A stretch of 64,000 nucleotides of DNA from Planosporangium mesophilum. GTDB taxonomy: Bacteria; Actinomycetota; Actinomycetes; Mycobacteriales; Micromonosporaceae. Where the stretch lies: positions 1 to 64,000 of the forward strand of contig NZ_BOON01000001.1 of the NCBI RefSeq assembly GCF_016863255.1, given 5' to 3'. Within the stretch, counting starts at the first letter, position 1. Every line of letters starts with the position of its first letter. The position numbers and the translations under genes are program-made. Below the pieces are notes generated by a model that saw nothing but the letters and a program-made list of their open reading frames with translations, was not told the origin of the DNA and ran no database searches. Shown one piece after another: positions 1 through 64,000 of the stretch.

Positions 1-173
1 ACCCGGCCGCGTAGGGCTCACCAACCGGCAAGGAGGCGATCCTGCGTGTGCCTGGCTTCCATAGCAATGCGAACAACCGGTCGAGGCGCATCCCGGCTGG
101 GCCGGTAGCACTCGTCGGGACCATCGGGCCGGGCCGAGGCATCCGGCCGCTCCGAGTCGTCGTCAGGCTGCGC

Positions 174-227
174 TGGGGCATCGGGCTGTGCCGGGGCATC
201 GGACTGTGCTGGGGCATCGGGCTGTGC
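174..227. repeat. 18-bp tandem repeat, 3 copies
   Basis: Three consecutive 18-bp units with core GGGGCATCGG at 174-191, 192-209 and 210-227 differ at only a few positions. The period is a multiple of three, as in the other minisatellites in this window. Confidence 0.85.
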
Positions 228-258
228 CGATCGGCAGGCGCCCGATTCAGGCCCTACC

Positions 259-303
259 GAACGGGACCCCGCCGACTCGGACCCCGCCGATCGGGACCCA
301 TCG
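259..303. repeat. 15-bp tandem repeat, 3 copies
   Basis: Units at 259-273, 274-288 and 289-303 share the core GGGACCC or CGGACCC. A partial fourth unit follows. No gene assigned here contains them. Confidence 0.75.
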
Positions 304-437
304 GAATCGGGACGGCTGTCGGTCGCATCGCCGGGCTCCGGGCGCCGCGGGACCGGCCTCTCCGAACCGGCCCCGCGCCCGTATTCCGCCTATCGGACGC
401 CCGTACGCGAGATTCTTTCCGCGTCAGAAAGGCGCCG

Positions 438-683
438 TCAGCGGTTGCGCATCCGATACGTCTCGGACGCCGCCTCGATGCGCCGCCGGTTGCGACTGCC
501 GGGCTCAACCGACCGCTTGACCCGCCGGTAGAGGTAGAGCCCACCCCCCACCACGAGGGCGCCCGCGATCAGGTAGAACACCAGGCCGAACAGCGCCTTG
601 AGCAACCAGATGGCCAGCGTGCCGAGCGCCACCAGGGCCACCACCGGCAGGACGAGCCAAGCCAGCAAGCGTGCCGTGTTCAT
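438..683 (-). CDS. Small two-helix membrane protein
   Basis: An 81-residue protein of unknown function. Residues about 4-26 and 31-50 are strongly hydrophobic and should form two membrane helices; the tail is basic and Arg-rich (RNRRR), so probably cytoplasmic. The ATG at 683 is preceded by a strong GGAGGAGG ribosome site seven bases away, which decides this start over an in-frame one further upstream. The gene is divergent from the sialidase-like gene at 839. I do not recognise a family; a DUF-type actinobacterial membrane protein is likely. Confidence 0.7.
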   Translation of the reverse strand: MNTARLLAWLVLPVVALVALGTLAIWLLKALFGLVFYLIAGALVVGGGLYLYRRVKRSVEPGSRNRRRIEAASETYRMRNR

Positions 684-838
684 AGGTCCTCCTCCGCCAC
701 CGAACTCCAGAGTGACGCGCGGGCGCAAGCGCCGCCATCCGGGAAGACCCCGAAATCGCCAAACACATCAACTAACGTCGATTAGGATGCGTACATGCAA
801 CAGCGCGATCGGTGACGCTCCTGACCGAGGGAGGGTAC

Positions 839-2533
839 ATGCGCACACCCAAGGCGTTCGGCACCATGACTCTCACCATGGCTCTCACCCTGGCTGCCAC
901 CCTCGCCCCGGTCCCCGCCACCGCAGCCCCCAGCACCGCAGCGCCCAGTACCGCAGCCCCCAGCACAGCAGCCCCCAGCACAGCAGCGCCCAGCACAGCA
1001 GCGCCCGCCACAGCACAACCCACCCGGCTGTCCCAGGGTGATCCCTATGCCGGCTGCACCATCGGCGCTACTCCGACCTCGGTGCTCTACCCCGGCGCCG
1101 AGGTCGAGCCCTCGATCGCCGTCAACCGCCGGCGCCCCGCGCAGGTCGTCGCGGCCTGGCAGCAGGACCGGTGGAGCGACGGCGGTGCCCACGGCCTCGC
1201 GGGCGCGTACTCCAGCGACGGTGGGCGGTCGTTCCGCCGCTTCACCTGGCCGGTCTCGCGCTGCGCGCCGGGTGGGCTGCACTACGAGCGAGCCTCCGAT
1301 CCGTGGATCAGCATCGGTCCGGACGGAACCGTGTACGGCAGCGCCCTCAGCTTCGACGGCAGCAGTCCGCGCAACGCGGTCGTCGCCGTCACGTCGTACG
1401 ACGGTGGGCGGACGTGGCGCAACACCACCGAGGTCATCAGGGACACCGAGATCGCGTACTTCAACGACAAGAACTCGGTGACCGCCGACCCGGTCCGCGC
1501 CGGCTCGGCGTACCAGGTGTGGGACCGGTTCACGACCAGTCCCGACGGCACCCGGTTCGTCAACGGGCCGACGTACCTGTCGGTCACCCGGGACTTCGGC
1601 CGTACCTGGAGCGCACCGCGGGTCATCGTGGAGATGGCGCCGTACCAGCAGACGATCGGCAACGTCATCGTGGGCGATCCGCGTACCGGCGTGCTGTACG
1701 ACTTCTATACGTCCATTCAGTACACCGACGAGACCGCAAGCAACGTGGTGTTCAGCCGGTTCGAGGTCGTACGCTCCGCCGACGCCGGCCGCACCTGGAG
1801 TCGGCCGGCCGTGGTCGCCCGCGACACCGGCGTGCTCGACACCGACCCCAACACCGGCGCGGCGCTGCGCACCGGCGCCGGCCTGCCGTCGCCCGCGATC
1901 GACCCCGCGACCGGTGAGCTGTACGTGGCCTATGAGGGATCGGACTTCACCGGCGGCGCGTACAACCAGATTCAGCTCGTCCACAGTGGAGACGGCGGTC
2001 GCACCTGGAGTACGCCGGTCCGGGTCAACCGCGACACCGGTACCCCCGCTTTCACGCCCACCGTCGCGGTCACCGACTCCGGCGACGTCGGGGTCACCTA
2101 CTACGACCTGCGTACCCTCAAGCCGGGGAACACCGCGACGCTGCCCACCGGTACCTGGCTGACGGTCTCCCCGCGCGGCGGAGCCCGCTTCGGCGATGAA
2201 CGACAGATCGCACCCGTCTTCGACGGCCTCCGGGCACCGGTCGCGGGCGGTTACTTCCTCGGCGACTACCAGGGGCTCGCGGCCGACGACGACACGTTCC
2301 GGGCCGTGTTCGTGACGACCAACGACGGCGGCAACGACAACCGCACGGATGTACGGTACGGGCGGTTCGCCTCGTTTGACAGGTCCGAGCTCGACCGATC
2401 CGAATCCGACAGATCGGAGTTCGACAGATCCGAGTCCGGCGGCCCTGACGAGCGCGCCGGGAGCGCACCGTCACCGCGGTCGAGCACCCCCGCCGCCAGC
2501 GGCGGCGTTCATCCGCTCCGACCCCGCCGCTGA
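839..2533 (+). CDS. Secreted BNR/Asp-box sialidase-like beta-propeller protein
   Basis: Residues 1-30 form a Sec signal peptide ending near the ATAA cleavage region. Six five-residue AAPST-type repeats follow, then a beta-propeller with at least five Asp-box motifs of the S-x-D-x-G-x-T-W kind (for example SSDGGRSF, SYDGGRTW, RSADAGRTW, SGDGGRTW). This is the fold of exo-alpha-sialidases and related secreted glycan-binding proteins. I cannot confirm the catalytic Arg triad and Tyr, so sialidase activity is not claimed. The C-terminal tail has four DRSE-type repeats. ATG 839 has AGGGAGGG just upstream; a GTG nine codons earlier lacks such a site. Probably secreted and acting on external polymers. 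Confidence 0.8.
   Translation: MRTPKAFGTMTLTMALTLAATLAPVPATAAPSTAAPSTAAPSTAAPSTAAPSTAAPATAQPTRLSQGDPYAGCTIGATPTSVLYPGAEVEPSIAVNRRRPAQVVAAWQQDRWSDGGAHGLAGAYSSDGGRSFRRFTWPVSRCAPGGLHYERASDPWISIGPDGTVYGSALSFDGSSPRNAVVAVTSYDGGRTWRNTTEVIRDTEIAYFNDKNSVTADPVRAGSAYQVWDRFTTSPDGTRFVNGPTYLSVTRDFGRTWSAPRVIVEMAPYQQTIGNVIVGDPRTGVLYDFYTSIQYTDETASNVVFSRFEVVRSADAGRTWSRPAVVARDTGVLDTDPNTGAALRTGAGLPSPAIDPATGELYVAYEGSDFTGGAYNQIQLVHSGDGGRTWSTPVRVNRDTGTPAFTPTVAVTDSGDVGVTYYDLRTLKPGNTATLPTGTWLTVSPRGGARFGDERQIAPVFDGLRAPVAGGYFLGDYQGLAADDDTFRAVFVTTNDGGNDNRTDVRYGRFASFDRSELDRSESDRSEFDRSESGGPDERAGSAPSPRSSTPAASGGVHPLRPRR
923..1012 (+). repeat. 15-bp in-frame tandem repeat, 6 copies
   Basis: Six 15-bp units (core GCAGCGCCCAGCACA) encode the AAPST repeat just after the signal peptide of the sialidase-like protein. 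Near-identity at the DNA level suggests recent slippage, not only selection on the linker. Confidence 0.85.
2378..2437 (+). repeat. 15-bp in-frame tandem repeat, 4 copies
   Basis: Four 15-bp units beginning GACAGATC or similar encode DRSE(L/S/F) repeats in the C-terminal tail of the sialidase-like protein. Together with 923-1012 this gene carries a minisatellite at each end. Confidence 0.8.
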
Positions 2534-2534
2534 C

Positions 2535-2610
2535 GCGGGTACCCGGGTCTGCGGTACCAGGGTCTGCGGTACCCGAGTCTGCGGTACCAGGGTCTGCGGT
2601 ACCCGGGCCT
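2535..2610. repeat. 15-bp intergenic tandem repeat, 5 copies, with GGTACC core
   Basis: The first unit (2535-2550) is 16 bp and the other four are 15 bp; each holds the palindrome GGTACC. The array fills the whole gap between the convergent sialidase-like and SDR genes, from two bases after one stop codon to the other. Adjacent palindromic cores could pair and act as a weak bidirectional terminator, but no long perfect stem is present. Confidence 0.85.
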
Positions 2611-3374
2611 CATGCCTCCTGCTCGGTGGGGCGGATCAGCATCTCGTTGATCGCCACGTGCCGCGGCCGGGTGACGATGTAGGTGATCGCGTCGGCGATG
2701 TCACCTGCCTGCAGCCGCTCCATCCCGACGTACCGCTCGCTCAGCAGGTCCTGGATCTCCGGGCGGTTGTGGCCGAAGAGCTCGGTCTCGACCGCGCCGG
2801 GCTCGACCAGCGACACCCGTACGTGCCGGCCGGTGACCTCCTGACGCAGTGACTCGCTGAACGCGCCGACCGCATGCTTGGTCGCGTTGTAGACCCCGAA
2901 TCCCCGGCGTGCCCGCCGCCCGGCGACCGAGCTGACGTTGACCATGTCGGCGACCCGCCGCGGCCCGTCCTCGGCGGCGCTCAGCAGGTGCGGCAGGGCC
3001 GCGTGGGCGCAGTACAGCAGGCCGAGCAGGTTGACCTGCACCATGCGCTCCCACTCCCGTACCGGCGCGTCGACCACCGGCCCGAGCAGCATCACGCCGG
3101 CGTTGTTGACCAGCGTGTCCAGCCGGCCGAACTCGGCCACCGTCCGCTTCACGGCCTCGCGGGCCTGCTCTTCCTCGGTGACGTCGACGGTGAGCGTGAG
3201 CACCGAGCCGCCGCCTTCACGGATCTTGGAGGCGAGGGCCTCCAGCCGCTCCGCCCGGCGGGCCGCGAGCGCGACCGTGGCGCCCTGCTCGGCCAGCGCG
3301 AGCGCGGCGCCCTCCCCGATCCCGCTCGACGCGCCGGTGACCAGCGCTACTGTGCCGTCCAGTCGCTCTGGCAT
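2610..3374 (-). CDS. Short-chain dehydrogenase/reductase (classical SDR)
   Basis: A 254-residue classical SDR using NAD(P)H. It shows the cofactor motif TGASSGIG at about residues 13-20, NNAG at about 90, the catalytic Ser in VNVSSVAG near 140 and the catalytic YNATK (Y-x3-K) near 157-161. An Arg-rich stretch after the first beta-alpha-beta unit (AARRAERL) favours NADP(H). The substrate cannot be deduced. ATG 3374 has GGGGAGGA upstream; an upstream in-frame start would add 76 unrelated residues. The gene is convergent with the sialidase-like gene. Confidence 0.9.
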   Translation of the reverse strand: MPERLDGTVALVTGASSGIGEGAALALAEQGATVALAARRAERLEALASKIREGGGSVLTLTVDVTEEEQAREAVKRTVAEFGRLDTLVNNAGVMLLGPVVDAPVREWERMVQVNLLGLLYCAHAALPHLLSAAEDGPRRVADMVNVSSVAGRRARRGFGVYNATKHAVGAFSESLRQEVTGRHVRVSLVEPGAVETELFGHNRPEIQDLLSERYVGMERLQAGDIADAITYIVTRPRHVAINEMLIRPTEQEA

Positions 3375-3535
3375 GGGTCCTCCCCGAGGCCGAATGATGA
3401 TCAGTTCCCAGCCTATCGCCGGCAGGCGCAGGTCAGCTCGGCTGGGCGTCACGGCGGGACCAGCAGCCGGTCGGCCTCTGGGGGGTCGATCGACACACGT
3501 TTGCTGAAGTCCCCGCCAGGGAACGCTGCGGGACC

Positions 3536-4534
3536 ATGAGACTGCCACGGTCGCGCGGCCCGGTGTCGCAAGAACTGACGGATGCGCTGCGACGCGAACC
3601 ACACCCGCTGCCCGACGGGCTGGCCGCGGCCCTGGCCGACGACGGCGCCGTGTACGACGACGACCTGCAGTTGACGCTGTTCATCTGCTACGAACTGCAC
3701 TACCGGGGCTGGGACGGGGTCGACGAGCGCTGGGAGTGGAACCCCTCGCTGCTGGCGCTGCGCGCCGCCGTGGAGGAGCGCTTCGAACGCGACCTCCGTG
3801 CGGTCGTCGGCCCGGTCCCGCCGGTGCCACCGGACGCCGTACCGCGCGCGCTGGTCGAGCTCACCTCGGCCGACGACGGGCCGTCCCTGGCGAAGTACCT
3901 GTACCGCCACGCCACGATGGACCAGTTCCGCGAATTCGTCACGCACCGCTCGGTCTACCACCTCAAGGAGGCCGACCCGCACACCTGGGCGATTCCCCGG
4001 CTGGACGGCGGCCCGAAGGCGGCGCTGGTGGAGATCCAGATCGACGAGTACGGCGGCGGCCGGCCCGACCGGATGCACGCTGAGCTGTTCCGTACCACCA
4101 TGCGGGAGCTCGGCCTGGACACCGGCTACGGCGCCTATGTGGACGTGGTACCGGCGATCACGCTCGCGACCAACAACGTGATGTCGCTGTTCGGCCTGCA
4201 CCGGCGTCACCGCGGCGCGCTGCTGGGCCACCTCGCCGCGTTCGAGATGACCTCGTCGCTGCCCAACCGCCGGTACGGCAATGGCCTGCGGCGGCTCGGC
4301 GGAAACGCGACGGCCACCCGGTTCTACGACGAGCACGTCGAGGCCGACGCCGTACACGAGCAGATCGCCGCACGCGACATGTGCGGCGCCTTCTGCCTGG
4401 CCCACCCCGAGCGGATACCGGACGTCCTGTTCGGGGCGGCCAGCGCCCTGGCGCTCGACCGGCTCTTCGCCGGCCACCTGCTCGCGTGCTGGGAGCGGGC
4501 CGACAGTTCGCTGCGGGTGGACGCGTACGCCTGA
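3536..4534 (+). CDS. Iron-containing redox enzyme family protein (heme-oxygenase-like diiron fold)
   Basis: A 332-residue protein with the Glu/His pattern of heme-oxygenase-like diiron oxidases (Pfam iron-containing redox enzyme). YELHYRGWDGV supplies an early Glu-His, VEIQIDEYGGG a conserved Glu, and RMHAELF a Glu-His pair; IAARDMCGAF is a later conserved region. Family members bind two non-heme irons and oxidise varied substrates; the substrate here is unknown. No signal peptide, so cytoplasmic. It ends 21 bp from the end of the convergent CDGSH gene, and related proteins are often found beside CDGSH proteins, suggesting an electron-transfer partnership (inference). Confidence 0.75.
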   Translation: MRLPRSRGPVSQELTDALRREPHPLPDGLAAALADDGAVYDDDLQLTLFICYELHYRGWDGVDERWEWNPSLLALRAAVEERFERDLRAVVGPVPPVPPDAVPRALVELTSADDGPSLAKYLYRHATMDQFREFVTHRSVYHLKEADPHTWAIPRLDGGPKAALVEIQIDEYGGGRPDRMHAELFRTTMRELGLDTGYGAYVDVVPAITLATNNVMSLFGLHRRHRGALLGHLAAFEMTSSLPNRRYGNGLRRLGGNATATRFYDEHVEADAVHEQIAARDMCGAFCLAHPERIPDVLFGAASALALDRLFAGHLLACWERADSSLRVDAYA

Positions 4535-4555
4535 CTGCTGTGTACGCCTGACTAC

Positions 4556-4780
4556 TCAGGACCCCGCGCGACTGCTCGGCGCCCGGAACCCGATGACCTT
4601 GTGCGTACCGTCGCAGAACGGTTTGATCGCCGACTTGCCGCAGCGGCACAGCGCAACCGTCGCCCTCCCCGGCTCGATCGTCTCCCCGTCCTGGGTGACG
4701 AGGGTGAAGTTGCCACGTAGCAGGAGCGGGCCGTCCTCGCACGGGGTGACGACCGCGCCGGTCGGGTCGGGGGAGCTCAT
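4556..4780 (-). CDS. CDGSH-type [2Fe-2S] protein
   Basis: A 74-residue protein with the CDGSH signature CRCGKSAIKPFCDGTHKVIG: three Cys and one His that hold a redox-active, proton-coupled [2Fe-2S] cluster. It has one CDGSH motif and no membrane anchor, so it is a soluble cytoplasmic iron-sulfur protein. ATG 4780 is the most likely start, though its ribosome site is weak and a start at 4813 is possible. It converges on the diiron-fold gene at 3536. Confidence 0.85.
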   Translation of the reverse strand: MSSPDPTGAVVTPCEDGPLLLRGNFTLVTQDGETIEPGRATVALCRCGKSAIKPFCDGTHKVIGFRAPSSRAGS

Positions 4781-4987
4781 GCCGCAGGTGTGCCCGCTGC
4801 GGCGGCGCAGCAAACCGTCAAGGCCACGATGCCGTCAGAACGCGATGCCGTCAGCTCGTCCATAGCGTTTTCGCGGGCGGTCTCCGGCAGGCGGGGGTCG
4901 TTTCGCGGACTCCTCGGCGAGACATCCCGCCCGTACGTATTGCACGCTTGTCATGACGCCCGGACCGGCACGACCCGAGGAGGAAGC

Positions 4988-5575
4988 GTGCTCCAGGTGT
5001 TGCCGCACATGGCGCGCGAGGCGCCGCCGGAGTACGTCGCGTTCGTGGCCCGGCATCTGACTCCGCTGCGCCACGACGCCGCCCGTGTCGTGGGCGACGA
5101 ACGCGACGCCGACCTGCTCTACCCGGATGTGTTGACGGACGTGGCGGCGAGGTGGGGCCGGCTGGAGCTGTCCCGTACCCTCCTGCGCCGGCCGGGCGCC
5201 GCCGACGAGTACCTTCAACAGGCCTTCCAACGCCGCTCCGAGCGGTGGCGCTCGGCGGTGGAGTTCGAACCACTGGTCGAGATCTGGGTGTCGACGAGCG
5301 ACGTCATCGACTGGCCGAACGCGCCGGCCTCACCTGAGACGCCTGCGGACCCGACGGTACCCCCGGCCAGGTCGAACGCGGCGACCCGACTGGCGCCGTA
5401 CCTGCGTCCGAAGGCCCGCATCGAGGTCGGCCCGGTGGCCGAGGCGGCGGTGGCGTGGTGGCACGCGTACGAGGCGCATCGGCACCGGGTACACATCGCG
5501 TGGCTGGTCGTCGGCGTCGTGCTTCTGCTGTTCGCGCTGCGGTACTCGCTGGGGGTGGGCGCCTGGGGAGAGTGA
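4988..5575 (+). CDS. Membrane-anchored protein with sigma-region-2-like domain
   Basis: A 195-residue protein. Residues 10-85 follow the layout of region 2 of actinobacterial SigE-family ECF sigma factors (EYVAFVARH, LRHDAARVVGD, a later ARWGRLE, then Y and WRS), but the promoter-recognition helix is poorly conserved and there is no region 4. Near the C-terminus there is one hydrophobic helix (about residues 168-188). It may be a membrane-tethered decoy or sensor derived from a sigma factor (inference). GTG 4988 is preceded by AGGAGG at ideal spacing, which fixes the start. The similarity is by eye only. Confidence 0.6.
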   Translation: MLQVLPHMAREAPPEYVAFVARHLTPLRHDAARVVGDERDADLLYPDVLTDVAARWGRLELSRTLLRRPGAADEYLQQAFQRRSERWRSAVEFEPLVEIWVSTSDVIDWPNAPASPETPADPTVPPARSNAATRLAPYLRPKARIEVGPVAEAAVAWWHAYEAHRHRVHIAWLVVGVVLLLFALRYSLGVGAWGE

Positions 5576-5624
5576 TCGCGTCGGAGATCGATCCCGTAGC
5601 GGTGTCCAAGCCCAGCGCCGTCGG

Positions 5625-6815
5625 TCACTGGGGCGCTATCAACCGTTCCGCCTCCTTCACCACCGCGGCGGGATCAATACTCAGCCGGTGCAGCATTCGC
5701 ACCGCATCGTCATCGGCGTCGGCCAGTGCGCTCACGAATAGACGCGCGGTACCGGCGGAGACGTCCTCCTGGCCCTGAGGAGAAGCGTTCCGAGTCGCCT
5801 CCGCCGCCTGCGCCGCAGCCACTGTCCACTTCGGATGCTTCGGATTCGTCCTCCAGGCCCGGTGACGCTGCTTCGGGGCCGCGTCACCGAAGGAGGACAG
5901 CGTCGCGAGATGACGCCCGACGGAGAACGACGTGACACCACGTGCGGCCAGGATCGCCCCCGCACTACCAAGCGCGCCCACCGTCTCCGGCTCCCAAGGC
6001 CCAGCCGTCACCAATTCTTCGTGGAGCACCAAGGTAGCCAGCACAAGGTGAGCCGTCGTGACGCGTGAGTTGCCCAGCCGAACGGCCTGCCGGATCGCCT
6101 CCATCTCCATGACGTACAGGACGGGATCCGCGTCAGCAAGGCGACTTGCTCCGGCGGTCAGTATGCGCGCCAACAGACGCGAGGGGCGGGTCGCGTTCCG
6201 AGCCGGAACAACTCCGAAGGTCTGCAGGCTTTCGACTACGGGCAACCGGGGTTGGTCCTCGGCCGACACGTTCTCGTCCGCACGAGTCGCCGTCCGAACC
6301 ATCGACGGATCAACCCGGCATCGGCTCAACAGGGCGTGGGCGCGGTTGCCCGGGTCGGCAAGGATGGCGTCGAACAGGTAGCGCCTACCGGCCCAGTATC
6401 CGCCGTCATTCCCCGCCGCCACCAGCGCCCGCCGCAAGGCCTGCCGGGCATCCGGGCTCCAGGTAGTCGCCACCGGGCCTTCCCCGTGAGGCACTCCGAA
6501 GACCTGCCAGTACGCCTCGCGTAGGCCGCCGTCCACCTCCAGATCGCAATCTGAGACGGTGTCGGCAGTCACTGGTGGCGGGGAAGGCTCCGGTTGCTGT
6601 CCAGTCCTGCCGAGACCTCTGCGTAGATCCCGCATCCTCGACCCCAGCGCCATCCTCAGCCCTCCCGACCGTAAGGCCAAGGCGACAAGGAGATGGTCCG
6701 TACCCACACTCCGCGGGTGGCGTCGATCGACCAGTCGGCAGGCGCCGGTCAGCGCCCACTGGGTCGTGGCGCCTACCCGACCGAACACCTCACCTGGCGG
6801 AACCGGCATGGTCAC
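5625..6815 (-). CDS. Clp-N-repeat protein without ATPase domain (paralogue 2)
   Basis: A 396-residue protein with about four segments resembling the Clp amino-terminal repeat (Clp_N): SVGTDHLLVALAL near 37-49, RRYLFDAILAD near 143, VTTAHLVLATLV near 253 and ARLFVSALADADDD near 360. Clp_N domains bind substrates or adaptors at the front of ClpA/ClpC unfoldases. Here no Walker A or B motif follows, so the protein is not an unfoldase. It is a paralogue of 8791-9984, sharing a segment of the form EAIRQAVRLG. It is the last gene of the array downstream of the Rhs toxin, so an immunity or regulatory role is inferred. GTG 6815 or ATG 6809 may be the start; neither has a clear ribosome site. Confidence 0.65.
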   Translation of the reverse strand: MTMPVPPGEVFGRVGATTQWALTGACRLVDRRHPRSVGTDHLLVALALRSGGLRMALGSRMRDLRRGLGRTGQQPEPSPPPVTADTVSDCDLEVDGGLREAYWQVFGVPHGEGPVATTWSPDARQALRRALVAAGNDGGYWAGRRYLFDAILADPGNRAHALLSRCRVDPSMVRTATRADENVSAEDQPRLPVVESLQTFGVVPARNATRPSRLLARILTAGASRLADADPVLYVMEMEAIRQAVRLGNSRVTTAHLVLATLVLHEELVTAGPWEPETVGALGSAGAILAARGVTSFSVGRHLATLSSFGDAAPKQRHRAWRTNPKHPKWTVAAAQAAEATRNASPQGQEDVSAGTARLFVSALADADDDAVRMLHRLSIDPAAVVKEAERLIAPQ

Positions 6816-6945
6816 CCGCGCGAACGAACCATTCCTTTGCCACAGTAGACATTCTCACCGCCGCAGCCCTGTGGTGGTGTCCTTACCCTTTGAGGACGGA
6901 AGAGCAGCCTTGCGGCCAGAACGGCCACGACATCCGTGACTCAGG

Positions 6946-7356
6946 TCAGCCGTCTGACAACGGACGGTAAGCCAGTCGTTCGGCTTCGACGAGCAACGCC
7001 GCGACATCCCGGTCCGACATGGATTCCTGCCGGACCACCTCCCAGAACGTCATGATACGGATGAAGGTACGTGTGTCCACATCGATACCGTCAAGGTTGA
7101 CCCCCTCGCCGAGAGCCGCGCGAATCTCTGCCTCCGCGTCGATCTGCCGGAACTTCTCAACGGGGTACGGCTCCCGCAGGGCGGCGACGAAACGGCCGAT
7201 GTCGCGCACGTCGTGGCCGGCCGCGAAACGCTGATGAACAGCCAGCACAAAGGCGGCATCCATCACCGCCGAGCCCCGCTCCGGGTCGGGATCGTCACGG
7301 AGTCTGGTCATCTCCTCCTGGTTGTCGCGCACCATCGCGAGAAGCCACTGGGCCAT
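6946..7356 (-). CDS. Immunity-like protein of the Rhs locus, family unrecognised
   Basis: A 136-residue, acidic, apparently all-helical soluble protein (AAGHDVRDIGRFVAALRE in the middle, SDRDVAALLVEAERLA near the C-terminus). Similar small proteins are common beside actinobacterial polymorphic toxins, from memory, so an immunity role is inferred from context rather than from a motif. A 39-codon scrap of what looks like the end of a paralogue lies just upstream (7421-7540). ATG 7356 is the only good start; its ribosome site is weak. Confidence 0.6.
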   Translation of the reverse strand: MAQWLLAMVRDNQEEMTRLRDDPDPERGSAVMDAAFVLAVHQRFAAGHDVRDIGRFVAALREPYPVEKFRQIDAEAEIRAALGEGVNLDGIDVDTRTFIRIMTFWEVVRQESMSDRDVAALLVEAERLAYRPLSDG

Positions 7357-7420
7357 GACCTAGGTGGGCGACGGTGCGCTCCGCCGGTCGCGACGTCGCC
7401 AACGCATCTGATGGACTCCC

Positions 7421-7540
7421 TCAATGCCGGCGGGTTCCGGGCGGCGCCTCGCCTTCCGCCTCTACCAGCAGGTCGACGATCTCCGCTGCCGACAGCCGCA
7501 GATCAGCCGCGAGGTCGAATGTCACCGCACCTATCACCAC
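7421..7540 (-). pseudogene. Probable 3' fragment of an immunity-like gene
   Basis: A short frame overlapping the end of the 7503-7997 gene reads FDLAADLRLSAAEIVDLLVEAEGE and then stops. The part DLRLSAAEIVDLLVEAE resembles the C-terminal SDRDVAALLVEAE of the intact gene at 6946-7356. I read it as the remains of a duplicated, truncated copy. It is too short for certainty, and a small expressed peptide is the alternative. Confidence 0.35.
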
Positions 7541-7997
7541 CGGCCTCCTCGAACGGGAGGCCGTCGGCGGCGTATGGCTCGCCCAACGCTCGCCACAAAT
7601 GAGGCCGGCACGGGTGTTCCCGCTCGTTCTCACCCTCCCACGTCGCGAGCGCCCGCTTCTTGCTCTCCTCGGTCGGCGTGAGGAAATGCCAGTACCCCAG
7701 CATCGCCGAGTGCGCCTCCTCATGGGTGTACGTCGTCTCCCCACCTCGCGGGCCGAGGCTCTCCACGGTGACATCGGTCGGGGTGAACCGGGTGCAGCCT
7801 GAATTGCCCTCCCACTCCCCGAAACTCGACCGGCCCGATCGGACATCCTCCACGCGGGCCAGAACATCGAGAGAGTCCGGCGCGTAGGTCTGAATGTCCG
7901 ATGCCAGCCACGAGCCGATGCCCCGGAAATGCGGGTTACTCGTCGGGGGCAAGATGAAGCCGTCTTCATCCCGAAAGAACTCGATCGGCTCGCTCAC
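7503..7997 (-). CDS. Immunity-like protein (paralogue of the 8155 gene)
   Basis: A 164-residue soluble protein with clear, roughly 60-65% similarity by eye to the product of 8155-8562. Shared blocks include GSWL(A/T)SDIQ, AYAP or TYAP, DVL, VEDVR, EWEGNS, TRFTP, VTVESL, TTYT and EAHS-ML-YW-FLTPT. It has 29 extra residues at the C-terminus. I do not recognise the family. The stop codon of an orphan toxin-tip frame sits directly before its GTG start (TAG then GTG), the usual toxin-immunity arrangement. GTG 7997 has GGGGGAG upstream. Confidence 0.7.
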   Translation of the reverse strand: MSEPIEFFRDEDGFILPPTSNPHFRGIGSWLASDIQTYAPDSLDVLARVEDVRSGRSSFGEWEGNSGCTRFTPTDVTVESLGPRGGETTYTHEEAHSAMLGYWHFLTPTEESKKRALATWEGENEREHPCRPHLWRALGEPYAADGLPFEEAGGDRCGDIRPRG

Positions 7998-8114
7998 CTA
8001 GCCACTCCCCCACTCGCGGCCCGACTCCCAGTGTTTGCCCTGCCTGTTGTAGAAGCCTTCGATGTTCAGACCGTTACCGGCCCAGGCCCATTTGTCTGGA
8101 TCCAATTTGCGAGC
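7998..8114 (-). pseudogene. Orphan C-terminal toxin-tip fragment
   Basis: After an in-frame TAG, 38 codons read like genuine protein, not random GC-rich frame: KLDPDKWAWAGNGLN then IEGFYNRQGKHWESG, stopping at TAG directly before the GTG of the 7503-7997 gene. There is no start codon or ribosome site. Rhs/WapA loci commonly keep displaced tip fragments with their cognate immunity genes, and this fits that pattern. It would be silent unless recombined onto the Rhs gene. Confidence 0.5.
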
Positions 8115-8154
8115 CTATCCCCGGCCGAGGGCGTCTGGTCAGTACAGCCGCGGC

Positions 8155-8562
8155 TCACCACAAATGAGGTCGGCACGGGTGCTCCCGCTCGTTCCCGCCC
8201 TCCCAGCTCGCCAGCGCCCGATTCTTCTTCTCCCCGGTCGGCGTCAGGAACTGCCAGTACTGGAGCATTACCGAGTGCGCCTCGTCAGGGGTGTACGTCG
8301 TCGACCCACCCTCCGGGCTGAGGCTCTCCACTGTGACACCGAAGGGCGTGAACCGGGTATAGCACGAGTTCCCCTCCCACTCGTCAAGAGCAGACCGACC
8401 GAACCGGACGTCCTCCACGCACGACAACACGTCGAGACAGTCCGGCGCATACGCCTGGATGTCCGACGTCAACCACGAGCCGAGGTCCCGATAGTGAGCA
8501 TCGCGACTCCTGGAGAGGACAAACCCACGCTCGTGCCGGTAAAAGTCGATCAGATCAGTCAT
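8155..8562 (-). CDS. Immunity-like protein (paralogue of the 7503 gene)
   Basis: A 135-residue soluble protein, tandem paralogue of the product of 7503-7997. It ends at the shared HPCRPHLW, where the neighbour continues for 29 residues. Acidic, no membrane segment, unknown family. ATG 8562 is preceded by AAGGA at suitable spacing; a TTG one codon earlier is less likely. The upstream 90 bases hold a possible decayed toxin tip. Its position in the array after Rhs suggests an immunity function (inference). Confidence 0.7.
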   Translation of the reverse strand: MTDLIDFYRHERGFVLSRSRDAHYRDLGSWLTSDIQAYAPDCLDVLSCVEDVRFGRSALDEWEGNSCYTRFTPFGVTVESLSPEGGSTTYTPDEAHSVMLQYWQFLTPTGEKKNRALASWEGGNEREHPCRPHLW

Positions 8563-8696
8563 CAAAATCCTTCATCAGCGGCCACCCCGAGCTCCAGTGG
8601 CTGGGGACCGGCAACAGCCTTGAGGTCGAGGGTTTCCATAACACGCAACGCAGCCGGCATCAGAGACAACCGTTGACCGGATGCCCGGTTGATTCC

Positions 8697-8733
8697 CCGC
8701 TGCCGGCCCGACCGATGCCCCGGCCGGCAGCGG
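8697..8733 (-). terminator. Hairpin downstream of Clp-N-repeat gene 1
   Basis: A perfect 12-bp GC-rich inverted repeat (8697-8708 with 8722-8733) around a 13-nt loop, 58 bases after the stop of the 8791-9984 gene. There is no U-tract, as is usual in high-GC actinobacteria. It may limit read-through from the Rhs operon into the immunity array. Confidence 0.5.
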
Positions 8734-8790
8734 TCGCGGTACGGGCCCGATGAGAGTCCACCGCTTCGGCGTCACCGTCCGCATCGCAGG

Positions 8791-9984
8791 TCATCTGCCG
8801 GCCAAGGCCGCGTTGACAGCGTCCCGTACCACCCGCAGTTCTACTCCGGACAGCCGGAAGATCGAATAGAGGTCATCGTCCGGCGCCTCGAGGACCGCGG
8901 CGATGAGATGATCGGTACCGACATGGGCGTGGCCCACTCGGGAAGTGATGGCCTTCGCCCGGTCCCGTGCCCGGACCGCGTCGACGGTCCAGGGAGGCCC
9001 GCGGCGCCCGGTACGCGGGCTCTCCGGTGCGAGATCGCGGCCGCTGTCGCCCGCCAGATCGGCCGCCTCGACCGCGAGGTCCCGGTACGCCACCCGGTTG
9101 CGCAGGATCCTTACGGCTTCGTTGTGCGGTGCAAGGTCCGCCCGAAGGGTGGCACCGCGTACCGCAAGCTGATCCTCCAGTGAGGACACCGCGAGCACCA
9201 GATGCGCGGGCGTGACGCACTGATGGCCGAGCCGGACCGCTTGCCGGTTCGCCTCGGCGTCCAGCGCGTGCAGGATGGGCCCCGCATCGGTGCGTCTGAC
9301 TATGTGCGCACGCACTACGGCGGCAATGACCCGTACCGGCCACGAAGCGCCGCTGACGAGTCCGACGGCTCGCAGCAGATCCAGGGTCGGCGTCCACGGC
9401 CGAACATAGGTGCGCAGGGCTCCATCCTGTCTCAACCGCCGGACCAGCTCGCGCGCGTCGACCCCGCCTCGATCCATCAGCTCCCGGGCACGGCTGCCTT
9501 CGATGCCGAGCAGCGCGACCAGCAGACGCGCGACGTTGACGTACGCCACCCCTTCAGCATGGGCGTCGGCAACCGCCAGCCGCACGGCGGCCCGTACCGC
9601 GCCGCTCCACTCCGGCATCGGGCGCGACCCCTGGTCGGAATCCTTCCCACCGCGCGCGCCCCAGGATTGCCAGGCGGCTTCGTGCAGCGCCGCCGCCGCG
9701 CCCAGATCCACCTCGTGCGAGGCGGCGACGCCCGGATCGAGGTCCGGGCTGGCCCAGCCGCCGTCGTGGGGCCGATCACCGTCCGCGCGCCGTAGCGCAC
9801 GGACAGCCTCGGCGACGCTCGGTTGGGAACGCGCCAGGCGATCGAGGCATTCGCGGAGCACCACATCCGTTCCCACGGTCTGGGCGCCCGTTTTGGCCGC
9901 AGTGCGGTAACAGGCGGCGAGCGTGCCCGTCACCCCGCTACCGATGGAGGGGACCCAGACCATCACCATGCTCGCCTCGATCAT
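8791..9984 (-). CDS. Clp-N-repeat protein coupled to the Rhs toxin (paralogue 1)
   Basis: A 397-residue protein with about four Clp_N-like segments: TVGTDVVLREC near 36, YVNVARLLVALLG near 147, CVTPAHLVLAVSSL near 247 and HVGTDHLIAAVLEAPDDD near 358. The last one best matches the ClpC N-domain pattern, a GT(D/E)HLL core followed by a VELRVVRDAV tail. There is no AAA+ module or Walker motif. The ATG at 9984 overlaps the Rhs stop codon (ATGA) and uses GGAAGAG inside the Rhs frame, so translation should be coupled to the toxin. That position is where a cognate immunity gene is expected; a chaperone or toxin-release role is the alternative. Confidence 0.7.
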   Translation of the reverse strand: MIEASMVMVWVPSIGSGVTGTLAACYRTAAKTGAQTVGTDVVLRECLDRLARSQPSVAEAVRALRRADGDRPHDGGWASPDLDPGVAASHEVDLGAAAALHEAAWQSWGARGGKDSDQGSRPMPEWSGAVRAAVRLAVADAHAEGVAYVNVARLLVALLGIEGSRARELMDRGGVDARELVRRLRQDGALRTYVRPWTPTLDLLRAVGLVSGASWPVRVIAAVVRAHIVRRTDAGPILHALDAEANRQAVRLGHQCVTPAHLVLAVSSLEDQLAVRGATLRADLAPHNEAVRILRNRVAYRDLAVEAADLAGDSGRDLAPESPRTGRRGPPWTVDAVRARDRAKAITSRVGHAHVGTDHLIAAVLEAPDDDLYSIFRLSGVELRVVRDAVNAALAGR

Positions 9985-12900
9985 CTCTTCCCGCGCCGGC
10001 CCACGATGACTCGTTGACCCATCTCGAGGACGTAACCGGCAACCTTTAGCACGGGTGCTGCCCATGATGGTTTGTCCGAGCCCAGTCCCGTCGCCAGGTT
10101 ATCGAGCGTCTCACCGAGTTTGCCCCCCGGCTCCACACCGCCCTGGGCGCTCACCAGATCCGGTCTGATCTTGTCAATAGCGTTGAGCCGGCCGTGACGG
10201 CCTCTTTCAGGAGCTGCGTGCCGGGGCGAGTAGTCGCCTTCGTCCGCGCGGTGGGTACCTTCGTAGCCCGGGTCGTCCGTGCGGTGCGCGCCGGTGTAGC
10301 TCTTGCCGCAGTTGTGGACCAGTACCGACGTGTTCGCCGCGACGACGTAGTACGTGTGGTCACCGTCGACGGTCAGGTTGTAGACGCGCTGGTCGTGAGC
10401 GGTCCACCGGTTGACGGCCGTGACCTGGACGTACGTCCCCGCCGACGTCCGCAGCAGCGAGCCGACCCGCAGCTCGGTGGCGTCGACCCACCTGTCCAGA
10501 TCCTCGACCCAGAACGGGTGGTGGTCGGTCGCCACGATGACCCCGGTCCCGTCACCACCGGTTCCATCGGTGTCGACGGTGACCTCGACCAGGTTCTTGT
10601 CGCCCTGCCCGACGATGGTGTCCACGACCGGGCGGGCCTCGCTCTCACCCGTCGACGGGTCGGTGGCCAGCACCTGGTCGCCGATCTCCACCTGATCGAT
10701 CGGCTTCTGGCTGCCATCTGCCATCAGCACCGCCGTGCCCGGGGCGAAGCTGTTGCTCTCCAGGCAGCCCTCGCCGGCCCTGGCTGCGCTCGCGCCGCCG
10801 GACCGGCCCGCTCCGCTGAGCAGGCCCCCGCTCAGCTTGCCGCTGACCATGCTGCCGAGTTCGGCGCGCGCGGCGGAGACGCCCTCGCTGATCGCGGCCC
10901 TGGCACCGCCGCTCAGGGCCCGTACGCCGGCGCCGAGGGCCTGGCCCCCGATCGAGCCCAGCCCACCGGTCAAGCCGCCGATCGCGCCCTGGGTAACGGC
11001 GTTGCCGAGCATCTCCTTCCAGCCGTGACCGCCCTCGACCATGTCGTGGACGATCGAGCCGACCGCGCCCGCGAGCGCGCCACAGGCGACCGCGCCGACG
11101 CCGGTCCAGCCGATCAGGGCGCCGCAGCCGAGGCCGACGATGGCCCCCGCGGCGAACCCCGCGATGGTCGCCGCGTGGGTCTCCACGAAGTCCCCGACGG
11201 CGCTGGCGGCCTTGGAGAGGGTGTCCAGCAGCGGGCCGGCGGCCTCGACCGCCTTGTTGTAGAGGTTCTGTACCGACTTGTAGCCGTCGTTGACGACGTC
11301 GCGGACGGTGGACACCACCGCGGCGGGCAGGTGCGCGGCCGCGGAGACCACCGTCTTGAGCCCGGTGTACAGCGGCTTGACGGCGGCCGCCAGCGCAGGC
11401 AGCGGGCTGTGCTTGATGGCGTACGAGACCGCCTGCTTGGCCTGCGCGGTGATCTGTTTTGCCTTGGCCACCGCCGCGGCCCGGACCTGCTCGGCCTTGT
11501 CCTTGGCCCAGTTGGTGAAGCCCTTGTCCCGGATCTGTTGCACCTGGTTGGAGACCCAGTGGACGGCGGTGCTGATGGCGCTGGCGGCCTTGTCGATCAG
11601 CCACCGGGCGCCGTCCAGCAGGGCGTTCCCGGCCGCCTTGAGGCCGGACCAGACCGCCGAGGCGCCCGCCACGATGGCGTTGCCGACGGCCTTGGCGCCG
11701 GAGACGATCGCGTTGCCGACCTTCTTGAGCCACTTGGGCCAGTGCCCGTCCGGGTCGCTGGCGTCCAGCGGGTCGCCACCGGCGTACGTGTACCGGTTGG
11801 CCAGGATGGACTCCCCGCCGGTGTAGTCGACCGAGTCCCGCGAGACGAAGGTGGCGGAGCCGGGGTCGTACCACCGGGCGCCCATGTCGACCTGGCCGGT
11901 GCCCGGATCGGTCCAGTCGCCCTGGAAACCGATCCGGCCGGTGTCGCCGCTGCGCGCGGTGACCTGGCCGAACGGGTCGTACGTGGTCGACTCGGCCGGC
12001 GTGGTCGGGCTCGCGTCGGCCGGGTCGAGGGCGGCCACGACGTCGCCGTGCTGGTCGGCCAGGGTCAGCCTCTTCGTCTTGCCCGTCGAGACGGCCAGCA
12101 GGTCGTCGGCCGGTCCACGGGCATACGTCTCGGTGCCGTCGGAGACCGGGTTGTCGGTGGCGTCGGCGTAGCTGAACGGGGTCCCGTTCCGGCTGGCGAC
12201 CCGGTCCAGGCCGTCGTAGGTGTAGTTCTGCCCGGCACCGGAGACCAGCCGGTCGAACGCGTCGAACGAGTACCGCTCGGTCAGCCCCGAGCTGGTCCGC
12301 GACGCGAGAGTGCCCCGGGCCGTGTACGCGTAGGTGTAGTCGCCGTCGGAGAGCAGGCGGTTGCGCTCGTCGTACCGGGCGGTCTTCGGGCCAGCCTGCA
12401 CCCGGTTGCCGGAGTCGTCCCAGCCGTACGCCGTGCTGCCGCCCGGCCCGGTCCAGGAGGTGAGCCGGCCCGCGAAGTCGTAGCCGTAGGTGTTGTCACC
12501 CGCTCCGGCGACGCCGGCCGTCGTCTTGCGCGTCAGATGGTTGCCGAGGTCGTAGCCGTACCCGACGGACGCGACCGTCTGTCCGGCGGCGTTGCGCAGG
12601 GTGTCCGAGGCGACCCGTCCCAGGTTGTCGTACTCGTACGTGCGCACCCGGCCGGCGCCGTAGTCGACGGTCTTGAACTGGCCGGCCGCGTCGTACCCGA
12701 CGGTCTGCTTGGTGCTGGTGAGCGCGTCGGTCAGCGTCGCCAACCGCCCCCTGCTGTACGTGTAGCTGGTCGTGCCGGCGGCGTCGGCCCGGGAGGTGAG
12801 CCGGCCGTCCTGGTCGTAGGAGAAGGTGCCCGACCCGGCCGGTCCGGCGGCGGTGAGCAGCGCGCCACGGTCGTTGTAGGCGTACGTGTTCGTACCGCTC

Positions 12901-15900
12901 GGCGTGCTGACCTTCGTCAGCCGGCCGGCCAGGTCGTAACCCAGGCTCCGCGCGGCGGTCGCCGACTCGGCGCCGCTGCCGGTCTCGCCGGTCAACCGGC
13001 CGGCCGCGTCGTACGCGCGCTGCCGGGTGACACCGCCGGGCGCGGCGAGGGTGACCGCCTGCCCGGCCGCGTCGTACCCGACCGTCCAGGTCCGGTCCGC
13101 GGCGTTCGGCTGCGGCGCCGTCGACGGTTCGATCACGGATTCGGGCAGGCCGAGGCTGTTGACCCCGAAGATGGTCGAGTTGCCGCGGCCGTCGCTGTAG
13201 CGGGTGCGGTTACCGGCCGCGTCGTAGCCGAACGTCGTGGTGATCGACCTGCCGTCGCTGACCGGCTCCACCTGCTTGACGAGCTGGTTCGCCGCGTCGT
13301 AGGTGTAGCTGGTGGTGTGGTTCAGCGGATCGGTCGACGAGGCCAGGTTGCCGACCGGGTCATAGCCGTAGCGCTGGCTGCGCAGCACGGTGCCGTCGGG
13401 CGCGAGATCCGATTCGCTGGAGACGCGGCCGAAACCGTCGTGGGAGGTGACGGACGCCCGCCCGAGCGCGTCCACGGTGCGCACGTTGCGGCCGGCGAAG
13501 TCGTAGCCCATTTCGGTGCTGACTCCGGCCGGGTCGGTGGCCTTGATCAGCTCTCCGACCGCGTCGTACACGTTGACGGTGGTCTCACCGCCGGGCGTCA
13601 CCATGCTGGTCAGGTTGTTGGCGTCGTCGTAGCCGAACTTCGTGGTGAAGGTGTCGGCGACGGGCTTGCGCTCCACCTGGGTGAGGGTCACCTTGCGGTC
13701 GAGGTCGTCGTAGGTCGTCTCGACCCGCGCGCCGGTCGGGTCGGTGACCGACAGGAGTTCGCCGGTGCGGGTGTACGTGTACCGCCACACCGCCCGCTCG
13801 TCGTTGGTGGTGCCCGGCTCGTCCCGGCTCACCATCCGGTTGAGCCGGTCGTACCCGTAGCGGGTGCTGTTGCCCAGCGGGTCGACGGTCTCGACCAGGT
13901 TACCGAGCCCGTCGTAGCTGGACCTGGTGACCGGGATGACCGGGCTGCCGCCTGGCGGGGTGTACGTGGGCTCAGTCACGGTCACCGGGCGGCCGAGCTT
14001 GTCGTACCCGGTGCGGGTGACGTTGCCCAGCTCGTCCTTGCTCGCGACCGCCTCGTCGAAGGCGTTGTAGCCGGTCACCTGGGTCGGCCGCACCGTCTGC
14101 GGCGCCCCGCCGCCGCTCTCCGCCGCGACCGGCGGCCCGATCGCCGTGACCAGGCGCCCCGCCTCGTCGTAGCTGAAGGTCGACGTGTACGCCGCCGGGT
14201 CGGCACCGGTCGCCGTGCCCCGCGCGTCGGTGGTGGAGGTGAGCAGCCCCCGCTGGTCGTACGCGTACGAGGTGACCTGGCTGGTGCCGTCGCCGAGCAC
14301 CGTCCGGGTCCTGACCAGTCCGTCGTCGCCGTAGGCGTAGCTGACGACCTCGCTGCCGCCCGCGTCGAAGCCGGGAACGTTGGAGGACTTGCCCGTCGTG
14401 GTGGATTTGGTGACGTTCCCGTTGAGGTCGTACTCGAAGCTGGTGGTGCGCGCCAGGCCGCCGGGATCGGTGACGGTGGACACGACCTCCCCGTTCCTGC
14501 CGACCGCCTGCGAGGTGGTGAGCTTGCCGTTTCCGGCCACCTGCTTGATCCGGTTACCCGCCCCGTCGTAGGTGTCCGTTTCGATGACGTAGTCACGGGT
14601 CGTGCCGTCCGGGTTGTGCAACTTCTTCAGGACCGAGCTCTTGAGCAGGTCGTCGTCGTAGTACTGGTACTCGATCCGGCGGCCCATGGCGTCGGTGTCG
14701 CTGGCCAGACGCCCGGCGTAGTCGTACGAGTAGGAGTGCAGCACCAGGTAGTCGGCGCCGGGGGTCGGGTCGCCCGAGCCCTTCGGATCCCCGTTCCACG
14801 AACGCAGCCGGATCTCGGCGACGGAGTTGCGCGCGGTGTACGCGTAGTCGTACCGGTTCTCGTTGGCGTCCACGATGGACGTCTTGTTGCCGAACAGGTC
14901 GTACTCGTACGTCGTCTCCTGACCTTCGGCGTCGACCACCCGGCGCTGGTGCCCGTGGCTGTCGTACTCCATCGTCGTGGTCCTGGTCGGGTCGCCGCCG
15001 AGCAGATCGCTCACGTCGACCTGGACCAGGTTGCCGTCTTCGTCGTAGGTGTTGGTGACTCTGCGCTGGTGGCGTACTCCGGTGACGGCGTCGGTGGTCG
15101 CCGGTTCGGTGACGGTCTTCAGCCGGGACGCGTAGTCGTACGTGAAGGTGGTCACCACACCGGCCGGGAAGCTGTCGGAGCTCTCCTTCTTGGAGATACT
15201 GCGCCCCAGCTCGTCGTACGTACTCTCGACGACGAGGCCGGTCGGCTTCGTCACCCGGCCCAGATCGCCGTTGGAGTAATAGGCGTAGCTGGTGACCCGG
15301 TTGCGGGCGTCGGTGGTGGTGAGCGGCAGGCCGGCCGGCGTGAGGCCACCGTTGATGCCCGACGCGTTCGCGCCGTTGGTGTACGTGTGCCTGATGAAGC
15401 TGCCGTCCGGGTTGGTCTGGGTGTCGAGCTTGCCGGTCGGCGTGTAGGTGTAGCGGGTCCGGTAGGTGTTGTCGGTGGCGCTGGCCGAACGCCCGTCCCG
15501 CTGCTCGGTCGGCAGCTGGTTACGCGGGTCGAACGGGTTGGCCGACGCGGCCGGGTAGGTCCAGTACGTGGTGTAGCACTCGTTGCTGCTGGCGTCGCGG
15601 CAGGTCTTGCGCGACGTCACGTTGCCGCGATCGTCGAAGGTCTGCGTCACCTGGTCGCCGTTCTCGTTGGTGACGACGTCCTGGAAGCCCTGCTCGTTGT
15701 AGGAGAAGCTGCGGATCGCCATCCCGTTCAAGGGGTGGTTGACGAAGACCGGACCGCCCGAGTCTCCCGGGATCACCGTGCAGAACGAGGGGTCGTTGGG
15801 GTCGGGCTTGCTGCACGTCGGCGTCGGTGATGGTGACGGGGTCGGCGACGGGGTCGAGCCGGGGCGGTCCTCGTCCCGGATCTCCAGCCCCAGCGGGGTA

Positions 15901-18900
15901 CCCGAGCGCAGCATCCGCCCGGCGATCGCGTCGTACTCGTACAGGTTGGGCCGGTTGGCCGGGTCGAGCACCTGCACGCTGCGGCGCAGGTCGCTGTCGC
16001 CGCCGTACACCGCCGGCGCGCCGATCTTCCAGGTGCCGCCGTTGCGGTCGGTGTAGCGCTGGACCCGGTCCAGGTTTCCGTCGTACGACACCTCGGCGGC
16101 CACCCGGCCGCTGGGCAGCGTCACCTTGGTCATCTCGTCGGCGGCGGCCGTACCCAGCCGGTAGTGCGCGCTCGCCGCCACCGGCCCGAGCGGGTGCGAG
16201 TACACCGCGACCTCGTCGATGACGCCGTTGAAGTACCGCTGGGCGGTGCTGCCCCAGTTCGGCCAGGAGGCGGGCGTGCTGGCGTACGCCGCGCCGATCT
16301 GGTTGAACGTCAGCAGGGAGCTGTCGACCGTGCCGCCGGTCACCTCGCCGGACCTGGCCCCGTCGACGTACAGCGTCTGGGTCGAGCCGGTCACCGACAA
16401 CACGACGTGGTGCCACTTCCCGTCGTTGACCGGTCCGGAGGACACCACCGGTGCGATGGCTCCGGTGGCGAACTGGCCGCGTACCTTGCCGTCGGTGCCG
16501 ACGTACAGGATCGGCACGCCGGTGGTGGACGCTTTGCCCAGCGCGGCGTCCTGGTAACCCAGCAGCGGCCCACCGGTGCTGGTCAGCGGCGTCTTGAACC
16601 ACAGCTCGACGGCCGCGTCGCGGCTCTTCTTCAGCAGGCCCTTCGGTAGCTCCAGATAGGACGAACTGCCGTTGAACGTCGCCGCGGTGTTGCCCGCACC
16701 GGCGAGCGCGCCGGCCGCGCCGAGCGTGACGTTCTTGTAGGTGCCGGCGTCCTTGCCGAGGTTGACCGCGACGTCGCTACCGGCGCCCGTCCCCTGCGAC
16801 TCGCCCAGCCGCCAGTACGACTCGGGCTTGGAGTCGGTCACCGCGCTGCGGTAGTGCGAACCGGCGGTGTAGTCGTACTTCGTGCAGGCGCTGTCCGGCG
16901 CGCAGACCTTCGTGAGCAGGTCACCGGTGTACATGTACGTCCAGGCCAGCGGCGCGCCGCCGACCGGGTCGGTGGTGATGCTGCCGATGTGCCCGCCCGA
17001 CCAGTTGAACGTCAGCGACCGGCCGGCGGTGTTGGTCTGGCTGTTGGAGACCTGCGCCTTGGCCAGCTTGCCGGTGGCGGAGTCGTAGCTGTACACCACC
17101 GACCGGCCGTCCGCGTCGGTGACCTTCATCAGCCGGCCGGAGGCGGAGAACTGGTACGTGGTCGCCGACTTGTCGAGCAGCTTCCAGTACGAGCCGTCGA
17201 ACGTCAGGGAGGCGACCCGCCCCGGCGGGGCGGCGTAGCTGCCGTCGGGGTTGCGGCCGAACCGCACCTGCTGCCCGTCCTGGTAGGTGATCACGACGTT
17301 TCCGGACCCGTCGTCATCGGCGAGCAGCCGCATGTCGTACCGGCTCGTCCAGCCCGCGCCGAAGGCGGCGTCGCGGCGCGGATCGAGGCTGTTGTAGGTG
17401 CGCACCAGCGACAGGTCGGGTCCGGCCGTGGTGGGCGCGGCGTCGACCGCCGCGGTGCTGAAGTTGCCGACCTGGGGGTCGAACTCCTTGTCCTTGGTTC
17501 CGTAGGGCGCCGCCGCGATCCGGGAGGTGATCTCGGGCTGCGGTACCGCGGCGATCAGCGCCGAGTACGGCGAGGGCACCTCGTTGCCGGTGTCCTTGGC
17601 GAAGACCCGCCACAGGTAGGTCTTGGACCAGGCCAGCCGGCCGGCCGGGACCGTCCACGCCTGACTGGCGAGGTACCCCGAGTTGGTGCAGCCGACCGGG
17701 TTGCCGCCCGCATCGCGGTCGCAGACCTCGTACTTGAACTGCAGGCTCGATCCGGGCGGCGCGTCGATGTCGAGCGCGCGCGCCCACAATTGCGGGGTCA
17801 GGGTCGGCGTCTGGTACCCGTTCGGCGGGTACAGCTCCTGCACCACCGGCGGGATGTCGAAGACCTGAAGCACGATCCGGCCCGGCGGCACCTGGTGGTC
17901 GGTGAAGACCGCGCCGCCGGTGCGCACCATGGTGAAGTCGATGAAGTACCTGCCCGGCGGCATCGCCGAGATCGTGGCGTCGAACGTGACCTTGCCACCG
18001 CGCGGCACCGAGGCGGTCAGGTTCGCGGCGCGCTGCTGGCCCGCCGGCTCGCCCTTGTCCACGTTGTACGCGCGGTAGGCGAGGTAGTAGTCGCTCGGGG
18101 CCCAGGCGTCGGCGCTCAGGTTCGTCACCGTGACCTTGACCTTGCCGGCCTGGTTCTGCAGCACCGGCGGGTCGGGTACCGGGTTGGGGATCTCGTAGCT
18201 CGCGTTGTACGGGCTGTGCGTGACGAACAGCGAGGGGGCGTTGGCGGTGCGGCTGCCGGCGAACGTCTTCCACGCCAGCGCGTCGGTGGTGGAGGCGCGC
18301 AGCGACAGGCCGTAGTTGGCCTGGGTGCCGTCGACCCAGCGCTGCACCAGCGAGGCGCCGGCCCCGCCCAGGTCGAACAGCTCGCCCGCGGCCGGACACG
18401 ACGACCGGGACTGCCCCTGCGCGATGTAGCCGTGCGCGAACGACCGCTCGGCCAGGGCGCCCCCGACCCCCGGGCCAGGGTAGGAGTACCCCGTGCCGGG
18501 CGTCCACGCCGCGGTCACCGGATGGACGCTGACCGGTCGCGCCCGGCAGCTCGGCCCGTCGTAGTTCACGACCTGTAGCTGCGCGCCGAAGATGGTGTGG
18601 TTGCGCAGCCGGTTGACCAGACCGTCGAACTTCAGGTACGAGGCCGCCGGCACCCCACCGACATTGCCGACCATCAGGTCGGACGGGTTCGCGATCGAGC
18701 TGCTGCCGTGTACGAGCATGCTGCCGTCGGGGGTACTCGAGTCGACCGGCGGGCCGACGGTCGGGTCCAGCATCACCGGGTACACCCGGGCCGGGTCGCG
18801 CAGCCAGGCGGAGTCCAGGGTCACCTGGAGCGCCGGCCGGCCGCCCTCGGTCACGAGCTGGTACGTCACGCCCGTCGACGTGGCCGGGCCCGCCTCCGCC

Positions 18901-19814
18901 GTCCCTGAGTCCATGAGGTACCCGGCCGGGATCGCCGCCCGCTGCCGGCCTGACGCGTCGGTCAGCACGACCTGGCCGCCGGCCACCTTCGCCGACAGGC
19001 CGGAGAGGTGGAGCGGGAACCGGTACGAGTGCGGGGCCTGCGGCGAGCGCAGGACCAGTGTCTCCTTCACCTGGCCCGGGCCAGCCTGCAGCCGCAGGTC
19101 CACCTGGTCGAGCACGTTCGGGTACGTCACGGTGTCACCGTCCGCCCGCCCGCCGGCGGATGCGGCGCCATCGAGCCCGAACCCGACGGCCTGGCCGGAC
19201 CCGACGCCGACCCGTGCGAGCTCCGTGGCGTCGGCGCTGGCCGCCAGCCGCACCTCGGACCCGCCGTCGCCGCTGTGCCAGCCGCCTCCGGGCAGCGGCG
19301 ACAGCGCGGAGTCGACGGGCTTCCAGCTACCGTCGGGCTGCCTGACGTTGAGCGGCGTGGCGGAGAACTGAGTGGTCCGGGTGCCGTCCGGGTTGTCGTA
19401 CGTGCGCTCGTAGACGCCTCGCGCGGCCACGTCCTCCCGGGATGCCGCCTGGTCGAATCCGTGTGGCTGGTTTCCGGTCGTCTTCGCCACCGTCGCCGTA
19501 TTGTGTGCGGCTGCCGGCGTGTCGTTCAGCTTGTGTGGCGGGTACTGGCCCCGCAGCGACACGGGCACGGTCCGGTTGCCCGGGGAGCCGGTCAGGTGCC
19601 CCTGGCCGGCGGCCGAACCCCAGCGCTGGGCCGGAGCCGGCGTCGCGCGGTGCCGGGGAGTGGAAGTACCGCCGGCCGGCATGGCACGCATGCCGTCACC
19701 GGACGAGCTCGCCAGCAGCACCGCCGCGAGCGCGAAGGCGGTCCAGCGCACAGTCCATGGTGGACGCGTCCACTTGGGAGGACGCAGGAACGAAGGGACG
19801 TCTAGCCTGTTCAT
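9981..19814 (-). CDS. Giant secreted Rhs/YD-repeat polymorphic toxin with HINT domain
   Basis: A 3277-residue protein. Approximate residues: 1-45 basic region and hydrophobic signal segment; 370-525 DNRLRE-type domain; 1060-1220 LamG/concanavalin-like domain; long tracts of YD repeats (Y-D-x2-G-R/N-L) from about 900 to 2600; 2650-2690 Rhs core ending DMGARWYDPG and FVSRDS; 3018-3168 HINT autoprotease domain, from FAPGTAVLMADGS to VLVHNC; 3169-3277 toxin tip of no recognised family. In known systems the YD shell encapsulates the tip, which is cleaved and delivered into neighbouring cells. ATG 19814 has GGGGAG upstream; an upstream in-frame start would add 63 unrelated residues. It lies 198 bp after the lectin gene on the same strand, with a similar leader, and overlaps the next gene by ATGA. 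Confidence 0.9.
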   Translation of the reverse strand: MNRLDVPSFLRPPKWTRPPWTVRWTAFALAAVLLASSSGDGMRAMPAGGTSTPRHRATPAPAQRWGSAAGQGHLTGSPGNRTVPVSLRGQYPPHKLNDTPAAAHNTATVAKTTGNQPHGFDQAASREDVAARGVYERTYDNPDGTRTTQFSATPLNVRQPDGSWKPVDSALSPLPGGGWHSGDGGSEVRLAASADATELARVGVGSGQAVGFGLDGAASAGGRADGDTVTYPNVLDQVDLRLQAGPGQVKETLVLRSPQAPHSYRFPLHLSGLSAKVAGGQVVLTDASGRQRAAIPAGYLMDSGTAEAGPATSTGVTYQLVTEGGRPALQVTLDSAWLRDPARVYPVMLDPTVGPPVDSSTPDGSMLVHGSSSIANPSDLMVGNVGGVPAASYLKFDGLVNRLRNHTIFGAQLQVVNYDGPSCRARPVSVHPVTAAWTPGTGYSYPGPGVGGALAERSFAHGYIAQGQSRSSCPAAGELFDLGGAGASLVQRWVDGTQANYGLSLRASTTDALAWKTFAGSRTANAPSLFVTHSPYNASYEIPNPVPDPPVLQNQAGKVKVTVTNLSADAWAPSDYYLAYRAYNVDKGEPAGQQRAANLTASVPRGGKVTFDATISAMPPGRYFIDFTMVRTGGAVFTDHQVPPGRIVLQVFDIPPVVQELYPPNGYQTPTLTPQLWARALDIDAPPGSSLQFKYEVCDRDAGGNPVGCTNSGYLASQAWTVPAGRLAWSKTYLWRVFAKDTGNEVPSPYSALIAAVPQPEITSRIAAAPYGTKDKEFDPQVGNFSTAAVDAAPTTAGPDLSLVRTYNSLDPRRDAAFGAGWTSRYDMRLLADDDGSGNVVITYQDGQQVRFGRNPDGSYAAPPGRVASLTFDGSYWKLLDKSATTYQFSASGRLMKVTDADGRSVVYSYDSATGKLAKAQVSNSQTNTAGRSLTFNWSGGHIGSITTDPVGGAPLAWTYMYTGDLLTKVCAPDSACTKYDYTAGSHYRSAVTDSKPESYWRLGESQGTGAGSDVAVNLGKDAGTYKNVTLGAAGALAGAGNTAATFNGSSSYLELPKGLLKKSRDAAVELWFKTPLTSTGGPLLGYQDAALGKASTTGVPILYVGTDGKVRGQFATGAIAPVVSSGPVNDGKWHHVVLSVTGSTQTLYVDGARSGEVTGGTVDSSLLTFNQIGAAYASTPASWPNWGSTAQRYFNGVIDEVAVYSHPLGPVAASAHYRLGTAAADEMTKVTLPSGRVAAEVSYDGNLDRVQRYTDRNGGTWKIGAPAVYGGDSDLRRSVQVLDPANRPNLYEYDAIAGRMLRSGTPLGLEIRDEDRPGSTPSPTPSPSPTPTCSKPDPNDPSFCTVIPGDSGGPVFVNHPLNGMAIRSFSYNEQGFQDVVTNENGDQVTQTFDDRGNVTSRKTCRDASSNECYTTYWTYPAASANPFDPRNQLPTEQRDGRSASATDNTYRTRYTYTPTGKLDTQTNPDGSFIRHTYTNGANASGINGGLTPAGLPLTTTDARNRVTSYAYYSNGDLGRVTKPTGLVVESTYDELGRSISKKESSDSFPAGVVTTFTYDYASRLKTVTEPATTDAVTGVRHQRRVTNTYDEDGNLVQVDVSDLLGGDPTRTTTMEYDSHGHQRRVVDAEGQETTYEYDLFGNKTSIVDANENRYDYAYTARNSVAEIRLRSWNGDPKGSGDPTPGADYLVLHSYSYDYAGRLASDTDAMGRRIEYQYYDDDLLKSSVLKKLHNPDGTTRDYVIETDTYDGAGNRIKQVAGNGKLTTSQAVGRNGEVVSTVTDPGGLARTTSFEYDLNGNVTKSTTTGKSSNVPGFDAGGSEVVSYAYGDDGLVRTRTVLGDGTSQVTSYAYDQRGLLTSTTDARGTATGADPAAYTSTFSYDEAGRLVTAIGPPVAAESGGGAPQTVRPTQVTGYNAFDEAVASKDELGNVTRTGYDKLGRPVTVTEPTYTPPGGSPVIPVTRSSYDGLGNLVETVDPLGNSTRYGYDRLNRMVSRDEPGTTNDERAVWRYTYTRTGELLSVTDPTGARVETTYDDLDRKVTLTQVERKPVADTFTTKFGYDDANNLTSMVTPGGETTVNVYDAVGELIKATDPAGVSTEMGYDFAGRNVRTVDALGRASVTSHDGFGRVSSESDLAPDGTVLRSQRYGYDPVGNLASSTDPLNHTTSYTYDAANQLVKQVEPVSDGRSITTTFGYDAAGNRTRYSDGRGNSTIFGVNSLGLPESVIEPSTAPQPNAADRTWTVGYDAAGQAVTLAAPGGVTRQRAYDAAGRLTGETGSGAESATAARSLGYDLAGRLTKVSTPSGTNTYAYNDRGALLTAAGPAGSGTFSYDQDGRLTSRADAAGTTSYTYSRGRLATLTDALTSTKQTVGYDAAGQFKTVDYGAGRVRTYEYDNLGRVASDTLRNAAGQTVASVGYGYDLGNHLTRKTTAGVAGAGDNTYGYDFAGRLTSWTGPGGSTAYGWDDSGNRVQAGPKTARYDERNRLLSDGDYTYAYTARGTLASRTSSGLTERYSFDAFDRLVSGAGQNYTYDGLDRVASRNGTPFSYADATDNPVSDGTETYARGPADDLLAVSTGKTKRLTLADQHGDVVAALDPADASPTTPAESTTYDPFGQVTARSGDTGRIGFQGDWTDPGTGQVDMGARWYDPGSATFVSRDSVDYTGGESILANRYTYAGGDPLDASDPDGHWPKWLKKVGNAIVSGAKAVGNAIVAGASAVWSGLKAAGNALLDGARWLIDKAASAISTAVHWVSNQVQQIRDKGFTNWAKDKAEQVRAAAVAKAKQITAQAKQAVSYAIKHSPLPALAAAVKPLYTGLKTVVSAAAHLPAAVVSTVRDVVNDGYKSVQNLYNKAVEAAGPLLDTLSKAASAVGDFVETHAATIAGFAAGAIVGLGCGALIGWTGVGAVACGALAGAVGSIVHDMVEGGHGWKEMLGNAVTQGAIGGLTGGLGSIGGQALGAGVRALSGGARAAISEGVSAARAELGSMVSGKLSGGLLSGAGRSGGASAARAGEGCLESNSFAPGTAVLMADGSQKPIDQVEIGDQVLATDPSTGESEARPVVDTIVGQGDKNLVEVTVDTDGTGGDGTGVIVATDHHPFWVEDLDRWVDATELRVGSLLRTSAGTYVQVTAVNRWTAHDQRVYNLTVDGDHTYYVVAANTSVLVHNCGKSYTGAHRTDDPGYEGTHRADEGDYSPRHAAPERGRHGRLNAIDKIRPDLVSAQGGVEPGGKLGETLDNLATGLGSDKPSWAAPVLKVAGYVLEMGQRVIVGRRGKR

Positions 19815-19846
19815 GGATCTCCCCAGTACCACAGCGAACATGCCTG
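19809..19846 (-). repeat. Leader/RBS segment of Rhs, duplicated at 22594
   Basis: This 38-bp stretch covers the first Rhs codons and its GGGGAG ribosome site. It matches 22594-22631 at about 34 of 38 positions, including the first 19 without change. The lectin gene start (22271) has a shorter version, ACTGGGGAGAATCTATG. The three sites look like copies of one translation-initiation cassette. Confidence 0.7.
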
Positions 19847-20012
19847 TACGTTGCGTGGCAAACGTTGTGCGGCCGGCCCGCGCGGCAGACCTCGCGCCGT
19901 CAGCCTTGTACGGCAGGACGTGCGCGGCAGCCGTCGTCCGGCTCCGGTCCCCGGTCCGGCCGTCGCCGTCACCACGGCGATGACCGGACCGGGAGCCCGG
20001 CACACGGGCGGC

Positions 20013-22271
20013 TCAGGCCGGCGGCTTGGGCATCGACCGGCCGTTGAAGAACGGCGTCCGACTGGTCGCCGACGGGGCCGTCCCCGCCGCCGCCGCGGCC
20101 GGAGCGGACAGCTTGCGTTCGTAGACGCGGGTGGTGTCGTTGGTGTTGCGGAACACGATGTACCAGGTTTCCCCGCTCGCGTTGGTCACCGGCGCGACCG
20201 TCGGATCGGTGGCTGCCGGATCGGAGAACGTCGGATCGGACGGGTTGAGCGCCCGCCCCCACGTCCCCCACTCGCTGGTGTCCTGCCCGGTCTCCCACAA
20301 CACGTAGATCTCGTTGTCGGTACCTCGGGCCACCACCGCCGTGCGGCCCAGTACCGGGTCCAGGATCGCCACCGGCGCGCCCGCCGCGGTGAACGCACCC
20401 GTCGACTGCCAGGACGCCGGCCACGCCCCGCCGTTGTCCTGGATCATCGTCGCGATCGAGCCGTCTGCGGCCCGAACGAACAGCCGCAGCCGGTACCCCG
20501 GATACACCACCACCGACGGCGCGCCCGTCGACCCGGACGCGCCCAGGTTCAACCAGTCCGACAGCGACCCCGACACCTCGTAGCCCGCGGTACGCAGCAT
20601 CCCCGAGGTGTCCCGCGCGAACAACTGCAGCCCCGTCTGGCTCGGCGCGACCGCCGGCGCCCCGGCAACCCGCAGGCTGCCCACAGCGGCCCAGATGCCG
20701 TACCCGCCGTTGACGGCGGTCTGCTGGTTGGCGAACAGCACACCGTCACCGTCCACGGCGAACAGCACGATCCGGCCGTCCGGCAGGGTTCCGCTGGTGA
20801 CGTCCGACGTCACCCAGCCACCGGCGTCCTTCCAACCCGCCCACGACGGGATGCTCGGATCCTGCTGAGTCACCGTCCCCACGTCACCGTCGGTCTTGTG
20901 TCCGGCCACCTGCAACCGGCCGTCCGGCTGCTGGGTCAACGCCGGCGGACCCGTGTACGCGTCCGCGGCCGGCGACAGCGTCGACCAGGCCGTGAACGCC
21001 GTCGAGTCGGGATCGCCCTGCGCGTACCGCAGCCGCCCGAGGTTGTCCACATAGGAGTACTCGACCATCCCCACCCGGGCGCCGTTCGTCGGCGCCAACT
21101 GCATCACCGACGACCGTGAGTACCGCTGGACCGGTATCGACTGCCACCGGGAGAACGCGTGCGCCGGCCCCGACCAGGCGCTGTTCTGGAACGTCGCCTG
21201 CAACACGTCGGAGCGCGATCCGGTCGAGAACACGTCCACGCGGCCGGCTCCCATCGACGCCACCGCCGGGGCGGAGTTCAGCGTGCCACCGATGCTCGAC
21301 CCCGGCTGCCACGCACCGTTGTTGTGCGAGACGTGCCAGAGCGCGTTGTCGGTGCCCCGCGCGACGACGTCGAAGCGGCCGGCGGCCCACGACGTCACCG
21401 ACGGCGCCGAGTTGACCGATCCGCCCAGGCTGCTCATGTTGTACCAGGCGCCGGCGGTGTCCATCCAAGAGTGCCACACCGCGTTGTCCGTACCGCGCAC
21501 GAAGACGTCGTAGTGGTTGGTTGACCACGAGCCGACCGACACCGCCGAGGCGACCGTGGTCGAGGCGGGCAGCAGCTTCCACGGTTGCCAGGAGCCGCTC
21601 ACGAGATAGCTGTGGTACAGCCGGCCGTCGGTGTAGCTGGCGAAGACATCGGCACAGTTGACGTTACACACCGCGACCACCGGCGCGGTGGTCACCTTCC
21701 CAGGGGTCAGTTGCGCCATGGTGGACCAGCCGGACGAGCCGAGCGTGGTGTGCCACACCGTGCCGTCGGCCTTGCTCCGCGCGACGACCTCCATGTGACC
21801 GGCACCCCACGATGCCACCGACGGCGCGGTGTCGATGGCCACCGAGCCGGGCAGCTTGGCCCACGGCTGCCAGGCACCGCCGCTGATCCAGGTGTGCCAG
21901 AGCATGTCGTCGGTACCGCGGGCGAACACGTCGAATTGATCCGGCCCGAGCGAGCCCACCGCGGGCGTCGAGGCCAACTGCCCGCCCAGGTCCTCCCAGC
22001 CCGACCACCGCCCGTCGCGGAACGCCCGGTGGTGCAGCGCCCGGTCCGCACCCACCGTGAACAGGTCCAGACGCCCCGGCGCCACCGACTTGACCACAAC
22101 CTCGGGACCGTCGTTCGGGTCCACCGCCAGCGGAGCGGCCTGAGCCGGACCCACCGGCACCACCAACGCCACCAGCGCGACCAGGACGGCGACCGCCCCC
22201 ATGCCCGCCAACACCCGCCTCGGGCGGGCTAACCGCGGGCGCCGCCCACGAGACTTCCCTGCACTAAACAT
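20013..22271 (-). CDS. Secreted PLL-type beta-propeller lectin-like protein
   Basis: A 752-residue protein. Residues 1-45 are a long basic n-region and hydrophobic helix ending GPAQA, a Sec signal peptide. The rest is built of about 45-50-residue blades with recurring DVFARGTDN-L-H, then W and SAPAVASMGAGR-type strings, as in the bacterial PLL/fucose-binding lectin propellers. The second half has more divergent blades and may be a second propeller. It is the gene before Rhs on the same strand and has a similar leader, so it may help the producing cell or toxin bind glycans on targets (inference). ATG 22271 follows CTGGGGAG. Confidence 0.75.
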   Translation of the reverse strand: MFSAGKSRGRRPRLARPRRVLAGMGAVAVLVALVALVVPVGPAQAAPLAVDPNDGPEVVVKSVAPGRLDLFTVGADRALHHRAFRDGRWSGWEDLGGQLASTPAVGSLGPDQFDVFARGTDDMLWHTWISGGAWQPWAKLPGSVAIDTAPSVASWGAGHMEVVARSKADGTVWHTTLGSSGWSTMAQLTPGKVTTAPVVAVCNVNCADVFASYTDGRLYHSYLVSGSWQPWKLLPASTTVASAVSVGSWSTNHYDVFVRGTDNAVWHSWMDTAGAWYNMSSLGGSVNSAPSVTSWAAGRFDVVARGTDNALWHVSHNNGAWQPGSSIGGTLNSAPAVASMGAGRVDVFSTGSRSDVLQATFQNSAWSGPAHAFSRWQSIPVQRYSRSSVMQLAPTNGARVGMVEYSYVDNLGRLRYAQGDPDSTAFTAWSTLSPAADAYTGPPALTQQPDGRLQVAGHKTDGDVGTVTQQDPSIPSWAGWKDAGGWVTSDVTSGTLPDGRIVLFAVDGDGVLFANQQTAVNGGYGIWAAVGSLRVAGAPAVAPSQTGLQLFARDTSGMLRTAGYEVSGSLSDWLNLGASGSTGAPSVVVYPGYRLRLFVRAADGSIATMIQDNGGAWPASWQSTGAFTAAGAPVAILDPVLGRTAVVARGTDNEIYVLWETGQDTSEWGTWGRALNPSDPTFSDPAATDPTVAPVTNASGETWYIVFRNTNDTTRVYERKLSAPAAAAAGTAPSATSRTPFFNGRSMPKPPA

Positions 22272-22437
22272 AGATTCTCCCCAGTAATGCGCATGTCCTC
22301 GGACCGCGCGCCGCCCGAATCCCGTTGTGACCACGGCAAGCCAGGCCGTGGGCACCGGGCCCGGATTGGTTGTACGAACTGGTTGCACGAGCCGCCACGG
22401 AGTCTCGACGCGGCGACGCTCTCCGGAGCGAAGGGCG

Positions 22438-22599
22438 TCAGTCGATCCGCGTGGCAGGCGTCCCCGGCGCCGAGCGGCGGCGGGGACGGGGGACGGCAGC
22501 CTGAAGCGAGGGAGGAAGGCGAACGCCGCACGTCCGCGTGTCCAAATTGGACGATCTGCCGTGACATTCGCCGGGTGGAACGGCGTTCATCATGTTCAT
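22438..22599 (-). pseudogene. Doubtful 53-codon frame behind a duplicated Rhs leader
   Basis: The frame starts at an ATG embedded in a near-perfect copy of the Rhs leader and ribosome site, but its Arg/Pro-rich product of 53 residues resembles nothing. The upstream codons also match (ALGRSMN here, VLGRSMN at Rhs). It may be the stump of a deleted lectin or Rhs gene, or a short leader peptide. Confidence 0.3.
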
Positions 22600-22631
22600 G
22601 GATCTCCCCAGTGCAACAGCGACCATGACTG
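22594..22631 (-). repeat. Orphan copy of the Rhs leader/RBS
   Basis: About 34 of 38 bases match the Rhs start region at 19809-19846. It carries GGGGAG and an ATG at 22599, but no substantial gene follows. Confidence 0.65.
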
Positions 22632-22692
22632 CCGTGGCACGACCATGACAGCGATGATCGATGTGGTCAAGGCTCCAGCACAAAAGCCGATA

Positions 22693-22719
22693 AGCCTAAA
22701 TTGGGAAGACGGGTGTCAA
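22693..22719 (-). promoter_or_regulatory. Candidate promoter of the lectin-Rhs operon
   Basis: On the minus strand TTGACA (22714-22719) is followed after 15 bases by TAGGCT (22693-22698) or after 18 by GCTTAT. A second TTGACG lies at 22733-22738 within a 16-17-bp direct repeat, which could be an operator. It is the best housekeeping-type promoter between the helicase and the lectin. Confidence 0.4.
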
Positions 22720-22826
22720 TTACTGAAGACGGCGTCAATTGCCAATGACACGACGCCGAACAGCACAACGCACACGGTGTCCACAATGTACCGTGAAGAA
22801 ATGTACCGCGAAGAGCGGCGGTATCG

Positions 22827-25322
22827 TCAGGCCGGCCCGACGGCGGTCACCCGTACCACCGCCGCACCGGCCTCGTCCGACGCCGCCAGGTCGACCTCGG
22901 CGCTGATCCCCCAGTCGTGATCCTCCGCCGGGTCGTCGAAGATCTGGCGTACCACCCAGCGGTCCCGCTGCTGGTCGATCATCAGCAGCGCCGGGCCGCG
23001 GGCCGCAGGGCCGGTGCCGAGGTCGTCGTACTCGTCGAAGTACGGCTCCAGCGCCGCCTCCCACTCGGAGGCATCCCAGCCGTCCCCGGCGTCCAGCTCG
23101 CCGAGGAGATCGTAACGGCGCAGCGCGGCCAGTTCGACCCGGCGGAACAGCGCGTTGCGGACCAGTACCCGGAACGCCCGGACGTTGCGGGTGACCGCCG
23201 GTGGCTCGGTCGCCGCCGCCACCGCTGACGGGTCGTCGGTCGGATTACGCAGCCGTTCCCACTCGTCGATGAGGCTGGAGTCGACCTGCCGGACCAGCTC
23301 GCCGAGCCACTCTTCCAGGTCGACGAGCTCCTCGGTCTTGGCGTCCCCGGGCACGGTCTGGCGCAGCGCCTTGTAGGCGTCGGCGAGGTAGCGCAGGACG
23401 AGCCCCTCCGAGCGGGACAGCCCGTAGAAGCTGACGTACTCGGTGAAGGTCATCGCCCGCTCGTACATGTCCCGGACCACCGTCTTGGGCGCCAGCTCGT
23501 GGTCGGCGACCCAGGGGTGGCCCTGCCGGTACATCTCGTACGCGGCGTCGAGCAGCTCCGCCAGCGGCTTGGGGTGGGTGACCTCCTCGAGCAGCTCCAG
23601 GCGCTGCTCGTACTCGATACCCTCGGCCTTCATCGCCGCGACCGCCTCGCCGCGCGCCTTGTGCTGCTGGGCCGACAGGATCTGGCGCGGACTCTCCAGT
23701 GTGGACTCGATGACCGACAGCACGTCCAGGGCGTATGTCGGTGACTCCCGGTCGAGCAGTTCGATGGCGGCCAGGGCGAGCGGCGACAGCGGCTGGTTGA
23801 GCGCGAAGTCGATCTGCAGGTCCTCGGTCAGCCGCACCTCGCCGTCGACCGACTCGACCACTCCGGCGGCGAGCAGCGCCCGGTAGATGGCGATGGCGCG
23901 CCGGATGTGGCGGCGCTGGGCCGGCCGGTCCTCGTGGTTGTCCTCGAGCAGGTGCCGCATGGCGCTGAACGCGCCGCCACCGCCCGTATTGCCCCGGCCG
24001 ATGACGTTGAGCAGCATCGCGTGGCTGACGGCAAAGCTGGACTTGAGCGGCTCGGGCTTGGCCTCGATGAGGCGCTCGAAGGTGGGCTTGCCCCAGCCGA
24101 TCGTGCCCTCGGGCGGCTTCTTGCGTACCACCTTGCGGCGCTTCTTCGGGTCGTCGCCGGCCTTCGCGAGGGCCTTCTCGTTCTCGATGACGTGCTCGGG
24201 GGCCTGCGCGACGACGTACCCCATCGTGTCGAACCCGGCCCGCCCGGCCCGGCCGGCGATCTGGTGGAACTCGCGGGCCTGGAGCAGTCGCGTCCTCGTA
24301 CCGTCGTATTTGGACAGACCGGTGAACATGACGGTGCGGATCGGCACGTTGATGCCGACGCCGAGGGTGTCGGTGCCACAGATGACCTTCAGCAGCCCGG
24401 CCTGGGCCAGGGTCTCCACCAGGCGCCGGTACTTGGGCAGCATGCCGGCGTGGTGGACGCCGATGCCGTGGCGGACCAGCCGCGACAGCGTCTTGCCGAA
24501 GCCGGAGCTGAAGCGGAAGTTCCCGATCGCGGCGGCGATCGCGTCCTTCTCGGCACGGGTACAGACGTTCACGCTCATCAGCGCCTGCGCCCGCTCCAGC
24601 GCGGCGGCCTGCGTGAAGTGCACGACGTACACCGGGGCCTGGTGGGTGGTGAGCAGCTCCTCGAGCGTCTCGTGCAGCGGCGTGGTGACGTACGAGAACA
24701 TCAGCGGTACCGGGCGCTCGGCGTCCGCGACGACGGCGGTGGACCGGCCGGTGCGCCGGGCCAGGTCGTCCTTGAAGAAGCTGACATCGCCGAGCGTGGC
24801 CGACATCAGGATGAACTGCGCCCGGGGCAGCTCGATCAGCGGTACCTGCCACGCCCAGCCCCGCTCGGGGTCGGCGTAGAAGTGGAACTCGTCCATGACG
24901 ACCTGGCCGACGTCGGCCTCGGCGCCGTCGCGCAGCGCGATGTTGGCCAGGATCTCCGCGGTACAGCAGATGATCGGTGCGTCCTCGTTGACGCTGGCGT
25001 CACCGGTCAGCATGCCGACGTTCTTCGCGCCGAACATGTCGATCAGGGCGAAGAACTTCTCCGACACCAGCGCCTTGATCGGGGCGGTGTAGAAGGTGGT
25101 CCGGTCGTCTGCCAGGGCGGCGAAGTGCGCACCGGCCGCCACCAGGCTCTTCCCCGACCCGGTCGGGGTGTTGAGGATGACGTTGGCCCCCGAAACGATC
25201 TCGATGAGCGCTTCTTCCTGGTGGGGGTACAGGTCCAGGCCCTGCTCCTTGGCCCAGCCGGCGAAGGCTTCGAAGACGGCGTCGGGGTCGGCGGTACGCG
25301 GTAGCTGGTCAATGAGCGTCAT
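22827..25322 (-). CDS. Ski2-like DEAD/DEAH-box helicase with DUF3516-type C-terminus
   Basis: An 831-residue superfamily 2 helicase. Visible motifs: Walker A NTPTGSGKS near residue 52, motif II DEFH in VVMDEFHFY near 144, motif III SATLG near 174, motif V GTDTLGVGIN, and motif VI QIAGRAGRAG near 358. Spacing and HHAGMLPKYR match Ski2/Mtr4-like RNA helicases. The C-terminal third is the actinobacterial DUF3516-type region. Probably involved in RNA turnover or structure remodelling; the exact substrate is not known from sequence. The start at ATG 25322 has only a weak ribosome site. Confidence 0.85.
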   Translation of the reverse strand: MTLIDQLPRTADPDAVFEAFAGWAKEQGLDLYPHQEEALIEIVSGANVILNTPTGSGKSLVAAGAHFAALADDRTTFYTAPIKALVSEKFFALIDMFGAKNVGMLTGDASVNEDAPIICCTAEILANIALRDGAEADVGQVVMDEFHFYADPERGWAWQVPLIELPRAQFILMSATLGDVSFFKDDLARRTGRSTAVVADAERPVPLMFSYVTTPLHETLEELLTTHQAPVYVVHFTQAAALERAQALMSVNVCTRAEKDAIAAAIGNFRFSSGFGKTLSRLVRHGIGVHHAGMLPKYRRLVETLAQAGLLKVICGTDTLGVGINVPIRTVMFTGLSKYDGTRTRLLQAREFHQIAGRAGRAGFDTMGYVVAQAPEHVIENEKALAKAGDDPKKRRKVVRKKPPEGTIGWGKPTFERLIEAKPEPLKSSFAVSHAMLLNVIGRGNTGGGGAFSAMRHLLEDNHEDRPAQRRHIRRAIAIYRALLAAGVVESVDGEVRLTEDLQIDFALNQPLSPLALAAIELLDRESPTYALDVLSVIESTLESPRQILSAQQHKARGEAVAAMKAEGIEYEQRLELLEEVTHPKPLAELLDAAYEMYRQGHPWVADHELAPKTVVRDMYERAMTFTEYVSFYGLSRSEGLVLRYLADAYKALRQTVPGDAKTEELVDLEEWLGELVRQVDSSLIDEWERLRNPTDDPSAVAAATEPPAVTRNVRAFRVLVRNALFRRVELAALRRYDLLGELDAGDGWDASEWEAALEPYFDEYDDLGTGPAARGPALLMIDQQRDRWVVRQIFDDPAEDHDWGISAEVDLAASDEAGAAVVRVTAVGPA

Positions 25323-25391
25323 GGCCGATCAATCGTGCCACGAACGCGCTCCGATTTGCGATCTTGGGCAGTGAGCCCATCAGAATCCGCG

Positions 25392-25408
25392 CAGTTTCGG
25401 CGAAACTG
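25392..25408 (-). terminator. Short hairpin after trmB
   Basis: CAGTTTC and GAAACTG form a 7-bp stem with a 3-nt loop, 31 bases after the trmB stop. It is short, so only weak termination is likely. Confidence 0.3.
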
Positions 25409-25438
25409 TCGGAATCGTGGGGCGAGGGCGGGCGGCCG

Positions 25439-26140
25439 TCAGGATCTTGACACGAGCGCCGGCGAGCGGGTGAAGATCAGGTCGAAGACGTCGCGACCGG
25501 CCCGTACCCCCCGCTCCTCGAACTTGGTCAGCGGCCGGTAGGACGGTCGCGGAGCGTACCCGCGGTGGGCGTTGGTCAGCCCCGGGTCGGCGGTCAGCGT
25601 CTCCAGCATGGCCTCCGCGTAGTCGGCCGAGTCGGTGGCGCAGTGCAGCGTGCCACCGGGCACCAGCCGCGAGCGCAGCAGCTCGACGTGGCGGGGCTGG
25701 ATCAGGCGCCGCTTGTGGTGGCGGGCCTTCGGCCACGGGTCGGGGAAGAAGACGTGGATGGCGGCGAGGCTGTCCGGCGCGAGCTGGTGGCCGAGGAGGT
25801 CGAGCGCGTCACCGAAGGCGACCCGAACATTGGCCAGTCCCCGCTCCTCGACGAGGGCGAGCAGGTTGGCGACGCCGGGCGTGTGTACGTCGACGGCGAG
25901 GTAGTCGCGGTCCGGGTCGGCGGCCGCCATGTCGGCCGTGGCGTCCCCCATCCCGGAGCCGATCTCCAGTACCAGCGGGGCGCGGCGCCCGAAGAGCACA
26001 GCGAGGTCGAGCGGTTCACCGGTGACCGGCACCCCGTACAGCGGCCAGAGGCGGTCCAGGGCGGCACGGTGCCGCTCCCCCATCCGGCCGCGTCGGGGGT
26101 GGAACGTACGAATGTGCGGTAAGTGCCTGATCGACGCCAC
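25439..26140 (-). CDS. trmB: tRNA (guanine-N7-)-methyltransferase
   Basis: A 233-residue class I methyltransferase making m7G46 in tRNA from S-adenosylmethionine. Diagnostic features are HIRTFHPRRGRM at the N-terminus, the SAM motif LEIGSGMGD, the acidic VDVHTPG, and the TrmB signature FFPDPWPKARHHKRRL with PLTKFEERG near the end. I chose GTG 26140 because it keeps the conserved RTFHPRRGR segment; no ribosome site precedes it, but TACCCT ends nine bases upstream, suggesting a leaderless transcript. The gene is divergent from the P450 gene. Confidence 0.9.
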   Translation of the reverse strand: MASIRHLPHIRTFHPRRGRMGERHRAALDRLWPLYGVPVTGEPLDLAVLFGRRAPLVLEIGSGMGDATADMAAADPDRDYLAVDVHTPGVANLLALVEERGLANVRVAFGDALDLLGHQLAPDSLAAIHVFFPDPWPKARHHKRRLIQPRHVELLRSRLVPGGTLHCATDSADYAEAMLETLTADPGLTNAHRGYAPRPSYRPLTKFEERGVRAGRDVFDLIFTRSPALVSRS

Positions 26141-26316
26141 AATGAGATGAGGGTACCGGCCGCGCCGCCGCCCATTCGCGCAGGCCTGTTTGTGCAGGCC
26201 TCTGCTTTGTGCAGACTCTGCGCGGACGGCCGGCGCCCGTCGACCGGATACGTGGACGTCGATAGATTCGTGATGCGCCACTGTTGCACGGACGCCGCTT
26301 CTCGGAGGTACTGCGC

Positions 26317-27534
26317 ATGGCCCTGCAGGAAACCGCCCCCACAGAAGAGCCGATCGCATTCCCGTTCCCGCCGCCGTCGTCGCTGTACGAACCGTCGCCG
26401 GAGTACGCCGAACTGCGCGACCGCCGGCCGGTAACCCAGGTCACGCTGCCCGACGGCAAGACTGCCTGGCTGGTGACCGGGCATGCCGAGGCCCGCCAGG
26501 TGATGATCGACCCGCGGTTCAGCCGCAAGGCGGCGAGCGGCCCGGACACGCCGAAGCTGGGGCTCGCCGCTGCGGACGACTCGATCCTCGGCATGGATCC
26601 ACCCGAGCACACCCGGCTGCGCAGGCTGGTCGCGAGCGCGTTCACCGCGCGGCGCGTCGAGGAGCTGCGCCCGCGGGTGGCGAAGCTGGTCGACGAACTG
26701 CTCGACAGGGTCGAGACCCTCCCCCGCCCCGTCGACCTGGTCGAGAACTTCTCCCTCCCGCTGCCGGTCCAGGTGATCTGTGAGCTGCTCGGCGTCCCGG
26801 CCACCGACCGGCACGTCTTCCATGCCTGGTCGGACGCGGTGATGAACGACTGGAGGGCCGACCCCGCGAAGTCGAAGGAGGCGATCGAGGAGCTCTCGCG
26901 GTACTTCGCCCGGCTCATCGCCGCCAAGCGGGCCGAGCCGGCCGACGACCTGATGACGGCGCTGATCGCCGCCCGCGACCGCGACGACAAGCTCTCCGAG
27001 CACGAGCTGGTCCAGCTCGGCCTCGGCCTGCTCATCGCCGGCCACGAGACCACCGCCAACCAGATCAACATGTTCCTGCTGACCCTGCTGCGGTACCCCG
27101 ACGAGCTGGCCCGGCTGCGCACCACTCCCGACGACATCCCGCGCGCCGTGGAGGAGCTGATGCGCTTCGTACAGCTCGGGCAGGGCGGCGGGGGCCTCCT
27201 TCGGGTCACGCTCGAGGAGGTCGAGCTGGGTGGCGTACGGCTGCCCGCCGGGGCCGCCGTGCTCCCGGCCCTGCTGGCTGCCAACCGCGATCCGCGCGCG
27301 TTCGATCAGCCCGACCGGCTCGACCTGTCACGCGCGGACAACCCGCATCTGGGCTTCGGCGCGGGCGTACACCACTGTCTCGGTGCCCAGCTCGCCCGGA
27401 TGGAGCTACAGGAGGCGCTGCGCGGCCTGCTGCGCCGGCTGCCCGGCGTGCGGGTCACCGTGCCCGACTCCGAGCTGAGGTTCAAGTCGGGCATGACCCT
27501 GCGCAGCCTCGAAGCGCTGCCGGTCACCTGGTGA
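26317..27534 (+). CDS. Cytochrome P450
   Basis: A 405-residue soluble bacterial P450. The I-helix oxygen-activation motif is LLIAGHETTAN (about 240-250), the K-helix E-x-x-R is EELMR, and the heme loop is FGAGVHHCLG with Cys near 354 as the iron ligand. The sequence has the look of CYP105/CYP107-type actinobacterial enzymes, which hydroxylate small molecules; the substrate is unknown. ATG 26317 follows GGAGG. A ferredoxin gene begins 10 bp after its stop and should supply electrons. Confidence 0.93.
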   Translation: MALQETAPTEEPIAFPFPPPSSLYEPSPEYAELRDRRPVTQVTLPDGKTAWLVTGHAEARQVMIDPRFSRKAASGPDTPKLGLAAADDSILGMDPPEHTRLRRLVASAFTARRVEELRPRVAKLVDELLDRVETLPRPVDLVENFSLPLPVQVICELLGVPATDRHVFHAWSDAVMNDWRADPAKSKEAIEELSRYFARLIAAKRAEPADDLMTALIAARDRDDKLSEHELVQLGLGLLIAGHETTANQINMFLLTLLRYPDELARLRTTPDDIPRAVEELMRFVQLGQGGGGLLRVTLEEVELGGVRLPAGAAVLPALLAANRDPRAFDQPDRLDLSRADNPHLGFGAGVHHCLGAQLARMELQEALRGLLRRLPGVRVTVPDSELRFKSGMTLRSLEALPVTW

Positions 27535-27544
27535 GGGAGGCGCA

Positions 27545-27757
27545 ATGTGGCGGGTACGCGTCGACGGCGCCTGTATCGGCTCGGGTAGCTGCGTGGGAGT
27601 CGCGCCGGGCCACTTCGCGCTCGGCTCCGACAACCGGTCCCGCCCGCTCTCCGACGAGATCGAGCCGGACGAGGCGATCCTCGACGCGGTCGCCTCGTGC
27701 CCGGTGGAGGCGATCACCATCGAGGACGCCGACACCGGCGAGCCCGTGGAGCCCTGA
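27545..27757 (+). CDS. Ferredoxin partner of the P450 ([3Fe-4S]-type)
   Basis: A 70-residue acidic ferredoxin with C-x5-C (DGACIGSGSC, residues 10 and 16) and a distal ASCPVEAI. The missing second cysteine of the usual C-x2-C-x2-C motif indicates a [3Fe-4S] cluster, as in ferredoxins that serve actinobacterial P450s. It is 10 bp behind the P450 gene with GGGAGG overlapping the gap, clearly one operon. No ferredoxin reductase gene is nearby. Confidence 0.9.
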   Translation: MWRVRVDGACIGSGSCVGVAPGHFALGSDNRSRPLSDEIEPDEAILDAVASCPVEAITIEDADTGEPVEP

Positions 27758-27888
27758 GGGCCGCGCCCTTCCCAGGATCGGCGAGCGGCGAAGGGTCGCC
27801 GGGAGGGTCCGACCCATCGATACCAGTGATAGCGTCCCTGCCCTGACCGGGAGCCTCGTGCCGCTCCCGCGACGGGAGGGAGCACACA

Positions 27889-30354
27889 GTGAGGAGACGT
27901 GGCAGGACGGCCGCGGGTACCGCGCTGCTGGTCGCCGTGGCGGCGGGCGGGGCGACGGTCGCGGTCCTGGGTGCGCCGCCCCGGAACGCGTCCGCGGCCG
28001 GGAAGTCGACGCTCACCGCCTGGCTGGCGCAGGCGCGCAAGTGCCATCAGGGACCGGCCGACCGGCAGCTGAGCGTCGACGGATTCGACATCACCGCGGC
28101 CTCGACCGGACTGGTCCGGGCCCGCCTCGACCCGATCGGCGATCGCGGGCGTGACGACGACTGGGACATCGCCGTCTTCGACAAGACCACCGGCCGGGTG
28201 GTCGCCGCCTCCGCCGGGTTCCGCAGTTACGAGGTGGCCGACGGGTTCGTCAAGGCCGGCGACAAGCTGCGGGTACAGGGCTGCCGGTTCACCGGCGACG
28301 CCCGTACCGTCAACGTGTCGGTCACGTTCGTCGCGCAGCCCGCGACGGCCAGCGAGAAGACCCAGCTCGTCGCGGTCGAAACCCCGGCGCGCGCCGACAA
28401 GACCAAGCTCGCCGGCCACGACTTCGACCTCACCGAAGCCGCCACGGACACGACCGTCGACGTGGTGCTGCACGGCGCGGCCGACGCGCAGCGGCTGCGC
28501 GACGCGGGCTTCAAGTACACCGTGAAGATCGACGACCTCGCCGGGTACATCGCCCGGGCGCAGGACGCCGACCGGCGCTACGCCGCCTCGGCCACGCGGT
28601 CGGACCTGCCCAGTGGGCGTACCGCGTACCGGCGGCTTGCCGACTACGACTACGAGATGAAGGACCTCGCCCGCCGGCACCCGGACCTGGTCAAGCCGGT
28701 CACGCTGTCCCAGCGGTCGCTCGAGGGCCGCGACATCGACGGTATCGAGATCACGCCGAACGCGGCGAACACCGCCGACGGCAAGCCGATCTTCCTGAAC
28801 CTGGGCGTACACCACGCCCGGGAGTGGCCGTCCGGCGAGAGCGCCATGGAGTGGGCGCACGACCTGGTCAACGGCTTCGGGCGGGACCAGCGCACGACCC
28901 GGCTGGTCTCGGCTACCCGCAACATCGTGGTCCCGATCGTCAACCCCGACGGGTTCTCGGTGTCACGCGAGGCGACCGAGCGGGGCGACGCCGCTGCGCT
29001 TGACTACGAGTACAAGCGCAAGAACTGCAGCCCGGCCGACGCGCCCACGCCGGACCTGCGCTCGGGGCTGTGCCCGCTCAACCCGGCCGGCGCGGCCCGG
29101 GGTACCGACCTGAACCGCAACTACGGCGGCTTCTGGGGCGGTCCGGGCGCCAGCACCAGCTGGAACAGCCAGACCTACCGCGGCCCGGCCCCGTTCTCCG
29201 AGCCGGAGGTGCGGGCGGTCCGGGAGTTCATCGCCGGCCGGCAGGTGACCAACCTGATCACCAACCACACGTACTCCAACCTCGTGCTGCGCCCGCCGGG
29301 CGTACTGGCCACCGGCGACCCGATCGACGAGCCGCTGATGTACCGGCTGGGCGAGGAGATGGCCGACAAGAACGGGTACGACAACATCCGCAGTTGGCAG
29401 CTCTACGACACCACCGGCACGACCGAGGACTGGTCGTACTGGGTGACCGGCGGCCTCGGGTACACGTTCGAGATCGGCAACGTCGAGTTCCACCCGCCGT
29501 TCGAGGTGGGCGTGGTCGCCGAGTACCTGGGCCGGGCGCCCGCCGCCGGGGCCGGCAAGGGCGGCAACCGGGAGGCGTACTTCGCGATGCTGGAGTCGAC
29601 CGCCAACGCCGCCCACCACTCGACCATCACCGGTCGCGCGCCGGCCGGCTGGACGCTGCGGGTCCACAAGGAGTTCCAGACGCCGACCTCACCGGTGATC
29701 GCGCCGGACGGGACGACCGGGCCGGCCCAGGTCTACTCCGACGTGCTCGACAGCACGTTCACGGCGCCGGCGGGCCCGTTCGCCTGGCACCTCAACCCGT
29801 CGACCCGGCCGTACGTGGCCGGCCGGTACGGTCGCCTCCCGAGCGCCCCGCCGCAGGGCACGCAGCCGCTGGCCAACCCGGCGGGAGTGCCGGCGGAGAA
29901 CACCGGCTCCCCGTTCGAAGGCGCCCACGAGGAGGTCCCGTTCACCGTGGCGGGGCCGCCGACCGCCGACAACGGCGAGGCGCACGTACGCATCGAGTGG
30001 AGCAACCCGAACACCGACTGGGATCTGTACGTGGTGGACGCCCGGGGCCGCGTCGTCACCCAGTCCGCCCAGGGTGGCACCAACGTGGAGGACGCGGTCA
30101 TGATCGACCCGGTACCCGGCACATACCGCGCGATCATCGTCAACTACGCGCAGGTACCGAACCAGCCGGTCGACGACTGGACCTCGCCCGGGGTGAGCTT
30201 CAAGGGGCCGAGGCCCCCGGTGGCCGGCGTGACCGAGGCGTGGACGCTCACCTGTGAGCGGCCCGGCGGCTCGATCGCGGCGGTCCGTCAGGTGATCGTC
30301 AAACGTGGCGAGAGCATCGACGTGGGCGACGTCTGCCGCCACCGCAAGCGCTGA
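27889..30354 (+). CDS. Secreted M14-family zinc carboxypeptidase
   Basis: An 821-residue protein with a Sec signal peptide (about residues 1-35, twin Arg run RRRGR then a hydrophobic core). The M14 peptidase domain spans about 245-560: HHAREW supplies the H-x2-E zinc ligands near 308-311, TNHTYSN the third ligand near 461, and YTFEIGN the catalytic Glu near 527; LNRNYGGFWGG is the substrate-binding Asn-Arg. About 90 residues after the signal and about 150 at the C-terminus form beta-rich domains containing similar D-W-D-(I/L)-x-V strings, probably pre-peptidase or jelly-roll modules. GTG 27889 follows GGGAGGGAG. It probably degrades external proteins for nutrition. Confidence 0.88.
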   Translation: MRRRGRTAAGTALLVAVAAGGATVAVLGAPPRNASAAGKSTLTAWLAQARKCHQGPADRQLSVDGFDITAASTGLVRARLDPIGDRGRDDDWDIAVFDKTTGRVVAASAGFRSYEVADGFVKAGDKLRVQGCRFTGDARTVNVSVTFVAQPATASEKTQLVAVETPARADKTKLAGHDFDLTEAATDTTVDVVLHGAADAQRLRDAGFKYTVKIDDLAGYIARAQDADRRYAASATRSDLPSGRTAYRRLADYDYEMKDLARRHPDLVKPVTLSQRSLEGRDIDGIEITPNAANTADGKPIFLNLGVHHAREWPSGESAMEWAHDLVNGFGRDQRTTRLVSATRNIVVPIVNPDGFSVSREATERGDAAALDYEYKRKNCSPADAPTPDLRSGLCPLNPAGAARGTDLNRNYGGFWGGPGASTSWNSQTYRGPAPFSEPEVRAVREFIAGRQVTNLITNHTYSNLVLRPPGVLATGDPIDEPLMYRLGEEMADKNGYDNIRSWQLYDTTGTTEDWSYWVTGGLGYTFEIGNVEFHPPFEVGVVAEYLGRAPAAGAGKGGNREAYFAMLESTANAAHHSTITGRAPAGWTLRVHKEFQTPTSPVIAPDGTTGPAQVYSDVLDSTFTAPAGPFAWHLNPSTRPYVAGRYGRLPSAPPQGTQPLANPAGVPAENTGSPFEGAHEEVPFTVAGPPTADNGEAHVRIEWSNPNTDWDLYVVDARGRVVTQSAQGGTNVEDAVMIDPVPGTYRAIIVNYAQVPNQPVDDWTSPGVSFKGPRPPVAGVTEAWTLTCERPGGSIAAVRQVIVKRGESIDVGDVCRHRKR

Positions 30355-30367
30355 CCGACCCCGCTCA

Positions 30368-30417
30368 TGATCCTGAGGGATTTTCCGTGCTGGAACGTGG
30401 AAAATCCCTCAGGATCA
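30368..30417. terminator. Bidirectional terminator, 19-bp perfect stem
   Basis: Perfect inverted repeat 30368-30386 with 30399-30417 around a 12-nt loop, containing AGGGATTTTCC. It lies exactly between the convergent carboxypeptidase and GGDEF-like genes. The A/T-rich base of the stem gives partial U-tracts on both strands. Confidence 0.85.
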
Positions 30418-30431
30418 CGGGGAAGGGGTGT

Positions 30432-31949
30432 TCAGGGGTGGCTGGGAGCGGCGAAGACGGCGGTGTTCACCGGGCCGCGACCGGCGTACACCCGGTTGCG
30501 GCCAGCCTGCTTCGCCACGTGGAGCGCCTGGTCGGCGGCGTGGATCAGGGCCTGTGGGGTGTCCCCGTCACGGGACATCATGGCCAGGCCGATGGAGACC
30601 GTCGCCCGCACCGGCGCGCCGTCCCCGAGTACGATCCGGTCCTCGCTGACAACGGTCCGCAGCCGCTCGGTGAGCAGCGCGGCGTCACGGAGCCCCGTAC
30701 TCGGCATCAGCACCATGAAGCGGTCCGCGCCCTCGCGCGCCACCACGTCGCCGGGGCGCACGCCACGGTGCAGCCGGATCGCCACCTCGGCGAGCAGAAT
30801 GTCGCCGGACACGCTGCCGTACATCTCGTTGACGAGGGTGAAGTTGTCGACGTCGACCAGCGCGAACGCCACGTCCGTGCGGTTGGACCGGGCGCGGGCA
30901 CACTCGCCGCGGAACACCTCGTCCAGGAACCGCCGGCTGTAGGTGCCGGTCAGTCCATCGTGGATGGCCAGCTTCTCGTGGACCTCCGTCAGCCCGCGCA
31001 GCCGGAGGACCATGAGGACGAACAGCGCCGCGGCCACCGCCGCAATCTCCGGTACGCCGAGGCCGAGCCTGGCGCCCAGCACGTACCGCGCCAGCAGCAG
31101 GGCGAGCGGCAGCAGGCCGGCGGCGACGAGGACCGTGAGCCGGCCCCGGCTGACGCCGCGCACCACCACGGCGGCGCGCCGATCGAGCAGGTACATGGAC
31201 GGATGCAGCGCGGCGGCGCCCATCAGCAGGTACGCCAGCAGCCAGGTCCACTCCATCCAGGTGTCGTCGTTGCCGTACAGCTTCTTCGAGGTCAGCAGCG
31301 CGTACACCATGTCGGCGAGCAGGGTCGTGAGCAGGCTGGCAAGCAGCAGCCCGAAGGAGCGCGTACGGGCACCGACGCCCACCGTCAACCGCGTCGCGAC
31401 GGCGAGCAGCAGGACGTCCATCACCGGGAACGCCACCGACACGGCCTTCTCCTGAATGGAGACGTGCGCGGTGGTCAACGGGCTGATGACGTAGAGCCAC
31501 CAGAGCAGGCCGACCGCGAGCGACAGCATCGACGCGTCGATCAGCGCCGGGGTGTTCGAGCCGGGCGTACGCCGGCGTACGAACATCACCAGGGCACCCC
31601 CGAGGAGCGGGTACGCGAGCAGGTACAGCGCCTCGGCCGGGCCGGGGTACACGTCGACGTGGAACACGTTGCGCTGCACCGTGCCGATCACGTCGCCGAG
31701 CAGGTTCGCGCCCTCCCCCGCCGCCAGCAGCAGCCACGGCAGCCGGCGGGCCGGCCGGTGGATGAGGACGCCGGCGAGGATGCCGCCGGTGGCCAGCACC
31801 GGGAACACCAGGGCGACCAGGTCCATCACCGCGGCGGGCGGAGTGAACAGCGAGAGCAGGTAGTACCCGAGGATGGCGACCACCCCGGCGACCAGGAGCC
31901 GAAACCACCACTTCGGATGCTGGGTCGCGGGGGAAGCCTGAGAAGTCAC
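30432..31949 (-). CDS. Integral membrane protein with degenerate GGDEF domain
   Basis: A 505-residue protein. Residues 1-330 contain about nine or ten membrane helices of MASE-like type; residues about 340-490 have the GGDEF fold (HDGLTGTYSRRF, VDVDNF, SIGLAM). The signature is EGADRF near residue 404 instead of GGDEF, so the active-site Gly-Gly-Asp/Glu-Glu is lost and cyclase activity is doubtful. It could be a c-di-GMP- or GTP-responsive sensor, or a scaffold for active cyclases. GTG 31949 has a moderate GCAGGA site. Confidence 0.8.
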   Translation of the reverse strand: MTSQASPATQHPKWWFRLLVAGVVAILGYYLLSLFTPPAAVMDLVALVFPVLATGGILAGVLIHRPARRLPWLLLAAGEGANLLGDVIGTVQRNVFHVDVYPGPAEALYLLAYPLLGGALVMFVRRRTPGSNTPALIDASMLSLAVGLLWWLYVISPLTTAHVSIQEKAVSVAFPVMDVLLLAVATRLTVGVGARTRSFGLLLASLLTTLLADMVYALLTSKKLYGNDDTWMEWTWLLAYLLMGAAALHPSMYLLDRRAAVVVRGVSRGRLTVLVAAGLLPLALLLARYVLGARLGLGVPEIAAVAAALFVLMVLRLRGLTEVHEKLAIHDGLTGTYSRRFLDEVFRGECARARSNRTDVAFALVDVDNFTLVNEMYGSVSGDILLAEVAIRLHRGVRPGDVVAREGADRFMVLMPSTGLRDAALLTERLRTVVSEDRIVLGDGAPVRATVSIGLAMMSRDGDTPQALIHAADQALHVAKQAGRNRVYAGRGPVNTAVFAAPSHP

Positions 31950-32095
31950 GCGGAGATATCCTGCCCGCCACCGCCGTTCGGGCTGACATGCGATCGGTCG
32001 GCTTTTCCGCCCGACCAGGGGACAGCGCTACATATTGATCATGTGCCCGCCGAGCAGGTCACCGTACGTGGCCCGGGGAATCAATGCTGTCGAGT

Positions 32096-32133
32096 CGGGA
32101 CGGTCGCGCTGCCTCATGAGCGCGACCGTCCCG
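32096..32133 (-). terminator. Terminator after the L,D-transpeptidase gene
   Basis: A 15-bp perfect stem (32096-32110 with 32119-32133) around an 8-nt loop, 41 bases past the stop of the transpeptidase gene and 147 bases before the next gene on the same strand. Confidence 0.75.
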
Positions 32134-32174
32134 GTCCGCCCGGCCGGGTCCGATCAGGCCCGGTCCGGTGAAAC

Positions 32175-33452
32175 TCAGCGCGCGGTGGCGGAGCCCTTGA
32201 TCCAGTCCGCCCAGCTCAGCGTCCAGTCGCCGAGCCCGTCGGTCAACGGCAGCGGGAGGCCGGTGTTGCGCACATCCACCACGTCGCCGGGGCCGAAGTT
32301 CTCCATGAACCAGATGGCGTTCTCGGTGTTGATGTTGATGCAGCCGTGCGAGGCGTCGCTGTTGCCCTGCTGTCCCACGCTCCACGGCGCGGCGTGGACG
32401 TACTCGCCCTCATAGGAGATGTGGGTGGTGTACTCCACCATCGAGTCGTACGCCTCCGCGCCGCCGAGCCCGAAGCTGGACGACGTCATCCGGGTCACCT
32501 GCTCGTTGCCGAGCACCACGTGCGGGCCGCTACGGGTACGCAGGTCGATGGCTCCGATCTGCTCGTGCCGTCCCATCGCGACGGGAATCTTGCGGACCAT
32601 CTTGCCGTCGATGAACGTCTCCATCTGGAACGTCTTGTCGTCGGCGATCGCGATCTTCGATGGCCCGACGGTGAACGCGCCGGAGGTGTCCTTCCCCCCG
32701 TACAGGCCGTCGCCGAGGTGCCGACCGTACACATTGGTCTTGATGCTCACCTTCGTACCGGGCTTCCAGTACTCCGGCGGCCGCCAGTGCACCTCGCGGT
32801 CGCTGATCCAGCGCCAGGCCCCGGTGACCCGGGGTTCGGTGGTGACCTGGAGGGCGTTCTCGGCCTCCGCCCGGTTGGTGACGGGCTCGTCGAAGCTCAC
32901 CACGACGGGCTGGCCCACGCCGTACGTCTTGCGCTCCTCCAGGAGCATGTTGTTGTTGGCCCGCAGCACCGGGGTCGCCAGCTTGGCCGGTTTCACGGTG
33001 GTGAACGGGTTGGTCTGGGTCAGGCGCTGCCCGCCGGAGCCGGTGCCGGCCACCGTGATTGTGTAGTGACTGTCGAACGCGAGCGGTTGGGTGCTGTGCC
33101 ATCTGCGCTTGCCATTGTCGAACTCGCCCGGGACCTGCTTGTTCTCCGCGTCGGTCAACGTGACCGTGTCGAGGACCGCGGACACGGCGGTCACCGTCAC
33201 CGCGTCGGCGACGGAGACCTGCGTGGCGTTCGTACCCGGCCAGACCGAGAGGGCGGGCTTCGCGTTCTGTCCTTTCCCCGCACCGTTGAGCGACTCGTTA
33301 CCCACGGACTTCGCGTCCGCGCCGCCCGACCGGGTGCAGGCGGTGGTGAGCGTCAAGCTGAGCGTGAGTACCGCGAGACCGATGGCGCGCGTAGCCGGAC
33401 CGTGCCCGACCACACCTCCGGAATGACGCGGCTCACAAGGTGATCCTGTCAT
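32175..33452 (-). CDS. Lipoprotein L,D-transpeptidase (Ig-like and YkuD domains)
   Basis: A 425-residue envelope enzyme that makes 3-3 cross-links in peptidoglycan or attaches proteins to it. A basic N-terminus and hydrophobic helix end at TLTTAC, a lipobox-like site with Cys near 44. Two Ig-like domains follow, then the YkuD catalytic domain with HVVLGNEQV, HAAPWS and the active-site SHGCININTENA (Cys near 385). This is the arrangement of mycobacterial LdtMt2-type enzymes. Two ATGs (33467 and 33452) each follow a GGGGAGGA site; I chose the inner one. It ends before a strong terminator. Confidence 0.9.
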   Translation of the reverse strand: MTGSPCEPRHSGGVVGHGPATRAIGLAVLTLSLTLTTACTRSGGADAKSVGNESLNGAGKGQNAKPALSVWPGTNATQVSVADAVTVTAVSAVLDTVTLTDAENKQVPGEFDNGKRRWHSTQPLAFDSHYTITVAGTGSGGQRLTQTNPFTTVKPAKLATPVLRANNNMLLEERKTYGVGQPVVVSFDEPVTNRAEAENALQVTTEPRVTGAWRWISDREVHWRPPEYWKPGTKVSIKTNVYGRHLGDGLYGGKDTSGAFTVGPSKIAIADDKTFQMETFIDGKMVRKIPVAMGRHEQIGAIDLRTRSGPHVVLGNEQVTRMTSSSFGLGGAEAYDSMVEYTTHISYEGEYVHAAPWSVGQQGNSDASHGCININTENAIWFMENFGPGDVVDVRNTGLPLPLTDGLGDWTLSWADWIKGSATAR

Positions 33453-33728
33453 TCTTTCCTCCCCCATCCGTCCTCCCCCATGTGGGGCGGACCGGATGCC
33501 TCCCCGGTATTTCGTGCCACATGCGGCAGGGCGGGGCATGTACAGCCAACTGTCGGTTTCCTTCGGTGGCCCGCTCAGGGGAGCGTGAAGGCAACGGGAA
33601 CGATCGGGTTTCCTGGTTCTGAAAAAACCGGTGGTGACATCGGTTCCAACGGGCCCGATTCGGTTAGCTGACACCAACGACGCCGGAAGCGCCCCGCGAC
33701 CGACGACGCGAAGGAGCTGGTGTACGTG

Positions 33729-33920
33729 ATGACCATCGGCGCCGTTGCCGCCGCCGAACTCATCGGACTACTGGTGGGCTGGCTCTTCTACAAGATCACG
33801 TCCCGTTGGTTCCCGCCCCTGCACGCGATCCTGCGCGAGATCGAGGAGATGAGCCGGGAGTCTCATCCGCTCAGGTACCCGCTCGACCTGCGCCTCCGCG
33901 ACCTGCTCGGCATCCGGTGA
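33729..33920 (+). CDS. Small single-helix membrane protein
   Basis: A 63-residue protein: an N-terminal hydrophobic helix (MTIGAVAAAELIGLLVGWLF) then an amphipathic basic/acidic tail ending LRDLLGIR. Function unknown. AAGGAG lies upstream of three possible in-frame starts (GTG 33720, GTG 33726, ATG 33729), so the N-terminus is uncertain by a few residues. It converges on the sigma factor gene across a hairpin. Confidence 0.6.
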   Translation: MTIGAVAAAELIGLLVGWLFYKITSRWFPPLHAILREIEEMSRESHPLRYPLDLRLRDLLGIR

Positions 33921-34061
33921 ATCGGGGCGGTCTGTCGGACCGGCGCGCGATGCTGCGGGCAGGTACCGGGAGAGGGCGTCGCCGCGACCCGGCGCGGTGG
34001 TGTGGACGCGAGACCGTGTCGGCGGCCGGGTTACCGGCGTCCTGAACGAGTCAGACGCGGA

Positions 34062-34097
34062 TCGCCCGCCCGCTGACGGGGGGCAGCGGGCGGGCGA
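34062..34097. terminator. Bidirectional terminator between 33920 and 34159
   Basis: Perfect 14-bp GC-only-like stem (34062-34075 with 34084-34097) and 8-nt G-rich loop between the convergent small membrane protein and sigma factor genes. Confidence 0.75.
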
Positions 34098-34122
34098 CCA
34101 CGTTCGGTAACGCCTGTTCAGT

Positions 34123-34167
34123 TGATGCTCAGGCGCGTGTTGCTCAAGCGCGTGATGCTCAGGCGCG
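34123..34167. repeat. 15-bp tandem repeat across the sigma factor stop codon
   Basis: Three units (34123-34137, 34138-34152, 34153-34167) with core TGATGCTCAGGCGCG. The stop codon of the sigma gene (34159-34161) lies in the last unit; slippage would alter the protein tail or its 3' untranslated region. Confidence 0.75.
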
Positions 34168-35085
34168 ACGGGCGTCGGCGACGAGACCCTCGCGCAGCAC
34201 ACCCATGGCGTGCGCGAGCAGCCGCGACACGTGCATCTGCGAGATGCCGAGCTGCGCCGCGATCTGCGACTGGGTCATGTTGCCGAAGAACCGCATCACG
34301 ATGATCCGCTGCTCGCGCTGCGGCAGCCGGGCGATCAGCGGCCGCAGGGCCTCACGGTTCTCCACGTTCTCCATGTCCGGGTCGACGTCGCCGAGCATGT
34401 CGGCCAGCTCCGTACCGGACTCGTCGCCGGCGACCGGCGCGTGCAGGGACAGCGCCCGGTAGGCGTGGCCCGACTCCATGGCCTCGATGATGTCGTCCTC
34501 ACCGACGCCGAGGTGCTCGGCCAGCTCGGCCACGGTCGGCGAGTGGCCGAGCTGCTGGGCCAGGGCACCGCTCGCCTTGCCGATGTCCAGCCGCAGCTCC
34601 TGCAGCCGGCGCGGCACCCGGACGTTCCAGCCCTTGTCCCGGAAGTGGCGCTTGAGCTCGCCGAGGATCATCGGAATCGCGTAGCTGGTGAACGCGGCGC
34701 CACGGGAGTGGTCGTAACCGTCCACCGACTTGACCAGGGCCAGGCAGGCCACCTGCACCAGGTCGTCGAGCGGCTCACCGCGGTTGCGGAAGCGGCGGGC
34801 CAGGTGCTCGGCCAGCGGCATGTACGCCTCGATCAGCCGCTGCCGCACGCGGGGGCGGTCCGGGCTGTCCGCCGGAAGGTCTGCCAGCGCCGCGATCAGG
34901 GCCTTGGCCGCAGCGTCGGCCGCTTTGGCGGCACGCGAGGGGCTGGCAGCCGGAGCCTCGGCCTTGGTGGCGGGGGCGTCGACCTCGATCGTCGTGATGA
35001 AGTCGTCGACGTGGGCAGTGTCGACGAGAGCAGTGTCGACACGGGCGTCCTCGATGCGGGCACTACGGGTCGTGGAGGCAGTCAT
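34159..35085 (-). CDS. SigB/SigF-family alternative sigma factor
   Basis: A 308-residue sigma-70 group 3 factor. Residues 1-80 are a variable Ala/Asp-rich leader with DT-V repeats; region 2 includes HLARRFRNRGEPLDDLVQVA and SYAIPMILGELKRHFRDKGW; region 3 VPRRLQELRLDI; region 4 LPQREQRIIVMRFFGNMTQ and SQIAAQLGISQMHVSRLLAHA. This is the stress/sporulation SigB-SigF-type set of actinobacteria. No RsbW-like anti-sigma or RsbV gene is adjacent, which is unusual. ATG 35085 has GAAGG nine bases upstream. A matching promoter lies before the gene at 44470. Confidence 0.9.
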   Translation of the reverse strand: MTASTTRSARIEDARVDTALVDTAHVDDFITTIEVDAPATKAEAPAASPSRAAKAADAAAKALIAALADLPADSPDRPRVRQRLIEAYMPLAEHLARRFRNRGEPLDDLVQVACLALVKSVDGYDHSRGAAFTSYAIPMILGELKRHFRDKGWNVRVPRRLQELRLDIGKASGALAQQLGHSPTVAELAEHLGVGEDDIIEAMESGHAYRALSLHAPVAGDESGTELADMLGDVDPDMENVENREALRPLIARLPQREQRIIVMRFFGNMTQSQIAAQLGISQMHVSRLLAHAMGVLREGLVADARRA

Positions 35086-35476
35086 CAGCGTCATCCTTCT
35101 TGTGCCAGGTCGCGGCGGGCGCTTGATGCCTGTGAGACACGCATGCGGGAAGCACGCGTAGGCAGCACCCGACCAGGGAGCTAACGTCGCTCGACACCCG
35201 TTGCTTGAGTGCCGGCGCAAGATGGTTTCGCTGGTGACGACCGCCGCTTCTTGACGATGTGCACCGAACATCTCTGCCGCATCCACCATTCGGTGGATGC
35301 GATGTCGTCAGATTAGCCGAAGCGGAGGCGAAGTCAAAGTCCCGTGACCGACGCAACTTCCCCGAGGTGGACGCAGCGGCCCCATGATCGGGACAACGTG
35401 CCGAAGGCGGTGCGTGCCATGGGTACGGAGCTTAGGAGAGCTCCGTACCCGAGTCCGGGAGGTCGGCGGCCGGCCG
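35086..35476 (-). other. 391-bp gap upstream of the SigB-like gene
   Basis: The stretch holds the 5' region of the sigma factor gene, an imperfect direct-repeat-rich segment and, at 35421-35450, the terminator of the anti-sigma gene. I see no gene; short frames have no ribosome site. Confidence 0.5.
35421..35450 (-). terminator. Terminator after the anti-sigma gene
   Basis: Perfect 12-bp stem (35421-35432 with 35439-35450) and 6-nt loop, 26 bases after the stop of the anti-sigma gene. Confidence 0.7.
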
Positions 35477-36178
35477 CTATGCCGCCATGCCTGCGGGGTT
35501 GGTGGTGACGGGCCGGTCGGGCGAACTGTCCGACGACGGGTACAGCCGCCCCAGCGCGAAGATCAGGCCGGCCTGGACGATCGCTCCGAGGTAGCCGCCG
35601 ATCTCATGCAGCATCGTCACCGGGTGGTCGCCCATGCCCATCCGGCTGGTCACGGTCAGGCACACGGCCAGCACGACCGCGATCGGGGTGTACGCGCGGG
35701 CCAGCCGCGGCCGGAAGGCGGCCAGCAGGAAGGCGGCGGCCACCGCCGCCGCGAACGCGCCGGCCTCGTGGTCGGCGTGCTGGTCCGTGCTGACACCCAG
35801 AACGACCGAGGTGATCGCGAACAACTGCATCGCGGCGATCGCGGCGATCGCGGTCTGCAGCACGCGCGTCAGCGCCTGGCGACCGGCGCCGGCCGCACGG
35901 CGGCCCGTGGACCGGGTCCTCGCCCGGTCGACCGCGAGACCCGCCTGCTCGGCCGCGACCGCAGCCATGATCGTCTCGGTGAGATCCGGTACCCGGGCCG
36001 GCTGGACCCGTACCAGCCGGGTCACCCGCTCGGCCCGGCTCAGCCAGTCGGCGCAGGCCGGGCAGGTCTCGACGTGCCAACCCAGTCGGTCGGCCGGCAT
36101 GCCGAGCGGTTCGCCGTCGAGGCGTGCGGACAAGGCCAGGCGCGCCTGGTCACAGCTGATGGCGGGGTGGGCTGTCAT
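35477..36178 (-). CDS. Zinc-finger anti-sigma factor, membrane-bound
   Basis: A 233-residue protein. The N-terminal ZAS/zf-HC2 motif is ISCDQARLALSARLDGE followed by HVETCPACADWL (H-x3-C-x2-C), which binds zinc and the sigma factor. Four hydrophobic helices follow (about residues 108-215), giving a multi-span membrane domain. It is divergent from the ECF sigma gene at 36260 with 81 bp between, so it is the likely cognate anti-sigma; divergent rather than co-operonic order is less common. Confidence 0.8.
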   Translation of the reverse strand: MTAHPAISCDQARLALSARLDGEPLGMPADRLGWHVETCPACADWLSRAERVTRLVRVQPARVPDLTETIMAAVAAEQAGLAVDRARTRSTGRRAAGAGRQALTRVLQTAIAAIAAMQLFAITSVVLGVSTDQHADHEAGAFAAAVAAAFLLAAFRPRLARAYTPIAVVLAVCLTVTSRMGMGDHPVTMLHEIGGYLGAIVQAGLIFALGRLYPSSDSSPDRPVTTNPAGMAA

Positions 36179-36259
36179 GACCGGGTAGTCGCGCCCTCGG
36201 CCGGAAAAGTTCCCGCCAAGGATGCTGACCGGGGCCTACGCCACGTACAGTCGGTCGTC

Positions 36260-36820
36260 GTGAGCGTTGAGCCGGAGGCCGGGACCGGAGTACCCTCCGA
36301 CCCCGCGACGCGGTTCCTGCTGGCCGCCCGCGACGGGGATCAGGCGGCGGCCGGTGACTTCGTACGGGCGACCCAGGCTGAGGTCTGGCGGTTCGTCGCC
36401 GCGCTGGTCGACCGGGACGCCGCCGACGACCTGACCCAGGACACCTACCTGCGCGCGTTCCGGGCACTGCCCGACTTCGCGGGGCGCTCCAGCGCCCGTA
36501 CCTGGCTGTTGGGCATCGCCCGGCGGGCCTGCGCCGACCACATCCGTTCGCTGACCCGGCTGCGGCGGCTCGGCGACCGGTTGGCCGCCGAGCCGCGCCC
36601 GACCCACGTCCCCGACCAGGCCGGCCTGCTCGTCGCCGACGACCTGCTGCGGTCGCTGCCCGACGACCGGCGCAGCGCGTTCGTGCTCACCCAGGTGCTC
36701 GGCCTGTCGTACCAGGAGACCGCCGAGATCGAACAGGTGCCGGTGGGCACGATCCGGTCGCGGGTCGCCCGCGCCCGCGCCCACCTGGTCGAGGCGGTCC
36801 AGGCCGCCCGCGCCGGCTGA
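36260..36820 (+). CDS. ECF-family RNA polymerase sigma factor
   Basis: A 186-residue ECF sigma. Region 2 is FVAALVDRDAADDLTQDTYL and FRALPDF; region 4 is LPDDRRSAFVLTQVLGLSYQ with ETAEIEQVPVGTIRSRVARAR. SigC/SigK-like by layout. GTG 36260 has no ribosome site, but TACAGT (36246-36251) ends eight bases before it, suggesting a leaderless transcript. It is paired with the divergent zinc anti-sigma gene. The 107-bp gap to the next gene shows no strong hairpin. Confidence 0.88.
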   Translation: MSVEPEAGTGVPSDPATRFLLAARDGDQAAAGDFVRATQAEVWRFVAALVDRDAADDLTQDTYLRAFRALPDFAGRSSARTWLLGIARRACADHIRSLTRLRRLGDRLAAEPRPTHVPDQAGLLVADDLLRSLPDDRRSAFVLTQVLGLSYQETAEIEQVPVGTIRSRVARARAHLVEAVQAARAG

Positions 36821-36927
36821 GCCGGCTCGCCGTTCGTTTCGGGCGAAGTCACGGTCGGCGAGGTCCTTGGCGCGCAGCAGGTGGCGCGCGGGCGGAACGG
36901 TGGACCCCATGGCGGCAGGTTATCGCC

Positions 36928-39285
36928 TCAGTGCCGGGCCGGTACCGACCGCCGGCCGGCGCCGAGCAGCAGCGCGGTGGCCTCCTCGTCCGACAGCGGC
37001 GGGCCCAGCAGGTAGCCCTGGCCCCGTTCGCAGCCCAGCGCCAGCAGCGCCGCCCGCTGCTCGGCCGTCTCGATGCCCTCGGCCACCACGGCGAGCCCGA
37101 TCGAGTCGGCGATCGCCAGGATGGCGCGGACGATGCCGAGGTCGGTGTCCTTGGCGGTCATGCCGTCGACGAACAGTCGGTCGATCTTGAGCGTGCCGAC
37201 CGGGAGCCGCTTGAGGTGGCTGAGGTTCGAGTACGAGATGCCGAAGTCGTCCAGGGCGAAGTTCACCCCGGCCCCCCGCAGCGTCGTGGCGAACTCGGTC
37301 ACGTCGGTACGGATGGAGCTGTGCTCGGTGATCTCCAGGCAGATGTCGCCCGGGCTCACCCCCGCGTCCTTGATGACCCCGAGCGTGTGGACCGCGACGC
37401 CCGGCTGCTGCAGCTGGGTCGCGGACAGGTTGACGTTCATGCCGAGCCGGCTGCGGCCGGGCAGCCGCTGCCACACAGCGAGCTGCCGGCAGGCCTGTGC
37501 CAGTACCCAGTCGCCGATTCCGATGATCGCGCCGGTCTCCTCGGCCAGCGGGATGAAATCGTCCGGCGGGACGACGCCACGGACCGGGTGGTGCCAGCGC
37601 AGCAGCGCCTCGAAGCCGAGGATCTCCGACGTCGCGAGGTTGACGATCGGCTGGTACCTGAGCCGAAGCTGGTCGCGCTCGACGGCGTGGCTGAGCTCCG
37701 AGCGCAGCGCCAGGCGGTCCAGCGACCGGTGCGAGGCCGCCTCGTCGAAGACCTCGACCAGGCCGGGTCCCCTGTTCTTGGCCGTGTACATCGCCGCGTC
37801 GGCGTCGCGCAGCATCGCACCGGCGGTGGTACGGCCACGGACACCGAGGACGCCACCGACGCTGGCCGAGATCTGGACCCGCTCGCCGCGCAGCGGAAAC
37901 GGCGCCTCCAGGACCCGTACGATCCGCCGGCCGACCTCGTTGACCTCGTCGAGGTCGGCGGCGGAGTCCAGGATGACCACGAACTCGTCCCCGCCGAAGC
38001 GGGCCAGCACGTCGCTGCCGCGGACGCAGCCGCGCAGCCGGTCGGCGACCTGCCACAGCAGCTCGTCGCCGGCGTCGTGGCCGAGCCGGTCGTTGACCTC
38101 CTTGAACTTGTCCAGATCGCAGAAGAGCAGCCCGACCGGGTGCGGGTCGGTACCGGAGAGCGCCTGCTCCAGGTGCTCCCCCGCCAGCGAACGGTTGGCC
38201 AGCCCGGTCAGCGAGTCGTGGGTGGCCTGATGGCGCAGCGACGCCTCGCTGTCGCGCAGGGCGCGGTACAGCTCGGCGTTGGTCATCGCCGCGGCCAGGT
38301 GGTTGGCGAAGATCCTCGCGGTCTCGACCGCCTCACCCTGGAACGGGCGGCGGCGGTCACGGTACGCGTACAGCAGGGCGGCCGGGGCACCGTCGCGCAT
38401 CACCGGCGCGCACAGCAGCGCCCGGGCATCACCGTCGCCGTCGCCGGGATCGATGCCGCGGTACGCCTCGCCGCGCGTTGCCGCCGACCATCCCGGAAGC
38501 TCGCTGACCGGGCGGGACCAGCGACTGCGCCGGTGGGGCGCCGTCGGCGCGGACGACCCGAGCCGGGCCCGGCCGCCATCGACCGTCACCACCCGCGCGC
38601 TGTCCGCTCCGAGCAGCCGCGCCAGCATGGTGGCCGCCTGGGCGAGCAGTTGGGGAAGCTCGAGGTAACCGCTGAGCTGATGCCCGTACGTGGCCAGCCG
38701 CTCCGCCGCGACGCTGCGCTCGCGGGCGTCCACCGCGAGCCGCAGCCGGTCGGCCACGGACGCGAGCAGGTGCAGCTCGGTCGGCCCCAGCAGGGCGGCG
38801 CTGCGGCTGAACAGGAACAGCATCTGGTCGTCGGCGTCCGGACCGCCGGTGAGCGGCACCCACACCCCGGAGCGCAGCCGCAGCTCCGCCAGGTCGGCAG
38901 GAATGTCCACATCGGTCAGATCGGGCTCGGCGCGGGCCACCGCCCGACCGCCGGCCACCGCTTCGGCCGCGGCACCGCCCAGTACCCAGCCCGTGTCGAG
39001 GATCGGGTGGGTCTCGGCCAGGCCGCAGCAGCCGGTCAGGACCAGCCGGTCGCCCACCACCCGGGCCATCCCGGCCACGTCGGCGCCGAACACCTGGGAC
39101 AGGACGATCAGGGTCTGCTCGACCAGTTGCTCCGGAGTGGACGGTTGACCGAGGACGGTCAACACCCGGACTATGCGGGCGTTGTGCCGGTACGCGTCAC
39201 TCACCGCCGCGGTCGCGGCGACCAGTTGCGTCCTCAGCTGTGCGACCTCGTCGGTCACCTCGCCGCCGGCCACCGCGTTCCTCAC
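36928..39285 (-). CDS. GAF-GGDEF-EAL c-di-GMP turnover protein
   Basis: A 785-residue soluble protein. Residues about 25-160 and 175-330 look like two GAF sensor domains. The GGDEF domain has the intact RFGGDEFVVIL (cyclase) and the EAL domain has FEALLRW, DDFGISYSNL and GIETAEQ, consistent with an active phosphodiesterase. So it may both make and break c-di-GMP. The GTG at 39285 overlaps the FIST gene stop (GTGA); GTG 39258 is an alternative. The overlap points to joint expression with the FIST sensor. Confidence 0.9.
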   Translation of the reverse strand: MRNAVAGGEVTDEVAQLRTQLVAATAAVSDAYRHNARIVRVLTVLGQPSTPEQLVEQTLIVLSQVFGADVAGMARVVGDRLVLTGCCGLAETHPILDTGWVLGGAAAEAVAGGRAVARAEPDLTDVDIPADLAELRLRSGVWVPLTGGPDADDQMLFLFSRSAALLGPTELHLLASVADRLRLAVDARERSVAAERLATYGHQLSGYLELPQLLAQAATMLARLLGADSARVVTVDGGRARLGSSAPTAPHRRSRWSRPVSELPGWSAATRGEAYRGIDPGDGDGDARALLCAPVMRDGAPAALLYAYRDRRRPFQGEAVETARIFANHLAAAMTNAELYRALRDSEASLRHQATHDSLTGLANRSLAGEHLEQALSGTDPHPVGLLFCDLDKFKEVNDRLGHDAGDELLWQVADRLRGCVRGSDVLARFGGDEFVVILDSAADLDEVNEVGRRIVRVLEAPFPLRGERVQISASVGGVLGVRGRTTAGAMLRDADAAMYTAKNRGPGLVEVFDEAASHRSLDRLALRSELSHAVERDQLRLRYQPIVNLATSEILGFEALLRWHHPVRGVVPPDDFIPLAEETGAIIGIGDWVLAQACRQLAVWQRLPGRSRLGMNVNLSATQLQQPGVAVHTLGVIKDAGVSPGDICLEITEHSSIRTDVTEFATTLRGAGVNFALDDFGISYSNLSHLKRLPVGTLKIDRLFVDGMTAKDTDLGIVRAILAIADSIGLAVVAEGIETAEQRAALLALGCERGQGYLLGPPLSDEEATALLLGAGRRSVPARH

Positions 39286-40451
39286 AGCGCCAGGGCGGTG
39301 AGGGTGGCGTTGTGGTACCCGGAGACGCCGGTCGTGCGGGCGAACTCGCCGTACGTGTAGAAACCGAACGTGGCCACCGGGCCGGCCGCCTTCTGCAGCC
39401 GTACCGCCTCCTCGGCGCCGCGCTCGCGCAGGATGTCCATCCGCGCCGCGCAGCTGAAGGTGAGCAGGACCGTGGCGTCGGCGCCGTCGAGCGCGTCCGC
39501 GATCAGTGGCTCGGAGATGTCGAGCAGGTCGTCCGGGCCGGCGGTCATGATCTGGACCGCGCTGTACGGGGGCAGCGGCGTGAAGGTACGGATGAGCCCG
39601 TCCTCGTCGATGAAGGCGCCGCGGATGAGCTGGCTGCCGTCCGGCTCGATCAGCCCGAAGGCGTGCGCCGAGTGGTAGCCCTGGGACCACGCCGTGGGCA
39701 GCTCCTGCATCGGGTCGTCGTACCGGAAGTTCTGCTCGTACACCGCGCGCGCCGGACGACCGCCGATCTCGTGGACGACCGGGCCGTCCACGTTCGTGAC
39801 CAGCAGCGGCAGCCCGTGTGCCTGCCAGCCGTGGCCGGACACGACCCGCAGCGGGCGGGGCGAGTCGATCCACACGCCGACCGCGCCGTCACCGAGCACG
39901 CGACCGTCGTGGAAGACCAGCGTCTCGCTGAGGTCCCGGTCGGCGGCAGCGGCGCCGCCCACCACCGGTACGGCCGCGCCGGTGACCTGGTACACGCCGT
40001 TGAGCAGGCCCTGCGGGTCGCCGGCCAGGCCGTCGGAGAAGACCATCAGGGCCGCGTGGCGATCGCGTTCGGGGCCCGCCGCGGCCAGACAGGACCGGGC
40101 CAGTTCCCGGCCGGCCTCGAACGCGTTGGCGCGCAGCCCGCTCACCGACGCCACTCCGAAGCGGTACCGGCCGGAGCCCAGGACCAGCACGGACACGCCC
40201 TGCCCGGGCGGGATCAGCGTACCGGCGGAGAACTGGCCGCTGCTGCTGGCGCCCACCAGCGGGGCGTCCCCGGTGACCTGACGGACGGCGGCGAGCAGCA
40301 CCGGCAGGTCGTGGCTCGCGGTCGCGAAGACCACGACGAGCGCCGGTTCACCGCCGGCCAGCCCGCTCAGCGCCGATTCGGCCGCCTGCCGACCGGCCAT
40401 GGTCGAGTCGGCGAGAACGCTCGCGCCGATCCCCACCCGGAAAACAGTCAC
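39282..40451 (-). CDS. FIST-domain sensor protein
   Basis: A 389-residue soluble protein with FIST N (about 15-190, e.g. PLVGASSSGQFS and VFSDGLAGDP) and FIST C (about 200-370). FIST domains bind small ligands, probably amino acids, and are linked to signalling outputs. It overlaps the GGDEF-EAL gene by four bases, so the ligand signal likely feeds c-di-GMP metabolism. GTG 40451 was chosen since upstream codons do not fit the family; ribosome site is weak. Confidence 0.88.
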   Translation of the reverse strand: MTVFRVGIGASVLADSTMAGRQAAESALSGLAGGEPALVVVFATASHDLPVLLAAVRQVTGDAPLVGASSSGQFSAGTLIPPGQGVSVLVLGSGRYRFGVASVSGLRANAFEAGRELARSCLAAAGPERDRHAALMVFSDGLAGDPQGLLNGVYQVTGAAVPVVGGAAAADRDLSETLVFHDGRVLGDGAVGVWIDSPRPLRVVSGHGWQAHGLPLLVTNVDGPVVHEIGGRPARAVYEQNFRYDDPMQELPTAWSQGYHSAHAFGLIEPDGSQLIRGAFIDEDGLIRTFTPLPPYSAVQIMTAGPDDLLDISEPLIADALDGADATVLLTFSCAARMDILRERGAEEAVRLQKAAGPVATFGFYTYGEFARTTGVSGYHNATLTALAL

Positions 40452-40529
40452 GCCGCACTCTATCGACAGGTCCGGCGCGATTCTGAGTGGAACCCGCATC
40501 GGGCTCCGTAAGATTCACGCCGTCGCCGG

Positions 40530-42113
40530 TCAGGCGACCCCGGCGAGCACCTCGGCGGCGGCCAGTCCGTTGGCGCGGCTCGCGCCGAAGGTGGCCAGGT
40601 GAACCCGGCCGGGGCGGACGGCCGGTACGCCCATCTCCACCACGATCGCGTCGGGGCGGGCGGCGAGCAGCGTCCGCAGCGCCCCCGCCATCCACGGGTG
40701 GCGGTGCGCGTCGCGGACGACCAGGACCAGCGGCCGGCCGGTGGCCGGCGCCAGGGCGACCTCACTCAGGCCGGCGCCGCTCGGGCCAGCGACGTCGAGC
40801 TCGGCGGCGGACACCCGTACCGCGGTCGTGCCCGGCAGCAGCCCGCCCAGCGGCTCGGCCACCCCCCACGGCGTGTCGGGGCCGATCGCCAGGTTGCCCG
40901 GCGCCACGAACTCGACCACGTGCGGCGCGGCGACCAGAGGCAACGCGGCCAGCGGCAGCGGTCCTCCCGTACCGTCGGCGCTGAGCCGCAGCGCCCGGCG
41001 GGCGGCGACCAGCCCGAGCGGCGCCGCGTGCCCGTTCAGGCCGTCGCCGTCACCGGTGCCATGGCCGTTGAGCTCCGCCGGCACCCCGCTCGCCGTCCGG
41101 GATGCGCATTCGGCCGCCCAGCGGCCCAGCCGCCCCACCCGCTCGGCCGCCTCGGCCAGCCGCTCCTCGGTGAGCAGACCGGCCGACACCGCGTCGACGA
41201 TCGCGTCGCGCAGCGCGGCGGCCGTCTCCTCGTCGGCGGTCTCGCCGCCCACGCAGACGGCGTCCGCCCCGGCGGCGAGCGCGCGCACCGCGGCGCCGGT
41301 CAACCCGTACGGCTCGGCGACGGCGGCCATCTCGATCCCGTCGGTGACGATCAGGCCGTCGAAGCCCAGGTCGCCACGGAGCACCTCGGTCAGCAGCCGG
41401 CGGCTCAGCGTGGCGGGTAACTCCGGGTCGACGGCGGGTACGAACAGATGCGCGCTCATGATCGCCCGTACACCCGCCTCGATGGCGGCCCGGAACGGCA
41501 CCAGTTCGCAGGCGTACAGCTCGTCGCGGGTCGCCCCGATGGTCGGCGCGGCGTGGTGGGAGTCGACGTTGGTGTTGCCGTGACCGGGAAAGTGCTTGGC
41601 GCAGGCAGCCACCCCGGCGGACTGCAGGCCGCGTACCCAGGCCGCGGTGTGCCGTGCCACCAGGCCGGCGTCGGAGCCGAACGAGCGCACCCCGATGACC
41701 GGGTTGTCGGCGTCGGAGTTCACGTCGGCGTCCGGCGCGTAGTTGAGCGTGACACCGACTGCCGCCAGCTCGTACCCGAGGTCGCGCGCCACCGCCTCGG
41801 TCAGCTCGGGGTCGTCGACCGCGCCGAGGGCCAGGTTCCCCGGCCGCGAGCTGCCGGTGCGCGACTCCAGCCGGGTGACGTCGCCGGCCTCCTCGTCGAC
41901 GGCGACGATCGCGTACGGGTTCTCCGCGCGCAGCGCCTCGGTCAGCGCCGCGACCTGGGCCGGATCGACGATGTTGCGGCCGAAGAGCGCCACCCCGCCG
42001 AGCCCGCCGGCCAGCCGCCGACGCACCCAGTCGGGCGGGGTGGTACCGACGAAGCCCGGCTGCAGCACGGCGTCCGCGAGCCGCAGCAGGTGGTCACTGC
42101 GCTGACCGGCCAT
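40530..42113 (-). CDS. nagZ: Glycoside hydrolase family 3 beta-N-acetylhexosaminidase
   Basis: A 527-residue GH3 enzyme without a clear signal peptide, so probably cytoplasmic. The NagZ signature KHFPGHGNTNVDSHH (about 170-184) carries the catalytic His/Asp dyad, and GLIVTDGIEM near 262 holds the nucleophile Asp; TTPPDWVRRRL and RTGSS lie in the N-terminal barrel. It should release GlcNAc from cell-wall or chitin-like fragments. The C-terminal 180 residues form a second domain. ATG 42113 follows GGGGGTTACC. A 20-bp palindrome 27-46 bp upstream is a probable operator. Confidence 0.87.
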   Translation of the reverse strand: MAGQRSDHLLRLADAVLQPGFVGTTPPDWVRRRLAGGLGGVALFGRNIVDPAQVAALTEALRAENPYAIVAVDEEAGDVTRLESRTGSSRPGNLALGAVDDPELTEAVARDLGYELAAVGVTLNYAPDADVNSDADNPVIGVRSFGSDAGLVARHTAAWVRGLQSAGVAACAKHFPGHGNTNVDSHHAAPTIGATRDELYACELVPFRAAIEAGVRAIMSAHLFVPAVDPELPATLSRRLLTEVLRGDLGFDGLIVTDGIEMAAVAEPYGLTGAAVRALAAGADAVCVGGETADEETAAALRDAIVDAVSAGLLTEERLAEAAERVGRLGRWAAECASRTASGVPAELNGHGTGDGDGLNGHAAPLGLVAARRALRLSADGTGGPLPLAALPLVAAPHVVEFVAPGNLAIGPDTPWGVAEPLGGLLPGTTAVRVSAAELDVAGPSGAGLSEVALAPATGRPLVLVVRDAHRHPWMAGALRTLLAARPDAIVVEMGVPAVRPGRVHLATFGASRANGLAAAEVLAGVA

Positions 42114-42139
42114 GGACGGTAACCCCCGAAGTCCCCGTG

Positions 42140-42159
42140 GGAGCGCTTGCAAGCGCTCC
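42140..42159 (-). promoter_or_regulatory. 20-bp perfect palindrome, probable LacI-family operator
   Basis: The perfect palindrome GGAGCGCTTGCAAGCGCTCC is of the CG-centred or GC-centred type bound by LacI-family sugar regulators (core AGCGCTTGCAAGCGCT). It sits 27 bp before the GH3 start. No LacI regulator is encoded in the window. Just beyond it two copies of TGAGCATTCC are spaced 14 bp apart (42168-42193). Confidence 0.6.
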
Positions 42160-42226
42160 GCGTTCCTAGGAATGCTCAGTCAGGAATGCTCACATCGAGG
42201 ACTCGAACAGTCAATAAACTTTCCAG

Positions 42227-43036
42227 TTACTTGTACGTTATGTCCGACGCTGTGTACAGGCAGTGCGTGCCGTCCGGTCCGGAGCCGGCCTTGGGCGGCT
42301 CGGCACCCGTGTTGTTGCCGGTGTACCGCTGGCAGATCACGAGTTTGCGGTCGGGATCGCCGTAGATCGTGATCTGCGACAGCCGCGCGGTGTCGCCGTA
42401 GTTGCTGTTGATGCCGACGAGCGCACTCCGGCCGGCCTGCGCGATCACGTTCCGCACCACGACGTCGCGCCGGCCCTGGTAGTTGCTCTTGCAGTTGCCG
42501 CAGGAGCGGTACAGCTTGCCGAAGTCGTCGACGAAGAAGTTCGTGATGACGTACGCACCGGGGCCGTTGTGCTGGAAGACCTTGTCGGACGCCTTGCGGG
42601 CACCGCCGCCGGTCACGGTCATGACCGAGCCCGCCGGCGCGGATCCTTCGAGGGTGGCCGCGTCCTCCCCGACGTCCTCCCACCAGACGTTCTGGAGCGT
42701 GCAGGTGCCCTTGCAGTGCACGCCGTCTGCGCCGGGCGCACCGATGATCACGTTCTTCAGGGTGGCACCGTCGGCGAGGGTGAAGACCGGCTTCTGACTC
42801 TCACTCGACGTACCGTCACCGAGGCCGACCGGGACGTACCGCTTCAGGCCGCCGTCGAACGTGCCACTGACGGTCCGGGTGGCGGTGACGTTCTCCTGGC
42901 CGGTCGGGGTCGGGAAGGTGACCGGGGCGGCGGCGCTCACCGCGGCCGACGCCGGCGGCGCGGTGAGCGCCGGCGCGACAAGTACCTGGATGACCAGCGC
43001 CGGAATGACCAGCGCCCTCCTCGCGGATCGTCTCAT
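42227..43036 (-). CDS. Secreted pectate lyase, family PL3
   Basis: A 269-residue protein with a Sec signal peptide (MRRSARRALVIPALVIQ... to PASA). The catalytic right-handed helix contains DGVHCKGTCTLQNVWWEDVG, EDAATLEG and the CGNCKSN segment, typical of PL3 enzymes, which cleave de-esterified pectin by beta-elimination with calcium. It points to life on plant material. ATG 43036 follows AGGAGG. The 5' untranslated region carries a 15-bp minisatellite. The gene ends 113 bp before the GH3 start. Confidence 0.9.
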   Translation of the reverse strand: MRRSARRALVIPALVIQVLVAPALTAPPASAAVSAAAPVTFPTPTGQENVTATRTVSGTFDGGLKRYVPVGLGDGTSSESQKPVFTLADGATLKNVIIGAPGADGVHCKGTCTLQNVWWEDVGEDAATLEGSAPAGSVMTVTGGGARKASDKVFQHNGPGAYVITNFFVDDFGKLYRSCGNCKSNYQGRRDVVVRNVIAQAGRSALVGINSNYGDTARLSQITIYGDPDRKLVICQRYTGNNTGAEPPKAGSGPDGTHCLYTASDITYK

Positions 43037-43060
43037 CGGCGTCCTCCTGACTGGACGGGC

Positions 43061-43135
43061 CCTGTCCGGACCAACTCCGTCCGGACGAACTCTGTCCGGA
43101 CCAACTCTGTCCGGACGAACCCTGTCCGGACGAGC
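43061..43135 (-). repeat. 15-bp tandem repeat, 5 copies, with GTCCGGAC core
   Basis: Five units at 43061-43075 through 43121-43135, each with the 8-bp palindrome GTCCGGAC (one unit spelled CCGTCCGGAC). The array lies in the presumed leader of the pectate lyase mRNA, 25-99 bases before the start codon. It could be a multi-site operator or form hairpins. Confidence 0.85.
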
Positions 43136-43205
43136 AGTGCATCGGGTCAGGAGAAAGTACACCGAAAGCTATATCGATAGTTGTGATTGTCCGCTGACCG
43201 GAACT

Positions 43206-44360
43206 TCAGCGACCACGGGCCGCCACGAGCACCGGCTCCTGCCGGTGGGCGTTGAGCAGGTCCAGCGCCTCGGCCTCCGCTTCGACCGCGGGGATGTCGG
43301 CGACGAACGACGGCGAGTGCCGGCAGCCGGTACCGCCGGTGCGTGCCGGGTAGATGTCGCGGGTGCAGTCGAGGCCACACTCCGGACAGTGGATCGTCCA
43401 CGAGATCAGCGCCCGGTGCCGCCCGCGCTCCGGCAACGCTCCGTTGATCATGTTGCCGATCCAGAACAACCCGACGGTACGGGTACCGACCGCCGCGGCC
43501 AGGTGCAGCGGACCGGTGTCGTTGGAGATGAGCAGCGCCGAGTCGGCCAGCAGCCCGGCCAGGCCCGAGATGGTCAGCGCGTCGACGAGCGGGCGGGCGG
43601 GGTAACGCATCCGGCCGCACACCTCGTCGACCGTCTCCCGTTCGGACCCGACGCCGGTGACCAGCACCTCGACGCCGGCGGCCGCGAGCGCGTCACCGAC
43701 GGCGGCGAACCGCTCCGCCGGCCAGCGCCGCCGGGCGTCGCTCGCGCCGGGGTGCAGCACGGCGCGCGGGCGGGTCGGGGATCCGACCAGCGCACGGGCC
43801 TGTGCCCGGTCGTCGTCGGTCAGTTCGAACACCGGGCTGTGGGTCACCGGCGGGGCGCCGACCAGGCCCACCACCTCGAGCATCCGGAAGACCTCCGGCT
43901 GGTAGTACACGTACGGGATCCACCGGTCCAGCGGCGCGGCGTCCACCGCCCGCAACCCCGCCGTCACGCGCGCGCCGAGGGCGCTGACCAGCGGGTTGCT
44001 GTACTTGCCGCCGCCGTGCATCTGAAGCGCGATGTCGAACTCCTCCCCCATCGCCCAGCGGCGGAAGGCGTCGAGCTCACCCGGGGCGCTGTCGCCGTCG
44101 CGGACCCCGGACACGGCCGGCACGACCGCCACGTAGTCGATCGGCCCGGGCCGCCCGGACAGGATGCGGGCATGCCACGGCGCCCCCAACAGGGTCAACT
44201 CGGCGCGGGGATAGGCGGCCCTCAACGAGTACAGCGCAGGCAGCGTGAACAGGTAGTCGCCCAGCGCATTGGCCCGCAGCACTGCGATCTTGCGAACGGC
44301 ACGGACGGGGTTGGCGACGGGGACGGGGAGGATGGGATTGAAACCGGTCGAGGCTGGCAC
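43206..44360 (-). CDS. Glycosyltransferase family 9 protein
   Basis: A 384-residue GT9 protein of the ADP-heptose:LPS heptosyltransferase type. Visible: VLRANALGDYLFTLPAL at the N-terminus, LHPGASDARRRWPAERFA, and SNDTGPLHLAAAVG with LFWIGN near the nucleotide-sugar site. Actinobacteria lack LPS; such enzymes are thought to act in other glycan pathways, so the acceptor is unknown. A C-x2-C-x3-C set (CPECGLDC) near the end may bind zinc. The start at 44360 is uncertain by some residues (N-terminal 20 are variable). Confidence 0.85.
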   Translation of the reverse strand: MPASTGFNPILPVPVANPVRAVRKIAVLRANALGDYLFTLPALYSLRAAYPRAELTLLGAPWHARILSGRPGPIDYVAVVPAVSGVRDGDSAPGELDAFRRWAMGEEFDIALQMHGGGKYSNPLVSALGARVTAGLRAVDAAPLDRWIPYVYYQPEVFRMLEVVGLVGAPPVTHSPVFELTDDDRAQARALVGSPTRPRAVLHPGASDARRRWPAERFAAVGDALAAAGVEVLVTGVGSERETVDEVCGRMRYPARPLVDALTISGLAGLLADSALLISNDTGPLHLAAAVGTRTVGLFWIGNMINGALPERGRHRALISWTIHCPECGLDCTRDIYPARTGGTGCRHSPSFVADIPAVEAEAEALDLLNAHRQEPVLVAARGR

Positions 44361-44435
44361 GGCGCCTGCGCTACCCCGGCTCCGGGCTTCGTAACCGGCC
44401 GCGCTCTCTTTTGCTCACCGCCGAAAGGTCGGATC

Positions 44436-44460
44436 GTTTCGCACCCTTTCAACCGGGTAG
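44436..44460 (+). promoter_or_regulatory. SigB/SigF-type promoter of the small gene at 44470
   Basis: GTTT (44436-44439), a 15-base spacer, then GGGTAG (44455-44460), matching the SigB/SigF consensus GTTT-N15-GGGTA. The ATG is only nine bases after it, so the transcript would be leaderless or nearly so. The SigB-like factor at 34159 is the obvious candidate reader. Confidence 0.65.
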
Positions 44461-44469
44461 CCCGTAGTC

Positions 44470-44688
44470 ATGAGCCTGGACGTGTTTCTCGACCACGTTT
44501 TTACGTACCACGGGACGGAGCGCCTGTCCCGTGACGAGATCCACCGGGCAGCCGTCATCGCGGAGCTGCCACCCGACCAGCTCGCCGTCGTCGACGGCCT
44601 CCCCGAGGGCGAGTACGCGCAGGACGAGGCGGCCGAAGCCCTGCACCAGGTGACCGAGCTGTTTACCCCCGGTGAGGCCGGCGGCTAG
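44470..44688 (+). CDS. Small DUF2795-like protein
   Basis: A 72-residue acidic soluble protein. The centre (IAELPPDQLAVVDGLPEGEYA, 21 residues minus its last one shared with relatives) resembles DUF2795, whose members have the pattern of a helix, then a LP-x-x-x-Y motif. Function unknown; DUF2795 proteins occur in many actinobacteria. A SigB/SigF-type promoter directly precedes it, suggesting stress-induced expression. The short DNA sequence before the ATG fits leaderless translation. Confidence 0.7.
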   Translation: MSLDVFLDHVFTYHGTERLSRDEIHRAAVIAELPPDQLAVVDGLPEGEYAQDEAAEALHQVTELFTPGEAGG

Positions 44689-44722
44689 GGCTCAGTCGAA
44701 TGAACCTGGAGACGGTTCGGTC

Positions 44723-45898
44723 TCAGCCTTGAGGATGGAAGACGACACGCAGGCATCCGTCGGTCTTGTGCTTGAACAGGTCGTAGCCGCGCGGGCCCTC
44801 GTCCAGCGGCATCCGGTGCGTGGTCAGGTACCCGGTCGGAATGTCACCGCGCGCCATCCGGTCCAGCGCGACCGGAAGGTACCGCTGGGAGTGCTGCTGC
44901 CCCGACCGCAGCGTCAGGCCCTTGTGCATGACCGCACCGAGCGGGAACCCGTCCACCGCCCCGGCGAAGACGCCGACCATCGCGACCGTACCGCCCTTGC
45001 GGCAGGCCAGGATCGCCTCGCGTACCGCCCCCGACCGGTCGGACCGTAGCCGCATCAGGTGCCTGGCCCGGTCGTACACGCCCGTGAGGCCGTCGGAGTC
45101 GGCCCCCATCCCGACCGCCTCGATGCATGCGTCCGGCCCGCGGCCGGCGGTCAGCTCGCGCAGTGCGCCCTGCACGTCGGTGGTCCGGTAGTCCAGAGTG
45201 TGCGCCCCGGCATTGTCGCGGGCGGCGGCGAGCCGGTCCGGGTACCGGTCGATGACGACGACCCGCTCCGCGCCGAGCAGCAGGGCAGAGCGGGCCGCCA
45301 GCTGCCCCACGGCACCGGCTCCCCACACCGCGACCACGTCACCGTCGGAGATGTCGCACATCTCCGCGGCCATCCAGCCGGTCGGCACCGCGTCCGAGGC
45401 GTAGACGACCGCGTCGTCGTCGAGGCCCAGCGGTACCCGGTACGCGCCATGGTCGGCGAAGGGCACCCGCACGTACTCGGCGTGGCTGCCGGCGAACCCG
45501 CCGGTCAGGTGCGAGGAGCCGAAGACGCCGGCCGGCGACTGCCCCCACAACCGTTCGGACAGCTCGGCGTTCGGGTTGGTGTTGTCGCACAGCGACCACC
45601 GGCCGGTGTCGCAGTACCAGCAACCGCCGCAGCCGATGGTCGACCCGACGACGACCCGCTCGCCGGTCCGGAGCGTACGGACGCCGGGGCCGAGCTCCAC
45701 CACCTCGCCCACGAACTCGTGGCCGAGGATGTCACCTTCGCGCATCGCGGGCACGTACCCGCCGATGAGGTGCAGGTCCGATCCGCACACGCTGCTGGCC
45801 GTGACCCTCACGATGGCGTCGCCGGCGTTCTCGATGCGGGGGTCGGGCACGGTCCGCACGGCGACCTTGTTGACGCCCTCCCAGCACAGCGCCTTCAC
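44723..45898 (-). CDS. Zinc-dependent alcohol dehydrogenase (FdhA-like)
   Basis: A 391-residue medium-chain dehydrogenase. The catalytic zinc site is CGSDLH with GHEFVGEV, the structural zinc site CGGCWYCDTGRWSLC, and the NAD-binding turn VWGAGAVGQLA followed by VVVIDRYPDRL. The layout fits the formaldehyde-dehydrogenase-like FdhA group, but substrate is not certain. GTG 45898 overlaps the stop of the SRPBCC gene (GTGA) and follows GGGGGGA, which decides the start; the two genes form one operon. Confidence 0.88.
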   Translation of the reverse strand: MKALCWEGVNKVAVRTVPDPRIENAGDAIVRVTASSVCGSDLHLIGGYVPAMREGDILGHEFVGEVVELGPGVRTLRTGERVVVGSTIGCGGCWYCDTGRWSLCDNTNPNAELSERLWGQSPAGVFGSSHLTGGFAGSHAEYVRVPFADHGAYRVPLGLDDDAVVYASDAVPTGWMAAEMCDISDGDVVAVWGAGAVGQLAARSALLLGAERVVVIDRYPDRLAAARDNAGAHTLDYRTTDVQGALRELTAGRGPDACIEAVGMGADSDGLTGVYDRARHLMRLRSDRSGAVREAILACRKGGTVAMVGVFAGAVDGFPLGAVMHKGLTLRSGQQHSQRYLPVALDRMARGDIPTGYLTTHRMPLDEGPRGYDLFKHKTDGCLRVVFHPQG

Positions 45899-46563
45899 GC
45901 CGGTCCCCCCGTCGCGGGCCACGGCATCGGCGACGGCTCCGGGTCGGGACGCGGCGTCAGACGCGCCGAGCCGGCGTCGTCGGGCGCGGGCAGCCGGTCG
46001 TAAGCGTCCCGCCCGCTGCTGCGACCCTCGGCCGTGATGGCCTCACCGGCCTCGATGATCTGCTTGACCCGCCGCAGCGCGTCCGACAGCAGCCGGCCGA
46101 CCCGGTCGCCGCTGAGCGGGCCGACCGCCGTCGCGCCCGACGGCGTGAACGTCACGTAGAGCCGCACCTCGGTACCGCGGTCACCGGGCGCCGGGGTGAA
46201 CTCGACCCGGCCCTCGTGCGGCACCGGCGCGCCGTCCGCCCGCCAGGCGAGGAGCCGCTGCGGCTCGTCGGCCAGCAGCTCGACGATGAAGTCGACCTCG
46301 GAGCTGCCGGGCCCCTCCACCACCCAGCGGGAGCGCTGGTCGTCGATCTCGTCGACGCGGACCACGCGCCCCAGCGATCGGCCGAGGTTGGGCAGGTCCC
46401 GCCAGAACGCGTACACCTCGGCGGGCGGCCGGTAGATCGTGACGGCGCCCAGGTACGAGCGGCGGCCGCCGTCCGCGGCAACCCGTACGGACCGGACGGC
46501 CAGATAGCCGACGGCGCCGACGGCCGCCCCCAGCGCCACCCGGCCCCAGAATCGAGCATTCAC
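45895..46563 (-). CDS. Membrane-anchored SRPBCC/polyketide-cyclase-like protein
   Basis: A 222-residue protein with one N-terminal helix (ALGAAVGAVGYLAV) and an SRPBCC (START-like) domain from about 38-175: VTIYRPPAEVYAFWRDLPNL, then a hydrophobic ligand-cavity pattern ending GRLLSDALRRVKQIIE. Such domains bind hydrophobic ligands. The C-terminus is Pro/Arg-rich. Translationally coupled to the alcohol dehydrogenase, the typical neighbour of this family. GTG 46563 follows AGGTGG. Confidence 0.82.
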   Translation of the reverse strand: MNARFWGRVALGAAVGAVGYLAVRSVRVAADGGRRSYLGAVTIYRPPAEVYAFWRDLPNLGRSLGRVVRVDEIDDQRSRWVVEGPGSSEVDFIVELLADEPQRLLAWRADGAPVPHEGRVEFTPAPGDRGTEVRLYVTFTPSGATAVGPLSGDRVGRLLSDALRRVKQIIEAGEAITAEGRSSGRDAYDRLPAPDDAGSARLTPRPDPEPSPMPWPATGGPA

Positions 46564-46623
46564 GCCGCCCACCACCTTTCGCTCGCTCCACCCGTCCCAG
46601 CCGCCTACCCAACACCGACCGGC

Positions 46624-47865
46624 CTAACCTGTGGTCCCTTGTGGCTCGACGGTCCCCGGCGAAAGCCACGCCAGAGCGGCGGCGACCAGCGTCTCCACCC
46701 CGGTGGACAGCGTCGGTTCCAGTACCGGTGCGAACTTCGGGGAGTGATTGGAGGGGATGTCGCGGTCGACCCGCCCCACCTGCTCCGCCCGCGCGTACGC
46801 CTGCGGGTCGGACCCACCCACGAACCAGAACACCGACGGGAACCCGCCCCGGGCCCCGTACATGCCGAAGTCCTCACTGCCCATCATCAGCGGGGCCTTC
46901 ACCACCCGCTCCGAGCCGAAGTGCGCGACGAACGCCTCGCTGACCCGTAGCGTGGCCGCCTCGTCGTTGACCACCGGGTCGAACCCGTTCACAGCCTCGA
47001 TCTCCGGCGGCTTCGGTGCCCCGGCCGCGGCGGCCTCGCCGTTGACGATCCGCTCGATCGCGGCCAGCACCCGCTCGCGTACCCGCGGCTCGAAGGTACG
47101 GACGCTGACCCTCAGTTCCGCGTCCTCGGGGATGATGTTCTCCTTCGTACCGGCCTGGAGCGCACCGACGGTGACGACCGCGGTCTCGGTGGCGGGAAGC
47201 TCACGGGAGACGATCGTCTGCAGCCGCAGTACGGTCGCGGCCGCCATCACCACCGCGTCTACTGTGGACTCCGGTCGGGCGCCATGCCCGCCCCGGCCGA
47301 AGAGGCGTACCCGCAGCGAGTCGCTCGCCGCCATCATCATCCCCGGACGCGACAGCACCCGCCCGGCCGGCGCCGGCCCGACGTGCTGGCCCAGCGCTAC
47401 CGTGGGCCGCCCGAACCGCTCGAACAGCCCGTCGTCGATCATCGCCTCGGCGCCGGCGCCGGTCTCCTCCGCCGGCTGCAGTACCAGCAGCACGGTTCCC
47501 GTCCAGCGGTCCCTGCCGTGGGCCAGCAGCGCGCCCGCCCCGACCAGCCAGGCGCAGTGCATGTCGTGCCCGCAGGCGTGCATCACCCCCGGCCGGGTGG
47601 AGGCGTACGGCAGCCCGGTGCGCTCGGTGACCGGCAGCGCGTCCATGTCGGCCCGCAACATGACCGTCGGGCCCTCGCCGTTGCGCAGCACGCCCACCAC
47701 GCCGGTGCGCCCCACCCCGCCGGTCACCTCGTACCCGAGGTCGCGCAGGTGGTGGCCCAACTCGGTCGCGGTGCGGTGCTCGTCGAACGACAGCTCGGGA
47801 TGCCGGTGGAGGTCCTGGTACAGCTCGGTCAGGTCCGGCAGCAGCCCTGCCAGCGGCGAGAACAT
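46624..47865 (-). CDS. M20-family amidohydrolase
   Basis: A 413-residue metal-dependent amidohydrolase of the M20D type (hippurate or N-acyl-amino-acid hydrolases). Metal ligands: MHACGHDMH near 92-100, PAEETGAGAEAM with the catalytic Glu-Glu, and SNHSPKF near 375. GGHGARPE marks the dimerisation domain insert. Cytoplasmic, no signal peptide. ATG 47865 follows GCAGGA. The preferred acyl substrate cannot be read from sequence. Confidence 0.88.
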   Translation of the reverse strand: MFSPLAGLLPDLTELYQDLHRHPELSFDEHRTATELGHHLRDLGYEVTGGVGRTGVVGVLRNGEGPTVMLRADMDALPVTERTGLPYASTRPGVMHACGHDMHCAWLVGAGALLAHGRDRWTGTVLLVLQPAEETGAGAEAMIDDGLFERFGRPTVALGQHVGPAPAGRVLSRPGMMMAASDSLRVRLFGRGGHGARPESTVDAVVMAAATVLRLQTIVSRELPATETAVVTVGALQAGTKENIIPEDAELRVSVRTFEPRVRERVLAAIERIVNGEAAAAGAPKPPEIEAVNGFDPVVNDEAATLRVSEAFVAHFGSERVVKAPLMMGSEDFGMYGARGGFPSVFWFVGGSDPQAYARAEQVGRVDRDIPSNHSPKFAPVLEPTLSTGVETLVAAALAWLSPGTVEPQGTTG

Positions 47866-47947
47866 AAATCCTGCGTACCACAGCCGGGCGGCGGGCGCAG
47901 ATCAGTCCCTTGACCAGGACGATCACCGCTCCGGATAGGGTCGTCGC

Positions 47948-49432
47948 GTGGCAGCCCACATGACGCCCGAGGAGTTCCGCCGGTACGGGCACGAGATGGT
48001 CGACTGGATCGCCCGGTACTGGGAGAACCTGGAGAACCTGCCGGTCACCCCGGACGTGCGGCCCGGCGAGGTCGCGGCGCGCCTGCCCGAACAGGCGCCG
48101 GAGACCGGCGAGGACTTCACCGCCGTTCTCGCCGACCTCGACCGGGTGATCACGCCCGGGATGGCCCACTGGCAGCACCCGGCGTTCTTCGGGTACTTCC
48201 CGGCCAACACCTCCGGCCCGTCGGTGCTCGGTGACCTGGTCTCCGCCGGGCTGGGCGTCCAGGGCATGCTCTGGTCGACCGGCCCGGCCGCCACCGAGGT
48301 GGAGACGGTCGTGCTGGACTGGCTGGCCGACCTGCTCGACCTGCCGAAGCGCTTCCGGTCGACGAGCAGCGGCGGCGGGGTCATCCAGGACTCGGCGTCC
48401 TCGGCGGCGCTGGTCGCGACCCTGGCCGCGCTGCACCGTGCCGGCGGCGGGGCCTGGCGCACCGAGGGCGTCCGCAGGGAGTACACCGTCTACACCTCCA
48501 CCCAGGCGCACTCCTCGATCGAGAAGGCAGCCCGCATCGCCGGCATCGGCGATCGGAATGTGCGCCTGGTCGAGGTGGACGAGGCGTACGCGATGCGGCC
48601 GGACGCCCTGCGCGCGGCCCTCGACGCCGACCGGGCGGAAGGCAGAATCCCGGCCCTGGTGGTCGCCACGATCGGCACCACGTCGACCACGGCCGTCGAC
48701 CCGCTGCCCGAGATCGGGGAGATCTGCCGTGAGTACGGCGTCTGGCTGCACATCGACGCCGCGTACGCCGGGGCGGCCGCGGTCTGCCCCGAACTGCGCT
48801 GGTCCCACGCCGGCCTCGAGTACGCCGACTCGTACTGCTTCGACCCGCACAAGTGGCTGCTGACCGGCTTCGACTGCGACGCGTTCTGGGTCGCCGACCG
48901 CGCCGAACTGGTGCAAGCCTTGACCGTACTGCCGGAGTACCTGCGCAACGCCGCCACCGAGTCCGGTGAGGTGATCGACTACCGGGACTGGCAGGTGCCG
49001 CTGGGCCGGCGGTTCCGCGCCCTGAAGCTGTGGTTCGTACTGCGCTGGTACGGCGCCGAGGGGCTACGCGAGCACATCCGCTCCGGCGTGGCGACCGCGC
49101 AGCGCTTCGCCGAGTGGGTACGCGCGGACGAGCGCTTCGAGATCGCCGCGCCGCACCCGTTCTCGCTGGTGTGTTTCCGCCTGCGGGACAGTAACGCTTC
49201 GGACGACAGTGGCGCTTCGGACGACAGTGACGCCGCCAACGACAGTGACGCCGCCAACGAGGAGCTGTTGCGCCGGGTGAACGCGACCGGACAGGCCTTC
49301 CTGACCCATACCAGGGTTGGCGGCCGGTACGTGCTGCGCCTCGCCGTGGGCGCACCCTCCACCCAGGAGCGCCACGCGGCGGGTGCCTGGAAGCTGATCC
49401 AGGCGGCCGCCGATGACCTGGACGCCGGCTAG
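47948..49432 (+). CDS. PLP-dependent aromatic-L-amino-acid-decarboxylase-family protein
   Basis: A 494-residue group II decarboxylase. The PLP lysine is in FDPHKWLLTGFD (about 299-310); HIDAAYAGAA binds the cofactor ring and STQAHSSIEKAA is the ring-stacking His region. Typical substrates are DOPA, tryptophan, tyrosine or phenylalanine; specificity not determined. An unusual acidic insert of Asp-Asp-Ser/Ala repeats (about residues 414-438) is encoded by an 18-bp minisatellite. GTG 47948 has no ribosome site; TAGGGT ends six bases before it, indicating a leaderless mRNA. Its stop TAG shares the CTAG with the stop of the converging permease gene. Confidence 0.88.
   Translation: MAAHMTPEEFRRYGHEMVDWIARYWENLENLPVTPDVRPGEVAARLPEQAPETGEDFTAVLADLDRVITPGMAHWQHPAFFGYFPANTSGPSVLGDLVSAGLGVQGMLWSTGPAATEVETVVLDWLADLLDLPKRFRSTSSGGGVIQDSASSAALVATLAALHRAGGGAWRTEGVRREYTVYTSTQAHSSIEKAARIAGIGDRNVRLVEVDEAYAMRPDALRAALDADRAEGRIPALVVATIGTTSTTAVDPLPEIGEICREYGVWLHIDAAYAGAAAVCPELRWSHAGLEYADSYCFDPHKWLLTGFDCDAFWVADRAELVQALTVLPEYLRNAATESGEVIDYRDWQVPLGRRFRALKLWFVLRWYGAEGLREHIRSGVATAQRFAEWVRADERFEIAAPHPFSLVCFRLRDSNASDDSGASDDSDAANDSDAANEELLRRVNATGQAFLTHTRVGGRYVLRLAVGAPSTQERHAAGAWKLIQAAADDLDAG
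49187..49258 (+). repeat. 18-bp in-frame tandem repeat, 4 copies
   Basis: Units 49187-49204, 49205-49222, 49223-49240 and 49241-49258 (core GACAGTGACGCCGCC) encode DS-x-A-x-D repeats within the decarboxylase. The last two are identical. The insert is in a loop region before the conserved C-terminal segment. Confidence 0.9.
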
Positions 49433-50307
49433 GCCTGATCCAGTCCCCACGCCCGGCGCAGCCGCCGGTCGGCCGACGAGAACACGGCGTCGGCCAGCAC
49501 CCCGATCACGAAAATCACGATCATCGTACTGATGACGCCGGCCGCGTCGTTCTGCTCGCGCAGGCCCTGGAGGCGTACGCCGAGCGCCGGCCGCTGCGCG
49601 ATGATCACCAGCAGCTCACCGGCCAGCAGGGAGCGCCACGCGAACGCCCAGCCCTGCTTGAGACCGGACACGATCGCCGGCAGCGAGGCCGGGGCCACCA
49701 CGTACCGGTACAGGCTCAGGCCCCGGGCGCCGAAGTTGCGCCCGGCGCGCAGCAGCAGCGGCGGCACGTAGTCGACCCCGGAGATCACCCCGTTCGCGAT
49801 CGACGGGGCGGCGCCGAGGACCACCACGAACAGGATCGCGTTCTCGCTGATCTGGAACAGCAGGATCGCCAGCGGGAACCAGGCGATCGACGGCATGGTC
49901 TGCAGCGCCGTGATGGCCGACCCCAGCGCGGCGCGCAGCGGCCTGACCCGGGCCACCGCCACCCCGAGGACCAAGCCGATCGCGGCGGCCAGGACGAACC
50001 CGACCAGCCCCCGGCGCAGCGTGGTAGCGATCGCGCGCCAGAAGTCAGCGGTCGTCACGGCCCGGGCGAGGTCGGCGAACACCTCCTGCGGCGCGGGCAG
50101 CACCCACGGCTCGCGCCAGCCCGACCAGTACACGACCTGCCAGACGCCGAGCACGAACGCAAGCGCCAGCAGCTTGGGCCAGGCCGAGGCCCAGACCTTG
50201 GCGAGCCTCGACTCACCGCTCGCCGTCGCCGCGAGGTCGAGCGCGTCGAGCCCCGCGATGGTCCGGTCGGCTCCCACCTCAACTGCTCTGCCCGTATCAA
50301 CTGCCAT
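49429..50307 (-). CDS. ABC transporter permease (sulfonate/nitrate/taurine type)
   Basis: A 292-residue membrane protein with about six helices and the binding-protein-dependent transport signature (the EAA-like loop around FGARGLSLYRYVVAPASLP). It should form the membrane channel with the ATPase at 50297 and the binding protein at 51088. ATG 50307 follows AGGAGGTG and overlaps the ATPase gene by 11 bp. Last gene of a three-gene operon. Confidence 0.92.
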   Translation of the reverse strand: MAVDTGRAVEVGADRTIAGLDALDLAATASGESRLAKVWASAWPKLLALAFVLGVWQVVYWSGWREPWVLPAPQEVFADLARAVTTADFWRAIATTLRRGLVGFVLAAAIGLVLGVAVARVRPLRAALGSAITALQTMPSIAWFPLAILLFQISENAILFVVVLGAAPSIANGVISGVDYVPPLLLRAGRNFGARGLSLYRYVVAPASLPAIVSGLKQGWAFAWRSLLAGELLVIIAQRPALGVRLQGLREQNDAAGVISTMIVIFVIGVLADAVFSSADRRLRRAWGLDQA

Positions 50308-51091
50308 GGCGGCGCACCTCCTCCCGCAGCCGGTCGGTGACCTGCGCCGCGATGGCCGCGATCTCGGGCGAGTCGATACGCCGGGGCCTCGGCACGTCCA
50401 CCCGCCAGTCGGCGACGACCCGGCCGGGCCGGCTGGACAGCAGCACGATGCGGTCGCCCAGGCGGGCCGCCTCGCGCACATTGTGGGTGACGAACAGAAC
50501 GGTCAGCCCCCGTTGCTGCCAGATCCGTTCGATCTCGTCGTGCAGGATGTCGCGCGTCATGGCGTCCAGCGCGCCGAACGGCTCGTCCATCAGCAGGACC
50601 GGCGTATCAAGCGCGAGGGTACGGGCCATCGCCACCCGCTGACGCATGCCGCCGGAGAGCTGGTGCGGCCGGCGCCGGCCGAACTCGTCGAGATGGACCG
50701 TACGCAACAGCTCGGCCACCCGCTCGGCCCGCTCGGCGCGCGACACCTTGCGCAGCCGCATCGGCAGGCCCACGTTGCCCGCGACGGTCAGCCACGGGAA
50801 CAGCGCCGGCTCCTGGAACATCAGGCCGGGACGGGCGCCGCCGGCGACCTCGATCGTCCCGGCGGTGGGCCGGTCGAGGTCGGCGACCAGGGAGAGCAGC
50901 GTGCTCTTGCCGCAGCCGGAGGCACCGACGAGGCAGACGAACTCACCGGGTGCGACGTCGAGCGAGACGTTGTCGAGCGCGTGCACGGCGGCCGGCCCGC
51001 GACCGTACACCTTGGACACGCCGGACAGCCGCACCGCCGTCCGGTCGGTGGGCTGTTCGGCGACGCCGCCGGCCGGCAGTACCGAGGTCAT
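50297..51091 (-). CDS. ABC transporter ATPase (sulfonate/nitrate/taurine type)
   Basis: A 264-residue ATPase: Walker A VGASGCGKST near 46-55, Q-loop FQEPALFPW, ABC signature LSGGMRQRVAMAR, Walker B VLLMDEPFGALD, H-loop THNVREA. It belongs to the SsuB/TauB/NrtD group. ATG 51091 follows AGGAGGTG and overlaps the binding-protein stop codon (ATGA), so translation is coupled. Confidence 0.93.
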   Translation of the reverse strand: MTSVLPAGGVAEQPTDRTAVRLSGVSKVYGRGPAAVHALDNVSLDVAPGEFVCLVGASGCGKSTLLSLVADLDRPTAGTIEVAGGARPGLMFQEPALFPWLTVAGNVGLPMRLRKVSRAERAERVAELLRTVHLDEFGRRRPHQLSGGMRQRVAMARTLALDTPVLLMDEPFGALDAMTRDILHDEIERIWQQRGLTVLFVTHNVREAARLGDRIVLLSSRPGRVVADWRVDVPRPRRIDSPEIAAIAAQVTDRLREEVRRHGS

Positions 51092-52134
51092 GCCCTCACC
51101 TCCTGTTCGCCTCTCGCCTTGAGCACCGCGTTGAGCGGCCCGAGGTCGTAGATCCCGGTGAGGTCCACCGGTTGGAGCAGGCCGACCTCCTCGGCGTGTT
51201 TGGCACCGTCCCGCAGCGACGGAGCGATCGGGTCGTTGAGGAACGTCAGCGTCTTCCACGCGTCGGCGGTCTGGGCGGGGTCGGGCGCCTTGCCGGACAG
51301 CTCACCGAGCGCGGCGTTGACGACCTGCTGCGCCTCGGCCGGGTTGGCGTTGATGAAGTCGTTCGCGTCGACCTGGCCGGCGATGAGGTTCTTGACGACG
51401 TCCGGGTGGGCCTTGAGGAACTTCGTGCTGACGAGCAGGTTGGTGACGACGAACCGGCCACCCGGCCACAGGTCACGCTCGTCCACCAGGACCTTGCCGC
51501 CGGCCTTCACCAGCCGGGACGCGTACGGCTCGGGTACCCAGGCGCCGTCGATGGCCCCGGTGCCGAACGCCGTCACCGTGTCGGGGTTGGCCTGCGGCAG
51601 GATCGCGACGTCGCCGCCGCCCTCCTTGGTGGTGTTGAGCCCGTGCTGCTTGAGCCAGTACCGCAGCGCCACGTCCTGGGTGTTGCCGAGCTGAGGCGAC
51701 GCGATCTTCTTGCCCTTGAGCTGCTCGGGCGTGGTGATCCCGGGCTTGACGACGAAGGCCGCTCCGCCGGACGCGGCGCCGGCGACCACCCTGACGGCCT
51801 GACCCTTGGACTTCTGCCAGGCGTTCACGGTCGGGTTGGGGCCGATGTACGTGGCGTCTACGGCACCGCTGAAGAGCGCCTCGACGGCCTCCGGACCGGC
51901 GTTGAACGTCTTGGTGTCGAGCTTGACCTTGCCGCCGAGCCGCTCGGCGAAGAAGTTCTTCTTGACGCCGACGACCGCGGTGGCGTGGGTCAGGTTCGGG
52001 AAGTACCCGAGGCGCAGCGTGACCGGCCCGCTCGGCGCGGCGCTGCCGGATTTGCCGCCACACGCCGCGAGGCCCGCCAGGGCCACGGCGACTGCGATCA
52101 CGCCGGCCAGGTTGCGCATCCTCAATCTGGTCAT
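51088..52134 (-). CDS. Lipoprotein substrate-binding protein, SsuA-like
   Basis: A 348-residue lipoprotein: signal helix with lipobox LAGLAAC (Cys near 25), then the periplasmic-binding-protein type 2 fold with RLGYFPNLTHA, and IGPNPTVNAW, PQLGNTQDVALR and WVPEPYASRL in the ligand lobes. Closest by layout are aliphatic sulfonate, nitrate or taurine binders. Three in-frame ATGs exist; 52134 has GGGGATCGGG and is preferred. It heads the operon under a promoter around TACAGT. Confidence 0.9.
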   Translation of the reverse strand: MTRLRMRNLAGVIAVAVALAGLAACGGKSGSAAPSGPVTLRLGYFPNLTHATAVVGVKKNFFAERLGGKVKLDTKTFNAGPEAVEALFSGAVDATYIGPNPTVNAWQKSKGQAVRVVAGAASGGAAFVVKPGITTPEQLKGKKIASPQLGNTQDVALRYWLKQHGLNTTKEGGGDVAILPQANPDTVTAFGTGAIDGAWVPEPYASRLVKAGGKVLVDERDLWPGGRFVVTNLLVSTKFLKAHPDVVKNLIAGQVDANDFINANPAEAQQVVNAALGELSGKAPDPAQTADAWKTLTFLNDPIAPSLRDGAKHAEEVGLLQPVDLTGIYDLGPLNAVLKARGEQEVRA

Positions 52135-52147
52135 CCCGATCCCCATA

Positions 52148-52170
52148 ATCCCGACTGTATTAATAGGGAT
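52148..52170 (-). promoter_or_regulatory. Inverted repeat in the promoter of the ABC operon
   Basis: ATCCC (52148-52152) and GGGAT (52166-52170) flank an A/T-rich GACTGTATTAATA. The site overlaps the likely -10 (TACAGT on the minus strand), so a repressor bound here would block transcription. The Rrf2 protein encoded just upstream is a candidate. Confidence 0.4.
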
Positions 52171-52267
52171 ACTGGGTGAGAGCAGCACACGCTGTCAACG
52201 ACATTCATTCTTTAGCGATCTGGAACACCCTTTTCGGTTGCCTCGCACCGGCCGGGTGGCGGATTCA

Positions 52268-52307
52268 CCCCAGCTCTGACGGCACACCTACACCGTCAGA
52301 GCTGGGG
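52268..52307 (-). terminator. Terminator after the Rrf2 gene
   Basis: Perfect 15-bp stem (52268-52282 with 52293-52307) and 10-nt loop, 83 bases after the Rrf2 stop and upstream of the ABC operon promoter. Confidence 0.8.
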
Positions 52308-52390
52308 ACCAAGAACGCATCCTGCGGCGGGACCAGGCCCGCCCCGGACAGTACCGGCGCGCAGACCGGGCCGGCGCAGACCGGCGCCGG

Positions 52391-52858
52391 TCACACCCAG
52401 GCGCTGGGGTCGGCCGCGAGTTCGCGTACCCGATCCGGGAGGTCACCGCTCGCGACGTCCGCGATCGTGACCGACTCGAGGATCAGCCGCTCGCTGGCAC
52501 GCAGTGCGATCCACACGTCCTGCAACGCCTCGGCGGCGCCCTTGTAGTCGACGTGCTCCGGCCGCTGGCCACGCACGTTGGCAAGCGGCCCGTCGATGAC
52601 CCGGATGATCTCGGCCAGCGAGATCTCACCGGCCGGCCGGGCCAGCCGGTACCCGCCCTCGGGCCCGCGCTGGGCGGTCACCACGCCACCGCGGCGCAGT
52701 TGCAGCAGGATGCTCTCCAGGAACTTCGGCGGGATCTGCTGCGCCTGCGCGAGGCGTTCGGCGGTCACCGGGCGGTCACCGCCGTCCGGACCGCTCGCCG
52801 CCGCGGCGAGCTCCGCCACCGCACGTAGCGCGTAATCAACCCGGGCCGACAGTCGCAT
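52391..52858 (-). CDS. Rrf2-family transcriptional regulator
   Basis: A 155-residue winged-helix regulator: MRLSARVDYALRAVAELA start, recognition region TAERLAQAQQIPPKFLESILL, and wing GGVVTAQRGPEGGYRLARP. It has no Cys triad, so it binds no Fe-S cluster like IscR and resembles CymR-type sulfur regulators. It is 17 bp behind tesB and just upstream of the SsuA-like operon, so control of sulfur uptake is a fair guess. ATG 52858 has no ribosome site but CATAAT ends seven bases before it: probably also transcribed leaderless. Confidence 0.88.
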   Translation of the reverse strand: MRLSARVDYALRAVAELAAAASGPDGGDRPVTAERLAQAQQIPPKFLESILLQLRRGGVVTAQRGPEGGYRLARPAGEISLAEIIRVIDGPLANVRGQRPEHVDYKGAAEALQDVWIALRASERLILESVTIADVASGDLPDRVRELAADPSAWV

Positions 52859-52875
52859 GGTCAAATTATGGCCGG

Positions 52876-53754
52876 TCAGCGACCGACCGGACGCAGCAGC
52901 CCCTCCTGTACCACGGTCGCCACCTGGCTGCCATCCACAGTGAACATCCGGCCGCTGGCCAGACCCCGTCCGCCGGACGCCGACGGGCTCCAGCAGTCGT
53001 AGAGGAACCACTCGTCCGCGCGGACCGGCCGGTGCAGCCAGAGCGCGTGGTCCAGGCTCGCGCCCTGGAACCCGCCGGGCCCCCACACGGCACCGTGCAT
53101 CGACAGTACGGAGTCCAGCAGCGTCAGGTCGGACGCGTACGTGAGCGCGCAGGCGTGCAGCAGCGGGTCGTCGGGCAGCTTGCCGTCGAAGCGCATCCAG
53201 ACCCGCTGGTGCGCCTCGGAGGGGCGGTCGCCGGGGGGTAGCCACCCGGGCTCGCTCACGTACCGCACGTCGATCGGGCGCGGGATGAGCTGCCACATGC
53301 CCAGCCGCTCCGGGTACTTGGCCAGCCGGTCAGCCATCGTCGGCACCTGGTCGGGGCCCGGCACGTCGAGCGGCGCCCGCCCCTGGTGCTCGAGGCCGTC
53401 CTCGTCGACGTGGAACGAGGCCGACATGAAGAAGATGGGCTTGTCGTGCTGGAGGGCCACCGACCGGCGTACCGAGAACGAACGCCCGTCGCGGACGTCC
53501 TCCACCGAGTACACGATCGGCACGGTCGGGTCGCCCGGCCGCACGAAGTACCCGTGCAGTGAGTGCACCCGGCGCTCCGGGTCGACGGTACGGCCGGCGG
53601 CGACGAGCGCCTGGCCGGCCACCTGGCCGCCGAAGACCCGCTGGAGCCCGATCTTCGGGCTGGTGCCCTCGAACGTGGTGTCGGTCAGCTTGCGCAGATC
53701 CAGCAGTTCGAGGAGTTCGTCGACCGCCTGCTGGCCCGTGACGAGTTCGCTCAC
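52876..53754 (-). CDS. tesB: Acyl-CoA thioesterase II
   Basis: A 292-residue double-hotdog TesB thioesterase cleaving acyl-CoA to fatty acid and CoA. Recognisable: FEGTSPKIGLQRVFGGQVAG at the N-terminus, HSLHGYFVRPGDP, RDGRSFSVRRSVALQ, and ASLDHALWLHRPVRADEW near the active centre. GTG 53754 overlaps the pyk stop (GTGA), so pyk and tesB are in one operon, an arrangement seen in Micromonospora relatives (from memory). Confidence 0.93.
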   Translation of the reverse strand: MSELVTGQQAVDELLELLDLRKLTDTTFEGTSPKIGLQRVFGGQVAGQALVAAGRTVDPERRVHSLHGYFVRPGDPTVPIVYSVEDVRDGRSFSVRRSVALQHDKPIFFMSASFHVDEDGLEHQGRAPLDVPGPDQVPTMADRLAKYPERLGMWQLIPRPIDVRYVSEPGWLPPGDRPSEAHQRVWMRFDGKLPDDPLLHACALTYASDLTLLDSVLSMHGAVWGPGGFQGASLDHALWLHRPVRADEWFLYDCWSPSASGGRGLASGRMFTVDGSQVATVVQEGLLRPVGR

Positions 53755-55175
53755 TCGGAGTCCGCCAGGTCGCCGAGGCGGTGCACGCGAAGCGTGTTCG
53801 TGGAGCCGGGGGTACCGGGCGGGCTGCCGGCGACGATCACCACGTGGTCTCCCTTGTACGCGAAGTCCATCTCGAGCAGCGCCTGGTCGACCTGGCGGAA
53901 CATGTCGTCGGTGTGCTGGACGAACGGCGACAGGTGTGTCTGCACCCCCCACGACAGCGTGAGCTGGTTGCGCACCGTCGGCTCCGGCGTGAACGCCAGC
54001 AGCGGCAGGTAGCAGTGCAGCCGGGCCAGCCGCCGCACGGTGTCGCCGGTGACCGTGAACGCGACCATCGCCTTGGCGCCGATCGACGACGCGATCCTCG
54101 CCGCCGCCGCCGTCAGGGCGCCTCCGGTGGTACGCGGATCATGCTGCAGCCGGGGCACCTCCCGGATGCCCTCCTCGGTGGTGGCGATGATCCGGGCCAT
54201 CGTCGACACGGTCAGCACCGGGTACCGACCGACGCTGGTCTCACCGGACAGCATGAGCGCGTCCGCGCCGTCGAGCACCGCGTTGGCGACGTCCGACGCC
54301 TCCGCCCGGGTGGGCCGCGAGTTCTCGATCATGGAGTCGAGCATCTGGGTCGCCACGATGACCGGCTTGGCCTCCTCGCGGCACAGCTGGACCGCGCGCT
54401 TCTGCACCAGCGGCACCCGCTCCAGCGGCAGCTCCACGCCCAGGTCGCCACGGGCCACCATGATGCCGTCGAACGCGGCGACGATCGCCTCGAGCTGCGC
54501 CACCGCCTCCGGCTTCTCGATCTTGGCGAGCACCGGCCGGCGGACGCCGACCTCGTCCATGATCTCGTGTACCAGCTTGATGTCGTCGGGCGAGCGCACG
54601 AACGACAGCGCGACCAGGTCGACGCCCAGCTTGAGCGCGAAGCGCAGGTCGCGGATGTCCTTCTCGGACAGCGCCGGTACGCTCACCGCCACGTTGGGCA
54701 GCGAGACGCCCTTGTGGTTGGAGACCTGGCCGCCCTCGATCACGAGGACCCGGATGTCGGTGCCCTCCACGGCGATGACCTCGACGGCCACCTTGCCGTC
54801 GTCGATCAGCAGCCGGTCACCGATCTTCACCTCGGCGGGCAGCTTGCGGTAGGTGCAGGAGACGCGGTCGTGGGTACCCTCCAAGTCCTCGGACGTGATC
54901 ACCACGGTCTCGCCGGTGCGCCACTCGACCGCACCTTCCTTGAACGTGCCCAGCCGGATCTTCGGGCCCTGCAGGTCGGCGAGGATCCCGACCGCCCGGC
55001 CGCTGGCCTCGGCGGCCTCGCGTACCAGGTGGTAGACCTTCTCGTGGTCACCGTGGGTGCCGTGGCTGAAGTTGAGCCGCGCCACGTCCATGCCGGCGTC
55101 CACGAGACCGCGCAGGCGTTCAGGACTGGAGGTGGCGGGGCCGATCGTACAAACGATCTTCGCGCGACGTGTCAC
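53751..55175 (-). CDS. pyk: Pyruvate kinase
   Basis: A 474-residue glycolytic enzyme converting phosphoenolpyruvate and ADP to pyruvate and ATP. Motifs: RRAKIVCTIGPATSS, DVARLNFSHGTHGDHEK, the catalytic Lys in LAKIEKPEAV, MVARGDLGVELP for the metal, and ATQMLDSMIENSRPTRAEAS. GTG 55175 lacks a ribosome site, but TAGCCT ends six bases upstream, pointing to a leaderless transcript. It starts an operon with tesB and probably the Rrf2 gene. Confidence 0.96.
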   Translation of the reverse strand: MTRRAKIVCTIGPATSSPERLRGLVDAGMDVARLNFSHGTHGDHEKVYHLVREAAEASGRAVGILADLQGPKIRLGTFKEGAVEWRTGETVVITSEDLEGTHDRVSCTYRKLPAEVKIGDRLLIDDGKVAVEVIAVEGTDIRVLVIEGGQVSNHKGVSLPNVAVSVPALSEKDIRDLRFALKLGVDLVALSFVRSPDDIKLVHEIMDEVGVRRPVLAKIEKPEAVAQLEAIVAAFDGIMVARGDLGVELPLERVPLVQKRAVQLCREEAKPVIVATQMLDSMIENSRPTRAEASDVANAVLDGADALMLSGETSVGRYPVLTVSTMARIIATTEEGIREVPRLQHDPRTTGGALTAAAARIASSIGAKAMVAFTVTGDTVRRLARLHCYLPLLAFTPEPTVRNQLTLSWGVQTHLSPFVQHTDDMFRQVDQALLEMDFAYKGDHVVIVAGSPPGTPGSTNTLRVHRLGDLADSE

Positions 55176-55233
55176 AAGATGAGGCTAACTGTTGCCGGGC
55201 GGTAGGGGGTCATTGACCCAGGAGTTCGACCGG

Positions 55234-56214
55234 ATGTCGGATTCCGTTGCACCACCGGCCGACATTTCACGAAAGGGCACCGGCATCACTCGGGAGAACG
55301 GGTACGACGCGGCCCGCCGTCGGATCCGGCGCGCCTACCGCCGTCAGGTCGCCAGGGTCGGGGGTACCTGGCACGCGCTGGTGACCATGGCCGGCCCCGA
55401 CGGAACGCACCTGCCGGCCGTCGATGACCGCGCCGACCAGGTCGTACCCGCCGCGAGCATCAACAAGCTGGCGATCGCCTGCGCTGTCCTGGACAAGATC
55501 GATCGCGGGGTGCTGCGCCTGGACCAGCGGGTCGAGCTGAGGCCGGAGGACGTCCTGGACGGCGACGGCATCTACCACCGGCAGCCGGTGTGGGGTGACC
55601 GGCTCACCCTCGCCAACGTGCTGGCGGCGATGCTGATGCTGTCGGACAACACCGCTGTGCGCCTGTGCGGCCTCGTCTGTACCGGCGTCGAGGTCAACGA
55701 GTACCTCTCGACCAGGGGCTTCACGCACACCCGGGTGGAGCCCCTGCCGGACGACCCGCGCCGCATGTTCCTCGGAACCACCACCCCGCACGAGACGCAC
55801 GCGCTGCTGAGCGGACTCGTCGGCGGCGCCATGATTCCGGATGGCATGGTCCCTGGTGGCATCGTCCCGGGCGGCACGGTCCCGGGCGGCATCGCCCCTG
55901 GTGGCATCGTCCCGGGTGGCATGGTCTCGCCGGCGTCGACCCGGTTCCTGCTCGACGTCCTGCGGGGCTACACCGACGGGGTGCGCCGCACCATGTCGTC
56001 GACCGAGCGACTGCGCACGGTCAGCAAGTACGGCGCCCTCGACGACGGCCGGCACGAGGCGGGGGTCATGTTCGACGCCGACGGCACGGCCCGGGTCATC
56101 TTCTGCCTGTTCAGCGAGCTGCCCGGGCACGGCCACAACTACGGCGCCACCCACCCGCTGGTCGAGGCGCACGCCCGGCTGGGCCGGTGCATGTTCGACC
56201 AGCTGCCGACCTGA
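55234..56214 (+). CDS. Class-A-beta-lactamase-like serine hydrolase without signal peptide
   Basis: A 326-residue protein with class A beta-lactamase/DD-peptidase motifs: S-x-x-K in PAASINKLA (near 77-80), S-D-N in MLSDNTAVRLCG, and SKYGA in place of K-T-G. No signal peptide or anchor is visible, so the cellular place and substrate are unclear; resistance is not implied. A loop of six PGG(I/M/T)V-type repeats, encoded by a 15-bp minisatellite, lies before the third motif. ATG 55234 follows AGGAG nine bases upstream. Divergent from pyk. Confidence 0.75.
   Translation: MSDSVAPPADISRKGTGITRENGYDAARRRIRRAYRRQVARVGGTWHALVTMAGPDGTHLPAVDDRADQVVPAASINKLAIACAVLDKIDRGVLRLDQRVELRPEDVLDGDGIYHRQPVWGDRLTLANVLAAMLMLSDNTAVRLCGLVCTGVEVNEYLSTRGFTHTRVEPLPDDPRRMFLGTTTPHETHALLSGLVGGAMIPDGMVPGGIVPGGTVPGGIAPGGIVPGGMVSPASTRFLLDVLRGYTDGVRRTMSSTERLRTVSKYGALDDGRHEAGVMFDADGTARVIFCLFSELPGHGHNYGATHPLVEAHARLGRCMFDQLPT
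55843..55930 (+). repeat. 15-bp in-frame tandem repeat, 5.9 copies
   Basis: Five full 15-bp units from 55843 and a partial sixth (core GGCATCGTCCCGGGC) encode PGG-x-V repeats inside the beta-lactamase-like protein. Confidence 0.9.
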
Positions 56215-56340
56215 TCACTTCCGACTGGGAATCCACTCCCGACAGGAACGGCTCCAGGTCACGTCATCGCCTCGCTTCATCGTACGCATGTACTAATTCT
56301 AGGGAACGCCCCCGACATTCCGGCGAGTCTCGCGAATCAC

Positions 56341-56386
56341 TTGAACCCTCAACCAAATGACGTGTACCTTGTAGTTGAGAGTTCAA
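56341..56386 (+). promoter_or_regulatory. Promoter flanked by two TTGA-N4-TCAA operators
   Basis: TTGAAC (56341-56346), an 18-base spacer and TACCTT (56365-56370) form a good promoter for the dioxygenase gene. TTGA-N4-TCAA occurs twice, at 56341-56352 over the -35 and 56375-56386 near the start point; the longer arms are 12/13 complementary. A MarR-family repressor is the likely binder. None is encoded in the window. Confidence 0.6.
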
Positions 56387-56403
56387 TAAGATTGGGGACG
56401 ACC

Positions 56404-57180
56404 ATGGAGCGGATGCCCGCCCTCTACCTCGGCCACGGCGCTCCACCACTGGTGGACGACCCGACCTGGACCCGCGAGCTGGCGGCCTGGGCCGGCCGGC
56501 TGCCCCGTCCGACCGCCATCCTGATCGTCTCCGCGCACTGGGAGTCCGCCCCGCTGACCATCGGCGCCACCGCGACCGGCGTGCCCCTGGTCTACGACTT
56601 CGGCGGCTTCCCGGAGCGGTACTACCGCGCGCAGTACCGGTCCCCCGGCGCGCCCGAGCTGGCCGCGAAGGTCAAGGCCCTGGTGGCCGACACCGAACCG
56701 GTGGCCGAGCAGCCCGACCGGGGCCTCGACCACGGGGCGTACGTGCCGCTCACCGTCATGTACCCGGACGCCGACATCCCGGTACTCCAGATCTCCATGC
56801 CGACGCTGGACCCGCAGCGGCTCCTGGACCTGGGTCGGCGACTGGCGCCCCTGCGCGACGAGGGCGTACTCATCGTCGGCAGCGGGTTCCTCACCCACGG
56901 CCTGCCGTTCCTGCGGGACTGGCGGGTCGACGCCACCCCGCCGGGCTGGTCGGCGGAGTTCGACGCGTGGGCCGGCGAGGTACTCGCCCGCGGCGCGGTC
57001 GACGAGCTGATCGATTTCCGTAACCGGGCGCCGGGCATGCCGTACGCGCACCCGACGATCGAGCACTTCGCGCCGATGTTCGTCACGCTCGGCGCGGGCG
57101 ACGACCCGGAGGCCCCGCCGCAGCAGGAGATCGACGGCTTCTGGCTCGGCCTGGCCAAGCGCTCCATCCAGGTCGCCTAG
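56404..57180 (+). CDS. DODA-type extradiol aromatic ring-opening dioxygenase
   Basis: A 258-residue LigB/DODA-family enzyme using non-heme Fe(II) or Zn. Metal-ligand regions: YLGHGAPPL near 8-16, SAHWES, DHGAYVPL, and the later GSGFLTHGLPFL. Members open catechol-like rings such as DOPA; the natural substrate is not known. ATG 56404 follows GGGGAC. Expression likely controlled by the paired TTGA-N4-TCAA operators just upstream. Convergent with gltD across a strong hairpin. Confidence 0.9.
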   Translation: MERMPALYLGHGAPPLVDDPTWTRELAAWAGRLPRPTAILIVSAHWESAPLTIGATATGVPLVYDFGGFPERYYRAQYRSPGAPELAAKVKALVADTEPVAEQPDRGLDHGAYVPLTVMYPDADIPVLQISMPTLDPQRLLDLGRRLAPLRDEGVLIVGSGFLTHGLPFLRDWRVDATPPGWSAEFDAWAGEVLARGAVDELIDFRNRAPGMPYAHPTIEHFAPMFVTLGAGDDPEAPPQQEIDGFWLGLAKRSIQVA

Positions 57181-57190
57181 TGACCTGAAT

Positions 57191-57237
57191 CGTGATCGTG
57201 GACACCTGGCGGCGGGCGCCAGGTGTCCACGATCACG
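57191..57237. terminator. Bidirectional terminator, 21-bp perfect stem
   Basis: 57191-57211 pairs perfectly with 57217-57237 around a 5-nt loop, between the convergent dioxygenase and gltD genes. It is the strongest hairpin in the window. Confidence 0.88.
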
Positions 57238-57247
57238 AAGAGAACGG

Positions 57248-58742
<1,495 letters not shown>

Positions 58743-58750
<8 letters not shown>

Positions 58751-61700
58751 GGGATACCTCCGTCTTGTCTTCAGGCGTGGGCGACGGCCCCGCGGACCTG
58801 GACCCGGTCGCGGCCGACATCACCGCCTCGTCGACATCACGGCCGGCGGCCTCGGCGGCCTTGATCACTTCCATCACCCGCTTGTAGTCGCGGGGCACCA
58901 CCGCGGTGAACTCGGCGACGGCCGAGTCCCACCGCTCCAGGAGCCCGGCGGCCACCGGCGAGCCGGTCTCCTCGGCGTGCCGGGCGACGAGCGACCGCAG
59001 CAGGTCCGGGTCACCCACCGGATCCAGGTCCACCAGCTCCGGGTTGACCCGGGCCGGGTCGAGGTTCCACACGTACGCGACGCCGCCGGACATGCCGGCC
59101 GCGAAGTTGCGTCCGGTACCGCCGAGCACGACGACCGTACCCCCGGTCATGTACTCGCAGCCGTGGTCACCGACGCCCTCGACGACCGCCGCGGCCCCGG
59201 AGTTGCGGACCGCGAACCGCTCCCCCACCCGGCCTCGCAGGAAGACCTCACCGCGGGTGGCCCCGTACAGGATCGTGTTGCCGCCGATGATTTGATCTTC
59301 GGCTCCGCCGAGCGGCGATCCAGGCGCCACGAACGGCGCGGACTCGTCCGGCCGCACGATCAGCCGGCCGCCGGACAGGCCCTTGCCGATGTAGTCGTTG
59401 GCGTCGCCGAGCAGCCGCAGCGTCACCCCGCTCGGCACGAACGCGCCGAACGACTGCCCGGCCGTGCCGCGCAGGGTCACGTCGATCGTGTCGGCGGGCA
59501 GGCCAGCACCGCCGAACCGGCGGGTCACCTCGCCGCCCAGCATCGCGCCGACGCTGCGGTTGCGGTTGCTCACCGCCATCTCGATCTTCACCGCGGTGGC
59601 GTCGTTCAACGCGGAGCCCGCGGCGGCGATCAGCTTGTTGTCGAGCGCCTCCTCGAGCTTGTGGTCCTGCTTGACGCTCTGGCGCCGGGACGCGTCCGCC
59701 GGCAGGTCGGGCACGTACAGCACCGGCTCCAGGTCGAGCCCGTACGCCTTCCAGTGCTCCACGGCCGACCTGGTGTCGAGCAGCTCGACATGCCCGATCG
59801 CCTCGTCGAGGGTGCGGAACCCGAGCTCGGCCAGGTACCCGCGAACCTCCTCGGCGAGGAACAGGAAGAAGTTCTCCACGAACTCGGGCTTGCCGGTGTA
59901 CCGCTTGCGCAGCTCAGGGTTCTGGGTGGCGATGCCGACCGGGCAGGTGTCGAGGTGGCAGACGCGCATCATCACGCAGCCGGAGACGATCAGCGGGGCG
60001 GTGGCGAAGCCGAACTCCTCCGCACCCAGCAGCGCCGCGACGACGACGTCCCGGCCGGTCTTGAGCTGCCCGTCGACCTGGACGGTCACCCGGTCGCGCA
60101 GGCCCTGCAGCAGCAGCGTCTGCTGGGTCTCGGCCAGGCCCAGCTCCCAGGGCGTACCCGCGTGCTTGAGCGAGTTGAGCGGGGACGCGCCGGTGCCGCC
60201 GTCGTGGCCGGAGATCAGGATGACGTCGGCCTTCGTCTTCGCCACGCCGGAGGCGACCGTACCCACACCGACCTCGGAGACCAGCTTGACATGGATCCGC
60301 GCGCTCGGGTTGACGTTCTTCAGGTCGTAGACGAGCTGCGCCAGGTCCTCGATCGAGTAGATGTCGTGGTGCGGCGGCGGCGAGATCAGGCCGACACCCG
60401 GGGTGGCGTACCGGGTCTTGGCGATCCACGGCCACACCTTGTTGCCCGGAAGCTGGCCGCCCTCGCCGGGCTTCGCACCCTGCGCCATCTTGATCTGGAG
60501 GTCGTCGGCGTTGACCAGGTACTCGGTGGTCACGCCGAAGCGGCCACTGGCCACCTGCTTGACCGCCGAGCGCCGGGCCGGGTCGTAGAGCCGCTCGACG
60601 TCCTCACCGCCCTCGCCGGTGTTGGACTTGCCGCCGAGGCGGTTCATCGCGATCGCGAGGTCGGTGTGCGCCTCGGCGGAGATCGAGCCGTAGCTCATCG
60701 CGCCGGTGGCGAACCGCTTGACGATCTCGCTGGCCGGCTCGACCTCCTCGATCGGTACGGCCGGGCGCTCGCCGAACTTGAACTCGAACAGGCCGCGCAG
60801 GGACGCCGCCTGCGCCGCCAGTCCGTCGACCTTCGACGTGTACTTCTTGAACACGTCGAACTGCCGGGACCGGGTGGCGTGCTGGAGAAGGAAGACCGTC
60901 TCCGGGTTGAACAGGTGCAGCTCACCCTCGCGGCGCCACTGGTACTCCCCGCCGACCTCCAGCCGGCGGTGCGAGCGCTCGGCGGGGTTGGCCGGGTACG
61001 CCTTGGCGTGCCGCGCGACCACCTCGGCGTTGATCTCCTCCAGGCCGATGCCGCCGATCTTGCTGCTGGTACCGGTGAAGTACCGCTCGACCAGGTCGGG
61101 AGCGAGCCCGACCGCCTCGAAGACCTGGGCACCGCAGTACGACGAGACCGTCGAGATGCCCATCTTCGACATGATCTTCAAGACGCCCTTGTTGAGGCCC
61201 TTGACGTAGTTCTTGATGGCCTTCGCGGAGCCGATGCCCGGCAGCGCGTCGGTGGCGATCAGGTCCTCGACGCTCTCGAACGCCAGGTACGGGTTGACCG
61301 CGGCCGCGCCGTACCCGATCAGCACGGCGACGTGGTGCACCTCGCGGCAGTCGCCGGACTCGACGACCAGCGCGACCTGGGTACGGGTCTGCTCACGTAC
61401 CAGGTGCTGGTGGACCGCGGCGGTGAGCAGCAGCGACGGGATCGGCGCAAGGTCGGCGGTGGAGTCGCGGTCGCTCAGGACCAGTACCCGTACCCCGTCC
61501 TCGATCGCCTCGGAGACCCCGCGCATGATCTCGACCAGGCGGACCTTGAGGCCGGCGGCGCCCTCGCGGACCGGGTACAGCCCGGAGACGCGGACCGCCT
61601 TGAAGCCCGGCATGTCGCCGTCTTCGTCGATCGACAGGATCTTGGCCAGCTCGTCGTTGTCGATCACCGGACCCGGCAGCACGATCTGCCGGCAGCTCGC

Positions 61701-63410
61701 CGGGTTCGGGTCGAGCAGGTTGCCCTCCGGACCGATGGTCTGGTTGAGGCTGGTGACCAGCTCCTCCCGGATCGCGTCCAGTGGCGGGTTGGTGACCTGC
61801 GCGAAGAGCTGGGTGAAGTAGTCGTAGAGCAGCCGGGGACGGGTCGACAGCGGCGCGACCGGGGTGTCGGTGCCCATCGAGCCCAGCGGCTCGGCGCCGG
61901 CGCGGGCCATCGGCCCGATGAGGATCTTCAGCTCCTCCTCGGTGTAGCCGAAGGTCTGCTGGCGGCGCTGTACCGACTCGTGGGTGTACACGACGTGCTC
62001 GCGCGCGGGCAGCGCGTCGAGGTGCATCAGCCCGGCGTGCAGCCAGTCGTCGTACGGCTGCTGCGTGGCGAGCTCCGCCTTGATCTCGTCGTCTTCGACG
62101 ATCCGGCCCGCGGCCGTGTCGACCAGGAACATCCGGCCCGGCTGCAGCCGGCCCTTGGCCACGACCGTGGCCGGGTCGAGTTCGAGCACGCCCGCCTCGC
62201 TGGCGAGCACGACCAGGCCGTCGGAGGTGTGCCACCAGCGCCCCGGCCGCAGGCCGTTGCGGTCGAGGACGGCGCCGATGACCGTACCGTCGGTGAAGGC
62301 GACCGCCGCCGGCCCGTCCCACGGCTCCATGAGGCTCGCGTGGAACTGGTAGAACGCGCGCCGCGCCGGGTCCATCGCGGGGTCGTTCTCCCACGCCTCC
62401 GGGATCATCATCAGGACGGCGTGCGGCAGGCTGCGCCCGGCGAGGTGCAGCAGTTCGAGGACCTCGTCGAAGTTGGCCGAGTCGGAGGCGCCCGGCGTGC
62501 AAATCGGGAACAGGCGCCGGATGTTGCCGGGCAGGTCCGGGCTGGCCAGCAGCGCCTCCCGGGCGGCCATCCAGTTGCGGTTGCCCCGGATCGTGTTGAT
62601 CTCGCCGTTGTGGGCGATGATCCGGTACGGGTGCGCCAGCGGCCACGACGGGAACGTGTTGGTGGAGAAGCGGCTGTGCACGAGCGCGATCGCGCTGTCC
62701 ACGCGCGGGTCGGACAGCTCCGGGTACAGCCGGGGCAGCTGGTCGGGGGCGAGCATCCCCTTCCAGGTCATGGTGCGGCTGGACAGCGACGGGAAGTACA
62801 GGTCGATGCCGCGCTCGCGGGTCTCCCGCTCGGCCTGCCGGCGCACGCAGAACGCGACGCGGTCGAGCTCGAGGCCGGACAGGGCCTCGCCGGCCGACCC
62901 CTGCGGGGTGTCGACCAGCCGGTCGGCCGCGAGGAAGACCTGCATGATGCGGGGCATCGCGTCGCAGGCGCTGGCCCCGAGGTCGCTCGCGTCGACGGGT
63001 ACGTCCCGCCAGCCGAGCACGCGGGCGCCCTCGACCAGGGCGTACTTGGCGAAGACTGCCATGGCCCGCTCGGCGTCAGCCTGGTCGGTGGGCAGGAACG
63101 CCAGGCCGGTGGCGTATCCGCCGGCTGGCGGAAGCTCCACTCCGGCCACGGCGCGACAGAACGCGTCCGGTACCTGGATCATGATGCCGGCGCCGTCGCC
63201 GGTGTTCTGCTCCGCGCCGCGGGCACCGCGGTGATCCATCCGGCAGAGTGCGTTCAGCCCGAGTTCGACGACCTCATGGGAGCGCCGACCGGCCACATCC
63301 GCCACGAACGCCACACCACAGGCATCGTGCTCGTAGGCGGGGTCGTAGAGACCTTGGGCCTGTGGCAGCGTTCCCTTGGGCGGCGCGGTGGGGGTGTGTG
63401 ACGATGCCAT
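58743..63410 (-). CDS. gltB: Glutamate synthase large subunit
   Basis: A 1555-residue protein that makes glutamate from glutamine and 2-oxoglutarate. The N-terminal glutaminase nucleophile is the Cys in HDACGVAFV (processed region near 31). The FMN-binding synthase domain includes [15 protein letters not shown] near 1070, and [15 protein letters not shown] near 1145 binds the [3Fe-4S] cluster. The C-terminal GXGXG beta-helix domain follows. ATG 63410 follows GAGGAGG. Nitrogen regulation by GlnR would be expected, but I could not identify a convincing GlnR box. Confidence 0.96.
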
Positions 63411-63885
63411 CGGGCCTCCTCACGTCGTCAAGACAGCGGAAAGGGACGACGTCGGCCCAGGTAGTCGCGTTGAGTGTACGCGAAACCGACCCTCCAACGA
63501 GAAGGTCGACCTGATCACAATCGGGCTGACCGTGACGGGAAGGCCTCGTGTTGCGAGACCGTGCCTGCCCCGACGTGGACAAACACCATTGTGACGCGCA
63601 CTCTCAAAACCTTCACATGCACCTAAGCCGTGCAACGCCTCACATTTGACACCGTTGTCGGGCGTTGACGAGCGGAAATGTGCTCCACCATACGGACACC
63701 CATCCCAGAGTTTGGGTGATGCTCGCAGGGGTAGTGAAGTTACTCCACAGTAACTCATATCGCGGCGCCGATGCAGCCGCCGTCTCGACCGCCCCCTGCC
63801 CGCAGCCGGCGCACCCCGCCGCGTGGGCGTCCCCAGCCGCGCGAGCCACCGCCGGCCGCGCGAGCGACCCGATGGAGGCAGCCAC
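63411..63885. other. 475-bp divergent control region upstream of gltB
   Basis: No gene is supported. For gltB a possible -10 TACACT lies at 63473-63478 on the minus strand, without a convincing -35. TTGACA on the plus strand near 63645 and an 18-bp inverted repeat at 63738 precede the gene at 63886. The stretch around 63600-63750 is richer in A/T than its surroundings. Confidence 0.55.
63738..63755. promoter_or_regulatory. 18-bp inverted repeat, possible operator
   Basis: AGTTACT and AGTAACT flank CCAC as a perfect 7-bp inverted repeat between gltB and the gene at 63886. It contains GTAAC, the half-site seen in GlnR boxes, but the expected second half-site is not clear. Confidence 0.4.
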
Positions 63886-64000
63886 ATGACCCTGCGCATC
63901 GCGAACGGCACCGCCTGGGCCGACGTCCTGGACCGGGCCATCACCACAACCCCCGAGGCCTTCGCCTACGGCCGGTTGCGCAACCTGATCTCCGGACAGT
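63886..64000 (+). CDS. N-terminal part of a protein cut by the window edge
   Basis: Only 38 codons are visible. ATG 63886 follows ATGGAGG at good spacing. The residues ...WADVLDRAITTTPEAF then GRLRNLISGQ could be the start of an aldehyde-dehydrogenase-like protein (such enzymes often begin with an N-L/I-x-G-x-W strand), but this is a guess from too little sequence. Confidence 0.55.
   Translation, partial: MTLRIANGTAWADVLDRAITTTPEAFAYGRLRNLISGQ

Follow-up and report, generated by a model that had tools for sequence, protein, structure and literature searches.

Why should a gene for Clp N-terminal domains without an ATPase stand directly behind an Rhs toxin gene, in the very place where the immunity gene of such a toxin would be expected? 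The question is raised by a stretch of 64,000 nucleotides from the soil-type actinomycete Planosporangium mesophilum (contig NZ_BOON01000001.1, positions 1 to 64,000; hereafter the window). We approach it through the make-up of the two genes, the recurrence of their pairing in other genomes, and a short motif that the paired toxin tips have in common.

Results

A tandem Clp N-domain protein behind an Rhs toxin

The features on which the argument rests all lie on the minus strand:

5625..6815, minus strand: second tandem Clp_N protein, 396 aa, an orphan without a tip, 31% identical to the first
6946..7356, minus strand: 136-aa ORF inside the array, for which family searches gave no significant match
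7503..7997, minus strand: EndoU-immunity-like gene, copy 2, 164 aa, with relatives behind EndoU frames
8001..8114, minus strand: remnant of 38 aa, similar to the last part of an EndoU tip
8155..8565, minus strand: EndoU-immunity-like gene, copy 1, 67% identical to copy 2
8791..9984, minus strand: protein of 397 aa with two Clp N-domains in tandem and without AAA+ (Pfam, structure prediction); likely the cognate immunity protein
9967..9984, minus strand: stop/start junction, with the ATGA overlap at 9981-9984, an alternative ATG at 9967-9969 and GAGG at 9975-9978
9981..19814, minus strand: Rhs/YD-repeat protein, 3277 aa (translation and Pfam)
9984..10310, minus strand: C-terminal tip of the Rhs protein, 109 aa, with two Y-x-G-x-H-R motifs (family searches and model)
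10248-10265 and 10281-10298, minus strand: the two motifs of the tip, YEGTHR and YTGAHR, respectively
10311..10727, minus strand: PT-HINT self-cleavage domain (PF07591), followed by the C of VLVHNC

The arrangement had been noted in a sequence-only reading of the locus and was confirmed here: the Rhs protein of 3277 residues carries a HINT domain, and its stop codon is overlapped through ATGA by a gene whose product has no AAA+ module. From its N-terminus, the Rhs protein consists of a hydrophobic stretch, which by eye is an apparent signal or anchor, a laminin-G-like domain, RHS repeats, the C-terminal HINT domain and a variable tip. In Pfam, the repeats (PF05593) score 321 bits over 19 stretches and PF07591 scores 69.2 bits, above its cut-off, with the variable tip following HN, as is characteristic of HINT-Rhs proteins. 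Directly upstream of this gene, a gene for 791 residues (20013-22388) partly resembles a beta-propeller lectin domain, at 106.6 bits and below the cut-off of 200.

The partner of 397 residues matches Clp_N (PF02861) with 48.7 bits against a curated cut-off of 20.7, and its predicted model contains two Clp N-domains in tandem; both results bear out the fold that the sequence-only reading had assigned to it. Neither its translation nor Pfam reveals an AAA+ module, which places it outside the ClpC, ClpB and ClpA ATPases. In its four repeats, the glutamate of the GTEH motif, which we take to be the phospho-arginine contact of the Clp N-domain, is D or A. In ClpC itself these contacts are presumably E32 and E106, an assignment for which a search of literature passages gave no confirmation.

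The tip, in turn, matches no named toxin family in Pfam, NCBIfam, PADLOC or PHROGs, and none was found in plasmids. Its structure prediction is mostly disordered (pLDDT 43.6) and of no use as a model; the disorder fits a docking peptide and also a shallow alignment. Five weak genome matches were considered as homologues of the tip and found unconvincing, none having the motif described below or a Clp_N gene nearby. In one of the five, the start of a frame that we read as PadR-like (L074:7638-7955) is 45% identical to the end of the tip over 38 residues, with E 9e-7 within that region, a likeness that is either chance or a recombination scar.

Rhs genes are usually trailed by displaced tips and orphan immunity genes. 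The genes behind the window's Rhs gene look like such a trail, the Clp_N paralogue at 5625..6815 included, with the two EndoU-immunity-like copies and the 136-residue ORF standing between the two tandem Clp_N genes. Among 91 genomes searched, the small genes have 10 relatives outside the window, two of which (L202 and L209) lie directly behind frames that match the bacterial EndoU nuclease PF14436 with 62.3 and 60.5 bits; the other eight were seen as frames and left unclassified, and HINT was found at none of the 10 loci. The 38-residue remnant, which taken alone has no Pfam match, is 44% identical over 25 residues to the EndoU frame of L202 (E 1.9e-4 in a two-sequence comparison).

The pair recurs with different tips and backbones

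Relatives of the partner were found in 40 of 350 genomes of the same family, which we take from its Actinoplanes and Salinispora members to be Micromonosporaceae, the window's genome included, at a threshold of E 1e-8 or better, and a class-wide search returned 7 of 394 genomes, among them the window's and one already known. The set considered here thus comprises 45 places outside the window and five from the class-wide search, that is 50 places in 48 regions. Nine of these 50 relatives stand directly behind a toxin-like C-terminus. At four loci (L041, L042, L050 and L062) a HINT and a tip of family A precede the Clp_N gene with a gap of 20-34 nt; at L042, where the contig begins 243 bases upstream, only end pieces of the HINT were seen, in two frames and with no HINT match. 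Tip B precedes Clp_N with an ATGA overlap at three more (L038, L039 and L040), on an Rhs core or a displaced piece without HINT, a whole Rhs-type gene being seen only in L040. L103 presents Rhs, HINT and a third tip, with the Clp_N gene 11 nt behind. Finally, at L057 a Clp_N tandem gene lies 4 nt behind a TcA-like protein (L057:2-8330, cut by the region edge) with ABC_toxin_N, a neuraminidase-like domain and eight hemopexin stretches, by which the tandem family may possibly be linked to large toxins of another kind. The stop of the toxin overlaps the start of the Clp_N gene at four loci, the window counted.

A profile of tip A that includes the window tip finds five of 354 genomes, namely the four others and the window's, and in all five the Clp_N gene is next; a scan of genomes with the alignment of tip-A partners likewise returned four loci (two Actinoplanes, one Salinispora and one Paractinoplanes), none of them additional. 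Scored on a model built from the four other tip-A tips, the window tip reaches 5.5 bits, which is marginal given that at least 10 of 2000 shuffles score higher. For the third tip, the 350 genomes yielded itself (E 1e-87) and seven matches with E 0.003-0.009, with no clear relative among them. Within the limits applied, plasmids contained neither partner nor tip-A proteins.

No toxin signal (HINT, Rhs repeats, tip A or B) was seen beside the remaining 41 of the 50 relatives, a figure for which neighbouring frames were read in part, which other kinds of toxin could escape and which includes two loci (L043 and L063) that meet a contig end. The five new class-wide loci, with no HINT, Rhs or tip A/B signal around them, are among these. 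A neighbourhood that recurs at L095, L096 and L097, which belong to two further families of the class, has a response-regulator-like gene (by eye) some 1.5 kb away from the Clp_N relative and no toxin signal, and at L053 a transposase-like frame stands upstream of the relative (by eye). The sequence-only reading had staked its proposal on homologues not lying mostly away from toxin loci, and with 41 of 50 showing no toxin signal it is half contradicted on this point. The survey of Rhs loci for Clp_N proteins at the +1 position that it had suggested finds them behind several tip types. In the background, Clp_N was found in the 1.5-2.5 kb seen downstream of 0 of 70 sampled HINT loci, these being top-scoring matches (30 plus 40 from the head of the list) and not a random draw.

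How partners travel can be read from identities and from the tree. The HINT domains of L041 and L050 are 47% and their tips 64% identical, and those of the window and L050 are 61% and 38% identical, respectively; since HINT and tip identities disagree among the three, tips swap between backbones. The tip-A partners fall into a starred clade of nine rows, the other five of which (L057, L061, L053 and two more) have no adjoining tip A, and the tip-B partners form a starred clade of their own. At four tip-A and three tip-B loci, the Clp_N gene therefore behaves as an immunity gene would, following immediately on the tip and travelling together with it. The window's orphan paralogue clusters with the tip-A partners. 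The partners of the window and L103 lie outside both clades, and the nearest tree relatives of the window partner have no toxin linkage in the sequence examined. A single clade of all ten toxin-linked proteins, a group chosen by linkage and not from the tree, is rejected (p-AU 2.5e-44), and neither the window and L103 partners as sisters (p 0.085) nor the window partner with tip B (p 0.052) is rejected.

A motif shared by the paired HINT tips

The motif Y-x-G-x-H-[RH], defined after the paired tips had been seen, occurs 11 times in six paired HINT tips (two in the window tip, four in L103, one or two in each tip-A member), against a shuffle mean of 0.04 and with 0 of 20000 shuffles reaching 11. 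Five of 80 HINT-tip rows carry it, Clp_N-linked in 5/5 cases and, with the tip of L042 (entered by hand, outside the 80 rows), in 6/6. It is absent from the 73 other distinct tips, 72 of which come from the 70 background loci and one of which is the second HINT tip of L062. Fisher's test of 6 versus 74 tips, before two duplicate tips were dropped, gives 3e-9; because the tip-A tips share the motif by descent, the independent comparison is that of three tip types with 73 tips, for which our own arithmetic gives about 1.4e-5. Of 741 called frames of the fetched loci (overlaps included), 14 carry the motif, nine of them being tip-bearing frames or repeats, and over all frames it occurs 23 times as compared with 1 or 2 in shuffles. 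Outside tips the motif also turns up by chance, for instance within the L041 HINT and in a single Clp_N protein, that of L049. Tip-B tips lack the motif, so that one ligand cannot explain all pairs; beyond the motif, family searches found no known family for the paired tips.

We also compared the partners with the ligand site of ClpC. F80 and E89 of ClpC1, which we mapped from spacing, the ClpC start in the window's own genome and the named residues of ClpC2, fall on W332 and [DE]341 of the partners, and by the same alignment F172 and E181 of ClpC2 fall on W332 and D341 of the window partner; no counterpart of F2, nor of the position of ClpC2 F96, was established by alignment. W332 is present in 9 of 10 toxin-linked partners (L057 included) and D/E341 in 10 of 10; among all 32 proteins the numbers are 17 and 20, respectively. 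This enrichment is in part due to shared descent. According to the portion of PMC9240326 available to us, cyclomarin binds in a pocket separate from the phospho-arginine sites, which counts against assigning the tip to one face.

Discussion

The pairing of Rhs toxins with Clp_N genes is real and recurrent. That the partner is the cognate of the toxin, as the sequence-only reading had supposed, gains support from the recurrence of the pair with other tips and backbones, from the paralogue's place within an apparent array of immunity genes and from the motif of the paired tips. From gene order and sequence relationships we consider that the tandem Clp_N protein is probably the cognate immunity protein of the HINT-Rhs toxin, acting by direct binding of the tip. 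Cleavage by HINT between HN and C, as its family suggests, would free the tip of 109 residues, which would be toxic; in the producer and its kin, the Clp_N protein from the adjoining gene would then bind this tip via the peptide-binding faces of its N-domains.

Why the immunity protein should have this particular fold is a separate matter. Clp N-domains bind peptides and dock adaptors and substrates, and the natural products cyclomarin, rufomycin, ecumicin and lassomycin attack the N-domain of ClpC. The likeliest single reason for the fold would be that the N-domain of ClpC is the target of the tip: once released, the tip could dock there via Y-x-G-x-H-R and deregulate ClpC, the partner serving as a soluble tandem decoy of the target. 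Natural cyclic peptides that bind the ClpC1 N-domain cause toxic, uncontrolled proteolysis (PMC12583610, in the part available), and the available part of PMC10030653 describes how ClpC2, a Clp N-domain protein without an ATPase, binds cyclomarin and lowers its toxicity, its authors suggesting that ClpC2 may guard against other ClpC1-targeting toxins. A tip acting on ClpC, with immunity conferred by ClpC-like docking domains, would be the logic of cyclomarin and ClpC2 in protein form. The conservation of W332 and [DE]341 speaks for a decoy, which is weakened because the GTEH glutamate is D or A and because tip B lacks the motif; on balance we hold immunity to be the probable function and the ClpC decoy, with the mimicry of ClpC's receiving face that the sequence-only reading had put forward, to be a tentative inference.

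About equally tentative is the proposal that the partner is indeed the cognate immunity protein, with the Clp_N fold serving as a versatile helical scaffold fitted to unrelated toxins and the tip directed at a target unconnected with ClpC. At least three unlike tip types have such partners, and one partner stands behind a TcA-like protein; tip B, besides lacking the motif, looks membrane-active (a long hydrophobic stretch, by eye); and the loss of the GTEH glutamate extends to all four repeats. A scaffold would, however, leave unexplained why three Clp_N-paired HINT tip types have in common a motif that is absent from 73 other tips. It is rather unlikely that the partner acts as an adaptor or escort, keeping hold of the tip or of the unfolded C-terminal part of the Rhs protein until export, or passing a stray tip to ClpCP to be degraded. 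The docking of adaptors and substrates by Clp N-domains is what such an escort would exploit, but the orphan paralogue in the apparent immunity array and the tip-specific partner clades suit immunity better, and we know of no cytosolic escort for a protein with an apparent signal or anchor like that of the Rhs protein. The holdase role suggested for ClpC2 (PMC10030653, in the part available) would fit an escort as well. Least probable of all is an ordinary stress protein or regulator, a self-repressor like ClpC2 (which represses its own transcription according to the same part of PMC10030653), placed behind the toxin by chance: most relatives seem to stand alone and some lie near a response-regulator gene, but nine adjoin toxin C-termini on several Rhs backbones, with four stop/start overlaps if the window is counted, an adjacency that seems, by judgement and not computation, far above chance given 1-10 HINT genes per positive genome.

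A HINT-Rhs toxin-immunity system with Clp_N in the immunity role, for which the mechanism proposed here is unusual, is not described in the literature searched: titles and the beginnings of abstracts yielded no tie of Clp_N proteins to Rhs immunity, and PMC7159879, in the part available, names ClpN repeats in connection with another conflict system only. Should the pairing prove functional, the docking domain of a protease has been turned into an immunity protein, and the short motif provides a handle on what these unnamed tips bind. If, moreover, ClpC is the target, a genetically encoded and delivered protein would strike the same domain as do cyclomarin, rufomycin, ecumicin and lassomycin, and there would be an ecological reason for actinomycetes to have Clp_N proteins without an ATPase, a point that PMC10030653 (in the part available) poses as a question. 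If the decoy reading is true, some bacteria may turn on the protein-degradation machinery of others and shield themselves with a decoy of it.

How does this system compare with known ones? With HINT-Rhs polymorphic toxins it shares the RHS repeats, PT-HINT, the short variable tip, the +1 gene and the downstream array with EndoU-immunity-like copies; it differs in that the immunity position holds a tandem Clp N-domain protein. The plant proteins ClpT1 and ClpT2, known for a double Clp-N motif, have a single N-domain and are part of the chloroplast ClpP complex, in contrast to the toxin-linked tandem described here. From the N-terminal domain of ClpC and ClpC1, the partner differs in the absence of AAA+ rings, in its two N-domains in tandem and in the loss of the GTEH glutamate. 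Mycobacterial ClpC2 is likewise a Clp N-domain protein without an ATPase, and the window partner would resemble it in acting by binding a ligand of ClpC1; however, in ClpC2 a single Clp N-domain follows a four-helix dimerisation domain, and the protein regulates itself (PMC10030653, in the part available), whereas the window partner has two Clp N-domains and is linked to a toxin gene.
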